A DNA stretch of 49,040 nucleotides from a virus. Below the pieces are notes generated by a model, which saw nothing but the letters and a program-made list of their open reading frames with translations, had not been told where the DNA came from and did not search any database. Positions 1-49,040 of the stretch are shown here, piece by piece (the first letter of the stretch is position 1; the number at the start of each line of letters is the position of its first letter). Where the stretch lies: positions 1 through 49,040 of the IMG/VR virus record IMGVR_UViG_3300045931_000114. The stretch is one strand, 5' to 3'. The translations under genes and the position numbers were made by a program.

Positions 1-240
1 GAGAAGCTCGCGGGCGTGCAGCGCATGTTCTACGAGGTGTTCGGTGTCGATACCGGCGACCAGGTTGCCAAGGCCGCGGCGCGGGGTTGGACCGAAGCCA
101 TCGAGGAAGGCGCGGCACGGGCGATCTCGGCCGGCCGCAACATCGTGGCCAGCGAGAATTGGCGGTTCATGCAGCCGTGGAATAGCGAGCGGGTTCGCAA
201 GTTCGAGCTCGACGAATGGAAAACGGACTGGCAGACCCAC
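1..240. repeat. Left copy of terminal overlap
   Basis: These 240 bases are repeated at 48801-49040 with a single difference: c at 113, t at 48913. The repeat lies wholly inside one coding frame, and joining the two ends keeps that frame open. This is what the overlap of a circular or circularly permuted assembly looks like. A true short direct terminal repeat, as in T7, is possible but would be odd in the middle of a gene. Confidence 0.95.
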
Positions 241-2001
241 CTCGATTCCGGCGGCGTCACGCTCTGGGACAAGCACGCTGGCAAGCCCGCCAAGGATGCC
301 GCCGATCAAGAGCGCATTCTTGAGCGGGCCTGGAAGGACATCCGCGCCAACGACAATTCGCCGAGCGTCTTTTCAGACGAAATGCGGACGTTCGAGTTTG
401 CCGAGGGCAAGGCCGGGGCCGACGCCTATCTGGCGATGCAAGCCAAGTACGGCATGGGCGACAACCTGATCGGCGGGCTGGTCGGGCACTTGAGCGGCAT
501 GGCGCGCGAGATCGCACTGGCCGAGATCCTCGGACCAAACCATGCGGCGAACTTCAAGGCGGGCATGAAGATCGTCCGAGAGTTGGAGGGCGTCAGCAGG
601 CCCACGAACCCGGTGATCCGGATGCTGGAAAGCCCGAAGCGGCTCGAGCAGGTCTATGACGTGCTGACTGGCCGAGCCAACGTGGTCGACGGCCCGGTGG
701 TGGCCGGTGTGATGGGTGGCATCCGCTCGCTCGGCGTGGCGGCGAAGCTCGGCGGGGCCTCGATCACCTCGTTCTTCGGCGACACGCCCATGGCGGCGTT
801 TGCTGCAATCGACGTCGGGATGCCGGTGACGCGGATGCTCGACGGCGTCATGCGCGAACTCGCTCGCGGCGGCCCGGAATCGAAGGCGCTGGCGACGCGC
901 AATAATCTGGTCGCCCATTCGGCAATCGACTACGCCCACGGCTTCCGGCACTTCGGCGACCGTCTGGGCGGTCCGGAAAGTCTGCAATGGCTCGCAACCA
1001 CCGTGATCCGAACAAGCGGCCTGGAAGCCTGGACCAACCTCATCAAGCGCGTGTTCTCGATGGAAATGATGGGGCATCTGGTCGACCATGCCGGGCACAA
1101 TCTGGACGAACTGCGCGCCGTCAACCGCCCGCTGGCGCAGTTCATGGACCGCCATCAGATCAGCGCCGCCGATTGGGACGTGATCCGCGCCACCCAGCCG
1201 TTCGAGGCCGAGGGCGTCAAATTCCTGCAGGCGTCCGAGATCGCCGACGAAGTGCTGCGCGAGAAGCTGCTCGGTGCCGTGGTCCACGAGCGGCGTTACG
1301 CCATGCTCGAGCCGGACGCCCGGATCAGGGCCATCACCACGGGCGGACTGCCGCAGGGCACCTTCCACGGCGAAATGGCCCGCAGCCTGTTCATGTTCAA
1401 GAGCTTCTCGATGACCATGCTGTCGACCCACATCATGCGGATGGCCACCATGGAGGAGGGCCGGGCGGCCCGCGCCGCCTGGTTCGCGGTATTCACCACG
1501 CTGGCGGGCGCGGCGACATTACAGACCAAGAACATCATTTACGGTCGCGATCCCGAGAGCATGGGCACCGCCTCGTTCTGGGCTAAGGCCGGACTGACCG
1601 GCGGCGGACTTGCCATCTTCGGCGACCTCACACAGTCGGCGTTCTCCAAGACCGGACGCTCGCCGCTGGCCGATCTCGCCGGGCCAGTCGTCGGTCTCGC
1701 CGAGGATGTTGGACGGCTGACCTCGGGCCAGATCCGCAAGTGGTACGAGGGCGACGACACCACCTTCGCAGCCGAGGGTGTCAGGTTTGCCCGGCGCTGG
1801 ACGCCCAACGTCTTTTACACCCGGCTCGCCCAGGAGCGGATGGTGTTTGACCGGATCCAGATGCTTGCCGATCCGGACTACCGGGCGAGCTGGCGCCGTC
1901 AGGAACAGCGGATGAAGGATGATGCCGGGCAACAATTCTGGTTCCGGCCCGGCCAGACCGTCCCGACACGAGGCCCCAACCTCCGGGCCGCCCTGCCCTA
2001 G
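1..2001 (+). CDS. Ejection (internal virion) protein, 3' part of a gene spanning the genome join
   Basis: The frame is open from base 1 and continues the gene that starts at 48375, giving a protein of about 808 residues. It is the last of four consecutive large virion genes after the tail tube genes, the place where podoviruses keep the proteins ejected into the host envelope with the DNA. The sequence is Ala-rich and helical. A stretch around 1500-1640 contains Gly/Ala-rich hydrophobic segments that could insert in a membrane. No catalytic motif is seen. The stop TAG at 1999-2001 is the start of the recurring motif TAGTGCGTTG. The role is inferred from position, size and composition. Confidence 0.8.
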   Translation, partial: EKLAGVQRMFYEVFGVDTGDQVAKAAARGWTEAIEEGAARAISAGRNIVASENWRFMQPWNSERVRKFELDEWKTDWQTHLDSGGVTLWDKHAGKPAKDAADQERILERAWKDIRANDNSPSVFSDEMRTFEFAEGKAGADAYLAMQAKYGMGDNLIGGLVGHLSGMAREIALAEILGPNHAANFKAGMKIVRELEGVSRPTNPVIRMLESPKRLEQVYDVLTGRANVVDGPVVAGVMGGIRSLGVAAKLGGASITSFFGDTPMAAFAAIDVGMPVTRMLDGVMRELARGGPESKALATRNNLVAHSAIDYAHGFRHFGDRLGGPESLQWLATTVIRTSGLEAWTNLIKRVFSMEMMGHLVDHAGHNLDELRAVNRPLAQFMDRHQISAADWDVIRATQPFEAEGVKFLQASEIADEVLREKLLGAVVHERRYAMLEPDARIRAITTGGLPQGTFHGEMARSLFMFKSFSMTMLSTHIMRMATMEEGRAARAAWFAVFTTLAGAATLQTKNIIYGRDPESMGTASFWAKAGLTGGGLAIFGDLTQSAFSKTGRSPLADLAGPVVGLAEDVGRLTSGQIRKWYEGDDTTFAAEGVRFARRWTPNVFYTRLAQERMVFDRIQMLADPDYRASWRRQEQRMKDDAGQQFWFRPGQTVPTRGPNLRAALP

Positions 2002-2008
2002 TGCGTTG
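1999..2008 (+). repeat. TAGTGCGTTG motif, copy 1
   Basis: It begins with the stop codon of the ejection-protein gene, 34 bases before the tailspike start. The same 10-mer is at 26588, 28808 and 39817. Confidence 0.7.
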
Positions 2009-2042
2009 GCCGCGACCCTCTCACGCAGGCAATTGAGGGACC

Positions 2043-4190
2043 ATGGTTCATATCATCATCGACGACATCACCCCCCGCATTGAGTACGCGGTCGGCAGTG
2101 TTGCCACCAGTGAGTTTATCGTTCCGTTCCCCTTTTTCAGCGACGAGGATCTTGTCGTCCAGGTCGACGGTGTCACGCAGAACATCAGCACCTACATCGT
2201 CAAGGGCGCGGGGGATTCCGCAGGCGGGTCGGTCGAGTTCGATACCGCCGTCACCTTCGCCACGATCGTCATCTATCGCGACATCACGATCGAGCGCGTG
2301 ACGGATTTCCCGCCGTCCGGACCGCTGCAGATCGACTCGTTGAATACGGAACTGGATCGCCAGATCGCGATCGACCAGCAGCTCCACCTCGGCATCAGTG
2401 ACGTCAACAGCGAGATTGACGAAGTTCGCGGCCTGCTCGACCTCGACATCGGCGGCACGCTTCATCACTACTCGATCAATGCCCAGGTCGCGGCTGCGAC
2501 CATTGATCCGACCGTGACCTATGTGCAGACGGCGGGTTACGCGGTCCCCGGCGATGGCGGGGCCGGCATATACAGAAAGGTTGGGTTCGAGCCTTCACAC
2601 GGCGGCAAGATCCAGTCCGTCGATGGCGCGTGGTGGGAGCTGGCTGAGCCGGTTCCCAACGTGATGATGTTCGGCGTTGATATGACCGGCGCCACAGACA
2701 GCACGACCGAATTGACCGCGGCGCTCGGATATGCGGCGGCCTGCACGGGCCTTCTCACCGCCCCGTCCGGGGTTGTCCGTCTCGATAGCGAGGTAGATCT
2801 CCCGCACGGCGTTGCACTCCGGGGCGCCGGGATGCCGATGCAGCCGTATCCGGACGCCAGTTATCCGTCCGGAACGACGAACGGAACATGGTTCTTCTTC
2901 AATCACACCGGCATCGGATTCAAGATCGAGAGCGTCGGGACCGTATTCGACATCGACCCCTACAACGAGCTGGTCGGGTTCGGCACATACCGCACGCAGC
3001 CAGCCCCTACCGGCGGCCCGTATACGGCGAACGATCACGACTTCGACATTGCGATTTATTCAAAATACGGAATGAAGATTTCCGACATCATGCTGCTCAA
3101 CGCGACGCGCGGCATTCTTGTCACTGGAATAGCGGCAGCGGAGCGCGGTTCGGGCCGTATCGACATCAGCAGGGTGTACGGCCACATCTTCAAGGTCGGG
3201 ATCAAGCTCGAGTATTGCTATGACATTTGCAGAATAAGCTACATCAATTTCGGGCCGTTCTGGTGCATCCTGGATTCTAACCTTTGGGAATACACCAAGG
3301 ATAATTGCACCGCCCTGACCTTTGGCCGCTGCGACAACCCGCACGTCGACCAGGTCATGGCGTTCGCTGCCAACGCCGTTCTCAAGATTGAGTGGAGCAC
3401 GGCGCTTCACGCCAATCTTCCCGGCGGCACGCTCAACAACGGCGTGTTTGGTGCCGTCCAATTCGACAGCGGCAGGACGGCCTTGCGCGTCGCCGCCGAC
3501 GTGACCGCAGCGTCAATGGTGATCAATCAATTTGTCGCGGCCGGTGAACTGGATGGCACCGACCCGGCGTGCTTCCACATCGAGGGCGACGCCGTCGACA
3601 TCCGGATTGCCGAGCTTCGGTGCGTACAGTCCGGTGTCTTGTTCGGCAGAATTGAGGGCATCGCCAATCGGGTTCGCGTCGCGAATATGGGGGTCTTTGT
3701 CTCCGACACGACAGCAAGCGGTTCCGAGCAATTCATCCTTGATGCAGACAACTACATGCACGTCGACGGTTATCTTTATACCGACGTGCTCGACGACAAA
3801 ATGTTCGGCGGCGACGGCATCGCGAGCGGCAACGTCTGGCGCTCCTACACTCCCACAGCAAGGGCCGGAACCGGGGCGCTTGCGAGCTATACCGCCGAGG
3901 GATCTTACAGGCGGGTGGTTGAGACGGTTGAGGTCAGGTTCGAGATTACGATTACGACCAACGGGACGGGTGCCGGTTATATAGCCTTTGACCTGCCGTT
4001 CATATCCCATTCCAGCGGAACTGCGGGGTACAGCGTTGGCACGCTTCGACAGGTCGCCGGCGGGATGATGGGTTTTGCGTTTGTGCAACCCAACGCCACC
4101 GAGGCAGTCCTGCAGCTCTACAACAATTCGTATCCCGGCGGGAGCGGCGAGATCATAGCCGGCAGTCTGACCTATCGGTGTGCGACATGA
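2043..4190 (+). CDS. Tailspike / tail fibre with probable right-handed beta-helix
   Basis: 715 residues. The first ~120 residues resemble the virion-anchoring domain of podovirus fibres: a 'TPRIEYAVGS..TSEFIVPFPFF' type start and an 'IYRDITIERVTDF' stretch, followed by a short helical region near residues 100-135. The central ~150-520 is Gly/Val/Asp-rich with irregular beta-type repeats, as in pectate-lyase-like beta-helices ('GDGGAGIYRKV', 'LPHGVALRGAGM'). The last ~110 residues (from 'YTPTARAGTG') look like a small beta-sandwich tip. It probably binds and may cleave host surface polysaccharide. I see no catalytic residues I can assign. The start has a GAGGG ribosome binding site, and the 3' end overlaps the next gene by ATGA. 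Confidence 0.82.
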   Translation: MVHIIIDDITPRIEYAVGSVATSEFIVPFPFFSDEDLVVQVDGVTQNISTYIVKGAGDSAGGSVEFDTAVTFATIVIYRDITIERVTDFPPSGPLQIDSLNTELDRQIAIDQQLHLGISDVNSEIDEVRGLLDLDIGGTLHHYSINAQVAAATIDPTVTYVQTAGYAVPGDGGAGIYRKVGFEPSHGGKIQSVDGAWWELAEPVPNVMMFGVDMTGATDSTTELTAALGYAAACTGLLTAPSGVVRLDSEVDLPHGVALRGAGMPMQPYPDASYPSGTTNGTWFFFNHTGIGFKIESVGTVFDIDPYNELVGFGTYRTQPAPTGGPYTANDHDFDIAIYSKYGMKISDIMLLNATRGILVTGIAAAERGSGRIDISRVYGHIFKVGIKLEYCYDICRISYINFGPFWCILDSNLWEYTKDNCTALTFGRCDNPHVDQVMAFAANAVLKIEWSTALHANLPGGTLNNGVFGAVQFDSGRTALRVAADVTAASMVINQFVAAGELDGTDPACFHIEGDAVDIRIAELRCVQSGVLFGRIEGIANRVRVANMGVFVSDTTASGSEQFILDADNYMHVDGYLYTDVLDDKMFGGDGIASGNVWRSYTPTARAGTGALASYTAEGSYRRVVETVEVRFEITITTNGTGAGYIAFDLPFISHSSGTAGYSVGTLRQVAGGMMGFAFVQPNATEAVLQLYNNSYPGGSGEIIAGSLTYRCAT

Positions 4191-4504
4191 GTGGACTGCT
4201 GGTCAGCAGCCCGCTTCTGCTCGTCCTGACGCTTGTCTTAATCGGCCACATCAGCAGCCGATGGGATGTGACTGCTCAGCCGTTGCCAGTGTGTGGCACC
4301 GCCGACATGCAAGACCAAGTGCGTGCCGCGATGTTTGTCGGCCTCGACGAAGCGTTCAGGGCGAGGATCGGGGCGCTCTATAACAATTGGCTGAATGACC
4401 GGGGTCACCCGCAGAGGGCCAAGTCTGGAATCGAAATCGCGATTGCTGGCTATCTGCACGGCTACAAGGTTGTCGAGGAATGGAAATTGCCGCCATGCCG
4501 CTGA
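4187..4504 (+). CDS. Small exported or membrane-anchored protein in lysis cassette
   Basis: 105 residues. An N-terminal hydrophobic segment (about residues 2-23, LLVSSPLLLVLTLVLIGHI) acts as signal or anchor. A soluble helical part with Cys near residue 36 and a C-terminal Cys pair with Pro follows. ATG is chosen because it overlaps the tailspike stop by ATGA. It sits directly before the lysozyme, so a lysis role (for example a spanin-like or accessory protein) is possible. It lacks a clear coiled coil, and I do not recognise the family with a known function. Confidence 0.75.
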   Translation: MSGLLVSSPLLLVLTLVLIGHISSRWDVTAQPLPVCGTADMQDQVRAAMFVGLDEAFRARIGALYNNWLNDRGHPQRAKSGIEIAIAGYLHGYKVVEEWKLPPCR

Positions 4505-5169
4505 AAGAGTTGGTGATAGATCTCTCGCACTGGAACGATGTTACCGATCCTTCGGAAGTGGTCGCGTCCGGCATCGTCGGGGTGATCTACAAGTGCAGCG
4601 AGGGAACGACATACGTCGATGACAGCTACGAGCGCGCGAAGCAAGCATGCAACGATCTTGGTCTCCTGTTCGGCGCTTATCATTTCCTGAGGCCGGGCAA
4701 GATGCACGATCAGGCAGAATGGTTTGTCGAGAACGCCGGGAAGATTGATCTGTACGCCGCCGACCATGAGGACGATGGCGTCTCGCTCGAAGATCTAAAA
4801 GAGTTTTTGCAGCGCGTGTACGACCTAACCGGCAAGCGCCCCATCATCTATTCCGGACACGTCCTGAAAAACCAGATGCCCGGCAACGTGCGCGACGGCT
4901 TCATGGCGCTGCATCGGCTTTGGCTCGCGCAATACACCACCGGCACGCCGTCTTGGCCGACCGCGACATGGCCGAAGTGGTGGCTGTGGCAACATACTGA
5001 TGAGGGTTCGGTGCCTGGCATAGATGGCGACGTCGACATGAACTACTACGACGGCAGCGAAGATCAGCTCGTCGAGGAGTGGACCGGACAAGAGCAAGAA
5101 GAAAGCGATGAGATCGTTGTCAAAATCATCGTGCCGCAGGGAGTGAAAGTTATCGTAGAGGAGGAATGA
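4495..5169 (+). CDS. Endolysin, GH25 lysozyme (muramidase)
   Basis: About 224 residues. It cleaves the beta-1,4 bond between MurNAc and GlcNAc in peptidoglycan. GH25 signatures are 'VIDLSHW' (Asp9 at the end of strand 1), 'GVIYKCSEG', 'FGAYHFLRPG', the DxE pair 'ADHED' (Asp90, Glu92), 'PIIYSGH' and 'WLWQHTDEG' before 'GDVDMNYYDG'. The catalytic domain ends near residue 190. An acidic linker and a short Val-rich tail follow. The start could also be 4480, five codons earlier; 4495 puts the first beta strand in the usual place. It lies between a small membrane protein and the holin. Confidence 0.9.
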   Translation: MPLKELVIDLSHWNDVTDPSEVVASGIVGVIYKCSEGTTYVDDSYERAKQACNDLGLLFGAYHFLRPGKMHDQAEWFVENAGKIDLYAADHEDDGVSLEDLKEFLQRVYDLTGKRPIIYSGHVLKNQMPGNVRDGFMALHRLWLAQYTTGTPSWPTATWPKWWLWQHTDEGSVPGIDGDVDMNYYDGSEDQLVEEWTGQEQEESDEIVVKIIVPQGVKVIVEEE

Positions 5170-5172
5170 ACC

Positions 5173-5370
5173 ATGTTGGACATTCTGATTTATCTGGCAG
5201 TCATCGTGATCGTGGTGCTGGTGGTGTGGTGGCTGTTGCAACAACTCGCGTTGCCTGAACCTGTCCATAAGATCGTCAACATCGCGCTGGTCGTCATCGT
5301 CGCGGTGGTGATTATCGGACTGCTGTTGCACTTCGCTGGCAGCGGCCCGCCGCTGAGACTACCGAGATAA
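5173..5370 (+). CDS. Holin-like protein, two membrane spans
   Basis: 65 residues, almost wholly hydrophobic: spans at about residues 4-23 (ILIYLAVIVIVVLVVWWLL) and 35-53, separated by a short loop with Pro-Glu-Pro, and a short Pro/Arg tail. It follows the GH25 endolysin by 3 bases, the classic place for a holin. By family knowledge it would form membrane lesions that time lysis. The identity is by size, topology and context. No charged motif defines a specific holin class. It converges with the minus-strand gene ending at 5378. Confidence 0.8.
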   Translation: MLDILIYLAVIVIVVLVVWWLLQQLALPEPVHKIVNIALVVIVAVVIIGLLLHFAGSGPPLRLPR

Positions 5371-5377
5371 GCGCAAA

Positions 5378-5563
5378 CTAGCCACGAGTGCGCCGACGTA
5401 TTTCGGCTTTGGCGCGGTCTAGCGCCTCTCTGAGTTGCCCGTTCTCGATAAGCAAGTGCTGAAGCTCTTGCGAGGCTTCATCAAATAGGTCGCCGGGTGT
5501 AACCGACGCCTCAAACAATCGGTGCAATAGCGGTCTATAGGCTTGGGGTTGCTGTTCGCTCAT
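5378..5563 (-). CDS. Hypothetical small helical protein, last gene of the left operon
   Basis: 61 residues beginning MSEQQPQAY. The C-terminal half (LQHLLIENGQLREALDRAKA) has heptad spacing typical of a short coiled coil and ends in a run of Arg. The ATG at 5563 overlaps the previous stop as TAATG, so coupled translation is likely. An ATG two codons further upstream (5569) is possible but overlaps more. No family is recognised. It is the promoter-distal end of the long minus-strand operon. Confidence 0.65.
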   Translation of the reverse strand: MSEQQPQAYRPLLHRLFEASVTPGDLFDEASQELQHLLIENGQLREALDRAKAEIRRRTRG

Positions 5564-5718
5564 TAGCATTCCTCTGGCTGCTTAGCGAGGGCCGCCCTTA
5601 GATCGGATAGGGCTAGATAGCCAGCAGCTATGGCAAAAGCTCCGCCACTCTCGTCCTGCTGCTTTAGCGTTACGATGATGTGATCATCGTCAATTTCCAG
5701 GTCTATCTCAAATCCCAT
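5563..5718 (-). CDS. Hypothetical 51-residue acidic protein
   Basis: A short frame beginning MGFEIDLEIDDDHIIV and ending KQPEEC. A strong Shine-Dalgarno sequence (AAGGAGAAG) lies 5-14 bases upstream of the ATG. The stop overlaps the ATG of the next gene by one base. The predicted mix is beta strand then Ala-rich helix (AIAAGYLALSDLRAAL). Gene spacing and the ribosome site make it real. Function is unknown. Confidence 0.65.
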   Translation of the reverse strand: MGFEIDLEIDDDHIIVTLKQQDESGGAFAIAAGYLALSDLRAALAKQPEEC

Positions 5719-5743
5719 CGCTATCTTCTCCTTCCCTCGCTCA

Positions 5744-5920
5744 TTAGCGCCCCCGCGAGTATGCGATATTTAGCGTTCGCCAAGCGGCTGTCTCGGCGCA
5801 CTGTCTGATGAAGGCCGACCTTGTTTTTCCTAGAATGGCTGCGGCCTGGTCGATCTTCTCTAGGTCGGCCCGACTAACGCGCATTTGAATGATGCCGTTA
5901 TTCTTCCTGCGTTTCCGCAT
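5744..5920 (-). CDS. Ribbon-helix-helix (DUF1778-like) DNA-binding protein
   Basis: 58 residues. After a basic start, 'IIQMRVSRADLEKIDQAA' followed by 'LGKTRSAFIRQCAETAA' fits a ribbon-helix-helix fold: one beta strand that reads DNA, then two helices with the 'T-x-S-x-F-I-R' turn seen in DUF1778/Arc-type antitoxins and phage regulators. A good ribosome site (GAGGAGAAG) precedes the ATG. No toxin gene is adjacent, so I read it as a phage regulator, perhaps controlling its own operon or the integrase region. It is too short for routine gene callers. Confidence 0.65.
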   Translation of the reverse strand: MRKRRKNNGIIQMRVSRADLEKIDQAAAILGKTRSAFIRQCAETAAWRTLNIAYSRGR

Positions 5921-5946
5921 CGCTAACTTCTCCTCTGCGCTTTGCG

Positions 5947-6054
5947 CTAACGCCTAGTCAGGGTTTCATCCCGCCACGGCGTCCTAGACAGGAGCCACCC
6001 GGCGCGGTTCGGGCATAGCCGATACATGATGACCCGGATGTAGTAGCGGAGCAT
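5947..6054 (-). CDS. Possible 35-residue basic peptide
   Basis: An open frame MLRYYIRVIMYRLCPN... ending in Arg-Arg. It fills the gap between the GIY-YIG gene and the ribbon-helix-helix gene on the operon strand. The ribosome site is weak (GGGGCGG). The aromatic and Arg-rich start could be an amphipathic membrane helix. Evidence is only position and openness. Confidence 0.3.
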   Translation of the reverse strand: MLRYYIRVIMYRLCPNRAGWLLSRTPWRDETLTRR

Positions 6055-6181
6055 CACGCCGCCCCGTGCGGCAAACCGCAGTTTTGATGACGCCCTGAAG
6101 CATTGAAATCGCTACAGTCCGGCCTAACGACCCGGCAATGATGTTGACAATATTTAGCAACGTTTTCAGTGCAGAAGGGCG

Positions 6182-6565
6182 TCATTGGGCGTCATTCCGT
6201 TCACCCGATGTTTTCGATTTGCTGGGGCGTTCGCGCGTGCGCTCATCAAGGAGCGTTTCCTTTGGGTCAATCAGCGTGCCGTCTTTTTCAAATTGCTCGA
6301 TAAAATCAAGCAATTCTTCTTCGATGCGAAACCACTCGCCCTTTAATCGCAAGTGGTCAAATCTCCGATGAATGATAAGTTCTTCATAGGCGCAGGCATC
6401 TATAGAGCCGATCAGTTTGAGCGGTTTTGGGTGGCCTGATTGCAAATTCCCCATTCGTTTCGCTGGTCTTTTGGAAAACCCAATTTTGATGGCCGACTCA
6501 TCTGTAATAAAATAGATTTGCCCGCGATCTTTCTGCAATTTCTTTAGCCGATGCAGGGTCGTCAT
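6182..6565 (-). CDS. GIY-YIG superfamily protein, T5orf172/Mug113 type (left copy)
   Basis: 127 residues. 'GQIYFITDESAIKIGFSK' is the GIY-YIG-like beta hairpin in the T5orf172 form. 'RMGNLQSGHPKPLKLI' carries the usual Arg/Gln helix and 'LKGEWFRIEEELLDFI' the terminal GEWF box. Family members are predicted or weak nucleases of phages and mobile DNA. ATG at 6565 overlaps the integrase stop as ATGA, so it is translated with the integrase. A second copy of the family is at 18693-19070 on the other strand. A start nine codons upstream is possible but would overlap the integrase more. Confidence 0.82.
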   Translation of the reverse strand: MTTLHRLKKLQKDRGQIYFITDESAIKIGFSKRPAKRMGNLQSGHPKPLKLIGSIDACAYEELIIHRRFDHLRLKGEWFRIEEELLDFIEQFEKDGTLIDPKETLLDERTRERPSKSKTSGERNDAQ

Positions 6566-7785
6566 GACGCGCCCCCTTTGCCTCGGCGCCACTCAGCCCG
6601 CCTGATCATCACGGTCGCGATCTTGTCCTCGGACCCCCGGCTGTAGCGTTGCGTCATGGCGATGTCCGAATGGGTAGCCGCGTGGCGGACGTGCTCCAGC
6701 TCGGCCCCGGCGTCTGTCGCCTCACTGATCGCCCCAGCCCGCGTGTCCATGTTGCGGACGGTCTTGGGGACACCGGCAGCGGTAGCGATCTTGCGCCACT
6801 GCTTGCGGAACTCTTGCGTTGCCCACGGGCGGGCCGTGGCTTCCGACACGATCATTGGCCCGCGCTCCGGTAGCGCCATTCCAGCCAGTTCCTCCATAAC
6901 CATCGGGGCCAAGCCTAGCGGGGCCTCGATAGCCTTCTGCCGCTTCGACGTGATGTGCCGCAGAACCCGGTTAACGTCGATCTCCTCCCAGCGCAGCCCG
7001 CGCAACCATTTCTTTCCCCCGTTGGTCACGTCCGACATACCGGGTTCCGACATCGGCACCCATTCCCCGATCACGTCCTTCTGCCTCAGCATCAAATCGA
7101 ATTGGATGGCCTGGGCCAGCGCGATTGATGGCAACCCCATTTCGTGCGCCTTGGCGCGGATGGCTATGGCTTGTTCGGCAGTCAAGCGGGCATCGCGCGG
7201 CTTTGGCATCTCGAACCGCATGCCGGACAAGACGCCGGACAACCTGGCGCACTCTGCGTCCTCAAGGATCGTCGCGCCGAAGTTAATGATGGTACGGACC
7301 ATGCCGACCAGGGCGTGAGCCATCGTAACCTTTCCACCCCCGGCCCATTCCTCGTGCCATCGCTTGACGTGGCGACCCCGTATCTCAGACACAAGCTCGT
7401 CGCCGTGCTGCTCGTTGATACGGCGGCATAGCGCGTCGTAATACTCGCGCGTCTTAAACCGCGTCTTGTGGTAGGGCGAGTCTTGGTCGGTGCGGTAGCA
7501 GTTTGAGAGTGACCGCAGCGTACCGTCGAACGATGTGCCAAACGGGATGCCGCCACGCCCCCAGACCAGCATATCCATTTGGAGCGATAGACATCTGTCG
7601 CGCAAGAACGCGATGTCAGCCTCGCTCGGCTCTGGCTGTTCGTCGGTCGAGGCCCACAGTCTGACAGTGGCCGGCTGATAGCCGCGCTTGTATAGATCGG
7701 TGCGGGCTCGCCAGCGGGCCTCCCAGCCGTGGGCGTTCCGCCTCCATGTTAGTCCGGGCGCGTCGGTGATGCGCGGCCTATCCAT
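6562..7785 (-). CDS. int: Tyrosine recombinase (integrase)
   Basis: 407 residues. It integrates and excises phage DNA at att sites. The catalytic C-terminal domain shows Arg234 ('LMLRQKD'), a likely beta-hairpin Lys near 281, Arg349 in 'MDTRAGA', His372 in 'ATHSD' and the nucleophile Tyr381 in 'TQRYSRG'. The first His of the common HxxR box is replaced by Met, a variation seen in this integrase subgroup. Residues ~85-185 form the core-binding SAM-like domain. The gene overlaps the excisionase-like gene upstream by 8 bases and the GIY-YIG gene downstream by ATGA. It is the promoter-distal part of the recombination operon, so CI should control it. I could not identify attP. Confidence 0.93.
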   Translation of the reverse strand: MDRPRITDAPGLTWRRNAHGWEARWRARTDLYKRGYQPATVRLWASTDEQPEPSEADIAFLRDRCLSLQMDMLVWGRGGIPFGTSFDGTLRSLSNCYRTDQDSPYHKTRFKTREYYDALCRRINEQHGDELVSEIRGRHVKRWHEEWAGGGKVTMAHALVGMVRTIINFGATILEDAECARLSGVLSGMRFEMPKPRDARLTAEQAIAIRAKAHEMGLPSIALAQAIQFDLMLRQKDVIGEWVPMSEPGMSDVTNGGKKWLRGLRWEEIDVNRVLRHITSKRQKAIEAPLGLAPMVMEELAGMALPERGPMIVSEATARPWATQEFRKQWRKIATAAGVPKTVRNMDTRAGAISEATDAGAELEHVRHAATHSDIAMTQRYSRGSEDKIATVMIRRAEWRRGKGGAS

Positions 7786-8005
7786 GCTCGGTCCTCCGTT
7801 GTGGGGCCAACATGATACCGCTAGTCCGGTCGAGATACGCCTTTACCGCCGGCCAATACCGGCGATTTCCCCAGAGTGCCACCTTCTTTGGAAAGCCGCT
7901 CCTTGGGTTATGGTCGAGCGCGCTAATTGCCGCCCGCGCTATTTTCTCAGGCACACCAATGCGCCGGATCAGTTCGGCGTCGGTTATGTAAAGCGTGTCG
8001 CTCAT
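7778..8005 (-). CDS. AlpA-like small DNA-binding protein, candidate excisionase
   Basis: 75 residues. 'YITDAELIRRIGVPEKIARAAISALD' followed by 'FPKKVALWGNRRYWPAVKAYLD' is the winged-helix arrangement of AlpA/excisionase-like proteins: helix-turn-helix, then a wing, then a final helix. The stop lies inside the integrase start (8-base overlap). A small DNA-binding protein just before int is the usual xis position. Function as a recombination directionality factor is inferred. No good Shine-Dalgarno sequence is seen. Confidence 0.72.
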   Translation of the reverse strand: MSDTLYITDAELIRRIGVPEKIARAAISALDHNPRSGFPKKVALWGNRRYWPAVKAYLDRTSGIMLAPQRRTEHG

Positions 8006-8060
8006 TGTTTGTTAGCGCGGCTCGCTACTGGGTGATTACGGTTGCGTCTCTAGTGTCTGA

Positions 8061-8147
8061 TTAGTATTCGTTCCAGTTGATGCACTGCCGCCCGATCCCG
8101 AAAAGGTAGATCGCGAAGTCCAAGCGGATGTCGTAAGGTTCTTCCAT
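8061..8147 (-). CDS. Possible 28-residue peptide
   Basis: A short frame starting MEEPYDIRLDFAIYLF and ending INWNEY lies two bases after the methyltransferase stop, on the operon strand. It fills most of an otherwise empty 144-base gap. Coding is supported by tight spacing and non-random composition only. Function is unknown. Confidence 0.4.
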   Translation of the reverse strand: MEEPYDIRLDFAIYLFGIGRQCINWNEY

Positions 8148-8149
8148 CG

Positions 8150-9115
8150 CTATTGCTCTATTAAGGCTTCTGCTTGGATGATCGCCCGCCCGATGATTTC
8201 CGGGATTTGCGGGACGACGGCGTTGCCGAGCTGCTTAAGGCGGTCCACCCGTCCGGGAACCCCATTAGCCACTCGACCCACCTCGGGTTCAAAAGCCCAA
8301 GGATGACGTTCACACCATGCGATTGAAGGCCACTCCTGCGGTTCGCTGTCGGCGTGGGCCATTTTCCGGTTCTCGCCATCTGGTCTAGTGATGGCCGAAC
8401 CGTCGCCCCCGAGCTCGCTGATTGGTTGCTGCCGTATGTCGTCGCCGTTGGCGTTGGGAAGCGGGCAACTACATCGTTCAATTGCCATCCTCTGGAATCG
8501 GCCAATCTCTTCTGCCAGCCTTCGGCCGATCGGCTCCCACTTCGGTAATCTCTGGCAGTCGCTGACGGCAATCCGTTCCTGATGTCGTTGGCTATCTGCC
8601 CCCGCTTCTCGGCATCGTTCGCTCGCGGAGTTGGCCACAATCCAGAGGCGGTCTCGTCGGTGATGGGCGCCAACGGCGGAAGCTGGTATGCAATGCCACT
8701 CCGCATCAAACCCGAACGCGGCCAGGTCTCCAAGAACGCGGTCCAGCCCTCGACCAAGCAACGCTGCGACGTTCTCCACGACGACGTATCGGGGTCGTAG
8801 TTCGCCAATAATTCTGGCGTAGTCCCGCCATAGGCCGGAACGCTCGCCCTCAATGCCGACACCCTTTCCTGCGAGGCTGATGTCCTGGCATGGGAAGCCC
8901 CCGCAAATAACGTCAACTGGTCCGATGTCGGTGGCTGTGAGTTTGGTAACGTCGTGATGGATCGGGGTGTTTGGCCAGTGTTTGGCGAGGATTTCTCGGC
9001 ACTTGGGGTCAATTTCGCAGAATGCGACGGTTCGCATCCCGGCCCGTTCGAGTCCGAGGCTGAATCCGCCGATTCCGCTGAAGAGGTCGAGGACTTTAAG
9101 GGGCTCATTGGGCAT
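8150..9115 (-). CDS. dcm: DNA (cytosine-5) methyltransferase
   Basis: 321 residues. It methylates cytosine C5 in a specific DNA site, probably to protect phage DNA from host restriction. Motif I is 'LDLFSGIGGFSLG' (from Asp10), motif IV 'GGFPCQDIS' with catalytic Cys76, motif VI 'VVVENVAALL' (Glu114), motif VIII 'HHRRDRLWIV' (~151-160) and motif X 'LGNAVVPQIPEIIGRAI' near the end. The ~160-285 stretch is the variable target-recognition region. I chose the ATG at 9115, 13 bases after the Sak4 stop, because motif I then begins near residue 10. A second long frame covers nearly the whole gene (see 8161-9108). Confidence 0.93.
   Translation of the reverse strand: MPNEPLKVLDLFSGIGGFSLGLERAGMRTVAFCEIDPKCREILAKHWPNTPIHHDVTKLTATDIGPVDVICGGFPCQDISLAGKGVGIEGERSGLWRDYARIIGELRPRYVVVENVAALLGRGLDRVLGDLAAFGFDAEWHCIPASAVGAHHRRDRLWIVANSASERCREAGADSQRHQERIAVSDCQRLPKWEPIGRRLAEEIGRFQRMAIERCSCPLPNANGDDIRQQPISELGGDGSAITRPDGENRKMAHADSEPQEWPSIAWCERHPWAFEPEVGRVANGVPGRVDRLKQLGNAVVPQIPEIIGRAIIQAEALIEQ
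8161..9108 (-). CDS. Second frame inside the methyltransferase gene, conserved phage family motifs
   Basis: A 315-residue frame on the same strand, shifted from the methyltransferase and starting 7 bases after its ATG. It contains segments I recognise from stand-alone phage proteins often found beside cytosine methyltransferases: 'SSWRTSQ', 'ETWPRSGLMRSGIAYQLPPL', 'LWPTPRANDAEKRG' and 'NPRWVEWLMGFPDGWTAL'. That family is usually Trp/Pro-rich as here. Either the locus codes two proteins (overprinting) or the family in databases is partly an out-of-frame image of methyltransferase DNA. The Ser/Arg/Pro bias is what a shifted GC-rich frame gives, so expression is unproven. Confidence 0.4.
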   Translation of the reverse strand: MSPLKSSTSSAESADSASDSNGPGCEPSHSAKLTPSAEKSSPNTGQTPRSITTLPNSQPPTSDQLTLFAGASHARTSASQERVSALRASVPAYGGTTPELLANYDPDTSSWRTSQRCLVEGWTAFLETWPRSGLMRSGIAYQLPPLAPITDETASGLWPTPRANDAEKRGQIANDIRNGLPSATARDYRSGSRSAEGWQKRLADSRGWQLNDVVARFPTPTATTYGSNQSASSGATVRPSLDQMARTGKWPTPTANRRSGLQSHGVNVILGLLNPRWVEWLMGFPDGWTALSSSATPSSRKSRKSSGGRSSKQKP

Positions 9116-9128
9116 CGCTAATTTGGTG

Positions 9129-10166
9129 TTAGTGGTTGCTTGTCTCGTATGCCTCATCCACCTCACGCGCCTGCGGTTTGAACCGGCGATCAAGCGCCGC
9201 CTTGAAATGTTTTTGATCGGCAGGCAGGAGCGTTTTCCATTCCTCTTGCAGCGCCGCCATTCCTTGCTTGGCCGCTTCGATCAGGCCGCGCTCGATCTCG
9301 GCGCGTCGATCAGTGACGCCGACCCCGTCCTGCCGAGGCGTTGCTACAGGAGGGGTCGGCGTTTCGGACGCAGCATGGGGAATTAACCGCGCCGAACTCT
9401 GGCCGCCCTTCGCCCATTGCGCGAGATCGCGGCCGATGTTCTCGTCGAGCGGCTTGCTCTCGGCAAATATACTCTCAAACTGCTTCGGCAATTTCATCAT
9501 CAATCGTTCGCCGATCTGCTCGCTTTGCCAGGTCGGAACGCCGCCGCTCTTGGGCAGCAACAGGATATTGACGGTCTGCTCGTACATGAACTCGTCGCCG
9601 GCGATCGGCATCCATCCCATCTCGACGGGCTGTCCGCCCTTAACCGGCTTGATCTTCTCCTTGGCGCGGAAGCAGGAGATCAGTGAGACGTTCAATTGCA
9701 GGATGCCGTTGATAAGCTGGCGCCGCAGCGAAGCCGGCTTGATCCATCCGGCGATCTTGACGCGCTCGCGTTTGGCGTAGTCGTCGCCGGCCATGCGATC
9801 GACTTCGAGATCGTGGGTCGCGAGATAACCGCCAGGCCCTTCGTGTTCGTGGCTCATGCTGTCCACGATGACAACCTTGGCGCCCTGCTTCACGCATTGC
9901 TGGATCGCGGCCAAATAATCCAAGCTCGAAAACGGCGGATCAAATTGGACATGCTTGAACTTGAATAGGTCGGCGTAGTGCAACGCACGTCGCGCCTCGG
10001 TGTCGATCACATAGATGTCGCCGCCGGTGACGGATTGAATCCCCGTCGCCAGTCGCAATGCGCTGTAAGTCTTGCCGCTGCCGCTCGGCCCCATAAGCCC
10101 GATCAACAGCGGAACGCTCTCGCGCACTGCGGGCTTGGCGTCGAATTGGCGAGCGGCGATGGTCAT
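9129..10166 (-). CDS. Sak4-like single-strand annealing/RecA-fold recombinase (AAA_24)
   Basis: 345 residues. A RecA-type ATPase with Walker A 'GPSGSGKT' (residues 26-33) and Walker B 'AKVVIVDSMS' (Asp102), then 'DDYAKRERVKIAGW' and 'LISCFRAKEKI', all typical of AAA_24/Sak4 phage recombinases. The C-terminal 80 residues are low-complexity then helical, as in other Sak4 proteins that may contact SSB. It would pair DNA ends made by the exonuclease in the same operon. The ATG overlaps the GHKL gene stop by ATGA. Confidence 0.88.
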   Translation of the reverse strand: MTIAARQFDAKPAVRESVPLLIGLMGPSGSGKTYSALRLATGIQSVTGGDIYVIDTEARRALHYADLFKFKHVQFDPPFSSLDYLAAIQQCVKQGAKVVIVDSMSHEHEGPGGYLATHDLEVDRMAGDDYAKRERVKIAGWIKPASLRRQLINGILQLNVSLISCFRAKEKIKPVKGGQPVEMGWMPIAGDEFMYEQTVNILLLPKSGGVPTWQSEQIGERLMMKLPKQFESIFAESKPLDENIGRDLAQWAKGGQSSARLIPHAASETPTPPVATPRQDGVGVTDRRAEIERGLIEAAKQGMAALQEEWKTLLPADQKHFKAALDRRFKPQAREVDEAYETSNH

Positions 10167-11539
10167 AGCAATTTTTCGTCCCGTGAGGTCGCAACATTAA
10201 GGGACATCAAGTCAGCGACATGCCGTCCGTATGAGCGCAATAAATCACGTTGAAACTTGCCTTCGACGTACATCATGATTCCAATTAGGCGTAGAGCATC
10301 GGCAGCGTGTTGCTGGTCACGCAATTGTACGAATTTGTCGATGGCTGGATTGTCCGGTGATAAATAAACGCAGTCCGGGCGCCCTGGCTTGTAAAGACCA
10401 ACGCCGTTCTCGTCGTTTTTGCCTTCCAATAGGATTAGCAGTCGGCCCGATTGCGGCTGTTTCGTCTTAGCTGGCCCCTTGCCTAAATCAGCCTTGTCTC
10501 GCTCAACGCGACCGTTCGATTTTTTCTTTTGCTTAGTTTTTGCCGTTACATCTGTTTTTGGTTTGCGGCGATGTGGCCTTGCGGCAGCGATACTTTCTGG
10601 CAATCCCTCGTTAATCAATTCACCAAGCTCTGCGATCTTGGTGTCCAGTGATGCAGAGTTACATTTTTCCAAAATCGGCTCCAGTACCAATTCGAGTGCC
10701 GATTCCAATTCATCGCGTTCGTCCTCGTCGACCAATTGATCCTTGAACTTTCCTAGATGCCAAGGGCCGCTCAACTGTACGCGAGCAAACATCTGACTAA
10801 TGCCACCGTAATCACTGCAACCAATACGGTCTTTAGGCATGATGATGCGATGTTGAAAACCGACGTGAACGCCCCACAGTTTCGATGGCTCAGCTAACAG
10901 GCCACCCCTGATCCGCGCGGTTCGTCCTGCTGTTAGGCTGATGTCACGCTCCACAATGTCGGTCAGTTTTGGATCTTTCAGATATGGCACAGCATGACCG
11001 TTGAGGACGATCTGACGGTGGGCGCTTAGTGCTGGATGGAAACGTAGGGCAAGTTCCTCAAGTAATTTTTCGATGGTGTATTTGGATGCGGTGCGTAGCG
11101 CCGTTAATTCGATTCGTGTGCCGGTTGAGGCGCCCACCACAGTCGGCCGCCAAGTGGGATCATCGGCCTCCCATACACCTCGTCTTAAAACACTGCGCCA
11201 ATTAACGCTGGCTCTAAATGTGCCATCGCGTGACGTAGAATCGACGGTGATAACATCGGCCGCGTTAATAGCTTGGGCTTTGATCCCAATCCCGAACCGT
11301 CCTAATTGCGTACCAGCCATCGCAGCATGTTCGCCAGGACTAAAGAGGGCGGGGATGCGATCTCGCGTGACTCCAATCCCATTATCTTCAAAGATGATGC
11401 GTTGGTCGTTGATTTGGATTGCAATACGTTGCGCGCCGGCGTCAAACGAGTTGTCAACCGCCTCACATAGCAGCGATTGATAATTGACGCGATCACCGCG
11501 AAATGAATAGAGCAACGTCGGCGGCGGATCGAACCTCAT
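10163..11539 (-). CDS. GHKL-fold ATPase (Hsp90/MutL/MORC-like), phage-encoded
   Basis: 458 residues. The ATP-binding Bergerat fold is clear: N box '[13 protein letters not shown]' (Glu26, Asn30, Asp33), G1 'EDNGIGV' (51-57) and G2 '[12 protein letters not shown]' (79-90). A transducer-like middle follows (to ~250), then a basic Lys/Arg linker (~320-370) and a C-terminal helical part. The G2 form is nearest to MORC/HATPase_c_3 proteins rather than histidine kinases. No kinase, gyrase or endonuclease motif is seen. It is ATGA-coupled to both neighbours inside a recombination operon, so a DNA-handling or counter-defence role is likely but not shown. Confidence 0.8.
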
Positions 11540-12141
11540 CTGGATTGGTCCCCTCTGGTCAAATCGTTCAAGTTGAAGATCAGTACCTCGATTAACTCTT
11601 TGCGCTCTGCTGCTGTCAGCGATTTCAGTGTGCGCACAATGAGTCCTTTAAGTTTGATCGCGTGCTGATCCACTACCGACAAGATTGACGGCGGTGGCGG
11701 CTTGGACTTTCGCTCGGCGCGGCCCGCTGTTTCGATCGCGGTTTCAGCGGCGTGTTTGGCGGCGGCAATCTTGGCCTCTTGCTGCTGCTTTGACATCGCC
11801 GCCAGCTTTTGCCACCGGCTGCTCTGCGTCTTGCTCACGCCAAGGTCGGAGAGCTTTGGTTCGCTTACGGTGGCACCGCGCGACCGTAAGACTTCGCGCG
11901 ATTGGCCCTTGCCCTTGTGCCGTTCCCCGCGCTGTTTCATCTCCGCCAGCAACTCGCCGGCGCGGATCTCGGCGCGCATCATGATTTCGGTGGCGTAGCC
12001 GATTAGCTCATGGTCTTTGGCTTGCTTGGCATAGAGTTTCATCGCCGCAGATTTGTCTCGAATTGATTTAACCTCATCGACGCGATGTGCTTCGGCTAAT
12101 GCTTTGCGCGCGGCGTTGTAGCGAGTCAGTTCGGTGTTCAA
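11536..12141 (-). CDS. Conserved phage protein of unknown function, helical
   Basis: 201 residues, Lys/Ala-rich helices. '[26 protein letters not shown]' followed by 'GELLAEM' and '[18 protein letters not shown]' match a family common in temperate phages and prophages. The last segment resembles a helix-turn-helix. The start is TTG at 12141, which overlaps the previous stop as TTGA, in keeping with the operon's coupling pattern. The C-terminus ([17 protein letters not shown]) is another helix pair. It may bind DNA, but no function is established to my knowledge. Confidence 0.75.
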
Positions 12142-12326
12142 AGCAACCGCTCCCTCTCGGCCTTCGGCCGATAATCGTCGGCGATCTCTTGAAGGATTTG
12201 GATCTGCGTCGCGGCAAAGCCGTCCGTCATCCTGCCTTCGGCGATCAGGCGCGGATAAACGTGGCGCCGATATTTCAATTCGCGCTCGATCGCGGCGAGC
12301 TTTTCGCTGTCGGTATAGCTCATCAT
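12138..12326 (-). CDS. Small conserved phage protein
   Basis: 62 residues: '[20 protein letters not shown]' followed by 'RLIAEGRMT' and '[13 protein letters not shown]'. This charged helical pattern is common in phages next to exonuclease and recombination genes. The ATG at 12326 overlaps the exonuclease stop by ATGA, and its stop overlaps the TTG of the next gene. The gene is easily missed because a longer out-of-register start is open upstream. Function is unknown. Confidence 0.72.
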
Positions 12327-13231
12327 CCTGCCGATAGGTTCTCTGCGGCTTCGTTGCTGATCTCGCGCGCCATCTCTAGCTCGAGCCATTGCGCCTCGGC
12401 CCATGCCGGCATGTTGGGCGTTAGGATTTCGAGGTCGTATCCCGGCCAGCGGTTTGCGTTCAGGCAAATCCGCCAAGTGTCGATCGCCATTTGCAATCGC
12501 TTGCGGGCCATGTGCATCACCGACTCGCCGATCTGCACGACGTTGAGTTGATGCGGCGGTTCGGCCTCTTGAACGACGAAAAGATATTGCCGGCGGGCGA
12601 TGCTCTCGGGATGCAGCGCGTCTAGTCCGCGCTCGGCCATCGCGGCTTGCAACGGCCATCCCGCGTTCATCATCATCGAGGGAAGCGACGACGGTGCAAC
12701 GGATAAGTCGGTCGTCTTGTAGTCGGCGACGATGCGATAATCTTTCGTGAGCCAGTCGATCAACTGCCGCAACCAGACTTCCTTTTCCTGCCAGGCGATG
12801 CACACCTCGCCGCTGCCTTCGCCCTCTTGGAATAGGTTTGCCATGCCGCGAAGCTCAAGCTGTTCGTGCGCGGCTTGCACCATGCGGCCGGCGCGAGCGG
12901 CGCCACTGGCGAGGATGGCGAGCTTGCCGGCGGCGTTCGCTTCGGCTCGGGCTTCCTGCGCTTTCTTGGTGCGCCAGTCGGGATAGTCCAGCACGACGAT
13001 CTCGCGGCCGCGGCCGATCAGCATGGCGTGCGCTACATTGCCGATGTCGAACTTGGTGGCGTTGTCTGGCTTGAAGTGCGTGTTGAGGCGAGGGTGTGCG
13101 TACCAAGCATGGAGCGGCGAACGGTCGAGCAGGATCTTGGCGATCGACTGCGACAGCGATGGTTCGGTGCAGGGGTCTTTGAGATAGTCGTTCGTCGAGA
13201 TGTTTGGGTAAACACCAGGAGCAGAAATCAT
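12323..13231 (-). CDS. PD-(D/E)XK exonuclease, RecE/lambda-exo type
   Basis: 302 residues. '[20 protein letters not shown]' is the usual N-terminal box of phage PD-(D/E)XK exonucleases. '[15 protein letters not shown]' carries the GxxxH element. The active-site core is '[20 protein letters not shown]' followed by Lys: Asp159, Asp170 and Lys172. It should resect double-strand ends to give single-stranded tails for the Sak4-like partner encoded four genes downstream. The ATG at 13231 overlaps the HNH stop by ATGA. A much longer upstream start is open but runs into the HNH gene in another frame and is rejected. Confidence 0.88.
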
Positions 13232-13746
13232 AGATGCACCCATGTTTTGCGGCGCAGAACGCAATGCACAGCGTTTGGCGAAACGCCGAAGTCTTGCGCG
13301 GCTTGTTTGCCGCCGCCGTGATAGTCGTAGTTTTTTCTGATCTGGCCGACCTGATCGGCTGTCAATTTTGCCCAAGGCGCAAATTCACCAGATAACGAGC
13401 CGCCCCTGGCGCGACCCTTCGCGCACATATCGGCGTTGTTGTCCGCGATGGTGCCAAGAAAGAGATGCTCAGGATTGACGCAACTTCGATTGTCGCAGCG
13501 GTGGCACACGCAAAGATTGCCAGGATCGGTTCCGGTTGCCAGAAAAAATGAATATCGGTGTGCCAGCACCGGTCCAGTGGGCTTCATCGCAAACTGGCCG
13601 TACCCGCTGCGGTTTATTGATGCCGCCCACAGCCAACAGCCATCGGTCTTTTTGACCTTTGCCCAAAAACGACGCTCGGCGTTTGCTGAAATTCTCATTG
13701 CTGACGGGCTACGGGAAATGGACACGATGCCGGGACGCGGGATCAT
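13228..13746 (-). CDS. HNH endonuclease
   Basis: 172 residues. 'ERRFWAKVKKTDGCWLW' and 'GYGQF' open the domain, and 'CVCHRCDNRSCVNPEHLFLG' is the zinc-stabilised HNH core with its His, Asn and His. 'KLTADQVGQIRKNY...GGKQAAQDFGVSPNAV' is a C-terminal DNA-binding (NUMOD/HTH-like) region. Such HNH_3 proteins are often free-standing homing enzymes in phages. Here it sits inside an ATGA-coupled chain (start 13746, stop into the exonuclease ATG), so if it arrived as a homing gene it has been fully absorbed into the operon. Confidence 0.88.
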   Translation of the reverse strand: MIPRPGIVSISRSPSAMRISANAERRFWAKVKKTDGCWLWAASINRSGYGQFAMKPTGPVLAHRYSFFLATGTDPGNLCVCHRCDNRSCVNPEHLFLGTIADNNADMCAKGRARGGSLSGEFAPWAKLTADQVGQIRKNYDYHGGGKQAAQDFGVSPNAVHCVLRRKTWVHL

Positions 13747-13937
13747 GCGGATTTAACTCCAAGAGCTTTAGCGATGGCCTCGTTGGTGATCCGCTCGCAC
13801 TGCTCGATCCCGGCAAGCATTCCCATGCCGTGAGCTTCGCGGAGTGCAATCGCGAGATAGCGGATCGCCGCCTCTGGCTCGGCGGTTTCCAGAATGTCGT
13901 ACACATGCGCCGCCTTCTTGCTGGCCCATTCGCTCAT
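13743..13937 (-). CDS. Hypothetical small helical protein
   Basis: 64 residues, mostly helix: 'KKAAHVYDILETAEPEAAIRYLAIAL' and 'AGIEQCERITNEAIAKAL'. It is coupled on both sides by ATGA overlaps. No family function is recognised. It may be a small accessory protein of the recombination genes. Confidence 0.68.
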   Translation of the reverse strand: MSEWASKKAAHVYDILETAEPEAAIRYLAIALREAHGMGMLAGIEQCERITNEAIAKALGVKSA

Positions 13938-14122
13938 GCTCCCTCCTCCGGGTTGATCTGGATGTCACGGTGAGGATTGAAGCGGGCGCGCAGCTCGTCG
14001 GCGGCCTCGCGGTGCGCCTCGCGCATGCACTCGGCCCACGGGATGCCCCAAGAATGGAATTGCTTGGCGCGCCCGATCACCTCGGCGCGGTCAATGCGGC
14101 CGAACTCGGTGGTGAGGCTCAT
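13934..14122 (-). CDS. Hypothetical small protein
   Basis: 62 residues starting MSLTTEFGRIDRAEVIGRAK. It is charged and helical, with 'WGIPWAECMREAHREAADEL'. The ATG at 14122 overlaps the stop of the 23-residue membrane peptide and the stop overlaps the next ATG, both as ATGA. Unknown function. Confidence 0.68.
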   Translation of the reverse strand: MSLTTEFGRIDRAEVIGRAKQFHSWGIPWAECMREAHREAADELRARFNPHRDIQINPEEGA

Positions 14123-14190
14123 GGCAGTATCAGAATGGCGGCGACGAACCACAGAACGAGCCAGAGGCCGCTGACGAGGTTGGTGGCCAT
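14119..14190 (-). CDS. 23-residue single-span membrane peptide
   Basis: The frame MATNLVSGLWLVLWFVAAIL plus ILP is almost entirely one transmembrane helix. Its ATG (14190) overlaps the upstream gene's stop as ATGA, and its own TGA overlaps the ATG of the following gene as ATGA, so it is locked into the coupled chain on both sides. This is strong evidence for translation despite its size. Function is unknown. A membrane micro-peptide in an early phage operon could affect host membrane proteins or superinfection. Confidence 0.65.
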   Translation of the reverse strand: MATNLVSGLWLVLWFVAAILILP

Positions 14191-14387
14191 CACACGGCCT
14201 CCGCCGAAGTGGCGCGGTCGGGCGCGGTGGCCTCGGCCTCTACAGGAACCCACTCCTGATCGTGTACGGCGGCCCTACGTTTGACGATTTCCTCGTCATC
14301 GACCAGGAACCAGCCGCAGCTACAAAAACCTCTCCAGAGGCCGTTAAAACGGTTTTTCTCGAATGTGACGGAATGGACGGTGGGCAT
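14190..14387 (-). CDS. Small protein, first gene of the left operon
   Basis: 65 residues from ATG 14387. 'GLWRGFCSCGWFLVDDEEIV' has a Cys-x-Cys pair and aromatic residues, which might bind metal. The C-terminus is acidic and Ala-rich. A GGAG ribosome site is 7 bases before the ATG. An in-frame GTG at 14408 is an alternative but would lie almost at the predicted transcription start. It is the first gene after the left promoter. Confidence 0.65.
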   Translation of the reverse strand: MPTVHSVTFEKNRFNGLWRGFCSCGWFLVDDEEIVKRRAAVHDQEWVPVEAEATAPDRATSAEAV

Positions 14388-14416
14388 GTCAGGGCTCCAG
14401 TGTTTCACGTGGAGCC

Positions 14417-14445
14417 AATATTTCGGAAAATCAGAAACTTGGCAA
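14417..14445 (-). promoter_or_regulatory. Predicted leftward early promoter (PL-like)
   Basis: On the minus strand TTGCCA (14445-14440) and AATATT (14422-14417) are 17 bases apart. An operator copy fills the spacer. The first gene starts about 30 bases downstream. Repressor bound here would block polymerase. Confidence 0.55.
14421..14437. promoter_or_regulatory. Repressor operator, left site 1
   Basis: TTTCGGAAAATCAGAAA: half sites TTTCNGA and TCNGAAA separated by 3 bases. It is the same 17-bp element as in the CI/cro region and lies between -35 and -10 of the left promoter. Confidence 0.7.
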
Positions 14446-14452
14446 GTTGAAA

Positions 14453-14469
14453 ATTCGGAAAATCAGAAA
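14453..14469. promoter_or_regulatory. Repressor operator, left site 2
   Basis: ATTCGGAAAATCAGAAA, identical to site 1 except for the first base. The two left sites start 32 bases apart (about three helical turns), which suits cooperative dimers. Confidence 0.68.
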
Positions 14470-14485
14470 ATAATGCGGGACTGGA

Positions 14486-14986
14486 TCATATCCGTTGCAA
14501 TGAGGATGGTGTGCGCGGCGCTGGGCGCGGCGCGTTGCGCAGGTCCAATATGAACATCGTTAAGTATTCGCGCGAAGTTTGTCGCAGTTGGGCAATTACA
14601 TTGCGGACCATGTCTGGGTCGCGAATTTGCGTCAGAAGGTACCGCTGGTAGTCGGATTCGATTGATGCGCAGTACGCCTGAGCCGCCGTGACGATCGTTT
14701 CCGCCGGTTCCTGGGCGCTTGCCATTTTGGTAGCATAATCCTCCACGCATAATTTGTGAGCGCGGACAAAGACTTGTGCCGCTTTCTGCGATTGTGCGAT
14801 TTTGGCAGCGAAGTCCCGGGTCGATTCACTAACAGGTTGCGTGGCGGGCTGAACGGAGGGGGGAGGGGTGGCTGGCGCCACCAGTGTATCGGCGCGAGAA
14901 ATTGGGGCGGCTGGTCTAGTGTCGCTTGTGCATCCTGTCATCAGCAGGCCCACCGCCGCCAACACTTTCCAATGCTGCGGCAACAT
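14486..14986 (-). CDS. Small lipoprotein coupled to the repressor
   Basis: 166 residues. The signal peptide MLPQHWKVLAAVGLLMTGC ends in a lipobox-like L-M-T-G-C (Cys19). A Pro/Ala/Thr-rich linker follows, then a helical domain with two Cys near residues 90 and 117. The ATG overlaps the repressor's stop by one base (TAATG), so it should be made with the repressor in lysogens. Lipoproteins in that position often block superinfection or alter the lysogen's surface. That role is inferred. It could also be a cargo gene with another envelope function. Confidence 0.75.
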   Translation of the reverse strand: MLPQHWKVLAAVGLLMTGCTSDTRPAAPISRADTLVAPATPPPSVQPATQPVSESTRDFAAKIAQSQKAAQVFVRAHKLCVEDYATKMASAQEPAETIVTAAQAYCASIESDYQRYLLTQIRDPDMVRNVIAQLRQTSREYLTMFILDLRNAPRPAPRTPSSLQRI

Positions 14987-15654
14987 TATCGTCGGCCGTG
15001 GGCTGCGTTTAACGGCAGCTCCTTGGTTTTTGCGTCGGCGTGCAGCTTTGCCGCCCGCCGGGCCCGTGCGGATGCCCGCTCCTTCAATCTCTGAATCTGA
15101 CCGCGGGGTAGGGTGACGAAAATCTCGCCGATCCATTCGAGTCTTACGTTTTTGATCGGGTCGGCGTTGAAGCTGTTTAGGTTGACCAGCGTGGATGATT
15201 TTCCACGCTCAATTGTTTTGAGGTACCGCTGGCCGGTCTTAAGCCGGACTGCGGCTTCTTCGCCATAGAAGCTCGCAAGCGGGTGGCGCTGATCCCGATA
15301 CACCACGATCACGTCGCCGTTTTCGTATTTTGGCATCATGGAGGGACCGGACACCTCAAAGGCAATGGTTTCCTCTGGAATGGGGAACGGTAATTCAACT
15401 GTGAACAACCCTTCCGGCGGCACTTGCTCAAATTCCGGCTCGATCACGGCGCCGGCACCGATGCGCCCCATCACCTTGACGGAATTGAGTTCCAGATAAT
15501 CGATGATTGGCTGGATTTCTTGGGCCTTGATCTGTCTCTCGCCGCTAAAAATCTCTGAAATAGCGCCAGGTCGCACGCCCATAGCCACAGCTAGGCCGCC
15601 CTTTGTCTTGTCCGGCTTCGCCAGCCCTCGCTTAATCGCCTTGATATCTAGCAT
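14986..15654 (-). CDS. cI: CI/LexA-type prophage repressor with S24 autoprotease
   Basis: 222 residues. The N-terminal Xre-type helix-turn-helix is 'KTKGGLAVAMGVRPGAISEIFSGER' (~18-40). An Ala-Gly cleavage site fits 'RIGAGAV' (67-68). The S24 domain has Ser105 in 'VSGPSMMP' and a likely Lys146 in 'RYLKTI'. A basic Arg/Lys/Ala tail is longer than usual. It should hold lysogeny by binding the 17-bp operators at 15664-15738 and 14421-14469 and be inactivated by RecA-stimulated self-cleavage after DNA damage. It is divergent from cro and coupled to the lipoprotein gene. Confidence 0.92.
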   Translation of the reverse strand: MLDIKAIKRGLAKPDKTKGGLAVAMGVRPGAISEIFSGERQIKAQEIQPIIDYLELNSVKVMGRIGAGAVIEPEFEQVPPEGLFTVELPFPIPEETIAFEVSGPSMMPKYENGDVIVVYRDQRHPLASFYGEEAAVRLKTGQRYLKTIERGKSSTLVNLNSFNADPIKNVRLEWIGEIFVTLPRGQIQRLKERASARARRAAKLHADAKTKELPLNAAHGRR

Positions 15655-15663
15655 GGCACCATC

Positions 15664-15680
15664 TTTCTGATATTCAGAAA
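15664..15680. promoter_or_regulatory. Repressor operator, right region, CI-proximal
   Basis: TTTCTGATATTCAGAAA has perfect 7-base inverted half sites (TTTCTGA/TCAGAAA) around TAT. It is 10 bases before the CI start codon and is probably used for CI autoregulation. Confidence 0.72.
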
Positions 15681-15688
15681 CGATGGCA

Positions 15689-15705
15689 ATTCCGCTTATC
15701 CGAAA
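15689..15705. promoter_or_regulatory. Degenerate third operator candidate
   Basis: ATTCCGCTTATCCGAAA matches the right half site (TCNGAAA) fully and the left half only partly. Its position between the two good sites recalls a three-site OR. Confidence 0.35.
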
Positions 15706-15711
15706 ACGCCC

Positions 15712-15717
15712 TTGACT
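15712..15717 (+). promoter_or_regulatory. -35 element of predicted rightward promoter
   Basis: TTGACT is a near-consensus -35 box facing cro. The -10 expected at about 15735 is weak (GAAATT) and only a few bases before the cro ATG, so the transcript would have almost no leader. The operator at 15722-15738 sits in the spacer. Confidence 0.45.
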
Positions 15718-15721
15718 TAAA

Positions 15722-15738
15722 TTTCGGAATATCAGAAA
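15722..15738. promoter_or_regulatory. Repressor operator, right region, cro-proximal
   Basis: TTTCGGAATATCAGAAA has inverted half sites with one mismatch. It is placed over the predicted rightward promoter, 8 bases before the cro start codon. Confidence 0.72.
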
Positions 15739-15746
15739 TTGCCGGA

Positions 15747-16016
15747 ATGGACCCGGCGACTTCGATTATCAAAAAACTCGGCGGCGAAGCTCTCGTCTCA
15801 AAGATCACTGGCACGGCGTTCACGGCGCCATACCGGTGGCAACAAGAAAAATCTAAGGGCGGGACCGGTGGTCTGATCCCGCAGCGTCATCATCGTTCCC
15901 TGCTCGACTACGCGCATCAGAACGACATTCCCTTCGTCGCAGAAGAATTTCTGCCAGCACGCGAAGCTGGCGCTAACGAAGTCATGAGCACAAATTCCTT
16001 GGGAGGGCGAACGTGA
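15747..16016 (+). CDS. cro: Cro-like regulator
   Basis: 89 residues. 'IIKKLGGEALVSKITGTAF' then 'APYRWQQEKSKGGTGGLIP' is the helix-turn-helix form of alphaproteobacterial phage Cro/YdaS-like proteins, followed by 'LLDYAHQNDIPFVAEEF'. It is divergent from CI, shares its operators and heads the replication operon. There is no Shine-Dalgarno sequence before the ATG, which fits a leaderless message. The stop overlaps the next GTG start (GTGA). Confidence 0.82.
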   Translation: MDPATSIIKKLGGEALVSKITGTAFTAPYRWQQEKSKGGTGGLIPQRHHRSLLDYAHQNDIPFVAEEFLPAREAGANEVMSTNSLGGRT

Positions 16017-16393
16017 AGCCCTTCCCAAATTCGGTGGGAGCAGACGCGCAGGCGATGCTGCGCGAACTAGCCGAACCTTGGACTGTAGGCGACCGCGTTA
16101 AGGCGGCGATTGATCGGGCGGCGCGGCGTTGTGGGCTTTCGTACTGGCGTGCGTTCGACATTTGGTACGGCAAGGCGCGGCGCGTCGAGGACGCCGAGCG
16201 AGCGCGTATTGCCGAGGCGTTGGAAACCAAACGCACTAGGGCGGCGCGCAATGAATTTCACGAACTCAAGAAACGGCTGGCGATCTTGGAATCGCGCCTT
16301 AACCAAATCGACCCGGATTTTCATAGCCCGGATGTTGCTGCGGCTCGGGAACAGGTGCGCCGGCTTGGCCGTGTGGATCGCTCCGGAGATTGA
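16013..16393 (+). CDS. Conserved phage protein, unknown function
   Basis: 126 residues. GTG start with a strong GGGAGG ribosome site, overlapping the cro stop as GTGA. 'GDRVKAAIDRAARRCGLSYW' and 'RAFDIWYGKARRVEDAERARI' suggest a compact helical DNA-binding unit, followed by a coiled-coil-like 'NEFHELKKRLAILESRL'. Similar early genes occur next to cro in rhizobial phages. A regulatory role is plausible, not shown. Confidence 0.72.
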   Translation: MKPFPNSVGADAQAMLRELAEPWTVGDRVKAAIDRAARRCGLSYWRAFDIWYGKARRVEDAERARIAEALETKRTRAARNEFHELKKRLAILESRLNQIDPDFHSPDVAAAREQVRRLGRVDRSGD

Positions 16394-16478
16394 GGAATGA
16401 CGATGACGGGTGATCGTTAAGTCTGTCTGTCTTTGTTGCGTCTGTAGCGTTTTCAACACCAATGAGAAAGACACGCAT

Positions 16479-16847
16479 ATGGGCGGCAACGGCTACGACG
16501 CTGAGCGGATATTGCGCTACGTCTCGCGGATCGAGCAGCTCAACCGCACCAAGCAAGTCGTGCGCGACGACGCCGCCGACGAATGCAAGCTCATCAACGC
16601 CGACATCGAGGCGGTATTCGTTGAAGCGCTTGAGGACCACGGCATCCCATCCAAGGCGCTGCGCTCGGTGATCCGGGCACGCGCGCTTGAGAAGAAGGCC
16701 GACGGCATCCGCTCCGGTCTGAAAAGCGACGACCAGGATAGCTACGACATGATCCGCCTTGCGCTCGGCGATCTCGCCGACACGCCGCTCGGCGAAGCTG
16801 TCACCAGCAAGTTCGTCCCGCCCGACACGTCCGACACGCCGTTCTGA
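16479..16847 (+). CDS. GapR-like (DUF2312) nucleoid-associated protein
   Basis: 122 residues from ATG 16479. 'ILRYVSRIEQLNRTKQVVRD' with 'INADIEAVFVEALEDHGIP' and 'KALRSVIRARALEK' follows the GapR pattern: a long N-terminal coiled coil, then a basic helix that clamps DNA. In Caulobacter GapR binds overtwisted DNA ahead of forks and stimulates gyrase. A phage copy in the early operon may help its own replication or displace host GapR. The upstream in-frame ATG at 16410 would add 23 residues unlike the family and is rejected. Confidence 0.7.
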   Translation: MGGNGYDAERILRYVSRIEQLNRTKQVVRDDAADECKLINADIEAVFVEALEDHGIPSKALRSVIRARALEKKADGIRSGLKSDDQDSYDMIRLALGDLADTPLGEAVTSKFVPPDTSDTPF

Positions 16848-16849
16848 CC

Positions 16850-17221
16850 ATGCAGGCGATCCCGCTCAGCGAGAACCAGATCCAGCGCGCCGTGTTCGAC
16901 AATCTGCGCCAGCACGCAGCGCCCGGCGTGTTTGCGTTCCATCCGAAGAACGGCGGCATCCATCAGCGCGGCCGCCGCCGCGGCATCAACGCCGGTCTCG
17001 GCGTCGTGTCCGGCATTCCAGACGTCATCGTGATCCGGCCCGGCCAGGTGTTTGCGCTCGAACTCAAGACCACCAGCAAGAAGGCCACCGTGTCCGACGA
17101 GCAGATCGCGACCATGAAGAAGATGGAAGCGGTCGGTGTGATCTGTCACGTCGCGCGTGGTCTCGACGCCGCGCTGCACTGGCTCAAGGAACATGGGTTG
17201 TTGAGGGGCACCGTATCCTAG
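16850..17221 (+). CDS. VRR-NUC domain nuclease
   Basis: 123 residues, the usual size of stand-alone phage VRR-NUC proteins. 'LSENQIQRAVFDNLRQHA' opens the fold. 'GINAGLGVVSGIPDVIVIRP' supplies the SGxPD motif (Asp of the active site), and 'VFALELKTTSKKATVSDEQ' holds the E-x-K pair. 'KKMEAVGVICHVARGLDAAL' closes the domain. These PD-(D/E)XK-type nucleases act on structured DNA and may be Holliday-junction resolvases. It starts 2 bases after the GapR-like stop. Confidence 0.9.
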   Translation: MQAIPLSENQIQRAVFDNLRQHAAPGVFAFHPKNGGIHQRGRRRGINAGLGVVSGIPDVIVIRPGQVFALELKTTSKKATVSDEQIATMKKMEAVGVICHVARGLDAALHWLKEHGLLRGTVS

Positions 17222-17235
17222 CGATGGAGGTCTGG

Positions 17236-17619
17236 ATGAGTGAAGCAGGCAATGGCAATGGTACCAACCAACTCCCGCCCAAGCGTGAGGCCATCGTCGA
17301 TATGGGCAACCGCTTGCATCAGGAAGTTTGCAACGAGCGCGACGAGCTGCGCGACGAGGTGGCGTTCCTGAAAGTCGAGCTCGCCGCGCGGGACAAGCAG
17401 CTCGAAACCTTGCAGAGCCTGATGAACATGATGGAGAGCCGCGTCATCAGCGCCACCGAGGCGCGTGACGAGGCCATACGCAAACACGCCGAGCTTCAAG
17501 GTCTGTTCATCGGCTTTAAGGCTCAGATGTTGGCATTCCAAATACCTGCAGCGCCGTTGGTTCGCGAAGTCACCGACGAAACCGAGGGTGCTGGCGATGA
17601 GATCAAGGGGACCGCGTAG
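17236..17619 (+). CDS. Coiled-coil protein, unknown function
   Basis: 127 residues from ATG 17236, with GGAGG 7 bases upstream (an ATG four codons earlier at 17224 is weaker). 'QEVCNERDELRDEVAFLKVELAARDKQLETL' style heptads run from about residue 25 to 95. The tail is acidic. Similar genes occur between nuclease and methyltransferase genes in related phages. It overlaps the next gene by 23 bases. Confidence 0.7.
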   Translation: MSEAGNGNGTNQLPPKREAIVDMGNRLHQEVCNERDELRDEVAFLKVELAARDKQLETLQSLMNMMESRVISATEARDEAIRKHAELQGLFIGFKAQMLAFQIPAAPLVREVTDETEGAGDEIKGTA

Positions 17620-18136
17620 CCTCACGGTAGCGGCGCTGTTTGTTGTCTGGTCGGTCTGTGAGGCAGTCGGCGCCGACGTCGGTTTGAGGGCGTGTTTGTC
17701 GAGGAGCGAAGCGAGAGCCATGTATCCGCGCGCCTATTTGTATTGGCACTACGACAGGCCGTTGCGGCAACGCTGTTGGAGCAACCGCCGCGGTGGTCCG
17801 CCGCTCACCCTCACCGCCTTCGCCCGTCCCGAACCGGCGCCGACCTGGATCTACCCGCCGCAGCTCGGGATGCCGCAGCGGCCGGAATTGCCGCCAGTCT
17901 CGGACGTGCTCGACGAGCCGACCTGGTTCTGGGTGCAGCAGGCGCGCGAGCCGGACCACGAGCCGGTCTATTCGACGTTCGGTCCCGATAACCCCGAGCC
18001 GGATACCTGGCCGCATATCGAGACCGGGACCAACAGGACCGTCGTGATCGTCGCCATGGTCGGCCTAGCCGAGCTGCTGCTCGCGCTGCTGCTGCTGTGG
18101 CGCTGGCAGCAAAACAGACTGCGGGTGTCGCGATGA
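17597..18136 (+). CDS. Exported protein with C-terminal membrane anchor
   Basis: 179 residues from ATG 17597. A signal sequence (SLTVAALFVVWSVCEAVGAD) precedes 'CLSRSEARAMYPRAYLYWHY' and a paired-Cys motif ('RQRCWSNRRGG') seen in many small exported proteins of Rhizobiales. The middle is Pro-rich. A C-terminal span (VVIVAMVGLAELLLALLLLW) with a basic end makes it a likely periplasmic domain held at both ends. The gene overlaps the methyltransferase ATG (ATGA). Function unknown; possibly lysogenic conversion or envelope modulation. Confidence 0.68.
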   Translation: MRSRGPRSLTVAALFVVWSVCEAVGADVGLRACLSRSEARAMYPRAYLYWHYDRPLRQRCWSNRRGGPPLTLTAFARPEPAPTWIYPPQLGMPQRPELPPVSDVLDEPTWFWVQQAREPDHEPVYSTFGPDNPEPDTWPHIETGTNRTVVIVAMVGLAELLLALLLLWRWQQNRLRVSR

Positions 18137-18696
18137 TCTCGGCACAGGCGCACGCACTCGCCGACCGCAAGGACGATCTCTATGAGACGCCCGAGGTGGC
18201 GGTCGAGGCATTGCTGCGGGTCGAGAAGCTGCCACACCATATCTGGGAACCAGCCTGCGGTCCCGGCAGCATCGTCAACGTGCTGCGCGCCGCCGGTCAT
18301 GAGGTCCATGCGACCGACCTGGTCGACCATGGTTGTCCCGACAGCGAGTCCGGCGTCGACTTCCTAATGGAGTGGGCACCCGGCTTCCCTGCCATCGTGA
18401 CCAACCCGCCGTTCAAGCTCGCCGCCGCGTTCGTGGAACACGCGCTGACGCTCTCGCCCAAGGTCGTCATGCTGCTGCGTCTGGCCTTCCTTGAAAGCGA
18501 GCGGCGCACGTCTATTCTCGACAACGGGCAGCTCGCCCGCGTGTACGTTTTCCGCAACCGCCTGCCGATGATGCACCGCCATGGCTGGCAGGGGCCGCGC
18601 TCGAGCAGCGCCGTGCCGTTCGCGTGGTTCGTCTGGGATCGCAACCACTACAACCGACCGACCGAGCTGCGGCGGCTGACGTGGGTGGCGGCATGA
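18133..18696 (+). CDS. DNA methyltransferase, N6-adenine/N4-cytosine class (NPPF)
   Basis: 187 residues. 'HIWEPACGPGSI' is the AdoMet-binding motif I and 'IVTNPPFKLA' (NPPF, 91-94) the catalytic motif IV. 'HGWQGPRSSSAVPFAWFVWD' closes the fold. It is short, with no separate target-recognition domain, as in many phage orphan methyltransferases. Adenine methylation could protect phage DNA or mark its origin. Coupled by ATGA on both sides. Confidence 0.85.
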   Translation: MISAQAHALADRKDDLYETPEVAVEALLRVEKLPHHIWEPACGPGSIVNVLRAAGHEVHATDLVDHGCPDSESGVDFLMEWAPGFPAIVTNPPFKLAAAFVEHALTLSPKVVMLLRLAFLESERRTSILDNGQLARVYVFRNRLPMMHRHGWQGPRSSSAVPFAWFVWDRNHYNRPTELRRLTWVAA

Positions 18697-19070
18697 GTAG
18701 AGTCACACCAGAGTTGCTAGCACGCGCCAGTGTGCGTCTTGCCACAACCAAGGCCATCGCCAAGGCACGCAACAATAATTTTATCTACGTTATTGGCCGA
18801 CAAGATGGGCCAGTGAAAGTTGGCGTGACGAGTAATCCCCAGTCGAGGCTAGGTCAGATTCGAACCGGATGCCCATTTCATGTTGAGTTGCTTCACGCCG
18901 AGCCAATGCTGAGCCGCGCCCATGCCCTTCAACATGAGGCTGATTTTCATGCGGTCTATGAGGAGAAGCGATTAAACGGCGAGTGGTTTGACATCGACGC
19001 CGAACTTGCCATCGAACTGATTGAAACCGGCCTAGATCATGAATCTTGGTTTCAGGAAACACGGGGATGA
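18693..19070 (+). CDS. GIY-YIG superfamily protein, T5orf172/Mug113 type (right copy)
   Basis: 125 residues. 'NNFIYVIGRQDGPVKVGVTS' and 'RLGQIRTGCPFHVELLHAEP' followed by 'LNGEWFDIDAELAIELIE' mirror the left copy at 6182-6565. ATGA overlaps on both sides show that it is an integral operon gene rather than a recent insertion. Nuclease activity is predicted from the superfamily only. The base composition here (aataat, gttatt) is a little more AT-rich than its neighbours. Confidence 0.82.
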   Translation: MSRVTPELLARASVRLATTKAIAKARNNNFIYVIGRQDGPVKVGVTSNPQSRLGQIRTGCPFHVELLHAEPMLSRAHALQHEADFHAVYEEKRLNGEWFDIDAELAIELIETGLDHESWFQETRG

Positions 19071-19894
19071 GCGAGCGCGGCGTCTTTGCGGTCGACCGTG
19101 GGGTTTTCGATCACCCTGCATTCCCCCGCGAGCCGTTTACCCAACGTGAGGCATGGACTTGGCTAATCGCCGAAGCGGCATGGAAAGCACATCGTCGCCG
19201 TGTGGGAAATCTACAAGTCGAGTTGAGGCGCGGGCAGCTTGCCGCCTCAATCCGATTTCTGGCTGTGCGATGGCGCTGGCATCGCGCCAAGGTCGAGCGT
19301 TTTCTGGACAAGCTAAAAACCGAGACAATGGTAGGGACAACAATCGAGACAGGCATCACCATCATAACGATATGTAATTACAATAAATATCAGCGCGTAT
19401 CACTTCCAGACGAGACAGCAACAAGGACAGCAACAGGGACAGAAGCGAGACAGCAGCGAGACAAAGTAGAATACAAGGAAAGCAAGGAAGAAGATTCAGA
19501 AGCTAAAGCTTCTGACGCGAGCGCGTCTCCCGACGTCCGAACCGAATTGTTCCGACGCGGACTCGTAACACTCGCCAGAATTACCGGCAAAACACCAAAC
19601 TCATGTCGATCACTGATCGGCCGATGGCTCAAAACCGTCGATGACGAAGCCATCCATGTTCTCGGCGCGATCGAGGAGGCTGATCATAACCGGGTGGCCG
19701 ATCCGGTGGCGTGGATAAACCGCACGTTACAGCCGCGCCAGCGCGTCGGACCGGAGGACAAGTCAGTCCACAGCGCAATCCGGCGGCTGCGCGAAAAACA
19801 AGCCATGTGGGAGAGGGGCGATGAACGAGACCTGCTCGGCGAGCTACGCGATGGAACGGGCGCAACTGATGTTCGGGTGCTACCGCCGAGGTGA
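19067..19894 (+). CDS. Replication initiator, lambda-O-like, with iterons in the gene
   Basis: 275 residues from ATG 19067. The N-terminal ~100 residues are a winged helix-turn-helix ('FTQREAWTWLIAEAAWKAH', 'ASIRFLAVRWRWHRAKVERF'). A low-complexity linker (DETATRTATGTEARQQRD, then acidic) separates it from a C-terminal domain ('ARITGKTPNSCRSLIGRWLK', 'DPVAWINRTLQPRQ'), probably for partner binding. The linker DNA is a tandem repeat array, so origin and initiator appear combined as in lambda O. Overlaps the next gene by 74 bases. Confidence 0.8.
   Translation: MSERGVFAVDRGVFDHPAFPREPFTQREAWTWLIAEAAWKAHRRRVGNLQVELRRGQLAASIRFLAVRWRWHRAKVERFLDKLKTETMVGTTIETGITIITICNYNKYQRVSLPDETATRTATGTEARQQRDKVEYKESKEEDSEAKASDASASPDVRTELFRRGLVTLARITGKTPNSCRSLIGRWLKTVDDEAIHVLGAIEEADHNRVADPVAWINRTLQPRQRVGPEDKSVHSAIRRLREKQAMWERGDERDLLGELRDGTGATDVRVLPPR
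19322..19514. other. Candidate phage replication origin: iterons, AT-rich stretch, palindrome
   Basis: Three 12-base units beginning RGACA at 19322, 19334 and 19346 are followed by an AT-rich stretch (19358-19390). Then come five more units at 19412, 19424, 19436, 19447 and 19458, spaced 12, 12, 11 and 11. A purine-rich tract and an inverted repeat CAGAAGC-taaa-GCTTCTG (19497-19514) close the region. Lambda ori has the same kinds of part (iterons, AT-rich zone, small palindrome) inside its O gene, though not in the same order. Confidence 0.65.
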
Positions 19895-20408
19895 TGCCAA
19901 CGATCCCGACACCTACGTTGCCGCCGTCTCCATGGTCTTATCCCGGTACAGCGCCGAGGTGGTCAAGACTGTCACCGATCCGTTCTCCGGCCTGCCGTCC
20001 CGAAAGAGCGAGAGCGGCTGGACCGGCCTGCCCGATGTGGCTGACGTCAAGCAAGCGTGCGAGGACGAGGCGGCGCGGGCTGAGCGGTATCAGCAGCTCG
20101 GTGCCCGCAAGCCCGTCCCACGCATCGAGGGGCCGAAACTGCCGGGTCGGCGCGGCAACGTCTTTGTGCCGGTCGGCGTGCCGCAATATCCGGCCATGGT
20201 TGAGCGTTGCAAGACGGCGGATCCGGCCGACTGGCGGACCGATTCTTTCAACGGCAAGACCGGGATCTGGGTGCCTTACCCTTGGCTGATCGACGCGCCG
20301 CGGGCGGCCAGGACATCGTTCACGACCTTTACAGACGCCCAGCTCCGCGAGCTCTACCCGCAGCCCAAAGCCATGGTCAAAGACGAGGAGGAGGGGGTGC
20401 CGTTCTGA
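19821..20408 (+). CDS. Replication-associated protein, possible helicase loader
   Basis: 195 residues. The start at 19821 has a GAGAGGGG ribosome site and overlaps the initiator. 'MERAQLMFGCYRRGDANDPD' with 'TYVAAVSMVLSRYSAEVVKTV' and 'GLPDVADVKQACEDEAARAE' occur in phage proteins encoded after O-like initiators. By position it would be the P-like partner that brings the host helicase. No ATPase motif is present. The C-terminal half is poorly structured. Confidence 0.62.
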   Translation: MNETCSASYAMERAQLMFGCYRRGDANDPDTYVAAVSMVLSRYSAEVVKTVTDPFSGLPSRKSESGWTGLPDVADVKQACEDEAARAERYQQLGARKPVPRIEGPKLPGRRGNVFVPVGVPQYPAMVERCKTADPADWRTDSFNGKTGIWVPYPWLIDAPRAARTSFTTFTDAQLRELYPQPKAMVKDEEEGVPF

Positions 20409-20980
20409 TGCAGACGCCCTCGCCATTGGAGGCGGCGATGCTGGCGGCTCTCAAGCCGAAGAAGAAACGGCGGCGCAAGAAGAAGAACCGCGGCAAGGTG
20501 ATCGTGCCGTTCTACCGCGCGCTCATGCTTGAGCTGGAATGCCGCCGGCAGGCGACCGGGATCAGCATGGAACAGATGAACGAGCTGATGGGCAACGCGG
20601 AAAGATCGTATGCCAAGATGCTACATCCCGAGACGCCGAGTGGTCGCTTGGCGCGCTGGCCGACCATCCAGAAAGCCATAGACGTATTGTTCATGGATGG
20701 TTTCCGGCTGCGGATCGAGCGCTCGAATGACGGCCCGCTGACCACGGCGGGGACGCGGGAACGCATCCATAATTCAGCGCGCTTTTATGATCGCAGACTG
20801 TTCCGCGAGCACATGAGCGAGATCGCAAGCGTGCGCGCACGCATCATCCCGCCTGAGAAGTTATCTGCCATCGGTCGTAAGGCTGCGAAAGCACGCTGGC
20901 GCAAGGTCCGTCGGGACCGCCATGGTCTACCGTCGGCGAATGGTCAGCGTGTCGGTCCAGTCGAACTCAAGACCCGCTGA
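20408..20980 (+). CDS. Basic protein, last gene of the replication operon
   Basis: 190 residues from ATG 20408, overlapping the previous stop by one base (TGATG). The N-terminal region is a dense Lys/Arg run (residues ~17-32), followed by a helical domain ('MLELECRRQATGISMEQMNE', 'ERSYAKMLHPETPSGRLARW', 'TIQKAIDVLFMDGF') that could be a helix-turn-helix. 'KLSAIGRKAAKARWRKVRR' near the end is another basic helix. It probably binds nucleic acid. By place it could be a late activator or antiterminator, but this is conjecture. Confidence 0.65.
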   Translation: MQTPSPLEAAMLAALKPKKKRRRKKKNRGKVIVPFYRALMLELECRRQATGISMEQMNELMGNAERSYAKMLHPETPSGRLARWPTIQKAIDVLFMDGFRLRIERSNDGPLTTAGTRERIHNSARFYDRRLFREHMSEIASVRARIIPPEKLSAIGRKAAKARWRKVRRDRHGLPSANGQRVGPVELKTR

Positions 20981-20994
20981 GACGGCAGCGCAGG

Positions 20995-21201
20995 CTACGG
21001 CTGGTCTAAAAACTCCCGCGGAATCCCGTATTTGAGATACATGGTCACAAGCTTGGCAAGGGTTTCCGGCACCGGATCAACCTCGCCGGCAGCGTATTTC
21101 TGGATCTGCCGGCGTTTCACACCTAAGACCCGAGCGGTGACTAGGCCGTGGGGAAGTAGGCTGAGCTTCTTTAAAGCCGCTAGATATTGTTTTTTTGTCA
21201 T
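20995..21201 (-). CDS. Small helix-turn-helix regulator
   Basis: 68 residues. 'TKKQYLAALKKLSLLPHGLV' and 'TARVLGVKRRQIQKYAAGEV' followed by 'VPETLAKLVTMYLKYGIP' match short Xre-like regulators common in Rhizobiales and their phages. A GAGAGG ribosome site precedes the ATG. It is convergent with the replication operon and downstream of ArdC and a membrane peptide on the same strand. It is probably an autoregulator of that operon. Confidence 0.75.
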   Translation of the reverse strand: MTKKQYLAALKKLSLLPHGLVTARVLGVKRRQIQKYAAGEVDPVPETLAKLVTMYLKYGIPREFLDQP

Positions 21202-21272
21202 GGTTTACCTCTCGGTTGGTTGCTCGTTGCGGTTCGGCGTCCTCTCGGGCCTTGAGCGGACGGGTGACAAGT

Positions 21273-21298
21273 GGCCGGCGGGTGTCACCCCGCCGGCC
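21273..21298. terminator. Strong GC hairpin between HTH gene and membrane peptide
   Basis: GGCCGGCGGGTG and its complement CACCCCGCCGGCC form a long stem with a very short loop and one bulge. No clear T-run follows on the minus strand, so a rho-independent terminator is not certain. Attenuation or RNA processing between the two genes is equally possible. Confidence 0.45.
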
Positions 21299-21318
21299 GC
21301 GCCTTTCTGTAGTGCGTC

Positions 21319-21405
21319 CTAGTCCAGCACGGCCGCGATCGAAAGCACGGCGATAGATGCCAGCGTGCAACCGATGCCGATTGCTAAGAATGCGATATTT
21401 TCCAT
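21319..21405 (-). CDS. 28-residue single-span membrane peptide
   Basis: The frame MENIAFLAIGIGCTLASIAV and a few more residues is one hydrophobic helix with a Cys, ending LD. It lies between ArdC and the HTH gene on the same strand. Its leader (aaaccgaga) resembles those of both neighbours, which supports expression. Function is unknown. Confidence 0.5.
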   Translation of the reverse strand: MENIAFLAIGIGCTLASIAVLSIAAVLD

Positions 21406-21444
21406 TGTCGTGATTCTCGGTTTGCCTATGTCACTAGGCGGGGT

Positions 21445-22329
21445 TTACGCTGCTAGGGCTTCCGGTTCCGCGATCGCACGGCCGCGGAGATAATCGGCGG
21501 CTTTTTGGGCTTTCGACGCACAAGTGAAAATCGCGCGTTTGTCCGCTTTCAACACCTTGAGCCACCCGTCCAAATAGGCCGCTTGGTTGTCGTGCGCGTT
21601 GTCAAAACCAAACTCGGCGCAAAGGAACGCGGCGCCAAGCTCGGCCACAAGTTCCTCAGCGGCGTAGGAGTCGGTATCGAAACGGCCCTTGAGGTCGCGA
21701 TCGAGGCGCGACTTGTGCCCCGTCCAGTGAACCAACTCATGGAACGCCGCGGCGTAATACTCGGGCAGGCTGTGAAAGTCTGACCAGGCCGGCACGGTAA
21801 TGAAGTCCTTGGAGGGGATGTAGCAGGGACGGCCGGCGCCCTCGCGAAAGTCGGCGCCGCTCGCCTTAATGAAGTCGTCAGCCAAAGCCTCGCGGGTGTC
21901 GGGGTTGATGCGGCCGGCATCGGGGCCGCGGCGGACATGCTCGGGCAAGCCGTCGCATTGGTCGACGTTAAAAACGTAATATTCTTTCAGCATCGGGATC
22001 CGCTTAACGGCGTCCTCGCTGTTGCTCGGTTCGCTGCGGTCCCGCACTTCCAATTGCTTGAAGTACACAATCCGGGTCGATTTCTCGCCAGCCCGCACGG
22101 TTCCGCCGGCCTGCTTGGCCTGCTTAAACGTCAGATACCGCGGTGAGCTATAGCCCTTGTCCGCTGAGAGCCAGAACAGCAGGACGTTGATGCCGCTGTA
22201 GGGGCGGTTGCTAATCGCATTCATGGGCACGCTAGTTCCAGCGTTCCAGCCCCGCACCCACGGCACAGTCCCGGCCTCAAGCTTGGCAATCAGCCGGTCG
22301 GTAATCTCGGCATAAAGATCGCGTTTCAT
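21445..22329 (-). CDS. ardC: ArdC-like antirestriction protein (ssDNA-binding plus zincin domain)
   Basis: 294 residues from ATG 22329, with a GAGAGG ribosome site. The N-terminal domain ('DLYAEITDRLIAKLEAGTVP', 'NRPYSGINVLLFWLS', 'YLTFKQAKQAGGTVRAGEKS') is the DUF1738/ArdC ssDNA-binding fold. The C-terminal part is a zincin-like metallopeptidase with HELVH (197-201) and 'AAEELVAELGAAFLCAEFG' (third ligand). In plasmids ArdC protects incoming single-stranded DNA from restriction; here it would aid infection. It is divergent from the gene at 22465. Confidence 0.9.
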   Translation of the reverse strand: MKRDLYAEITDRLIAKLEAGTVPWVRGWNAGTSVPMNAISNRPYSGINVLLFWLSADKGYSSPRYLTFKQAKQAGGTVRAGEKSTRIVYFKQLEVRDRSEPSNSEDAVKRIPMLKEYYVFNVDQCDGLPEHVRRGPDAGRINPDTREALADDFIKASGADFREGAGRPCYIPSKDFITVPAWSDFHSLPEYYAAAFHELVHWTGHKSRLDRDLKGRFDTDSYAAEELVAELGAAFLCAEFGFDNAHDNQAAYLDGWLKVLKADKRAIFTCASKAQKAADYLRGRAIAEPEALAA

Positions 22330-22415
22330 GTGAAGTCCTCTCGGTTCAATGCCCCGTGTCACCAGGGCGACAATTGCAACATACGCATAAAGTGCGCATG
22401 GCGTCCATTCACGAA

Positions 22416-22428
22416 TTGTTACGAACAA
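22416..22428. promoter_or_regulatory. Palindrome in the ardC upstream region
   Basis: TTGTT-acg-AACAA is a perfect inverted repeat in the 135-base divergent spacer between ardC and the gene at 22465. It is a candidate operator, perhaps for the HTH protein of the ardC operon. No promoter boxes stand out clearly. Confidence 0.35.
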
Positions 22429-22464
22429 AAGGCGTATGGTTCAGCGGCTTAAACCCGTGCGTTG

Positions 22465-23001
22465 ATGAACAGCCGCCGCGCCGCTCAACCTGGGCGGATG
22501 CGGCCGGCGCCCAATATCGTCAAAGCGAAGCAAGCCGAGATCGCGCAACGCTACAGGCGGCGCCGTAAGAACCGAACGCCGGCTCAATTGGCGGCGCTGC
22601 GGCTGCGCGATCTGACCGCGCTCTATCGAGCTCGGTATGGCTGGGTGCTGCCGGATGATGACGCCGGCCGCGATGACGCAGGGATAGTGCTCGCCCATAT
22701 GGCGACGCTGGCAAGCGCTCGCGGCCGCATGTCGGCATGGCTCGCCCAATGGGCGCCGTGGATGACAACCGGCGAGGCGGGCACAATGATCAATTACACC
22801 CTGACAAGCCCGCGCTACTGGACGGCCGATGCCCTGGCATGGCGGCTGCATTTGACGGCCGCTGACAGGGCAGAACTCAAGATAACCACCATAGGCGCCA
22901 CCGATCTGCCGAAAGCCGCCCGTATAGCCCTGAGAAAGCGAAAAGATCGCGACCGAAAGCGAACCGCCAGAGCCGCACAAAAAGCCGCGTCCGCACCATA
23001 A
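22465..23001 (+). CDS. Basic phage protein before the terminase genes
   Basis: 178 residues from ATG 22465. The start is basic (QRYRRRRKNRTPAQL). 'TALYRARYGWVLPDDDAGRD' and 'MATLASARGRMSAWL' are followed by 'LTAADRAELKITTIGATDL' and a very basic tail with 'KRKDRDRKRTARAAQKAA'. The last part is common in phage proteins of Rhizobiales, where it sits near packaging genes. It probably binds DNA or RNA. Function is not known. The divergent neighbour is ardC. Confidence 0.7.
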   Translation: MNSRRAAQPGRMRPAPNIVKAKQAEIAQRYRRRRKNRTPAQLAALRLRDLTALYRARYGWVLPDDDAGRDDAGIVLAHMATLASARGRMSAWLAQWAPWMTTGEAGTMINYTLTSPRYWTADALAWRLHLTAADRAELKITTIGATDLPKAARIALRKRKDRDRKRTARAAQKAASAP

Positions 23002-23092
23002 GAGCTTCTATATGCTGCGGACAGACTTCGCCAGGCGGCGTCATCCCGCCAGTGCGTTGCACTGATCACACTCGCTCCGCAACCATCCCGCC

Positions 23093-23533
23093 ATGCTTCC
23101 GGCAATTCCAGACGCAAACACGCACAAACAACGCAAGCCGCGAGCCATTTCCCGCCGAATGCGGCAAGTCCTGATCAATCTCGCTACCAAAGGCGTTACG
23201 CAGCGTGAGGCCGCACGCCTCGCAGGCATGAACGAAAGCCACCTATCCCGTGAATTGAGGAAACCTCAAATACAGGAGTTTATCGCGCGCAAAGCACGCG
23301 AAACCCTTACGTTAGGCACATTGCGAGCGTCGGCGCGTGTTGTGGAATTGATCGATGCAGACAGCGGTCACGTGGCACTTGATGCGAGTAAGCACGTCCT
23401 AGCCCTTGACGGCATTGCGCCGCAGGAACGTGGCCAAGTCGCTGTGAATGTTGGTGTTTCGGTCGGCTATGTCATCGACCTTGCGGGACCGCGCGAAACG
23501 CCAAAGCCCGCCATTGAGAACGATAGCCAATGA
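23093..23533 (+). CDS. terS: Terminase small subunit (DNA recognition)
   Basis: 146 residues. The N-terminal helix-turn-helix is 'INLATKGVTQREAARLAGMN' plus 'ESHLSRELRKPQIQEF'. A helical oligomerisation region follows (TLGTLRASARVVELIDA... ALDASKHVLAL), and a Val/Gly-rich beta tail (VNVGVSVGYVIDL) of the kind found in phage small terminases. It should bind the packaging site and hand DNA to the large subunit encoded at 24748, although four small genes lie between the two. Confidence 0.72.
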   Translation: MLPAIPDANTHKQRKPRAISRRMRQVLINLATKGVTQREAARLAGMNESHLSRELRKPQIQEFIARKARETLTLGTLRASARVVELIDADSGHVALDASKHVLALDGIAPQERGQVAVNVGVSVGYVIDLAGPRETPKPAIENDSQ

Positions 23534-23641
23534 AAACAACGGGTTAATCGCCTGCGTCGCTAATGAACCATTAGCGCACCATACGCAAACGAGATCGGAC
23601 GGCACACGCGATCGCCGAGAACCTGGTGGGCGGACCGGCGG

Positions 23642-23683
23642 GGGGCAAAAACGGCGCCGCGCGGTCGGTCCCCCGTTTGCCCC
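23642..23683. repeat. Inverted repeat downstream of the small terminase
   Basis: GGGGCAAAAACGG (23642-23654) pairs with CCGTTTGCCCC (23673-23683) apart from two extra A residues, enclosing a GC-rich loop. It could be a terminator or part of the packaging site. No long T-run follows directly. Confidence 0.4.
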
Positions 23684-23892
23684 TCTAAAATATCTGCCCC
23701 TTCATTTTGTTTTTTGGTTTTGAATTTTTTTGTCTGAAAACGTCGCTGGTTTTTTGGTGCGTTGGTTTGGTTGGTTGTGAGTTGGGTTAATTGGGTTCTG
23801 GCGGCGTTGGGGAGAGTTTTACTTTCTTCCTCGGAAGGCCGTTTGCTTTCGTGGCCGCGGGTTTGGTGTTTGTTGTTGAGAGGTGTGTTGCG
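23684..23892. other. G/T-rich, C-poor non-coding stretch
   Basis: The 475 bases between the small terminase and the gene at 24008 hold no confident gene. From about 23690 the plus strand turns sharply G/T-rich (runs such as ttgttttttggttttgaattttttt and ggtttggttggttgtgagttgg), unlike the flanks. Open frames here are low-complexity and unlikely to code. A packaging (pac/cos) or regulatory function is possible. Confidence 0.5.
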
Positions 23893-23994
23893 ATGGTTGA
23901 GTTCACGTACTGGCGGGCGAATTTGCCGATGGGTTGGCGGGCGTGTGCGTGCCGGATGAATTTGCATTGGCGGCTGGCGGTGCGGCGGATGTGA
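23893..23994 (+). CDS. Possible 33-residue basic peptide
   Basis: The frame MVEFTYWRANLPMGWRACAC continues to a basic end RRM. A GAGAGG site lies upstream of its ATG and the next gene follows 13 bases after its stop. It fits the row of small genes before the large terminase, but the evidence is weak. Confidence 0.35.
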   Translation: MVEFTYWRANLPMGWRACACRMNLHWRLAVRRM

Positions 23995-24007
23995 CGGAGG
24001 TCTGGTG

Positions 24008-24421
24008 ATGGGCAAGCGGAAGAAGTTGGCGGCGGTGAAGGCGGCGAAGAAGGCGAAGGCTGTGGTGCGGAAGCCGAGGAAGGCCGGGCGCAAGGGCAAG
24101 AAGAAGGGGCTGCAGGAGTTTGCCGAGGGTGTTGCGCCGGCGCGTTCGGCGGATGCGTATTTGATCCCGGAGGTTCCTAGCGACGAGTATCCGGTTGAGT
24201 TGACGGAGCCTGCGGCGGTGAAGCGGCCGGCTGCGGGTGCGGTGGAGCCGGCGCTGGTGGTTCCGTACATCCGGGCGTGGCCGTCGCGGATGGCGCCGCA
24301 GGCGGCGAGCGAGATTGATCTGGTCAGCCGGGTGGAGCGGATGTTGGCGATTCGTTCCAAGGTTGGGGTCGAGCGGGTGGTGCAGCGCGGGCTTTCGTCG
24401 CGGCTCAAGGGCGGCAAGTGA
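24008..24421 (+). CDS. Lys-rich protein of the terminase region
   Basis: 137 residues. The first ~35 residues are a Lys/Arg/Ala-rich tail (KRKKLAAVKAAKKAKAVV...), probably disordered and DNA-binding. The middle is Pro/Ala/Val-rich, and a helical end (EIDLVSRVERMLAIRSKVGV) follows. A GGAGG site precedes the ATG. Codons favour G or T in the third position, unlike later genes. Unknown function; histone-like packaging accessory is a guess. Confidence 0.62.
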   Translation: MGKRKKLAAVKAAKKAKAVVRKPRKAGRKGKKKGLQEFAEGVAPARSADAYLIPEVPSDEYPVELTEPAAVKRPAAGAVEPALVVPYIRAWPSRMAPQAASEIDLVSRVERMLAIRSKVGVERVVQRGLSSRLKGGK

Positions 24422-24422
24422 G

Positions 24423-24593
24423 ATGGGCGAGCTGGTCGAGTTGCCGGTGGTGTTTCGCGACAGCGACGGTTGGCGCTCGCAGGAGATCCGGCGGCGGCGG
24501 CTGTGGCAGGCATTCGGCGACCGGCTGTGGGAGGTGACGGTGGAGCTGCCGGTGGTTCTGGTCGATGGGCCGGCCGAGGATCCGGCGGCTTGA
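24423..24593 (+). CDS. Small hypothetical protein
   Basis: 56 residues: MGELVELPVVFRDSDGW..., with 'RRRRLWQAFGDRLWEVTVEL'. Two beta-type segments repeat the pattern ELPVV, suggesting a small beta fold around an Arg/Trp helix. It starts one base after the previous stop. Unknown function. Confidence 0.6.
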   Translation: MGELVELPVVFRDSDGWRSQEIRRRRLWQAFGDRLWEVTVELPVVLVDGPAEDPAA

Positions 24594-24612
24594 CGATAGG
24601 GAGACGGATCAG

Positions 24613-24738
24613 ATGCCATTTCGCAAGGTGGGGCGGTCGTACCGTTCGGCGTCGGGGAAGAAGTACACCGCGCGTCAGGTGCGGGCGTATTATGCGACGT
24701 CGGGTTTCAAGCGGTCGCCGCGGCGGCGCCGCCGTTAA
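24613..24738 (+). CDS. 41-residue very basic protein
   Basis: The frame MPFRKVGRSYRSASGKKYTA continues to a run of six Arg at the end. The pattern 'Y-T-A-R-Q-V-R-x-Y-Y-A-T-S-G-F-K' is familiar from small phage proteins just upstream of the large terminase. A GGGAGA ribosome site precedes it, and it ends 9 bases before the terminase. Likely nucleic-acid binding. Confidence 0.68.
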   Translation: MPFRKVGRSYRSASGKKYTARQVRAYYATSGFKRSPRRRRR

Positions 24739-24747
24739 GCGTTTCAC

Positions 24748-26250
24748 ATGAAGCAGTTCAAGCCGGACGGCGAGGTGCTGCGCGCGTTCATGTCGTCGTC
24801 GGCGCTGGTCAAGATCATCCAGGGGCCGATCGGGTCGGGCAAGACCCTGGCCTGCGCGATGAATTTGTGGATGAAGGCGCTGCAGCAGGTGGTGCGGAGC
24901 GACGGCTGCCGGTACGGCCGCGCGCACGTGTTCCGCGACACCTACAACAAGCTCGAGGACACCACGCTCAAGACCTGGCTGGAGTGGTTTCCGGAAGCCG
25001 AGTTCGGACGCTTCTACTGGTCGAAGCCCATGCTGCACGAGATGCGGATCGGCAACATCCGGTTCGACGTGCATTTCGTCGCGCTGGAGGACGATCGCTC
25101 GGTCGACTACTTCCGGTCATTGGAGACCACGATCTGCTGGTTCAACGAATTGCAGTTCATGGACCGGCCGCTGTTCGACGAGGCGGTGACGCGGGTCGGC
25201 AGGTATCCGCGGGCGATCGACGGCGGCGCGGTGATGCCGCAGGTGATCGCCGACATGAACGCGCCGGACGAGCACCATTGGGTGCCGATCATGCGCAAGG
25301 ATGTGGCGGTGCCGGACTGGTTCTCCGAGGACCAGCGGCGGGCGCACAAGCAGCCGGAGAACTGGGAGTTCTACGTGCAGCCGCCGGGGCTGATCGAATT
25401 AAAAGACGGCGAGGATGTGCGCTACGAGCCGAACCCGGAGGCCGAGAACCTCAAGTTCCTGCCGGGCGGGCCGCAGTATTACCTCAACGCCACGCAGGGC
25501 AAGACCAAGGCGTGGATCGACGCCAACGTCCTGAACCGCGTGTCGGCGCGGCGCGACGGCAAGCCGGTGCTGCGCGACTTCAACAGGAAGGCCCATGTGG
25601 CGGCAAAGCCGATCGAGCCGATGCCGGGCGTCGACATCCTGATCGGCTGCGATTTCGGCCGGCGGCCGTGCGCCATCTTCGGCCAGTACGTGCGCGGCGC
25701 CTGGACCATCATCCACGAACTCATTTCGCGCGACATGGGGGCGGACCAGTTCGCGCCGCGGCTGAAGAACGAGATCGCGCAGAAGTTCCCCGGCTTCCAG
25801 TTCAAGATCTGGGGCGACCCGTCCGGCGACTATCCGGGCCAGAACGACCAGCAGACCCCGTTCCAGATCTTCCGCAAGCACCGCCTGCCGATCCTCGAGG
25901 CGCCGAGCATTCTGTTCACGGTGCGGCTGCAGGCGATGGAGGCGGTGGTGACGCGGATGACCGAGGGGCGCCCGGCGTTTTCGGTGTCGCCGTCGTGCGC
26001 GATGCTGATCGCGGCGCTGGACGGCGGCTGGCGGTTCCGGCGGCTCAAGGTGATGGGCGAGCGCTACGCCGATGAAGCTGAGAAGGACCACTATAGCGAC
26101 CCGGCTGATGCCTGCGGCTACCTGCTGCTGGGCGGCGGCGAGGGCCGCGTGCTGCTGCGCGGATCCGCCGAACCGGCCAGGCCGGTGCAGACCAAGCGGC
26201 CGTTCAACCCGTGGAAGGAGACGCGGCGCCCGGCGGTGCGGGGATGGTGA
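24748..26250 (+). CDS. terL: Terminase large subunit
   Basis: 500 residues. The packaging ATPase and nuclease. Walker A 'GPIGSGKT' is at 26-33 and Walker B with catalytic Glu134 in 'TTICWFNE'. The RNase H-like nuclease has Asp302 in 'LIGCDFGRR' and a final Asp454 in 'YSDPADACGYLL'. 'VFRDTYNKLEDTTLKTWLEW' is the adenine-binding side region typical of podovirus terminases. It docks on the portal encoded at 26910 to pump DNA into the prohead. Overlaps the next gene by 7 bases. Confidence 0.94.
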   Translation: MKQFKPDGEVLRAFMSSSALVKIIQGPIGSGKTLACAMNLWMKALQQVVRSDGCRYGRAHVFRDTYNKLEDTTLKTWLEWFPEAEFGRFYWSKPMLHEMRIGNIRFDVHFVALEDDRSVDYFRSLETTICWFNELQFMDRPLFDEAVTRVGRYPRAIDGGAVMPQVIADMNAPDEHHWVPIMRKDVAVPDWFSEDQRRAHKQPENWEFYVQPPGLIELKDGEDVRYEPNPEAENLKFLPGGPQYYLNATQGKTKAWIDANVLNRVSARRDGKPVLRDFNRKAHVAAKPIEPMPGVDILIGCDFGRRPCAIFGQYVRGAWTIIHELISRDMGADQFAPRLKNEIAQKFPGFQFKIWGDPSGDYPGQNDQQTPFQIFRKHRLPILEAPSILFTVRLQAMEAVVTRMTEGRPAFSVSPSCAMLIAALDGGWRFRRLKVMGERYADEAEKDHYSDPADACGYLLLGGGEGRVLLRGSAEPARPVQTKRPFNPWKETRRPAVRGW

Positions 26251-26720
26251 TCAACCAGCATTACTTCCAGATCGAGCGGCCGTGGCTCGTCTTTTTCCGG
26301 CATCGCACGCCATACCGCCTAATGGAATATGCGCTCCCGCCGGGCTTCCGGCACGTCTCGGCGGCGGGCTATTTCTCGGCGGCCGAGCGCTGGGTGTTCT
26401 TCGACCCGTCCACCACCGCGACCGGGATCTTCGTGCTGGAGGGGGTCGAGGCCGACGTGCTGCTCGGGCACTGGCTCGACCAGGCGGGCGGCGTGCTCCG
26501 CGTGCATTCCAGACGGCGGCGCTATTACTGCCCGGTGGTGGCGAGCTGCACGGGCGCGGTCAAGGCGCTGCTCGGCATCCATGCCCCTAGTGCGTTGCTG
26601 CCCCGCCAACTCTATCGCCACCTTGTCCGGCACGGCGCCGAGGTGGTGCCAATTCCAAAGGAGACCGAACCGTGGGCGGGATATTCGGCGGCGGCGGCGG
26701 CACCGACTGGAACCAGGTGA
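26244..26720 (+). CDS. Conserved phage protein between terminase and portal
   Basis: 158 residues from ATG 26244. 'YFQIERPWLVFFRHR', 'LPPGFRHVSAAGYFSAAERW' and 'CPVVASCTGAVKALLG' are recurrent in phage genes at this spot. The pattern of short beta strands and the repeated Cys resemble small proteases or binding folds, but no catalytic set is clear. Its last 49 bases overlap the GTG-started gene. The recurrent motif TAGTGCGTTG lies inside it at 26588, out of register with its own codons. Confidence 0.65.
   Translation: MVINQHYFQIERPWLVFFRHRTPYRLMEYALPPGFRHVSAAGYFSAAERWVFFDPSTTATGIFVLEGVEADVLLGHWLDQAGGVLRVHSRRRRYYCPVVASCTGAVKALLGIHAPSALLPRQLYRHLVRHGAEVVPIPKETEPWAGYSAAAAAPTGTR
26588..26597 (+). 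repeat. TAGTGCGTTG motif, copy 2
   Basis: The copy inside the gene between terminase and portal, out of register with its codons, 74 bases before the start of the next gene. Confidence 0.6.
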
Positions 26721-26908
26721 TGCAGCAGCAGCAGGCGGCGGAAGCCTCGCGGCGCGTCGAGGAGGACCGCCAGCGCGCCGAGGACACCCGCCGCCGCGAG
26801 GTGCAGCTCGGCTTGTCGCAGCAGACCGCACGGCGGCGCGGCCTGGGCTTGCGGTCGCTGCTCGGCCTCGACGTCGGCGGGCTGGTGACGCGGCTCGGGT
26901 CTGGCTGA
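26672..26908 (+). CDS. Small Gln/Arg-rich virion or assembly protein
   Basis: 78 residues, GTG start with an AAGGAGA ribosome site. It starts with a Gly run, then a coiled-coil-like stretch (WNQVMQQQQAAEASRRVEED, RQRAEDTRRREVQLGL) and a Gly/Leu-rich end. Genes of this shape are common just before portal genes. A role in connector assembly is possible; not proven. Confidence 0.68.
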   Translation: MGGIFGGGGGTDWNQVMQQQQAAEASRRVEEDRQRAEDTRRREVQLGLSQQTARRRGLGLRSLLGLDVGGLVTRLGSG

Positions 26909-26909
26909 C

Positions 26910-28532
26910 ATGGCTGAATACGGCAGCGCCGGCAACAACGTCGTCAGCCTGCGAAAGCAGGCGCGCGGCGTGATGGGGACGGAGACCGCCGAGGAGCGCG
27001 AGCTGGTGCGGCAGTGCCAGGTCCGGATCCAGCGCGCCGAGACCGACCGCAACCGCCACAAGGGACGGATCTCCGACATCAACAAGTACGCCATGCCGTG
27101 GCGGCACAAGTTCGACGCCAACCAGCCGAGCGGCTCGCAGGACGACGAGATCTTCGACACCACCGCGATGACGGTGCTCGAGGACTTCGCCGCCGACATG
27201 CAGAACACCTTCACGCCGATGAAGTCGAGCTGGGTGGAGAGCAAGCCGGTCAAGAAGCTCGATGCCGGCGACATGGGCATCATCAAGGACGCGCTCAAGC
27301 AGTACGACGACATTTTGTTTTCGGAAATGCGCCGCTCCAATCTCTACCAGGCGCTGCAGGAGGGCTACCACGACCTCGGCGCCGGGACGATGGCGCTCTC
27401 CATCAACGACATCAACATCGCCGAACCGATCCACTGCGAGGCGATCCCGTCGACCGAGCTGCTGCTCGATCGCGGGCTGTACGGCAAGATCGACGGCATG
27501 TGGCGCAAGTGGCCGAAGAAGCGCGGCGAGGAGATCGGCGTGCAGTGGCCGATGGCAAAAGCTCCCCTGCCCGGCAAGCTCGAGGTCGGCGACGTCGACG
27601 AATACGACGTGATCGACGGCGTCTATCGCGACTGGTCGACGCCTGCCGTCGAGCGCTGGTGCTACGTGGTGATGCTCTCGGGACGGCTGGCCCACACCGA
27701 GCACTTCACCGGGCTTGGCTCCAACCAGATGATCGTGGCGCGCTGGCTGCGCGACTCCACCACCGCGTGGGGCGTCGGGCCGACGTATCTCGTGACGCCC
27801 GCGATCAAGACGCTCAACTACCTGCAGGAGAAGGAACTCAACGCGGTCGACCGCGCGGTCGATCCGGTCTGCTCGTATGAGGACGACGGGGTGATGAACC
27901 TCGAACAGGGCGTCGAGCCCGGACTGTGGATTGCCCGCGCGGTCGGTTCCGACGCGCCGCAGGTCATCGAATCGCGCTCGCAGTTCGACGTCTCGTTCGC
28001 CAAGCGCGAGGATCTGGTCCACGAGATCAAGCGCGCGCACTATCAGGACCGTCCGGAACAGACCGGCAAGACGCCGCCGACCGCGACGCAGTGGGCCGAC
28101 GAAGCAGCGGAACGCGCCCGGCGCATGGGCACGCCCGCCACCAACCTCGTGCATGAGCTGCAGTACGCCATCGTGCGGCGCTTCGCCTACCTGCTCAACC
28201 GCCGCGGCGTGCTGCCCAAGATCGAGCTCAACGGCGCCGAGATCGCGCTCGAGCCGGTGTCTCCGCTGTTGCGCGCGCAGGAGCAGGAGGAAGTGGTCCG
28301 CGTCCAGCGCTGGCTTGAAAGCATGGCCGGGATCTACGGGCCGCAGACCGTCTTGGTGATCTCCAAGCCCGCCGAGGTCTCGACCTATCTCGCCGACAAG
28401 CTCGGCGTGCCCGCCTATCTCGCCAACGGCACCGCCGAGATCCAGGCGGCGATGGCGCAGTTCGCGCCGCTGATCCAGCAGACCACGGGCGGCGGCGGCA
28501 TCCCTGCGGAAGCTCCGCAGCCGGTGCCGTGA
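26910..28532 (+). CDS. Portal (head-tail connector) protein, T7-like family
   Basis: 540 residues. It forms the ring at the packaging vertex and the channel for DNA. 'NRHKGRISDINKYAMPWRH', 'DTTAMTVLEDFAADMQNTFT', 'QALQEGYHDLGAGTMALSIN' and 'YLQEKELNAVDRAVDPV' are the usual blocks of podovirus head-tail connecting proteins (PF12236 type). The C-terminus ends in a Gly-rich tail. It lies between terminase and scaffold as in T7- and BPP-1-like phages. Its stop overlaps a GTG of the next gene. Confidence 0.92.
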   Translation: MAEYGSAGNNVVSLRKQARGVMGTETAEERELVRQCQVRIQRAETDRNRHKGRISDINKYAMPWRHKFDANQPSGSQDDEIFDTTAMTVLEDFAADMQNTFTPMKSSWVESKPVKKLDAGDMGIIKDALKQYDDILFSEMRRSNLYQALQEGYHDLGAGTMALSINDINIAEPIHCEAIPSTELLLDRGLYGKIDGMWRKWPKKRGEEIGVQWPMAKAPLPGKLEVGDVDEYDVIDGVYRDWSTPAVERWCYVVMLSGRLAHTEHFTGLGSNQMIVARWLRDSTTAWGVGPTYLVTPAIKTLNYLQEKELNAVDRAVDPVCSYEDDGVMNLEQGVEPGLWIARAVGSDAPQVIESRSQFDVSFAKREDLVHEIKRAHYQDRPEQTGKTPPTATQWADEAAERARRMGTPATNLVHELQYAIVRRFAYLLNRRGVLPKIELNGAEIALEPVSPLLRAQEQEEVVRVQRWLESMAGIYGPQTVLVISKPAEVSTYLADKLGVPAYLANGTAEIQAAMAQFAPLIQQTTGGGGIPAEAPQPVP

Positions 28533-28807
28533 TGGCGCCGCGCGGCTGGAATCCGGAGACGATCGCCGACACCGAGAAGCGGCTTGCGGCCGAGGCCGCC
28601 GCCGACGAATGGGCGAGCCTGCATGCGGCGGTGTTCGGCGCCGGGCCGGGCCAGGAGCTGCTCGCCAAGTACCACAAGCTGCTGATCGAACAGACCGCAG
28701 CTCCAACCGCGCCCGAGGCGGTGCTGCGCGTGCAGGACGCCCAGCGTTCGCTGATCCTGCAGATCGAGCGCCTCACCGCCAAGGGTCTGAAGCTGCCGAT
28801 GCGGTAA
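28532..28807 (+). CDS. Small helical protein after the portal
   Basis: 91 residues from ATG 28532 (a GTG one codon earlier overlaps the portal stop). 'DTEKRLAAEAAADEWASLHA' and 'AGPGQELLAKYHKLLIEQTA' are followed by a third helix (QRSLILQIERLTAKGLKL). Probably a small assembly or minor scaffold protein. Its stop TAA is followed directly by the motif TAGTGCGTTG. Confidence 0.68.
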   Translation: MAPRGWNPETIADTEKRLAAEAAADEWASLHAAVFGAGPGQELLAKYHKLLIEQTAAPTAPEAVLRVQDAQRSLILQIERLTAKGLKLPMR

Positions 28808-28817
28808 TAGTGCGTTG
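28808..28817 (+). repeat. TAGTGCGTTG motif, copy 3
   Basis: Immediately after the TAA stop of the post-portal gene, 35 bases before the scaffold gene start. Confidence 0.7.
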
Positions 28818-28852
28818 CCCGACATTCCTCCCGCGCGGCAGTTTTGCGGCGC

Positions 28853-29638
28853 ATGGCTGATCTACCTCCTCTCGGAACTCCCGCTCCGCCGGCCACCCCT
28901 GGCGGAACCGGGACTACGCCGCCGCCCCCGGCACCTGGGACTGCACAAGCAGCAACCCCGTTGACGACACAGCCGCCATCTGCCGGGGCGGCGGCTCCTG
29001 CGGCACCGGCCGGACCGCTCGCCGCGTTCTGGGATCAGGGCAAGAACGCGCTCGACATCGACAAGCTTTCGACCGCCTTCATCGAGCGCGACGCCGCGTT
29101 CGTAAAACAGACCGAGCGCGCCAAGGCGCTGCCGGGCAAGCCCGAGGAATACGAGACCAAGCTGCCCGAGGGCATGAAGCTGCCGGACAATTTCAAGTTC
29201 GACGACAAGGCAATCGCTGCCGCGCGTGCCGTGGCGCACAAGAACGGGCTCGACCGCCAGACCTTCTCCGAGCTGCTCGGCGTCTACACCCAATATCAGA
29301 CCGGCGTGCTCGCCGCAGCGCAGGCCGAGCACCAGGCCATGGTGGCGAGCGAAGTGCAGAAGATGGGCGGGGCGCCCGCCGTCGAAGCCCGCCACGCCCC
29401 GCTCAAGAGCTTCCTCAACTCCCATTTTGCCGCCGACGAACAGGCCGAGCTCAACCTGATGTTCGCGACCGAGGCCGGCACCCGCACGATCGAGAAGATC
29501 GTCAAGGCGCTCAATTCCAGCAGCATGCCGCTGCGCGTCGACAACACCGCGCCACAACCGACGCAGCCGGAAAAAACATTCGCCGAGAAAATGTGGCCGA
29601 ACGGCTTCTCCAATCCGCAGCAAGCAAAGGCTAGTTGA
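28853..29638 (+). CDS. Scaffolding protein
   Basis: 261 residues from ATG 28853. A long Pro/Ala/Thr-rich disordered start (~1-55) leads into a helical middle with many charged residues ('FIERDAAFVKQTERAKALPG', 'VAHKNGLDRQTFSELLGVYT') and a short Gln/Pro-rich region. The C-terminus ends in 'FAEKMWPNGF', the capsid-binding type hook. It lies directly before the capsid gene, the classic scaffold position. It should shape the prohead and leave before packaging ends. Confidence 0.8.
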   Translation: MADLPPLGTPAPPATPGGTGTTPPPPAPGTAQAATPLTTQPPSAGAAAPAAPAGPLAAFWDQGKNALDIDKLSTAFIERDAAFVKQTERAKALPGKPEEYETKLPEGMKLPDNFKFDDKAIAAARAVAHKNGLDRQTFSELLGVYTQYQTGVLAAAQAEHQAMVASEVQKMGGAPAVEARHAPLKSFLNSHFAADEQAELNLMFATEAGTRTIEKIVKALNSSSMPLRVDNTAPQPTQPEKTFAEKMWPNGFSNPQQAKAS

Positions 29639-29640
29639 AC

Positions 29641-30633
29641 ATGGCTACCATCGGAACCGCTGTTACCCTTGCCGATCATGCGAAGCGCATGGATCCCAAC
29701 GGTGCCATTGACGCCATCGCGGAGATCCTCGCGCAGAAGAACGAGCTGCTGGCGAGCGCGGCCTGGCAGGAAGGCAACCTGCCGACCGGGCACCGCGTCA
29801 CCATCCGCTCGGGCCTGCCGGAAATCTATTTCCGCCTGCTCAACCAGGGCGTCCTGCCGTCGAAGTCGACCACCGTGCAGGTCGACGAGGGTACCTCGAT
29901 CATGGAGGCGCGCTGCCAGATCGACAAGGACGTGGCCGAACTCAACGGCAACACCGCCGCGTTCCGCGCTTCGGAGAGCGCACCGTTCATGGAGTCGCAC
30001 GCGCAGACGCTGGCGCGCACCTTCTGGTACGGCAACGCCGGGCTCGATCCCGAGCAGTTCACCGGGTTTGCGCCGCGCTATTCGGACAATTCCGGACCGG
30101 CCAACGCCGAGAACGTGATCGACGCCGGCGGCACCGGAAGCGACAACACCTCGATCTGGCTGATCGGCTGGGGCGAGAACGGCTGCTATGGCATCTATCC
30201 CAAGGGCTCCAAGGCGGGCCTGACCCACGAGGATCTCGGCCTGCAGGATGCGTTCGACTCCAACACCCCGCCGCGCCGGTTCCGCGCCTGGATGGACTGG
30301 TATCAGCAGAAGCCGGGCCTGTGCGTGCGCGACTGGCGCTACGCGGTCCGCATTGCCAACATCGACGTCTCGAACCTGGTGGCCGAGACCTCGGCGGCGG
30401 ATCTGCTCGAGCTGATGGCGGTCGCGGTCGACAAGCCGCCGTCCGTCAGCGACGCCAAGTTTGCCTTCTACATGAACCGCACATTGCGGACCATGCTGCG
30501 GATCCAGTGCATGAATCGGCCGAACGTGTACCTGACGCCGGGCGGCGAGGAGAGTAAGCGCAAGCTCTCATTCGACAATATCCCGATCCTGCTGTCCGAC
30601 CAGCTCCTCGTCAACGAGGCGGCCGTCACCTAA
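29641..30633 (+). CDS. Major capsid protein (GP7/BPP-1-like)
   Basis: 330 residues. 'LADHAKRMDPNGAIDAIAEI', 'WQEGNLPTGHRVTIRSGLPE', 'AETSAADLLELMAVAVDKPP' and 'TLRTMLRIQCMNRPN' are characteristic of the capsid family found in BPP-1/Bcep22-like podoviruses, with an HK97 fold. It follows the scaffold and is followed by a cement protein of the same lineage. An in-frame start two codons earlier is open. Terminates before a purine-rich leader. Confidence 0.88.
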   Translation: MATIGTAVTLADHAKRMDPNGAIDAIAEILAQKNELLASAAWQEGNLPTGHRVTIRSGLPEIYFRLLNQGVLPSKSTTVQVDEGTSIMEARCQIDKDVAELNGNTAAFRASESAPFMESHAQTLARTFWYGNAGLDPEQFTGFAPRYSDNSGPANAENVIDAGGTGSDNTSIWLIGWGENGCYGIYPKGSKAGLTHEDLGLQDAFDSNTPPRRFRAWMDWYQQKPGLCVRDWRYAVRIANIDVSNLVAETSAADLLELMAVAVDKPPSVSDAKFAFYMNRTLRTMLRIQCMNRPNVYLTPGGEESKRKLSFDNIPILLSDQLLVNEAAVT

Positions 30634-30675
30634 ACCCGCGAGGACGAACCAGAGGACTTCAACGAGGACTTACCC

Positions 30676-31179
30676 ATGATTATCGACCGCGAACTATTGT
30701 TCTCGAATGCACAGGCCGTCACCGCGACCGCCGCGTCGACCGACCAGGTCGATCTCGCACCGCTCGGTTTGGCGTCCAGCGCAGGCGGCACGACATCCAA
30801 CAGCAATACCGGACGCGGTATCGGCAAGGGCGAGGAGCTCTACATCTTCATTTCGGTCGACACCACCATGACCGACTCCGGTTCGGACGCGACCGTGGCG
30901 ATCACGCTCGAGACCGACGACAACTCATCGTTCTCCTCGGCGGCCACGGTGGCGACGCTGGTCACGGTCCCGGCGGTCCAGGTGGCGGGCACGCGCTACA
31001 TCGTGCGGTTGCCGATCGCGACCACGGTGCCCTACGAGCGCTACCTGCAGCTCCGCTACACCGTGGCGAACGGTCCGCTGACGGCGGGCGCGTTCTCGGC
31101 GGGCATCGTCAAGGACGCCGACTCCATGATGCCGACGGCCGACGTTTACGTTGGCGGCTACGTCAACCAGGCGGGCTAG
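30676..31179 (+). CDS. Capsid cement/decoration protein (Bbp16 family)
   Basis: 167 residues. 'MIIDRELLFSNAQAVTATAA', 'IGKGEELYIFISVDTT', 'RYLQLRYTVANGPLTAGAFS' and 'AGIVKDADSMM' match the Bbp16-type cement protein of Bordetella phage BPP-1, which binds the outer capsid as trimers to strengthen it. The Gly/Ser/Thr-rich loop at ~34-48 looks like an insert. It lies directly after the capsid gene, as in BPP-1. Confidence 0.85.
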   Translation: MIIDRELLFSNAQAVTATAASTDQVDLAPLGLASSAGGTTSNSNTGRGIGKGEELYIFISVDTTMTDSGSDATVAITLETDDNSSFSSAATVATLVTVPAVQVAGTRYIVRLPIATTVPYERYLQLRYTVANGPLTAGAFSAGIVKDADSMMPTADVYVGGYVNQAG

Positions 31180-31180
31180 G

Positions 31181-31516
31181 ATGGTCCCGAAATACAAGCT
31201 CAAGAAGCGGCACTATCTCAACGACCGGCAGTACGCCGCAGGCGCAGAGGTCGACTGGGAAGGCCCGCCTTCGCTCAACATGCTGCCGGCCAACGCGGCA
31301 GCGGAGAAGGCCAAGGAGCTGTACGAGGCCGACCGCAAGCAGCGTCAGCGAACCCGCAACAGTGTCGGCTGGACGCCGACGCTCGCCGCCAACGCCATGC
31401 GCTTCATCACGCAGCCTGATCCGGAACTGGAAGGCAAGGACGGCCAGCCAAGAGACCCGATGCCCAACATCAACATCGTCGGCAAGCCGAAACCGCGGCG
31501 GACTGCAGTCGAATAA
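31181..31516 (+). CDS. Small structural-region protein, unknown
   Basis: 111 residues. A basic start (MVPKYKLKKRHYLNDRQYAA), a Pro-rich middle and an acidic end. Position after the cement protein suggests head completion or a minor virion role. No fold is assigned. It begins one base after the previous stop. Confidence 0.65.
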   Translation: MVPKYKLKKRHYLNDRQYAAGAEVDWEGPPSLNMLPANAAAEKAKELYEADRKQRQRTRNSVGWTPTLAANAMRFITQPDPELEGKDGQPRDPMPNINIVGKPKPRRTAVE

Positions 31517-31530
31517 ATCGGAGGATCTGA

Positions 31531-32001
31531 ATGGGCCAGCCTTATATTTCATCCAAGCGCCCGCTGTTCCTGGTCGGCGAACGCTGGGCGCAGCGTTCCA
31601 CGGCGGCGGTGATGACCAACGGTCTCGACATCTTCCGGGTATACGGCACCATCAAACTGCTCGACCTGATCTCGGAATGCGTGACGGCGAACGACTCGAC
31701 CGCCTCGACCTTGCAGTATCAGGCCGATCCGGACGTCGGCGCGTCAGCGACGATCTCGGGCGCGTCGGCCACGCTCGCCAGCGCTGCGGCGGGCGCCGCC
31801 GTCATCCTCAACGGCGACGCGCTGACCACGGCGCCTGCGGTCGCGGCGGTCGGCATCGCGATCGGCGGCAACCACCGCGGCATCATCATCCCGCCCGGCA
31901 TCATCGAGCTCGTGGTCGGTACCGGCTCGACGACCGGCACCTGGCGGCACTTCTGCCGCTACCTGCCGGTCACCGACGGCGCCAAGGTCATGCCGATCTA
32001 A
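31531..32001 (+). CDS. Virion protein of the capsid region
   Basis: 156 residues, rich in Ala/Gly/Thr and beta-prone: 'LLDLISECVTANDSTASTLQ', 'ATLASAAAGAAVILNGDALT', 'NHRGIIIPPGIIELVVGTGS'. Similar genes are found in podoviruses between cement and fibre genes. A capsid-surface or head-tail role is possible. The ribosome site is GGAGG. Confidence 0.62.
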   Translation: MGQPYISSKRPLFLVGERWAQRSTAAVMTNGLDIFRVYGTIKLLDLISECVTANDSTASTLQYQADPDVGASATISGASATLASAAAGAAVILNGDALTTAPAVAAVGIAIGGNHRGIIIPPGIIELVVGTGSTTGTWRHFCRYLPVTDGAKVMPI

Positions 32002-32015
32002 ATGGGGGCTGACTT

Positions 32016-32381
32016 GTGGCGACGGTCTCTTGGACAAGCACCAATCTCAAGACCCACGGCGATAACGTCGTCGTGGTGTCGTGGACGCCGCTGACCAACA
32101 CCAATCAGGACGGCCAGGCGTTCGAAATGCCCGGCTCGGCTGACCGCAGCGTGCAGGTGCTCGGCACGTTCGGCGCCGCTGGCAGCATCAATTTCGAGGG
32201 CAGCAACGAGGCCACGCCGACCACCTGGGCCATCCTCAACGACCCCTCGAGCGCGGCGCTGACGTTCACCGCCGCCAAGATCGAAGCCGTGCTGGAAATG
32301 ACGCGGTGGGTACGGCCGAAGATCACCGCAGGCGACGGCACCACCTCCCTCACGGTTCTCATGGCGGTGAAGAAACCATGA
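32016..32381 (+). CDS. Small beta-rich virion protein
   Basis: 121 residues, GTG start with GGGGG upstream. 'KTHGDNVVVVSWTPLTNTNQ', 'QVLGTFGAAGSINFEGSNEA' and 'VRPKITAGDGTTSLTVLMAV' give an all-beta profile seen in small head or decoration proteins of phages. The stop overlaps the next ATG as ATGA. Confidence 0.65.
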   Translation: MATVSWTSTNLKTHGDNVVVVSWTPLTNTNQDGQAFEMPGSADRSVQVLGTFGAAGSINFEGSNEATPTTWAILNDPSSAALTFTAAKIEAVLEMTRWVRPKITAGDGTTSLTVLMAVKKP

Positions 32382-32920
32382 TGGCACCCCCGTCTAAAAA
32401 GCCGTCTGAAACGGTCCCGGCATCGTCCAGCACCGGCACCGACAAGATCAATGCGGCGAGCGAGCTGCGCTGGTTCTTCAACCGGCTGCGCGCCACCATG
32501 ACCATTGCAGACGACCTAGAAAAGATCGGCTCGATGGAGAACGCGCTGGCGGAAAGCCAGAACACCCTCAAGAGCCTGACCGAACAGACCGACGATGCCA
32601 AGGCGAAGCTCGCGGCGCTGAAGGCGGATTGCGACGCCGCCGAAAGCCGCGCGGTGCGGATCGTCGACGAAGCGAATGCGAGGGCCGCCGCGGTCGCCAA
32701 GCAGAGCGAGGAGAACGCCCTCGCCAACACCAACAAGGCGCAGCTCGAGGCCAAGGCGATCGTCGACGACGCGAGGAAGCGCGCCAAGGATGTACTGGAT
32801 CGCAACAAGGCGGCGCAGGCCAAGTACGACAGCATCATCGCGGAAACCGCCGAGGCACAGAAGAAGCTTGACGCGGTGAAGGGCGAACTGGCAGCGATCG
32901 CGCGCCGCGCCGTCGCGTAA
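32378..32920 (+). CDS. Long coiled-coil protein, probable virion or assembly factor
   Basis: 180 residues. After a Ser/Pro/Thr-rich start, an almost continuous coiled coil runs from about residue 45 to the end ('MENALAESQNTLKSLTEQTD', 'LEAKAIVDDARKRAKDVLDR'). It is Ala/Lys/Glu-rich. It is coupled to the previous gene by ATGA. Similar proteins lie near fibre genes in podoviruses. Function not known. Confidence 0.65.
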   Translation: MMAPPSKKPSETVPASSSTGTDKINAASELRWFFNRLRATMTIADDLEKIGSMENALAESQNTLKSLTEQTDDAKAKLAALKADCDAAESRAVRIVDEANARAAAVAKQSEENALANTNKAQLEAKAIVDDARKRAKDVLDRNKAAQAKYDSIIAETAEAQKKLDAVKGELAAIARRAVA

Positions 32921-32932
32921 GGGAGAACAACA

Positions 32933-33349
32933 ATGGTTGCGTTCACCAAGTTTCAGGACACGGTCGAGCAGATGTGGACCGCCACGCACAACCTCACGGC
33001 GGCGGGCCATGTCGTGAAGGGCGCGCTGCATTCGGACGCGCCGGTTGTCGCGACCGACGACGAACTCGCTGATCTCTCGCAGCCGACCGGCACCGGCTAC
33101 ACCGCCGGCGGCGACGACACGCAGAACGGCATGACGGAATCCGGCGGCACCGCGACGTGGACGGCGGTGGACCATACCTGGACGGCGACGGCGGGCGACT
33201 GGACCGCGTTCCGCTATCTCGCCCACCACAACGACAACTCGACGACCGACAAGCTGCTGGGCGATTGGGACTACGGCTCCAACGTCACGCTGCTCAACGG
33301 CGAGACGTTCACCGCAGACTATGGGGCGAGCGTAGGCACTTTGGCATGA
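32933..33349 (+). CDS. Small virion protein, beta-rich
   Basis: 138 residues. 'FTKFQDTVEQMWTATHNLTA', 'LADLSQPTGTGYTAGGDDTQ', 'FRYLAHHNDNSTTDKLLGDW' and 'NGETFTADYGASVGTLA' are typical of small proteins encoded in fibre modules of tailed phages. It overlaps the next gene by ATGA. A fibre-attachment or decoration role is plausible. Confidence 0.68.
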   Translation: MVAFTKFQDTVEQMWTATHNLTAAGHVVKGALHSDAPVVATDDELADLSQPTGTGYTAGGDDTQNGMTESGGTATWTAVDHTWTATAGDWTAFRYLAHHNDNSTTDKLLGDWDYGSNVTLLNGETFTADYGASVGTLA

Positions 33350-33834
33350 GCGATGAGGGCGTTACGCGAAGGGCGGTGGTGACGGGCGCGGCTGCTGCTG
33401 CGCCTGCGATGATCGTCCATTCGCTCGGTCACGCCTCTATCAGCAACACCCTGACGCCAGAGCAAGAGGAAGCAAAGTATCGTTCGCTCGGCCCGATCGC
33501 CGAACGGCATGGCCGCTTTCCCAAAGGGACGGTGTTGCCGGAAACGACCGTGCAGGCGTGCCCGCGCGTGAGGGTGAGAGATCTGCCGAGGGACTTCCTG
33601 CCGAGAAAGTATTTCGAGGCGCTCGAGCATAATCAGAAGATCGCGTCGTGCTGCCGGCATCCCGAGAACCACGACATCGAGGCGAAGAAATCGCATCGTC
33701 TTGAGCAAGCCCCCGACATCTACATTTTGCATTGCGGCTGCGGCCGGCGGCATTTCCGCTTTTGCTGCGGGCAGACCGATCCGTACCGTCCGTTTTGGGA
33801 TGCCAGTCCGGCGGTAGCGCCCGCCGCAGCTTAA
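33346..33834 (+). CDS. Protein with Tat-like signal and Cys-rich end
   Basis: 162 residues from ATG 33346. The start 'VTRRAVVTGAAAAAPAMIVH' has twin Arg and a following hydrophobic run, as in Tat signal peptides, although short. The rest is charged, and the end has 'CCRHPENHD' and 'ILHCGCGRRHFRFCCGQTD', suggesting metal binding. It is unusual in the middle of the structural block. It may be a morphon carried along with the fibres. Unknown function. Confidence 0.6.
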   Translation: MSDEGVTRRAVVTGAAAAAPAMIVHSLGHASISNTLTPEQEEAKYRSLGPIAERHGRFPKGTVLPETTVQACPRVRVRDLPRDFLPRKYFEALEHNQKIASCCRHPENHDIEAKKSHRLEQAPDIYILHCGCGRRHFRFCCGQTDPYRPFWDASPAVAPAAA

Positions 33835-33849
33835 CGGCGGGGGCGGTAG

Positions 33850-34785
33850 ATGCCCTCGACCGGCGATCTCGTCCAGCAAAGCACCACCACCACCGGTACC
33901 GGCAACCTGACGGTCGCGTCGGTCAACGGCCGCCGCACGTTCGCAACCGTGTTCGGCACTGGCGGCACGACCAACGTGTTTTGGTATTTCGTTATGAGCC
34001 GTGACAATTCCGATTGGGAACACGGCACCGGCCACATGAGCGACTCGACGACATTGGTGCGCGACACCGTGATCTCGTCGTCGAACTCGAACGCGCTGGT
34101 GAACTTCGGCTCTGGAACGAAAGATATAACCAGCGACCAGCCGACCAGCGAGCGTGTCTACAAGACGCTCGACAACGCGCTGACGTCGGCCACCGACTCG
34201 ACATCGACCTCAACCGGAGCGCTGAAACTGACGGGCGGCCTTGGGGCACAGGGCAGTATCCATTTTGGCACTTCGATTGCCGGCGCTGGCGCAACTGCCG
34301 GGTCTGTGCCGGGTGTTGGCAACACCAACACCGGGTTCGATTGTTATGGCGGCTATGTCGCGGTCAGCCGAGGTGCAGCGACCTCCCTGTTCTTAAACCA
34401 GAACGCCGATGGCACGCTCGCTTGGTTTGGCCGCAGCGGCACCAATGTCGGGAGCATTTCGGTCACGACGACGGCGACCGCCTTCAACACATCGTCGGAC
34501 CGCGACCGCAAGCGCGACAACAAGCCGTTCGCTGACGCAGAGAGGATCATCCGCGATCTCAAGATCTGGGACTTCGAGTGGCGGGACGCGCCCGGCGTGC
34601 GCGGCGTCGGCGTGTTTGCACAAGAGGCCCGCGAGGTCTGGCGCGATCCGGTCACCTCGTCAGAACAGCCCGGCGGCTGGATGACCGACTACAGCAGATA
34701 CGTTCCGGTACTGATCGCGCGGGTGCAGGAGCTCAGCGCGGAGCTGGCTGATCTCAGGAAAAGGATCGACGGGCATGGCAATTGA
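33850..34785 (+). CDS. Tail fibre with C-terminal intramolecular chaperone (peptidase S74)
   Basis: 311 residues. A Thr/Gly/Ser-rich shaft of beta repeats takes up ~1-205. 'FNTSSDRDRKRDNKPF' (from 212) starts the S74 chaperone: Ser216 and Lys221 have the five-residue spacing of the self-cleaving dyad. 'GVRGVGVFAQEAREV' and 'DYSRYVPVLIARVQEL' complete it. The chaperone trimerises the fibre and then cuts itself off. It is short for a fibre, so it may be a tip or side fibre. Overlaps the next gene by 11 bases. Confidence 0.85.
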   Translation: MPSTGDLVQQSTTTTGTGNLTVASVNGRRTFATVFGTGGTTNVFWYFVMSRDNSDWEHGTGHMSDSTTLVRDTVISSSNSNALVNFGSGTKDITSDQPTSERVYKTLDNALTSATDSTSTSTGALKLTGGLGAQGSIHFGTSIAGAGATAGSVPGVGNTNTGFDCYGGYVAVSRGAATSLFLNQNADGTLAWFGRSGTNVGSISVTTTATAFNTSSDRDRKRDNKPFADAERIIRDLKIWDFEWRDAPGVRGVGVFAQEAREVWRDPVTSSEQPGGWMTDYSRYVPVLIARVQELSAELADLRKRIDGHGN

Positions 34786-35098
34786 TCAGGGTACGACCAC
34801 CGTCACCACGCAAAAGTCCGACCGCTGTTGGCGGGCCGAAATCTTCATCGACGAAGATCTCGTCCAGCAGTTGGTGTTTCATCGCGAGATCCGCGCCAAG
34901 GACACCGCAACCAACGAAGTCGTGGCGCGGGACCGCACCAGCATTTTGCCTACCCGCCGCACCTCCGACCAGATCAAGACCAAAACCTACGTAGCGGGCG
35001 GGCTGACTGCGACCGGCCAGCAAATCTTGCAGCTCATCAACAAGATGGCCGACGACGAACGGCAAGTCGATATAGCCAATCCTCCCCCGACGCCGTAG
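34775..35098 (+). CDS. Small hypothetical protein in the fibre module
   Basis: 107 residues: 'TTTVTTQKSDRCWRAEIFID' and 'QQLVFHREIRAKDTATNEVV', a beta-rich start, then a helix ('ATGQQILQLINKMADDE') and a Pro-rich end. Unknown family. Its position between two fibre-type genes suggests a fibre accessory or chaperone role. Confidence 0.65.
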   Translation: MAIDQGTTTVTTQKSDRCWRAEIFIDEDLVQQLVFHREIRAKDTATNEVVARDRTSILPTRRTSDQIKTKTYVAGGLTATGQQILQLINKMADDERQVDIANPPPTP

Positions 35099-35118
35099 GG
35101 GGATAATGAGGCCGGGCG

Positions 35119-38100
35119 ATGATCGGCAACCCGATTGGGCGTTCGCCCGGCAACACGCTTCTCAATCTCATCAACTATTCGCTGACGGTTGACGGCACTA
35201 CTTTTACTTTCACCGGCCAGGCGGTCACGATACGGCGCGGCCGTCCGATTGTCGTCGGCACGACCAGCTTCACGTTCACTGGACAGCCCGTCACGCTGAC
35301 ACGACGGCGGCCGATCGTCGTCGGCACGACGTCGTTCAGCTTTACCGGGCAGGCCGTTACGCTGCGCCGTCCGCGCACCGTCGTGGTGGGAGGAACGTCT
35401 TGGACCTTCACCGGCCAGGACGTCACGCTGCGCCGCACCCGTCCGCTGGTCGCCGCCGGAACGTCTTTTACCTTCACCGGCCAGGCCGTGACGCTAAAGC
35501 ACGGCTACGTCATTACGGTTCAGGCTGGCAGCTTCACGTTCAGCGGCAGTGCCGTCACGCTGACTGCGCTGCAACATCAATACCCGGAAAGTGACATCTC
35601 GATCGGCTCATGGACCGACCAGGCTGGCGGTACGACAAACCTCTACAGCGTGGTCGATGAGCCGCTGACGCCGAACGACTCCGATTACGTCAAGTCGCCG
35701 GATATGTCGGCCGGCAGCAGCGAATTGGTGCTTGGCTTCGGCACCATGTCGACGCCCGGAGTCGACACGGGCCACACGCTGCGCGTCCGCTATCGCAAGG
35801 TGAACGTCGATGGCGGGACAGAACTGAATTTTAACTTCGCGCTGTTGCAGGGCACGACGGTCATCGCGGAGCAAAACGTACCGGACGTCGGCACAAGTTG
35901 GGTGACGGGCGAACTCAATCTCTCGACGACCGAAGCGGCGGCGATCACCAACTATAACGATCTGCGCGTCAGACTTACCGCAGAGGGGCCGGCGGCTGCG
36001 GCCGCGTTCCCGGTAATGGAATCCAGTGCGGCATCGCTCGATAGTTCATACTCTGGCGGCTCGGGAACCAAGACATTCACTCTGCCGTCTGGAATTACCA
36101 GCGGCGATCTGCTGGTTGCCGTCATCTATGCGGCAGAGGCGGGGCCGACGATCACCAAGTCTGGGTGGACGGCCACGGCCGCCTCTCCATCATCGAACGG
36201 TAACGCGCGCTGCACCGTTCTCTACAAGGAAGCGGACGGCAGCGAATCCGGCACCATAGCGTTTGATTTCTCTAACATGGCTACGCATGCGGGCGCGTGC
36301 ATCTACCGTATCAGCGGACAGCACGACAGTTCGGCCCCCGAGTCGGCGTTCAACACGACCATTAAAGACCCGCCGTCCCTAACCGCTTCGTGGGGGGCTG
36401 AAAAGAACCTTTGGCTTGCAAACTCATTCGACAACGGCGGCGACGGTTCCTACTCGGCGGCTCCGTCTGGATATAGCGGCTTCATATCGTTCAACGGCAC
36501 CGAGTCGAGTTCGGTCGAGGCGGACGGCGCCGGGGCCTGGATCGAGAGCGAGGCGGACACTGAAAATCCCGGCGCGTTCACGGCAACCGTCGTGGCCGAC
36601 AATCCGATCAACGCGACTGTCGTTATCAGACCGGGCGCTGGCGGATCTACCACGACAACCGTAACCGCTCCCAACGGTCAGTCGTGGACTTTACAGGGCA
36701 CCGTTGAGAACGGGACATACGTCAACGGCGATGTATGGGTGAACGCCGGCGGCGGAACCGTTCGGGTGTTGTCGGTATCCACGTCCCCCGATGGCAGCGG
36801 GTCGACCGCGCGCAATGGCGGGATGATCAATCCGTCGTTCAATACGTTTGTCGAGTCCTCGCCAATGGGGAACACCGTCTCAACCAGCTTCAAGCAGGGC
36901 TTCGACGGGCGAGCCACCGTCTCGGGCGTGATGGATTATGACGACAGCTATAATGCTCACTTGGATATTCCGGCGCTCGACCTGAGTCCCGGCGACAGCC
37001 TTGTTTCGTGCGTCAGTTTCATGCCGGAACTCAACAAGGCGTCGCTTGACTCGCATTGGGGGTCGAACTCTCAGGCTATTTCTAGAATGGCGGTTCTCAC
37101 GGTTGTCGGCTCGACACCGACCACCGGCTCCTTCCGGCCCAATTATTTCGGCACGACAAAGATCAGCAAGACGTGGGGCGATGTTAATACGGCTTTGATG
37201 CCTGATCTGGCGTTGTCTGATCCCAAGAGTACGTCGTCGGACGGTTTCCATCTTGATAGCGGTTCGGTTTATGTCGGGTCGTCGTCTGACCCGACGCATC
37301 GCACGTCCACCGACGAAATGAACATCAACGCGCTGCGGGATGTGCAATGGTATGTCTATCCCATGCACGGCGGGTTCTGCGTCTCGTATCTCTCGCCGCT
37401 GTTCAATATGTTCTGGTATCCAGAACAACGCGGGATGTCCTACGGACAGATCGCAAATTATGTGATGGGTGACTTTACTGATCGTGACGATTTCTTAAAG
37501 CGCATAATTCAGGTCGCGATCGACGCCTATGCCATTGTCGAGGGTGACGGGTTTACTGGCTCAAGCCCGTTCGGCGGCGGGGCTGGTTTCCCGTTCTCGC
37601 CGCTCTGGTTCATCCGCTTTGCCGGGCTGCTGTTCGACGATACGGACTTCAAGGACGCCAAGAACACCGGGACGGGCCACACCGATTACGACAGCAACAC
37701 GATCTACAAGTGGGGCGAGCAAAACCGTTGCTACTACTCGGCATCGGCGCATTCTCAATACAATACGCATCTTCCGGCTGAGATAACCGGCGACACGCCG
37801 CTCTACGGCGATCCGCCCTACGGCGATGTATCTGGCGGGCAATCGTCGAACGGCACCATCCGCGATCCCGATGGCGTCTACGACATGTTCCCATACGAGG
37901 ACCGCCCATCCAGTCCGAGTACACGATATACGGAATGGAAAAAGACCGGTCCGGCGGATGATCCCAACATCGGGTCATACATGACGATGAGCCGCGCCGC
38001 GATGGGCGCCGTTCTCGCAAGCTACTGCATGGGCGACGAAGCGTTCTGGCCCGGAGCGATCAAGGACTTCGCGCTTCGCCACGCCGCAGACCCGCAGATG

Positions 38101-38244
38101 TGGGGCGGAGGGTTTAATACGAACTTCGATTATACCGACGCCTTCACGGCCCCAAAGGAATTCTACCGCGACATCTACGGCATGGGCGGAACGGGTAATG
38201 GCTGGATCACCGACCTTTGGGATTCCGAGGTCGGCGTACCGTAA
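35119..38244 (+). CDS. Large fibre/tailspike-type protein with FTFTGQ repeats and lyase-like C-terminus
   Basis: 1041 residues. Six ~22-residue repeats of the type FTFTGQAVTL + RRxRPIVVG occupy ~20-155. Then come two or three beta-sandwich-like regions (Ser/Thr/Gly-rich, ~155-600, with 'LYKEADGSESGTIAFDFSNM'). From ~600, helical segments such as 'LKRIIQVAIDAYAIVEGDG' and 'WFIRFAGLLFDDTDF' recall the (alpha/alpha) barrels of polysaccharide lyases and related phage proteins. It could be a second, enzymatic receptor-binding protein. Catalytic residues are not assignable by eye. Confidence 0.68.
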   Translation: MIGNPIGRSPGNTLLNLINYSLTVDGTTFTFTGQAVTIRRGRPIVVGTTSFTFTGQPVTLTRRRPIVVGTTSFSFTGQAVTLRRPRTVVVGGTSWTFTGQDVTLRRTRPLVAAGTSFTFTGQAVTLKHGYVITVQAGSFTFSGSAVTLTALQHQYPESDISIGSWTDQAGGTTNLYSVVDEPLTPNDSDYVKSPDMSAGSSELVLGFGTMSTPGVDTGHTLRVRYRKVNVDGGTELNFNFALLQGTTVIAEQNVPDVGTSWVTGELNLSTTEAAAITNYNDLRVRLTAEGPAAAAAFPVMESSAASLDSSYSGGSGTKTFTLPSGITSGDLLVAVIYAAEAGPTITKSGWTATAASPSSNGNARCTVLYKEADGSESGTIAFDFSNMATHAGACIYRISGQHDSSAPESAFNTTIKDPPSLTASWGAEKNLWLANSFDNGGDGSYSAAPSGYSGFISFNGTESSSVEADGAGAWIESEADTENPGAFTATVVADNPINATVVIRPGAGGSTTTTVTAPNGQSWTLQGTVENGTYVNGDVWVNAGGGTVRVLSVSTSPDGSGSTARNGGMINPSFNTFVESSPMGNTVSTSFKQGFDGRATVSGVMDYDDSYNAHLDIPALDLSPGDSLVSCVSFMPELNKASLDSHWGSNSQAISRMAVLTVVGSTPTTGSFRPNYFGTTKISKTWGDVNTALMPDLALSDPKSTSSDGFHLDSGSVYVGSSSDPTHRTSTDEMNINALRDVQWYVYPMHGGFCVSYLSPLFNMFWYPEQRGMSYGQIANYVMGDFTDRDDFLKRIIQVAIDAYAIVEGDGFTGSSPFGGGAGFPFSPLWFIRFAGLLFDDTDFKDAKNTGTGHTDYDSNTIYKWGEQNRCYYSASAHSQYNTHLPAEITGDTPLYGDPPYGDVSGGQSSNGTIRDPDGVYDMFPYEDRPSSPSTRYTEWKKTGPADDPNIGSYMTMSRAAMGAVLASYCMGDEAFWPGAIKDFALRHAADPQMWGGGFNTNFDYTDAFTAPKEFYRDIYGMGGTGNGWITDLWDSEVGVP
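35200..35565 (+). repeat. Six 66-bp coding repeats (FTFTGQ units)
   Basis: Units coding FTFTGQAVTL-like segments recur every 66 bases within the large fibre gene; for example the 'caccggccag/cactggacag' block at 35211 and 35277. The DNA is diverged, while the protein pattern is tightly kept. Confidence 0.8.
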
Positions 38245-38253
38245 AGGTCGGCG

Positions 38254-39819
38254 ATGGCTACGAAGCTCTTTCTACGCAACACGCAGACCAACGGAATAGG
38301 CGCGACCTATTTCGACATGCTGAAAACTGCCGGGTCGTCGACCTCCACGGCGGTCGTCAACACCACATCCGGCGGCACCGAAATCCAGTGGACGCAGACG
38401 GCGGGCGGCTCGGTCATCCAGTGGATTTCGCCGCCGCTCGCCGCCGGCGTCACGCTCACGACGTCCGATATTTCGATCTGGGCGATCGAGAGCGCGGCGC
38501 AGGCCAACGCGGGCGGTCGCTACCGCGTGTTCAAGCGCACGTCGGGCGGCACCGAGACGGAGCTTGCGGGCGGCCCGTTCAACGATGGCTTCGAGTTCGA
38601 TGCCGCCACCAACACGGAAATGACGTGGGTCGGCAACTTCACCGATACCGCGTTCTCGGCCGGCGACCGGATCCTGCTCAAGCTCTACATCACCAACGTC
38701 GGCACGATGGGCGCGAGCCGCACCTGTACGGTGACGTACAACGGCGCGGACGCCGCGACCGGCGACAGCTTCCTCAACATCAACGAAAATCTGCTGTTCG
38801 CCACGTCGGTTGTGGCCGCAGGAACGAGCTTCACGTTCACGGGCGCGACCACAACCAGCCTTGAGCGTGGCTACGAGGTGGTGCCCGAGGCCGCGAGCTT
38901 CGCCTTCACGGGCCAGGCGGTCACCGTCAGGCACGGCTATCCGATAGTCGCGGCGGGCGGTTCGTTCACCTTTACCGGCAGCGCCGCCACGCTGACGCAT
39001 ACGGCGGGCAGTGCCGAGGCCCGGATCGAGGTTTCGTGGGTCGAGCTCACCCTGCCGATCGGCTTCGTCGCCAACGAGCTGATCGCCGGGTCGGGGACAT
39101 TCAACTTCACCGGGCAGGCCACATCGTTCCGATGGACGCACAAGATCGCGGCCGAGACGGGCAGCTTCGCCTTCACCGGGCAGCCGGTATCGCTGGAACA
39201 GGGCTACGAGATCACCCCGGAGGCAGCCGCCTTTGCCTTCACCGGGCAGTCCGTAACCCTGAAACATGGCTATGAGATTGCCCCGGAATCCGCCGCTTTC
39301 GTCTTTACCGGGCAGACCGCCAGTCTGGAATTGGGCCGCGAGATCGCGCCGGAAAACGGCAGCTTTGTATTTACCGGCCAGGCCGTCACCCTCACCAAGC
39401 TATCGGCCAAGACGCTCAACGCCGATTCCGGCGCATTCACCTTCACCGGCCAGGCGGCAAGCCTGGAGCGCGGTTACGAGATCGCGCCGCAAAATGGCGC
39501 TTTCGTATTCACCGGGGGCGACATCGCGCTGACCTATGAACCGGCCGGCGAATACATCATCGGCGTCCAGAGCGGCGCGTTTGTCTTTACCGGGCAGGCC
39601 ATTGAACTCAGGTCGGCCCGCCGGTTGACGGTCGGTTCCGCCGCTTTTGCCTTCACTGGCAGCACCGTCACCTTGCGATCAAACCGGCGGCTTTCGACCG
39701 ATGCAGGGGCCTTCGTCTTTACCGGCACCGCGGCCAATCTGAACTACTCCGGTTCGCAGCCCAGCCTGATTGATACCCACGACTACCTCGTGCGCGCCCG
39801 CCGCCGCGCCCGGCGCTAG
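38254..39819 (+). CDS. Repeat-rich virion protein (thirteen FTFTGQ units)
   Basis: 521 residues. The first ~185 form a beta domain ('GGTEIQWTQTAGGSVIQWIS', 'RTCTVTYNGADAATGDSFLN'). The rest is thirteen ~22-residue units of the consensus GAFxFTGQAVTLxxGYEIAPE, ending in a short Arg-rich tail. Each unit looks like a beta hairpin with one turn. Such stacks make rod-like shafts. The same unit is in the gene before, so the two proteins may share an origin or pack together. An AAGG ribosome site precedes the ATG. The stop TAG starts the motif TAGTGCGTTG. Confidence 0.72.
   Translation: MATKLFLRNTQTNGIGATYFDMLKTAGSSTSTAVVNTTSGGTEIQWTQTAGGSVIQWISPPLAAGVTLTTSDISIWAIESAAQANAGGRYRVFKRTSGGTETELAGGPFNDGFEFDAATNTEMTWVGNFTDTAFSAGDRILLKLYITNVGTMGASRTCTVTYNGADAATGDSFLNINENLLFATSVVAAGTSFTFTGATTTSLERGYEVVPEAASFAFTGQAVTVRHGYPIVAAGGSFTFTGSAATLTHTAGSAEARIEVSWVELTLPIGFVANELIAGSGTFNFTGQATSFRWTHKIAAETGSFAFTGQPVSLEQGYEITPEAAAFAFTGQSVTLKHGYEIAPESAAFVFTGQTASLELGREIAPENGSFVFTGQAVTLTKLSAKTLNADSGAFTFTGQAASLERGYEIAPQNGAFVFTGGDIALTYEPAGEYIIGVQSGAFVFTGQAIELRSARRLTVGSAAFAFTGSTVTLRSNRRLSTDAGAFVFTGTAANLNYSGSQPSLIDTHDYLVRARRRARR
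38820..39755 (+). repeat. Thirteen coding repeats (FTFTGQ units), mostly ~66 bp
   Basis: Units with the protein signature F-x-F-T-G-x run through the last two thirds of the gene. Several (GYEIAPE types around 39200-39500) are close enough in DNA to recombine, so copy number may vary between isolates. Confidence 0.8.
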
Positions 39820-39826
39820 TGCGTTG
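39817..39826 (+). repeat. TAGTGCGTTG motif, copy 4
   Basis: It begins with the stop codon of the repeat-rich gene, 34 bases before the next gene. Gaps here and at copy 1 are both 41 bases from stop to start. Confidence 0.7.
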
Positions 39827-39860
39827 GAAGGCCTGACATGACCGAACCAATGTCCGCACC

Positions 39861-40430
39861 ATGGTCGATTTCACCCATGTCAATGCCGCCCTGACCCGCA
39901 CCGGCAACGACCCGATCTCGTCCTTTGCAGACGGCACGGTCCGCGCCATCGTGGCAGAGAGCAACTACGAGGTCTTGGTCAAGGCGGAACTGGCAAACCG
40001 CTGGAAGTTCGCCGGTAAGTTCGAGGCCCTGAACCTGCTGGTGGACGAGCCGCCCGACCCGTGGCTGTACGCCTACCAGCTCCCCGTCGACATCATGGCG
40101 ATCCGGACCGTCACGCAGGCGGGCGCCAACGTCGAGTATTGGGTCGAGAGCGACGTGATCTACACCAAGGTCGACAATTCCAGCGAGGAGATCCTGCTGC
40201 ATTACGTCTGGCGGGTTCCGGAGATCCAGTGGCCGCCATGGTTCGCCGAACCGATGACCCAGCGCCTCGAGGCCATCTTCCTGCGCGCCCTGGGCGAGCG
40301 GCACGACGAGGCGCTGGCCCGCGACAAGTCGGCCGACAAGCTCTTTGCAGACGCGCGACGCCTCGACACCCAAAGCCAATCCCCGCGCAACCCCTGGCGT
40401 CGGCCAATCATGGCGGCGCGCAATGGCTAA
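39861..40430 (+). CDS. Tail tubular protein A-like (head-tail adaptor)
   Basis: 189 residues. 'DFTHVNAALTRTGNDPISSF', 'ANRWKFAGKFEALNLLVDEP', 'AYQLPVDIMAIRTV' and 'DARRLDTQSQSPRNPWR' are the pattern of T7 gp11-like proteins that form the ring under the portal. The length is typical. Overlaps the next gene by 8 bases. Confidence 0.82.
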   Translation: MVDFTHVNAALTRTGNDPISSFADGTVRAIVAESNYEVLVKAELANRWKFAGKFEALNLLVDEPPDPWLYAYQLPVDIMAIRTVTQAGANVEYWVESDVIYTKVDNSSEEILLHYVWRVPEIQWPPWFAEPMTQRLEAIFLRALGERHDEALARDKSADKLFADARRLDTQSQSPRNPWRRPIMAARNG

Positions 40431-42555
40431 GGTTCAGCCGCTCAAGACCAACTTCGCCGCTGGCGAACTGGCGCCCGAGATCGCCATGCGGCGCGACACC
40501 AAGCAATATCGCGACGGCGCAAAGTCGCTGCTCAATTCGCGGGTGCTGCTCGGCGGTGGCGTCAAGCGCCGGTCCGGCACCGAACGGATCACCACAACGC
40601 CGAACGGCGACAGCTTCATTTTCGAGTTCATCTACAACCAGACCACGCAATACGTGCTGGTGTTCTCGGCCGAGCGGATGGACGCCTACAGCCGCGATCC
40701 CGACACTGGCGTGCTGACGGCTGCGGGCAACGTAACGTCCTGTCCCTGGACCGGGAAAAAATTCAAGACCATGGACGTCTGCGTCAGCGGCAACACCATC
40801 ATCGTCACGCATCCCGACTTCCTGCACACCATCGTCAGGACCGGCGCATCGACGTGGGTGGCGGATGAGTTTCCGTTCTACATCGACGCCCAGGCCCGCG
40901 TCCACGAGCCCCATACCAAGGTCGCGGCCAACGCCACCACCATCCTGCCGTCGGCGCTGGGAGGCTCGATCACGCTGACCACCTCGGCCGCGCACTGGAC
41001 GGCCGATTATGTCGGCAAGCGGATCCGCGTCATCGACCGCGAGGTCGAGATCACCGCTTACACGAGTTCGACCGTGGTGACTGCGACGGTGCTGCAGCCG
41101 CTGCGGCCCTATCAGGATCTCACGGTGGCGTCGTCGATCTTCTTTGCCGTCGACGATGTGGTGGAGGGCGAGACCAGCGGCGCCAAGGGGATCGTGCTCG
41201 CGGTGCCAAACGCGACGACCGTTTCAGTCGTCATCACCGAGGCGCTCACCAAGTTCGAGGCCGAGGAGCTGATCGGCCCGAACGGCCACAGCACCATCAG
41301 CGCCGTGGCTGACGCCTCGCCCCTGCCAGTGCGGGATTGGAGCGAGGCGCTCTACCACGTCACCACCGGCTTCCCGCGCTGCGCCGTCATTCACCGCGGC
41401 CGCATCCTGTTCGGCGGTTCGGCCGCCGCGCCTAGCGCGCTGGCGGGATCCTCGATCATCAACATCTTCGACTTCGACGTCGGCACCGGCAGCGATTCCG
41501 AGGGCTTCCTGGAGACCATCGGAGACACCGCCAGCATCACCATCATACGGCTGCATTCGACCGAGCAGTTGCTGGTGCTCACCGACTCCGGTCCGTATTA
41601 CGTGCCGGAATCCGCCCAGAACGTATTCAGACCGTCCTCTTTGGCGTTCAACAAGTTCGGCGGCAATTGGCCGGCCTTGAGCACGCGAACCGTCGATTTC
41701 GACGGCGGGGTGCTCTACCTGTCCGGATCCATCGTCATCAAACTGGCGCCGACCGGCAGCAACACGGCATTCTGGGATGCCACCGAGAAATCGTTTCTTT
41801 GTCCGCATCTGATCAGAACCCCGGTCGACATCTGCGTGGTGGACAACTATCTGGGCGGCCCGGAGCGCTACGCCTGCATCGTCAATGCCGACGGCACGCT
41901 GGCGGTGATGCAATTGATCGACGCCGAGGAGATCCGCAATTTCGTGCCGTGGCAAACGACCGGCGAGTTCAAGTCGGCGTGCGCGCTGTTCGGCCAGATC
42001 TACGCGGTGGTGCGGCGCGACAGCAGCGCGTCGACCTATTATCTCGAAACCTTCCTGGACGAACTGTCGCTCGACTCGACGGTGGAGTTCGCCGACGAGA
42101 CGGCGCTGAACGCCGGGAAAGGCGCAGCGTTCGGCACCGCAACCGTCAACGTCTGCGTGACCGACGGCGAGACGCAATTGTTCCACCTCGGCACCTATCC
42201 GCTCAATCATCTGCCGTATGTGCCGCCCGGCCCTTATCAGGTCGGCTTCTTCTACGACCGCAACATCGAGCTGATGCCGCCGAACATCGAGGACAGCGGC
42301 GGCAACATGGCGGGCGATCTCATGCGGATCGTCGAGGCGACCGTGCATGTCCTGGAGTCGGCCCGCTTCGCGGCCAACGGCTACGAGCTGCAGGCCTACC
42401 AGATCAACAAGGACACCAACCTGCCGCCGCCGCACCGGACAGGTCCGCGCTATTTCCAGTTTCTCGGCTGGGAGGTCGAGCCGACCATAACCATCACGCA
42501 GCCCGATCCGATGCCGCTCACCGTGCTCGCGATCGGCACAAAGGTGTCATTCTGA
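40423..42555 (+). CDS. Tail tubular protein B-like (tail nozzle / stabilisation protein)
   Basis: 710 residues. The start 'KTNFAAGELAPEIAMRRDTK' and 'GVKRRSGTERI' is highly characteristic of podovirus tail nozzle proteins (T7 gp12-like). 'ILFGGSAAAPSALAGSSIIN' and 'FNKFGGNWPALSTRTVDFDG' are the beta-propeller part. The C-terminus is beta-rich. It forms the lower tail tube that holds the fibres. Start ATG 40423 chosen because the family motif begins there. Confidence 0.88.
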   Translation: MAKVQPLKTNFAAGELAPEIAMRRDTKQYRDGAKSLLNSRVLLGGGVKRRSGTERITTTPNGDSFIFEFIYNQTTQYVLVFSAERMDAYSRDPDTGVLTAAGNVTSCPWTGKKFKTMDVCVSGNTIIVTHPDFLHTIVRTGASTWVADEFPFYIDAQARVHEPHTKVAANATTILPSALGGSITLTTSAAHWTADYVGKRIRVIDREVEITAYTSSTVVTATVLQPLRPYQDLTVASSIFFAVDDVVEGETSGAKGIVLAVPNATTVSVVITEALTKFEAEELIGPNGHSTISAVADASPLPVRDWSEALYHVTTGFPRCAVIHRGRILFGGSAAAPSALAGSSIINIFDFDVGTGSDSEGFLETIGDTASITIIRLHSTEQLLVLTDSGPYYVPESAQNVFRPSSLAFNKFGGNWPALSTRTVDFDGGVLYLSGSIVIKLAPTGSNTAFWDATEKSFLCPHLIRTPVDICVVDNYLGGPERYACIVNADGTLAVMQLIDAEEIRNFVPWQTTGEFKSACALFGQIYAVVRRDSSASTYYLETFLDELSLDSTVEFADETALNAGKGAAFGTATVNVCVTDGETQLFHLGTYPLNHLPYVPPGPYQVGFFYDRNIELMPPNIEDSGGNMAGDLMRIVEATVHVLESARFAANGYELQAYQINKDTNLPPPHRTGPRYFQFLGWEVEPTITITQPDPMPLTVLAIGTKVSF

Positions 42556-43025
42556 TGGGGCCGGAACTGGCGATAGCAGCACTGGCCGTCGGCACCGCGA
42601 CGCAAGTCGCTGGCGGTCTGATGAAGGGCAAGGAGGAGGAGCGCGCCGCCGGTTTCGAGCGCTGGCAGTACGGCATCCAGCAGAAGCAGCTCGAGGCCGC
42701 CGCTTCGCGCGACGAGGCGCAACGCCGCCGGGAGCTGCGCTCCTCGGTCGACACCATCCTCGCGATCCGCGCCGGCCGCGGCGTCGGCCAGGGCACGCCG
42801 ACCGAGAATGCGATCCTCGACGACATCACCCAGCGCGCGCATGAGGACATTCTCGCGCAGCGGACCAGTCTGCTCACCAGGTCGGCGGTGTCCGGACAGG
42901 CTGCGGCGATGGCCGAGCGGCGCGGCCGCATGGCGGTGACGGCGAGCTACATCAATGCGATCGGCGACATCGCGGGCATGGGCTACAAGGTCGGCACGCT
43001 CAAGACCCGCACCGGAGTTGGCTGA
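42555..43025 (+). CDS. Internal virion protein (small ejection protein)
   Basis: 156 residues. An Ala/Gly-rich hydrophobic start ('LAIAALAVGTATQVAGGLMK') is followed by a long charged helix ('QKQLEAAASRDEAQRRRELR') and an Ala/Met-rich region ('AMAERRGRMAVTASYINAIG'). This is the pattern of gp14-like proteins that open the outer-membrane channel during ejection. TGATG overlaps on both sides. Confidence 0.8.
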   Translation: MGPELAIAALAVGTATQVAGGLMKGKEEERAAGFERWQYGIQQKQLEAAASRDEAQRRRELRSSVDTILAIRAGRGVGQGTPTENAILDDITQRAHEDILAQRTSLLTRSAVSGQAAAMAERRGRMAVTASYINAIGDIAGMGYKVGTLKTRTGVG

Positions 43026-45994
43026 TGGCAGCAACCGGGCTTCCGCTTCCCAAGGTCGGCGAGGTCGTCAACCAGCCGATTCAGGTGATCGACGGCGACC
43101 GTCTGTCGGCGGCGCGCTCGTGGGCGTCGATCGCGGCGACCGGCGCCGAGCTCGCCAAGGTCGGCTACGACGACCTGAAATATCAGATGCACCAGATCCA
43201 GGTCGGCGAATACTCGCGCATGGACGTCGAGGACACGCGCAAGATCACCGAACTGCGCGACAAGAACCACCACGATCCGGAAGGGTTTGACCGCGACGCC
43301 AATGCCTATCGAGACGGCGTGCTGGCCAACACCCCGGCCTGGGCGATCAACCATCGTCGCGCAAAGCTTGGTTCGCTCTCCAACAGCTCCTACGCCGGGA
43401 TCCTCGGCGAGAAGCGCACTCAGGATCTCCGTCTAGCCAAGGACAATTGGACGGCGGACGTCGACATGGCGAGCCGCGAGGTGTCAGCAGCGGCGATGAC
43501 CGGGCCGATGGATTCGCCCGCCGGTCTGGTCGCGATGGAGAACTACCGGAACAAGATCGCGGCTGGCGTCACGTCGAGTTTCATTTCGCAGCGGGAGGCC
43601 GAGCGTCTCATCCTCAACACCGCCGATAGCTCGATCGCGCAAGGCGTCGTGCGCGAGACCAAGGAGATCTACACGAGCGCGCGTGCGAACCAGGAGAGCG
43701 GCTATCTCGCCGCGTTGAAGCACGCCGAGGAGAACATCCTGCGAAACCCCCGGTTCAAGGGTCTGACCGAGCAGGAGCGCTATGCGTATTACAGCCGCGC
43801 CACCAGCGAGGTCCGTGCGCTAGAGGCGGAGCGCAAGCAGGATCTCGGTCTCGCGCGTCAGGCCAAGGTCGGCATGGAGTTCGCGATGAACTCCGGTCTC
43901 CTGCCGGAACCGAGCGCGCTCGACAGTTTGGTCAAGCAGCTCAACGGCGCGGGCGGTCATGCCGAGGCCGCCGCGCTGCTGGCAAACTACGAGCGGCAGA
44001 AAGTCCTCATGCCGTTCGGTCAGCAGCCGTTGTCCCAAATGCTGCGGCAGCGACAGGACTATGGTGTCTCGAGCGGCGCCACCGCACCGCCGCAGGTGCG
44101 CGGCTTTGTCGATGAAGCCGCTGGCGCGACCGGCGTTCCGGCGTCGTATCTTTATCGGACGCTCGGACGGGAGTCGCGCTTCAACCCCTACGCTCAGAGC
44201 CCGACATCAACCGCCGGGGGAATGGGCCAATTCATCGACAGCACTTGGAATGAAATGATCTCCAAGCATGGCGCCAAGTACGGCCTCGCGCCCGGTACGC
44301 CGAAAACAGACCCTCGCGCCAGCATCTTGATGACGGCGGAATACGCCAAGGAGAATGCGGCACGATTGGAGGCGTCCGGTCTGCCGGTCAACGATCAAAC
44401 GCTCTACGTGATGCACTTCGCCGGTCCCGGCGGCACGCTGTTGCTGCGGGCGGATCCGTCGTCGCAGGCATCGACCCTGCTGCCGAAGGCGGCGGCGGCC
44501 AACAGAACGATCTTCTACAACAAGGATGGCTCGCCCCGGACCGTCGGTGAGGTCGTGGCGCAGCTCGGTAGCCAGCACGGCGGCGGCGGTGCCGCTGGCG
44601 GCGGCTTCGTTCCTCGCCCGACCTATGCGCCCGGCGTCGATCCGCGTCTCGCCGTCGGCATGAACAAGCAAATCGCCACGAAGGCGTGGGAGGAATGGAA
44701 ACTACTCGACGCGCAATTTAAGCCGGACGGCAGCAGGCCATCGCAGCAGCACGTTGAGCTGGTGCAGATGGCGGCGGCCGAGTCCGGCGACCACAGGCTG
44801 CTTCAAACCATTGCCGACAAGTTGGGACAGTACCAGGTTGCGACCGAACTCGGTCAACAGCCGGTCGGCCAGCAGCAGGCGGTCCATACCGAATTGGGAC
44901 GGCGCGCTGCGGCCGGCGAACTCACGCCCAACGAGGACAAGGTTCTGCAGACGCTCGATCAGAAGATCGCGCTGACCACAAAGAACATCGTCAACGACGA
45001 GAACCCCATCGACCACACCGTCAAGGCATGGAGCAACCGCGGCACATTCCAGACGCCGCCGCCGCTCAATCCCGGCAAAGACGGCTTTCGAGAAGCGCTC
45101 GCCTATCGCGCCCAGATCGCGCAATTCGCCCGCGAGAGCTATCAGACCGGCCCGCTGTCAGCGCTCGACAAGCCCGATGTCGCCGCCATCAACGCCTTCC
45201 TGGGCTCGACCGCAGATCCGAGGCTCAAGGCTAGGATGTTTTCGGACCTGGTCGCCGCCATTCCAGACGAGCAGATGAGGAACAAGACGCTCGCCAAGCT
45301 CGGCCAGGAAAGTCCCGAGGCGATGGTGTCGGCGTTCGCGGGCGGCATGTATTCCGTCAACCCGGATCTGGCGGCGAGCATCCTTCGCGGCCAGGGCATC
45401 ATCAAGGTCGACCCCCGCAAGGATCCGGCCGCGAAGGATCAGGCTGGCGGCAAGACGGAGTATGCCGACGCGCTCGACAAGGTGATGCCGCAAGACGCTT
45501 TCGCGGTCGAAATGCGAAGCACCTTGAGCGGGGCTTACGCGACCATGCGGAGCGCGACCACCGCGCGCTACGCCGATCTCACGCCGCCCGGCGAGACCAA
45601 GTTCAGCGAGGCAAGGCTGCAGCAGGCCGCCAACGAAGTGACCGGCGGGTTTGTCAAGCATAACGGCGGATCCATCCTCGCGCCCGAGCGCGGCATGACG
45701 CAGGCGCGATTTGACGGAGTCATGTGGGCTCTCACAGACGACGATCTGCGTGGCGCGATGACGCTGTCGGGCACGCCGCTCACGGTCGACTATCTGCGCT
45801 CGAGCGCCAGTCTGGAATCGCGCTCGGACGGCACCTACTACGTGCGGATGAACAGCAACGCGATGTCGCCTGAATACGCCATGGTTGCTGTCGGGGAATT
45901 TGCCGCGCCGTCGAATTTCGTGTTGGATCTGCGCGGCCGCAAGCCGGGTGCCGCGAATGTTCTATACAGCGAAGTCCCGTTCTACACACCATGA
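43025..45994 (+). CDS. Large internal virion protein with lytic transglycosylase domain
   Basis: 989 residues. Residues ~355-480 form a C-type lysozyme-like SLT domain: 'YLYRTLGRESRFNPYAQS' (Glu383 is the likely catalytic acid), 'STAGGMGQFIDSTWNEM', 'TAEYAKENAARLEASGLP' and 'DQTLYVMHFAGPGG'. The rest is long helical regions, as in T7 gp15/gp16. It should be ejected into the periplasm and cut peptidoglycan so that DNA can pass. A Gly-rich hinge lies at ~520. The TGATG and ATGA junctions show coupling. Confidence 0.9.
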   Translation: MAATGLPLPKVGEVVNQPIQVIDGDRLSAARSWASIAATGAELAKVGYDDLKYQMHQIQVGEYSRMDVEDTRKITELRDKNHHDPEGFDRDANAYRDGVLANTPAWAINHRRAKLGSLSNSSYAGILGEKRTQDLRLAKDNWTADVDMASREVSAAAMTGPMDSPAGLVAMENYRNKIAAGVTSSFISQREAERLILNTADSSIAQGVVRETKEIYTSARANQESGYLAALKHAEENILRNPRFKGLTEQERYAYYSRATSEVRALEAERKQDLGLARQAKVGMEFAMNSGLLPEPSALDSLVKQLNGAGGHAEAAALLANYERQKVLMPFGQQPLSQMLRQRQDYGVSSGATAPPQVRGFVDEAAGATGVPASYLYRTLGRESRFNPYAQSPTSTAGGMGQFIDSTWNEMISKHGAKYGLAPGTPKTDPRASILMTAEYAKENAARLEASGLPVNDQTLYVMHFAGPGGTLLLRADPSSQASTLLPKAAAANRTIFYNKDGSPRTVGEVVAQLGSQHGGGGAAGGGFVPRPTYAPGVDPRLAVGMNKQIATKAWEEWKLLDAQFKPDGSRPSQQHVELVQMAAAESGDHRLLQTIADKLGQYQVATELGQQPVGQQQAVHTELGRRAAAGELTPNEDKVLQTLDQKIALTTKNIVNDENPIDHTVKAWSNRGTFQTPPPLNPGKDGFREALAYRAQIAQFARESYQTGPLSALDKPDVAAINAFLGSTADPRLKARMFSDLVAAIPDEQMRNKTLAKLGQESPEAMVSAFAGGMYSVNPDLAASILRGQGIIKVDPRKDPAAKDQAGGKTEYADALDKVMPQDAFAVEMRSTLSGAYATMRSATTARYADLTPPGETKFSEARLQQAANEVTGGFVKHNGGSILAPERGMTQARFDGVMWALTDDDLRGAMTLSGTPLTVDYLRSSASLESRSDGTYYVRMNSNAMSPEYAMVAVGEFAAPSNFVLDLRGRKPGAANVLYSEVPFYTP

Positions 45995-48378
45995 GCCTCG
46001 ATCTCTGGCAGGACGACATCAAGGCGGCGGATGCCCGCGCTACTCGCAGCCCTGCCAGCGAGGTGCCAGCGGGCTTCGGCGACACCTTCGCGGCATCCTG
46101 GGATCACGGCGTCTTTTTCGGCCAGTCGATCGCGCGCGCCAACTCCCGCACGCGGGCGATGGAGGACTTCATCGGCGACGTCTATCGCCGCACCGGCACG
46201 CTGTTGCCAAACCCCGAGCTCGCGGCGATCGGCACCGACGGTCTTGCCGCGTTCAACACCGAGCTTGAGAAACTGGCGTTCGAGCATCCGGCATTGGGCC
46301 GTCTCAAGGCCGAGGGCGCCGAGCAGATGTTTGTTGCCGTCACCAACGACGAGATCGACAAACTTGCAGCACAGCACGCGGCTCGGGTGCGGATTGATTA
46401 TCAGACCGCAATGGCGCGCGAGCGGACATGGGGCGGCACGCTCGGGATGTTTGCGGGCAGCGCCCTTCCGGGCGTCGGCGATCCAATCAACCTCGTGGCG
46501 TTCCCGCTCTCAGCCCCGGTCTCGCTCGGCGTGATCGGTACCACCGCGGCGTGGGCCGGGATTGCGGGCGGCACGCAGTTCGCGATCGAACTCGCAGGTG
46601 CCCCGTTCCGTGCCGAGGTGCAGCCCGGCTATACGCCGCTGTCCGGAGAATCGCTGGGCAACGTGCTTGAGGCCGGTGCGTTCGGCGGCGTGCTTGGCGG
46701 CGGCCTGAAAGGTATTGCCAACGCCTGGACGCGGATCAAGACGGGACAGTGGCCGCGCAGCATCCGCGACCACGGCAACATCGTCGAGAGCGAGAACAAC
46801 GTCGCCGTCACCAATCCGGATCCCTCGCTGCAGGGTCAGGTCGATCATCGCACAGCACTGCAAAAATCCATCGACGACATGGTGGGTCTGCGCCCGGTCG
46901 ATGTGAGTGACGAGATTGGCCCTGTGTTCTTGGCCAACTACAACATGCGGCTCACTCAGATCCTTGAGCCGCGCGCCGCTGCCGTGCGGGCTGGCGAGAC
47001 CGCGATCATTGCGGAGCGCAACGCCGCCCGGATGCCGCACAACATGGAGCGGCTCAGCGAAGCGCAGCTCGAGGAGATCCGCCGCACGCGGGATCAGATC
47101 GAACTCGACCGCCGCGCTGGTCTGGACGAGGTGACGGCCGCGCAGGAGGCATTGCAGACCGAGCGGGCAGCGCTGACGACCAGGCGCACGGGCGCCGAGG
47201 CCGATCGCGCAACCGTCGAAGGCCTGCGAGCTGACCTTGAGCGGGTGCGGCGCCAGCAGGCCGAGGCCCGCCCGCCGACCAATCCAATCACCCAGGCCCG
47301 TCTCGATACAATCGAGACCGATCTCAAGCAGCCGAACCTTGGCCGCGAAACCCGCCAACTCCTTGAGGGCGAGCGCGCCCAGATCACCGAGACGCTGGCC
47401 AAGACGCAGGCTGGCGATGCCAAGCTCCTCGCTTCGCTCGAGCAGGAGGCCAAGGGGCTGACCAAGGGTCTCGCCACTGCCGAGAAGCGGCTGGCCAAGA
47501 CCGAAGCCGCGCTGACGCGGGGCGAGGAACGGGCCGTCTCCCGCGAGGGCCAGATCGCCCGCACCGCAGACCAGCACGAACGGCAGACCGCCGCCAAGAG
47601 CGAAGCGCTGCGCCACGAAATGCGCCGCGCCGTCCATGCGCTGGCGACCGAGGGCTACGGCCTGCGGCTGTCCCGCACCGAGGCACAGGCCATGGCGGAC
47701 AACCTCCTCAACGCGCCCGCCGATGAGGTGACGGGCGCGATCCGCGGCGTCACCGAATACTTCGTCGACCTGCGCCAGCAGGTCTTGGCCGGACCGCAGA
47801 TGGGAGGCGCCCAGACGCGGGCAGTGGCGGCACAGTTTACGGACGAGACCAGACGGGCGATCCAGAAGTTCGCCGCCGATGTCGGCGTCATCATGCCGGA
47901 CGAGGAGGCGGCGGTGATTGCCGCCCGGCTCGCCACCGTCTCCGAGAAGGAGGCGCTGTTTATCCTCGACGAGCTGATGCTGCGGCCCCGCACGCTGGCC
48001 GACACGCTGCCAGGGGTTGAGAAATTGCAGCGGGAGGCTGCAGATCCTAGGGGCGCCCCCGGCGGCGTCACTAGGACCGATTTGCCGACCCCTCCGAGGC
48101 CGACCGCCGAGGCCCCGCAACCGATGCTGCAAAGCATGGCAAAGGAGGTGACTCCGGAGGCGATGGCCAAGGCCAGAACAAGCGAGGAGACCATGGACGG
48201 CGTGATCCTCGACATGGATCGGCTGCGCGCCGAGCGCGGCAAGGATGTCGAATATCCGGATCCCAAGACCGGCGAGCTGAAATCGCTCGACAACGAACTC
48301 GCCACTATCGAGGCCCGCGAGAAGGCCGCCGCCGAGATCGAGGCCTGCTCCAAGCCGACCGCGGAGGCCGCCGAATGA
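45991..48378 (+). CDS. Internal virion protein with hydrophobic and coiled-coil regions
   Basis: 795 residues. A charged start, then hydrophobic Gly/Ala-rich segments at ~155-215 ('MFAGSALPGVGDPINLVAFP', 'LGVIGTTAAWAGIAGGTQFA') that could cross a membrane. From ~320 to ~540 there is a very long coiled coil rich in Ala/Arg/Glu. 'ALATEGYGLRLSRTEAQAMA' and later helices resemble prophage ejection proteins. By place it is the second large ejection protein. ATGA overlaps on both sides. Confidence 0.82.
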   Translation: MSLDLWQDDIKAADARATRSPASEVPAGFGDTFAASWDHGVFFGQSIARANSRTRAMEDFIGDVYRRTGTLLPNPELAAIGTDGLAAFNTELEKLAFEHPALGRLKAEGAEQMFVAVTNDEIDKLAAQHAARVRIDYQTAMARERTWGGTLGMFAGSALPGVGDPINLVAFPLSAPVSLGVIGTTAAWAGIAGGTQFAIELAGAPFRAEVQPGYTPLSGESLGNVLEAGAFGGVLGGGLKGIANAWTRIKTGQWPRSIRDHGNIVESENNVAVTNPDPSLQGQVDHRTALQKSIDDMVGLRPVDVSDEIGPVFLANYNMRLTQILEPRAAAVRAGETAIIAERNAARMPHNMERLSEAQLEEIRRTRDQIELDRRAGLDEVTAAQEALQTERAALTTRRTGAEADRATVEGLRADLERVRRQQAEARPPTNPITQARLDTIETDLKQPNLGRETRQLLEGERAQITETLAKTQAGDAKLLASLEQEAKGLTKGLATAEKRLAKTEAALTRGEERAVSREGQIARTADQHERQTAAKSEALRHEMRRAVHALATEGYGLRLSRTEAQAMADNLLNAPADEVTGAIRGVTEYFVDLRQQVLAGPQMGGAQTRAVAAQFTDETRRAIQKFAADVGVIMPDEEAAVIAARLATVSEKEALFILDELMLRPRTLADTLPGVEKLQREAADPRGAPGGVTRTDLPTPPRPTAEAPQPMLQSMAKEVTPEAMAKARTSEETMDGVILDMDRLRAERGKDVEYPDPKTGELKSLDNELATIEAREKAAAEIEACSKPTAEAAE

Positions 48379-49040
48379 GCGTCGCTAATTGCATCGCCAA
48401 GCTTGTCCAGGCCGGACAGATCACCAAGCAGACCGGCGACGAGGCGCTCGATCTGCACCGCCGCTCGATGGCCAAGTTTGCCGAGACCATGGGACCAGCG
48501 GACGCCGATGCCGCCGCTGCCGCCGCAGTCGCCCGCTCGATCGCAGCCGGTGCCAAGAAGATGAAATACGACACCGCCAAGTCGGTGTTGAGTTGGGCCG
48601 AAGTTGAACGAAAGATCCACGCCCACCCCAAGGGAGCCGTCGCCGGGCTGATGTCGCAGCTCACGACCGACATCCATGAGAAGGCCGGGCTTGGCGGCCA
48701 GAATGTCTATACCAAGACCGAAGTGATCGCCGCGCAGCTCTCCAACAAACTCAACGTCGCTCTCAACGCCTACATGCCCGGCCTGCTCGGCCGTACTGCC
48801 GAGAAGCTCGCGGGCGTGCAGCGCATGTTCTACGAGGTGTTCGGTGTCGATACCGGCGACCAGGTTGCCAAGGCCGCGGCGCGGGGTTGGACCGAAGCCA
48901 TCGAGGAAGGCGTGGCACGGGCGATCTCGGCCGGCCGCAACATCGTGGCCAGCGAGAATTGGCGGTTCATGCAGCCGTGGAATAGCGAGCGGGTTCGCAA
49001 GTTCGAGCTCGACGAATGGAAAACGGACTGGCAGACCCAC
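48375..49040 (+). CDS. Ejection protein, 5' part of the gene that continues at base 1
   Basis: ATG 48375 overlaps the previous stop as ATGA. The 142 codons to 48800 join in frame to codons starting at base 1. The N-terminal part is helical ('IAKLVQAGQITKQTGDEALD', 'AAVARSIAAGAKKMKYDTAK'). The last 240 bases duplicate the start of the window with Val instead of Ala at one position. Confidence 0.85.
   Translation, partial: MSVANCIAKLVQAGQITKQTGDEALDLHRRSMAKFAETMGPADADAAAAAAVARSIAAGAKKMKYDTAKSVLSWAEVERKIHAHPKGAVAGLMSQLTTDIHEKAGLGGQNVYTKTEVIAAQLSNKLNVALNAYMPGLLGRTAEKLAGVQRMFYEVFGVDTGDQVAKAAARGWTEAIEEGVARAISAGRNIVASENWRFMQPWNSERVRKFELDEWKTDWQTH
48801..49040. repeat. Right copy of terminal overlap
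   Basis: Copy of bases 1-240, with t at 48913 in place of c. See the left copy for interpretation. Confidence 0.95.

Follow-up and report, generated by a model that had tools for sequence, protein, structure and literature searches.

Can one stretch of phage DNA encode, on the same strand and over most of its length, both a DNA methyltransferase and a second protein? Long same-strand overlapping genes are considered rare in bacteria and their phages. The question is raised by a stretch of viral DNA of 49,040 nucleotides (IMG/VR record IMGVR_UViG_3300045931_000114, hereafter the window), in which an m5C methyltransferase gene (alpha) carries a second long open frame (beta) in its +1 frame. The preliminary description of this DNA, made from its letters, proposed either that a gene had been born by overprinting or that a database family is largely a shadow. 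Here, we analyzed the selection on the two frames, the occurrence of beta among viruses and bacteria, and its possible relation to the methyltransferase.

Results

An m5C methyltransferase gene with a nested open frame

The features of the locus are collected in Table 1. Alpha is an m5C DNA methyltransferase, as judged by its match to PF00145 and by the motif IV GGFPCQ, which holds the catalytic cysteine. When scanned as 8150-9118, i.e., with one extra residue, it matched PF00145 with an E value of 7.1e-47 and phrog_363 with 2.7e-84. The Pfam alignment covers alpha residues 7-180 only, and neither motif IX nor motif X is aligned by it. Motifs I, IV, VI, VIII and X, as listed in the preliminary description, are a reading by eye and could all be read again, and no motif IX was recognised by the same kind of reading of the alpha frame. 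The alpha C-terminus, GVPGRVDRLKQLGNAVVP, was also compared with two profiles, each in a single pairwise comparison. The canonical IX-X profile gave 1.3%, aligned at GNAV, and the IX-X end of fused enzymes (see below) gave a weak 60%, partly over the IX segment, so that a motif IX may be present in alpha in diverged form.

Table 1. Features of the nested methyltransferase locus (window positions)
Feature	Position	Strand	Basis or remark
alpha, m5C DNA methyltransferase	8150..9115	(-)	321 aa; motifs I, IV, VI, VIII, X readable
beta, nested +1 reading frame	8161..9108	(-)	315 codons, phrog_1008 family (E 2.6e-30)
candidate alternative beta start, TTG just upstream of the conserved core	8914..8916	(-)	sequence
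dual-coding core, alpha codons 71-290	8246..8905	(-)	4 +1 stops in 12,977 window-aligned codons, 78 genes
alpha motif IV GGFPCQ	8885..8902	(-)	sequence
alpha motif VI ENV	8768..8776	(-)	sequence
alpha motif VIII region HHRRDRLWIVA	8633..8665	(-)	LWPTP of the beta frame spans its end
beta LNPRWVEWLMGFPDGWT, proposed methyltransferase motif IX	8242..8292	(-)	profile comparison and fourfold third-base identity (0.905 vs 0.279 expected, alpha codons 271-292)
alpha motif X GNAVVP	8210..8227	(-)	sequence

The ATG of beta, at 9108, lies 7 bases past the alpha ATG, exactly where it had been placed, and its TAA ends at 8161. The strings WRTSQ, ETWPRSG, LWPTPRAND and WVEWLMGFPDGW, which had been pointed out in this frame, are all present. 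They had been likened to separately annotated phage proteins near methyltransferases, and such a family does exist: phrog_1008, a profile labelled 'DNA methyltransferase', matches residues 37-296 of the window beta and 74 of 74 aligned alternative-frame proteins. By its label this profile should fit the catalytic alpha; it fits the nested beta frame instead. No known domain was found in beta: the Pfam and NCBIfam scans of the window protein gave zero matches, and in a PDB sequence search nothing scored better than E 2.7; Pfam on the 74 aligned betas yielded a single match, to an unrelated family (E 0.037).

The +1 frame is protected by selection

Relatives were fetched from viral loci by alpha similarity alone, and the best 80 of 599 were kept; the window gene and the fetched relatives, once identical proteins had been removed, gave 78 genes. 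Each gene was compared with synonymous shuffles of itself, which leave the alpha protein and the codon usage unchanged. A +1 open stretch of at least 176 codons was found in 80/80 of the alpha-fetched loci. With the window alpha, none of 200 shuffles matched the observed +1 openness of 317 codons (shuffle mean 133, maximum 280). Over the 78 genes, 350 +1 stops were observed vs 602 expected, and 1153 +2 stops vs 1084 expected; the longest +1 open stretch had a median of 250 codons vs 124 expected. In 46 of the 78 genes no shuffle out of 200 reached the observed +1 length, and 71 were at or below 5%, a level that no gene (0/78) attained in the +2 frame.

The preliminary description had held that stop codons interrupting the frame in close relatives would speak against a gene. 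In the core such stops are nearly absent (4 in 12,977), but they are frequent on both sides of it, with 188 in 4,475 aligned codons at alpha codons 1-60 and 133 in 2,200 at alpha codons 291-320. The stop-free +1 region of the relatives is thus only about alpha codons 71-290, and not the whole 315 codons.

The third bases of fourfold-degenerate codons were then analyzed with 63 representatives under 70% identity. Pair agreement in the core was 0.547 (codons 71-165), 0.671 (codons 166-270) and 0.905 (codons 271-292), and in the flanks 0.318 (codons 6-60) and 0.365 (codons 293-315), where 0.274-0.279 was expected. The rate of change at alpha third positions, taken from 31 independent pairs, was 0.255 in the core vs 0.470 outside. 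Amino-acid conservation in the +1 frame exceeded that of the shuffles with z values of 76, 40 and 88.5 in three core regions; the +2 frame gave 45, 17 and 38 in the same regions, and outside the core a small excess (z 5 to 9) was seen in either frame. As the +2 excess and these small excesses show, conservation of the bases as such contributes to the signal. In the reciprocal test, in which the beta codons were shuffled, the alpha frame gave z values of 140, 16 and 42 in the core regions and the third frame 84, 3 and 22; the absence of alpha stops in this test is there by construction, alpha having been chosen open, and carries no evidential value. Both the alpha and the beta frame are constrained, and the +1 frame is almost certainly a real, selected gene.

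Two further branches carry a protected +1 frame

In GenBank DQ113772 (Streptococcus phage MM1, ORF13/ORF14) a nested +1 ORF is labelled 'C5 methyltransferase beta subunit'. This ORF lies over the same part of alpha as the window beta and is likewise protected from stops. Among 72 genes of the MM1 type, the median +1 open stretch was 164 codons vs 63 expected, and in 62 of them 0/100 shuffles reached the observed length, as happened in the +2 frame with 1/72. With 71 genes, 3 +1 stops were found in 8,449 codons (codons 61-180). In 32 representatives, fourfold identity was 0.40-0.94 at codons 46-180; outside this range it was 0.24-0.42, with 0.29-0.33 expected. In their front halves, the window beta and the MM1 beta align at 98.1% over 108 columns, a figure to which alpha's own conservation may contribute. 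The two types differ at the other end: a motif IX is present in the MM1 alpha itself, and the MM1 beta, of about 140 aa, ends in CSLSDILE..FLS and has neither WPTP repeats nor motif IX. Hence, supplying motif IX cannot be the general role of beta, and the front half of the MM1 beta must have another role.

A third type was fetched with an E. coli prophage methyltransferase. In its 74 genes the median +1 stretch was 312 codons vs 130, 0/100 shuffles reached the observed length in 62/74 (+2 frame, 0/74), and 2 +1 stops were found in 17,760 codons (codons 41-300). The fourfold measure says less for this type, since only 10 representatives are under 80% identity and its values are high (0.40-0.65) beyond the core as well. 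Control ORFs, 150 in number and taken from window-type and MM1-type loci, reached 0/100 shuffles in 5 cases (+1) and 4 cases (+2).

Individual loci added further observations. The methyltransferase gene of phage SpSL1 (KM882824), at 26827-27909, holds an intact, unannotated MM1-type beta of 165 codons (profile E 2.4e-82; 0/300 shuffles). The third branch consists of a second E. coli prophage methyltransferase (L556, 556-1539) and its viral relatives (L557-L636), whose protected +1 frame spans about 300 codons and contains WPTP and LNPAHSRWLMGLP. In OfUltron (L321, 2450-3206) the gene is frameshifted relative to SG4, neither frame being whole, and it is annotated as two DNA methylase genes. An E. 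coli prophage copy (L555, 3500-4261) annotated as a pseudogene because of an internal stop has both frames interrupted.

Beta occurs together with alpha

Loci were also fetched with beta itself, 149 from viruses and 80 from bacterial genomes, each scan keeping the best 80 of several hundred relatives, near-duplicates included. In 229/229 of them beta overlaps an alpha, in the +1 frame, and the same overlap was found in 80/80 loci fetched by the MM1-type beta (best 80 kept). No stand-alone beta gene was seen among these 229 and 80 loci, the best 80 per scan, a selection by which distant stand-alone relatives could be missed. Overlap of all homologues with methyltransferases, together with a lack of purifying selection, had been named as the mark of a shadow. 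The overlap was general among the fetched loci, but the constraint on beta is strong. Beta is neither a shadow nor, as far as seen in the loci checked, a stand-alone family.

When genomes were searched with the phrog_1008 profile, matches were found in 27/398 genomes of the phylum of the Acinetobacter seed and 4/299 of the phylum of the Paenibacillus seed (the seed counted in both), and in 0/14 control genomes. These searches gave 36 genome loci, including fragments of the same gene. An overlap with alpha in +1 was seen in 32, two on a single contig (G612) have a beta match beyond a broken alpha, and two are weak, beta not being detected there by its own profile. Beta was also present on plasmids (6 records) and, by DNA similarity to one Pseudomonas relative, in 4/5426 E. 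coli genomes, and the beta-fetched bacterial loci occur in genomes named from many bacterial phyla. Annotation of the nested pair is inconsistent among the records opened: the records of Jacopo and MM1 list both frames, those of C72C1, SG4 and SpSL1 list alpha alone, and that of Rctr197k lists the beta frame alone.

Translation start of beta

A usable +1 ATG within alpha codons 41-72 was present in 66/78 genes (35.9 expected; at most 46 in 100 shuffles), and one with a Shine-Dalgarno match of at least 4 bases in 32/78 (6.6 expected; at most 16). For MM1-type genes the corresponding values were 67/70 (46.4 expected) and 62/70 (18.1 expected). This enrichment of start signals in the relatives favours a separate initiation of beta. 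In the window, the sole ATG before the core is the one at 9108, and TTG codons are found at 9012 and 8916. By eye, no Shine-Dalgarno site was seen at these beta start candidates or before alpha. The alpha start lies 13 bases past the stop of the upstream gene (window 9096-9130), and this short gap, together with the lack of such a site, makes coupled re-initiation (translational coupling) at alpha plausible; beta could possibly be initiated at the ATG beside the alpha start.

Motif IX and the nested, split and fused arrangements

The window beta terminates in the motif-IX-like stretch NPRWVEWLMGFPDGWT, and the consensus of the beta alignment ends in LNPtWVEWLMGFP.GWTdL. With hhalign, each percentage again being a single pairwise comparison, the beta C-terminus matched the in-frame motif IX of fused mycobacteriophage enzymes with 96.7% (E 3.7e-10, 20 columns), or 97.0% with cropped profiles. 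The match to the canonical motif IX, LTPRECWRLQGFPDWAF, was weak (57%), and beta against the full canonical alpha alignment gave no match (0.1%). A motif-X-like GN[GAS]V is absent from the window beta frame. The motif-IX-like end of beta points to a methyltransferase subunit rather than to an unrelated protein.

Twenty phage loci were then read, picked non-randomly among the matches of beta and those matches of alpha whose annotation was of interest. Eight have the same nested arrangement as the window (Mwe-JY08, Jacopo, Mel-JY01, Rctr197k, C72C1, SG4, ABMM1 and R9.1). Seven are split (phiBT1, RemusLoopin, Rebeuca, Dylan, Gmala1, Float294 and Wilbur): alpha ends behind motif VIII, and LPTP repeats, a motif IX resembling EWMMG and a motif X resembling GNGV are found in the +1 frame. 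In two, DLane and PFR1, the gene is fused, with LPTP repeats, IX and X all in the alpha frame. The remaining three were ReT1v-2, which is intermediate, one locus of the MM1 type, and the frameshifted OfUltron. Of 27 DLane-like viral loci, 20 have IX and X in the alpha frame, 3 have them in +1 and 4, as tested, in neither. Fused-type genes (L324, L329 and 20 among L410-L436) retain a residual +1 stretch of 102-199 codons; in the 12 of these 20 that were tested, this leftover frame was equalled in length by between 4 and 150 of 200 shuffles, and gene by gene it was not significant at the level seen in the other types.

The AlphaFold prediction of beta alone was uninformative (pLDDT 58, pTM 0.27). 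The model predicted for a relative with a natural fusion (pLDDT 61, pTM 0.60) has a confident catalytic core, and its best PDB match was M.HhaI (Z 21.6, rmsd 4.6, 231 aligned). Residues 161-279 and 297-316 of this model are below pLDDT 50, and the motif IX region is at about 51-78, i.e., the recognition region is predicted to be disordered and the IX-X end is modelled with moderate confidence. The WPTP repeats were not shown to be the TRD by this model.

Discussion

The reading that we favour, with a probability of about 0.68, is that the window DNA encodes the motif-IX-bearing beta subunit of a two-polypeptide m5C methyltransferase resembling M.EcoHK31I. Alpha would contribute the cofactor-binding and catalytic motifs I-VIII, plus motif X; beta, translated from its own start in the +1 frame of the same message, would supply motif IX with its C-terminus, and its WPTP repeats would perhaps form part of the target-recognition region. 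Beta is proposed to associate with alpha and to complete the DNA-binding small domain, so that the two together would methylate phage or prophage DNA and might protect it from restriction. We infer that beta is translated in the window phage and is required for activity. This proposal is consistent with the constraint on both frames, with the position of beta over alpha, in +1, in every beta-selected locus checked, with the enrichment of internal starts and with the resemblance of the beta C-terminus to a single-chain motif IX. Against it stand the MM1 branch, the 60% alignment of the alpha C-terminus with an IX-X end, the pLDDT of beta (58), its 57% match to the canonical motif IX, the placing of the M.EcoHK31I TRD in the large subunit, and the fact that no Shine-Dalgarno site was seen in the window.

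Alternatively, beta could be a nested gene without a subunit role, such as an independent regulator or an anti-restriction or host-takeover protein overprinted on alpha. In the MM1 branch, where alpha is canonical and beta is without motif IX, the +1 frame is still under protection (62/72) and contains internal start signals. A shared non-catalytic role is possible, since the two betas align in their front halves, and alpha may carry a diverged motif IX. We nevertheless consider such a role unlikely, given the motif-IX-like C-terminus of beta, the existence of split and fused versions with the methyltransferase, the constant company of alpha in the loci checked, and the deposited annotation of DQ113772 as a beta subunit. 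A far less probable alternative is programmed +1 frameshifting from alpha into the beta tail, which would give a second, fused enzyme and no separate protein. It would recall the split relatives (phiBT1, Rebeuca, Wilbur and others), where alpha ends after motif VIII and the rest lies in +1, but an internal ATG with a Shine-Dalgarno site is enriched, very strongly so in the MM1 type (62/70 vs 18.1 expected), the constraint extends over the front half of beta, and, since the window beta frame has no GN[GAS]V, the shifted product would be without motif X.

Of the two readings offered by the preliminary description, that of an additional, selected gene stood up to the shuffles, the stop counts and the third bases, and that of a shadow did not. 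Every fetched homologue overlaps alpha, and conserved alpha residues force some similarity in +1; an open frame arising merely from alpha's amino acids, codon usage and GC content is nonetheless highly improbable, because shuffles that keep the first two fail to reproduce it in all three types, the control ORFs were positive in so few cases (5 and 4 of 150), relatives of 38-49% GC have the open frame as well, and internal start signals are commoner in the relatives than in shuffles. An RNA or DNA element, and not a protein, as the source of the third-base conservation has just as slim a chance: the excess conservation of the +2 frame in the core (z 45, 17, 38) would suit it, but stops are depleted in +1 only (350 vs 602, against 1153 vs 1084 in +2), and substitution scores in the core are higher in +1 than in +2.

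A biochemical precedent gives the proposed subunit a testable role. The small subunit of M.EcoHK31I is reportedly encoded in another frame inside the large-subunit gene, and is said to comprise 176 codons. The window beta shares with it an IX-like end and the nested position in another frame (229/229 beta-selected loci), a likeness of architecture and not of compared sequences; the window pair is phage-borne, and its beta has up to 315 codons against the reported 176. According to PMC3404938, the larger subunit of M.EcoHK31I has motifs I-VIII, X and a predicted TRD, and the smaller polypeptide motif IX only. The large-subunit pattern, I-VIII plus X, may recur in alpha, with motif X read by eye and IX-X matches of 1.3% (canonical) and 60% (fused), and the location of the predicted TRD in the large subunit is a point of difference. 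In M.AquI, as the same source describes it, the motifs are divided between two polypeptides, in which it resembles the split phiBT1, Rebeuca and Wilbur genes, but its small subunit has both IX and X, and the window alpha keeps X. In ShiLan, a hidden ORF likewise lies in another frame of a phage methylase, but PMC11855218 presents it as an HNH endonuclease domain in a mobile insertion; the window beta overlaps conserved catalytic motifs and matches no Pfam HNH family.

Nested pairs of this kind are known from few cases, and a family-wide nested gene in methyltransferases was not found described in the literature searched, which left most subscription journals outside. The breadth of the phenomenon and its motif-IX-free branch are the surprising part, with roughly 130-260 protected codons and a selection that can be demonstrated in three sets of viral loci. 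We would give even odds to a broader proposal, namely that the nested beta is ancient and generally accompanies the m5C methyltransferases of a large clade found in phages and prophages, of which three branches were observed, that its front half has a function independent of motif IX, and that changes of frame shift the recognition and IX(-X) module between the nested, split and fused arrangements. If so, few long genes of bacteria and their phages that code twice on the same strand would be as widespread. Phage methyltransferases studied without the beta frame may have been half enzymes; one example would be that of SpSL1, whose m5C methylation was measured (PMC6755750).

The scan of 10 window ORFs turned up no restriction enzyme. 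Two other ORFs of the window could be described further. The ORF at 10163-11539(-), of 458 aa, has motifs that were read as those of a GHKL-type ATPase, and its sole profile match is phrog_6203, of unknown function. The ORF at 2043-4190(+) encodes a tail-fibre-like protein with a pectin-lyase-like profile match, phrog_32881.
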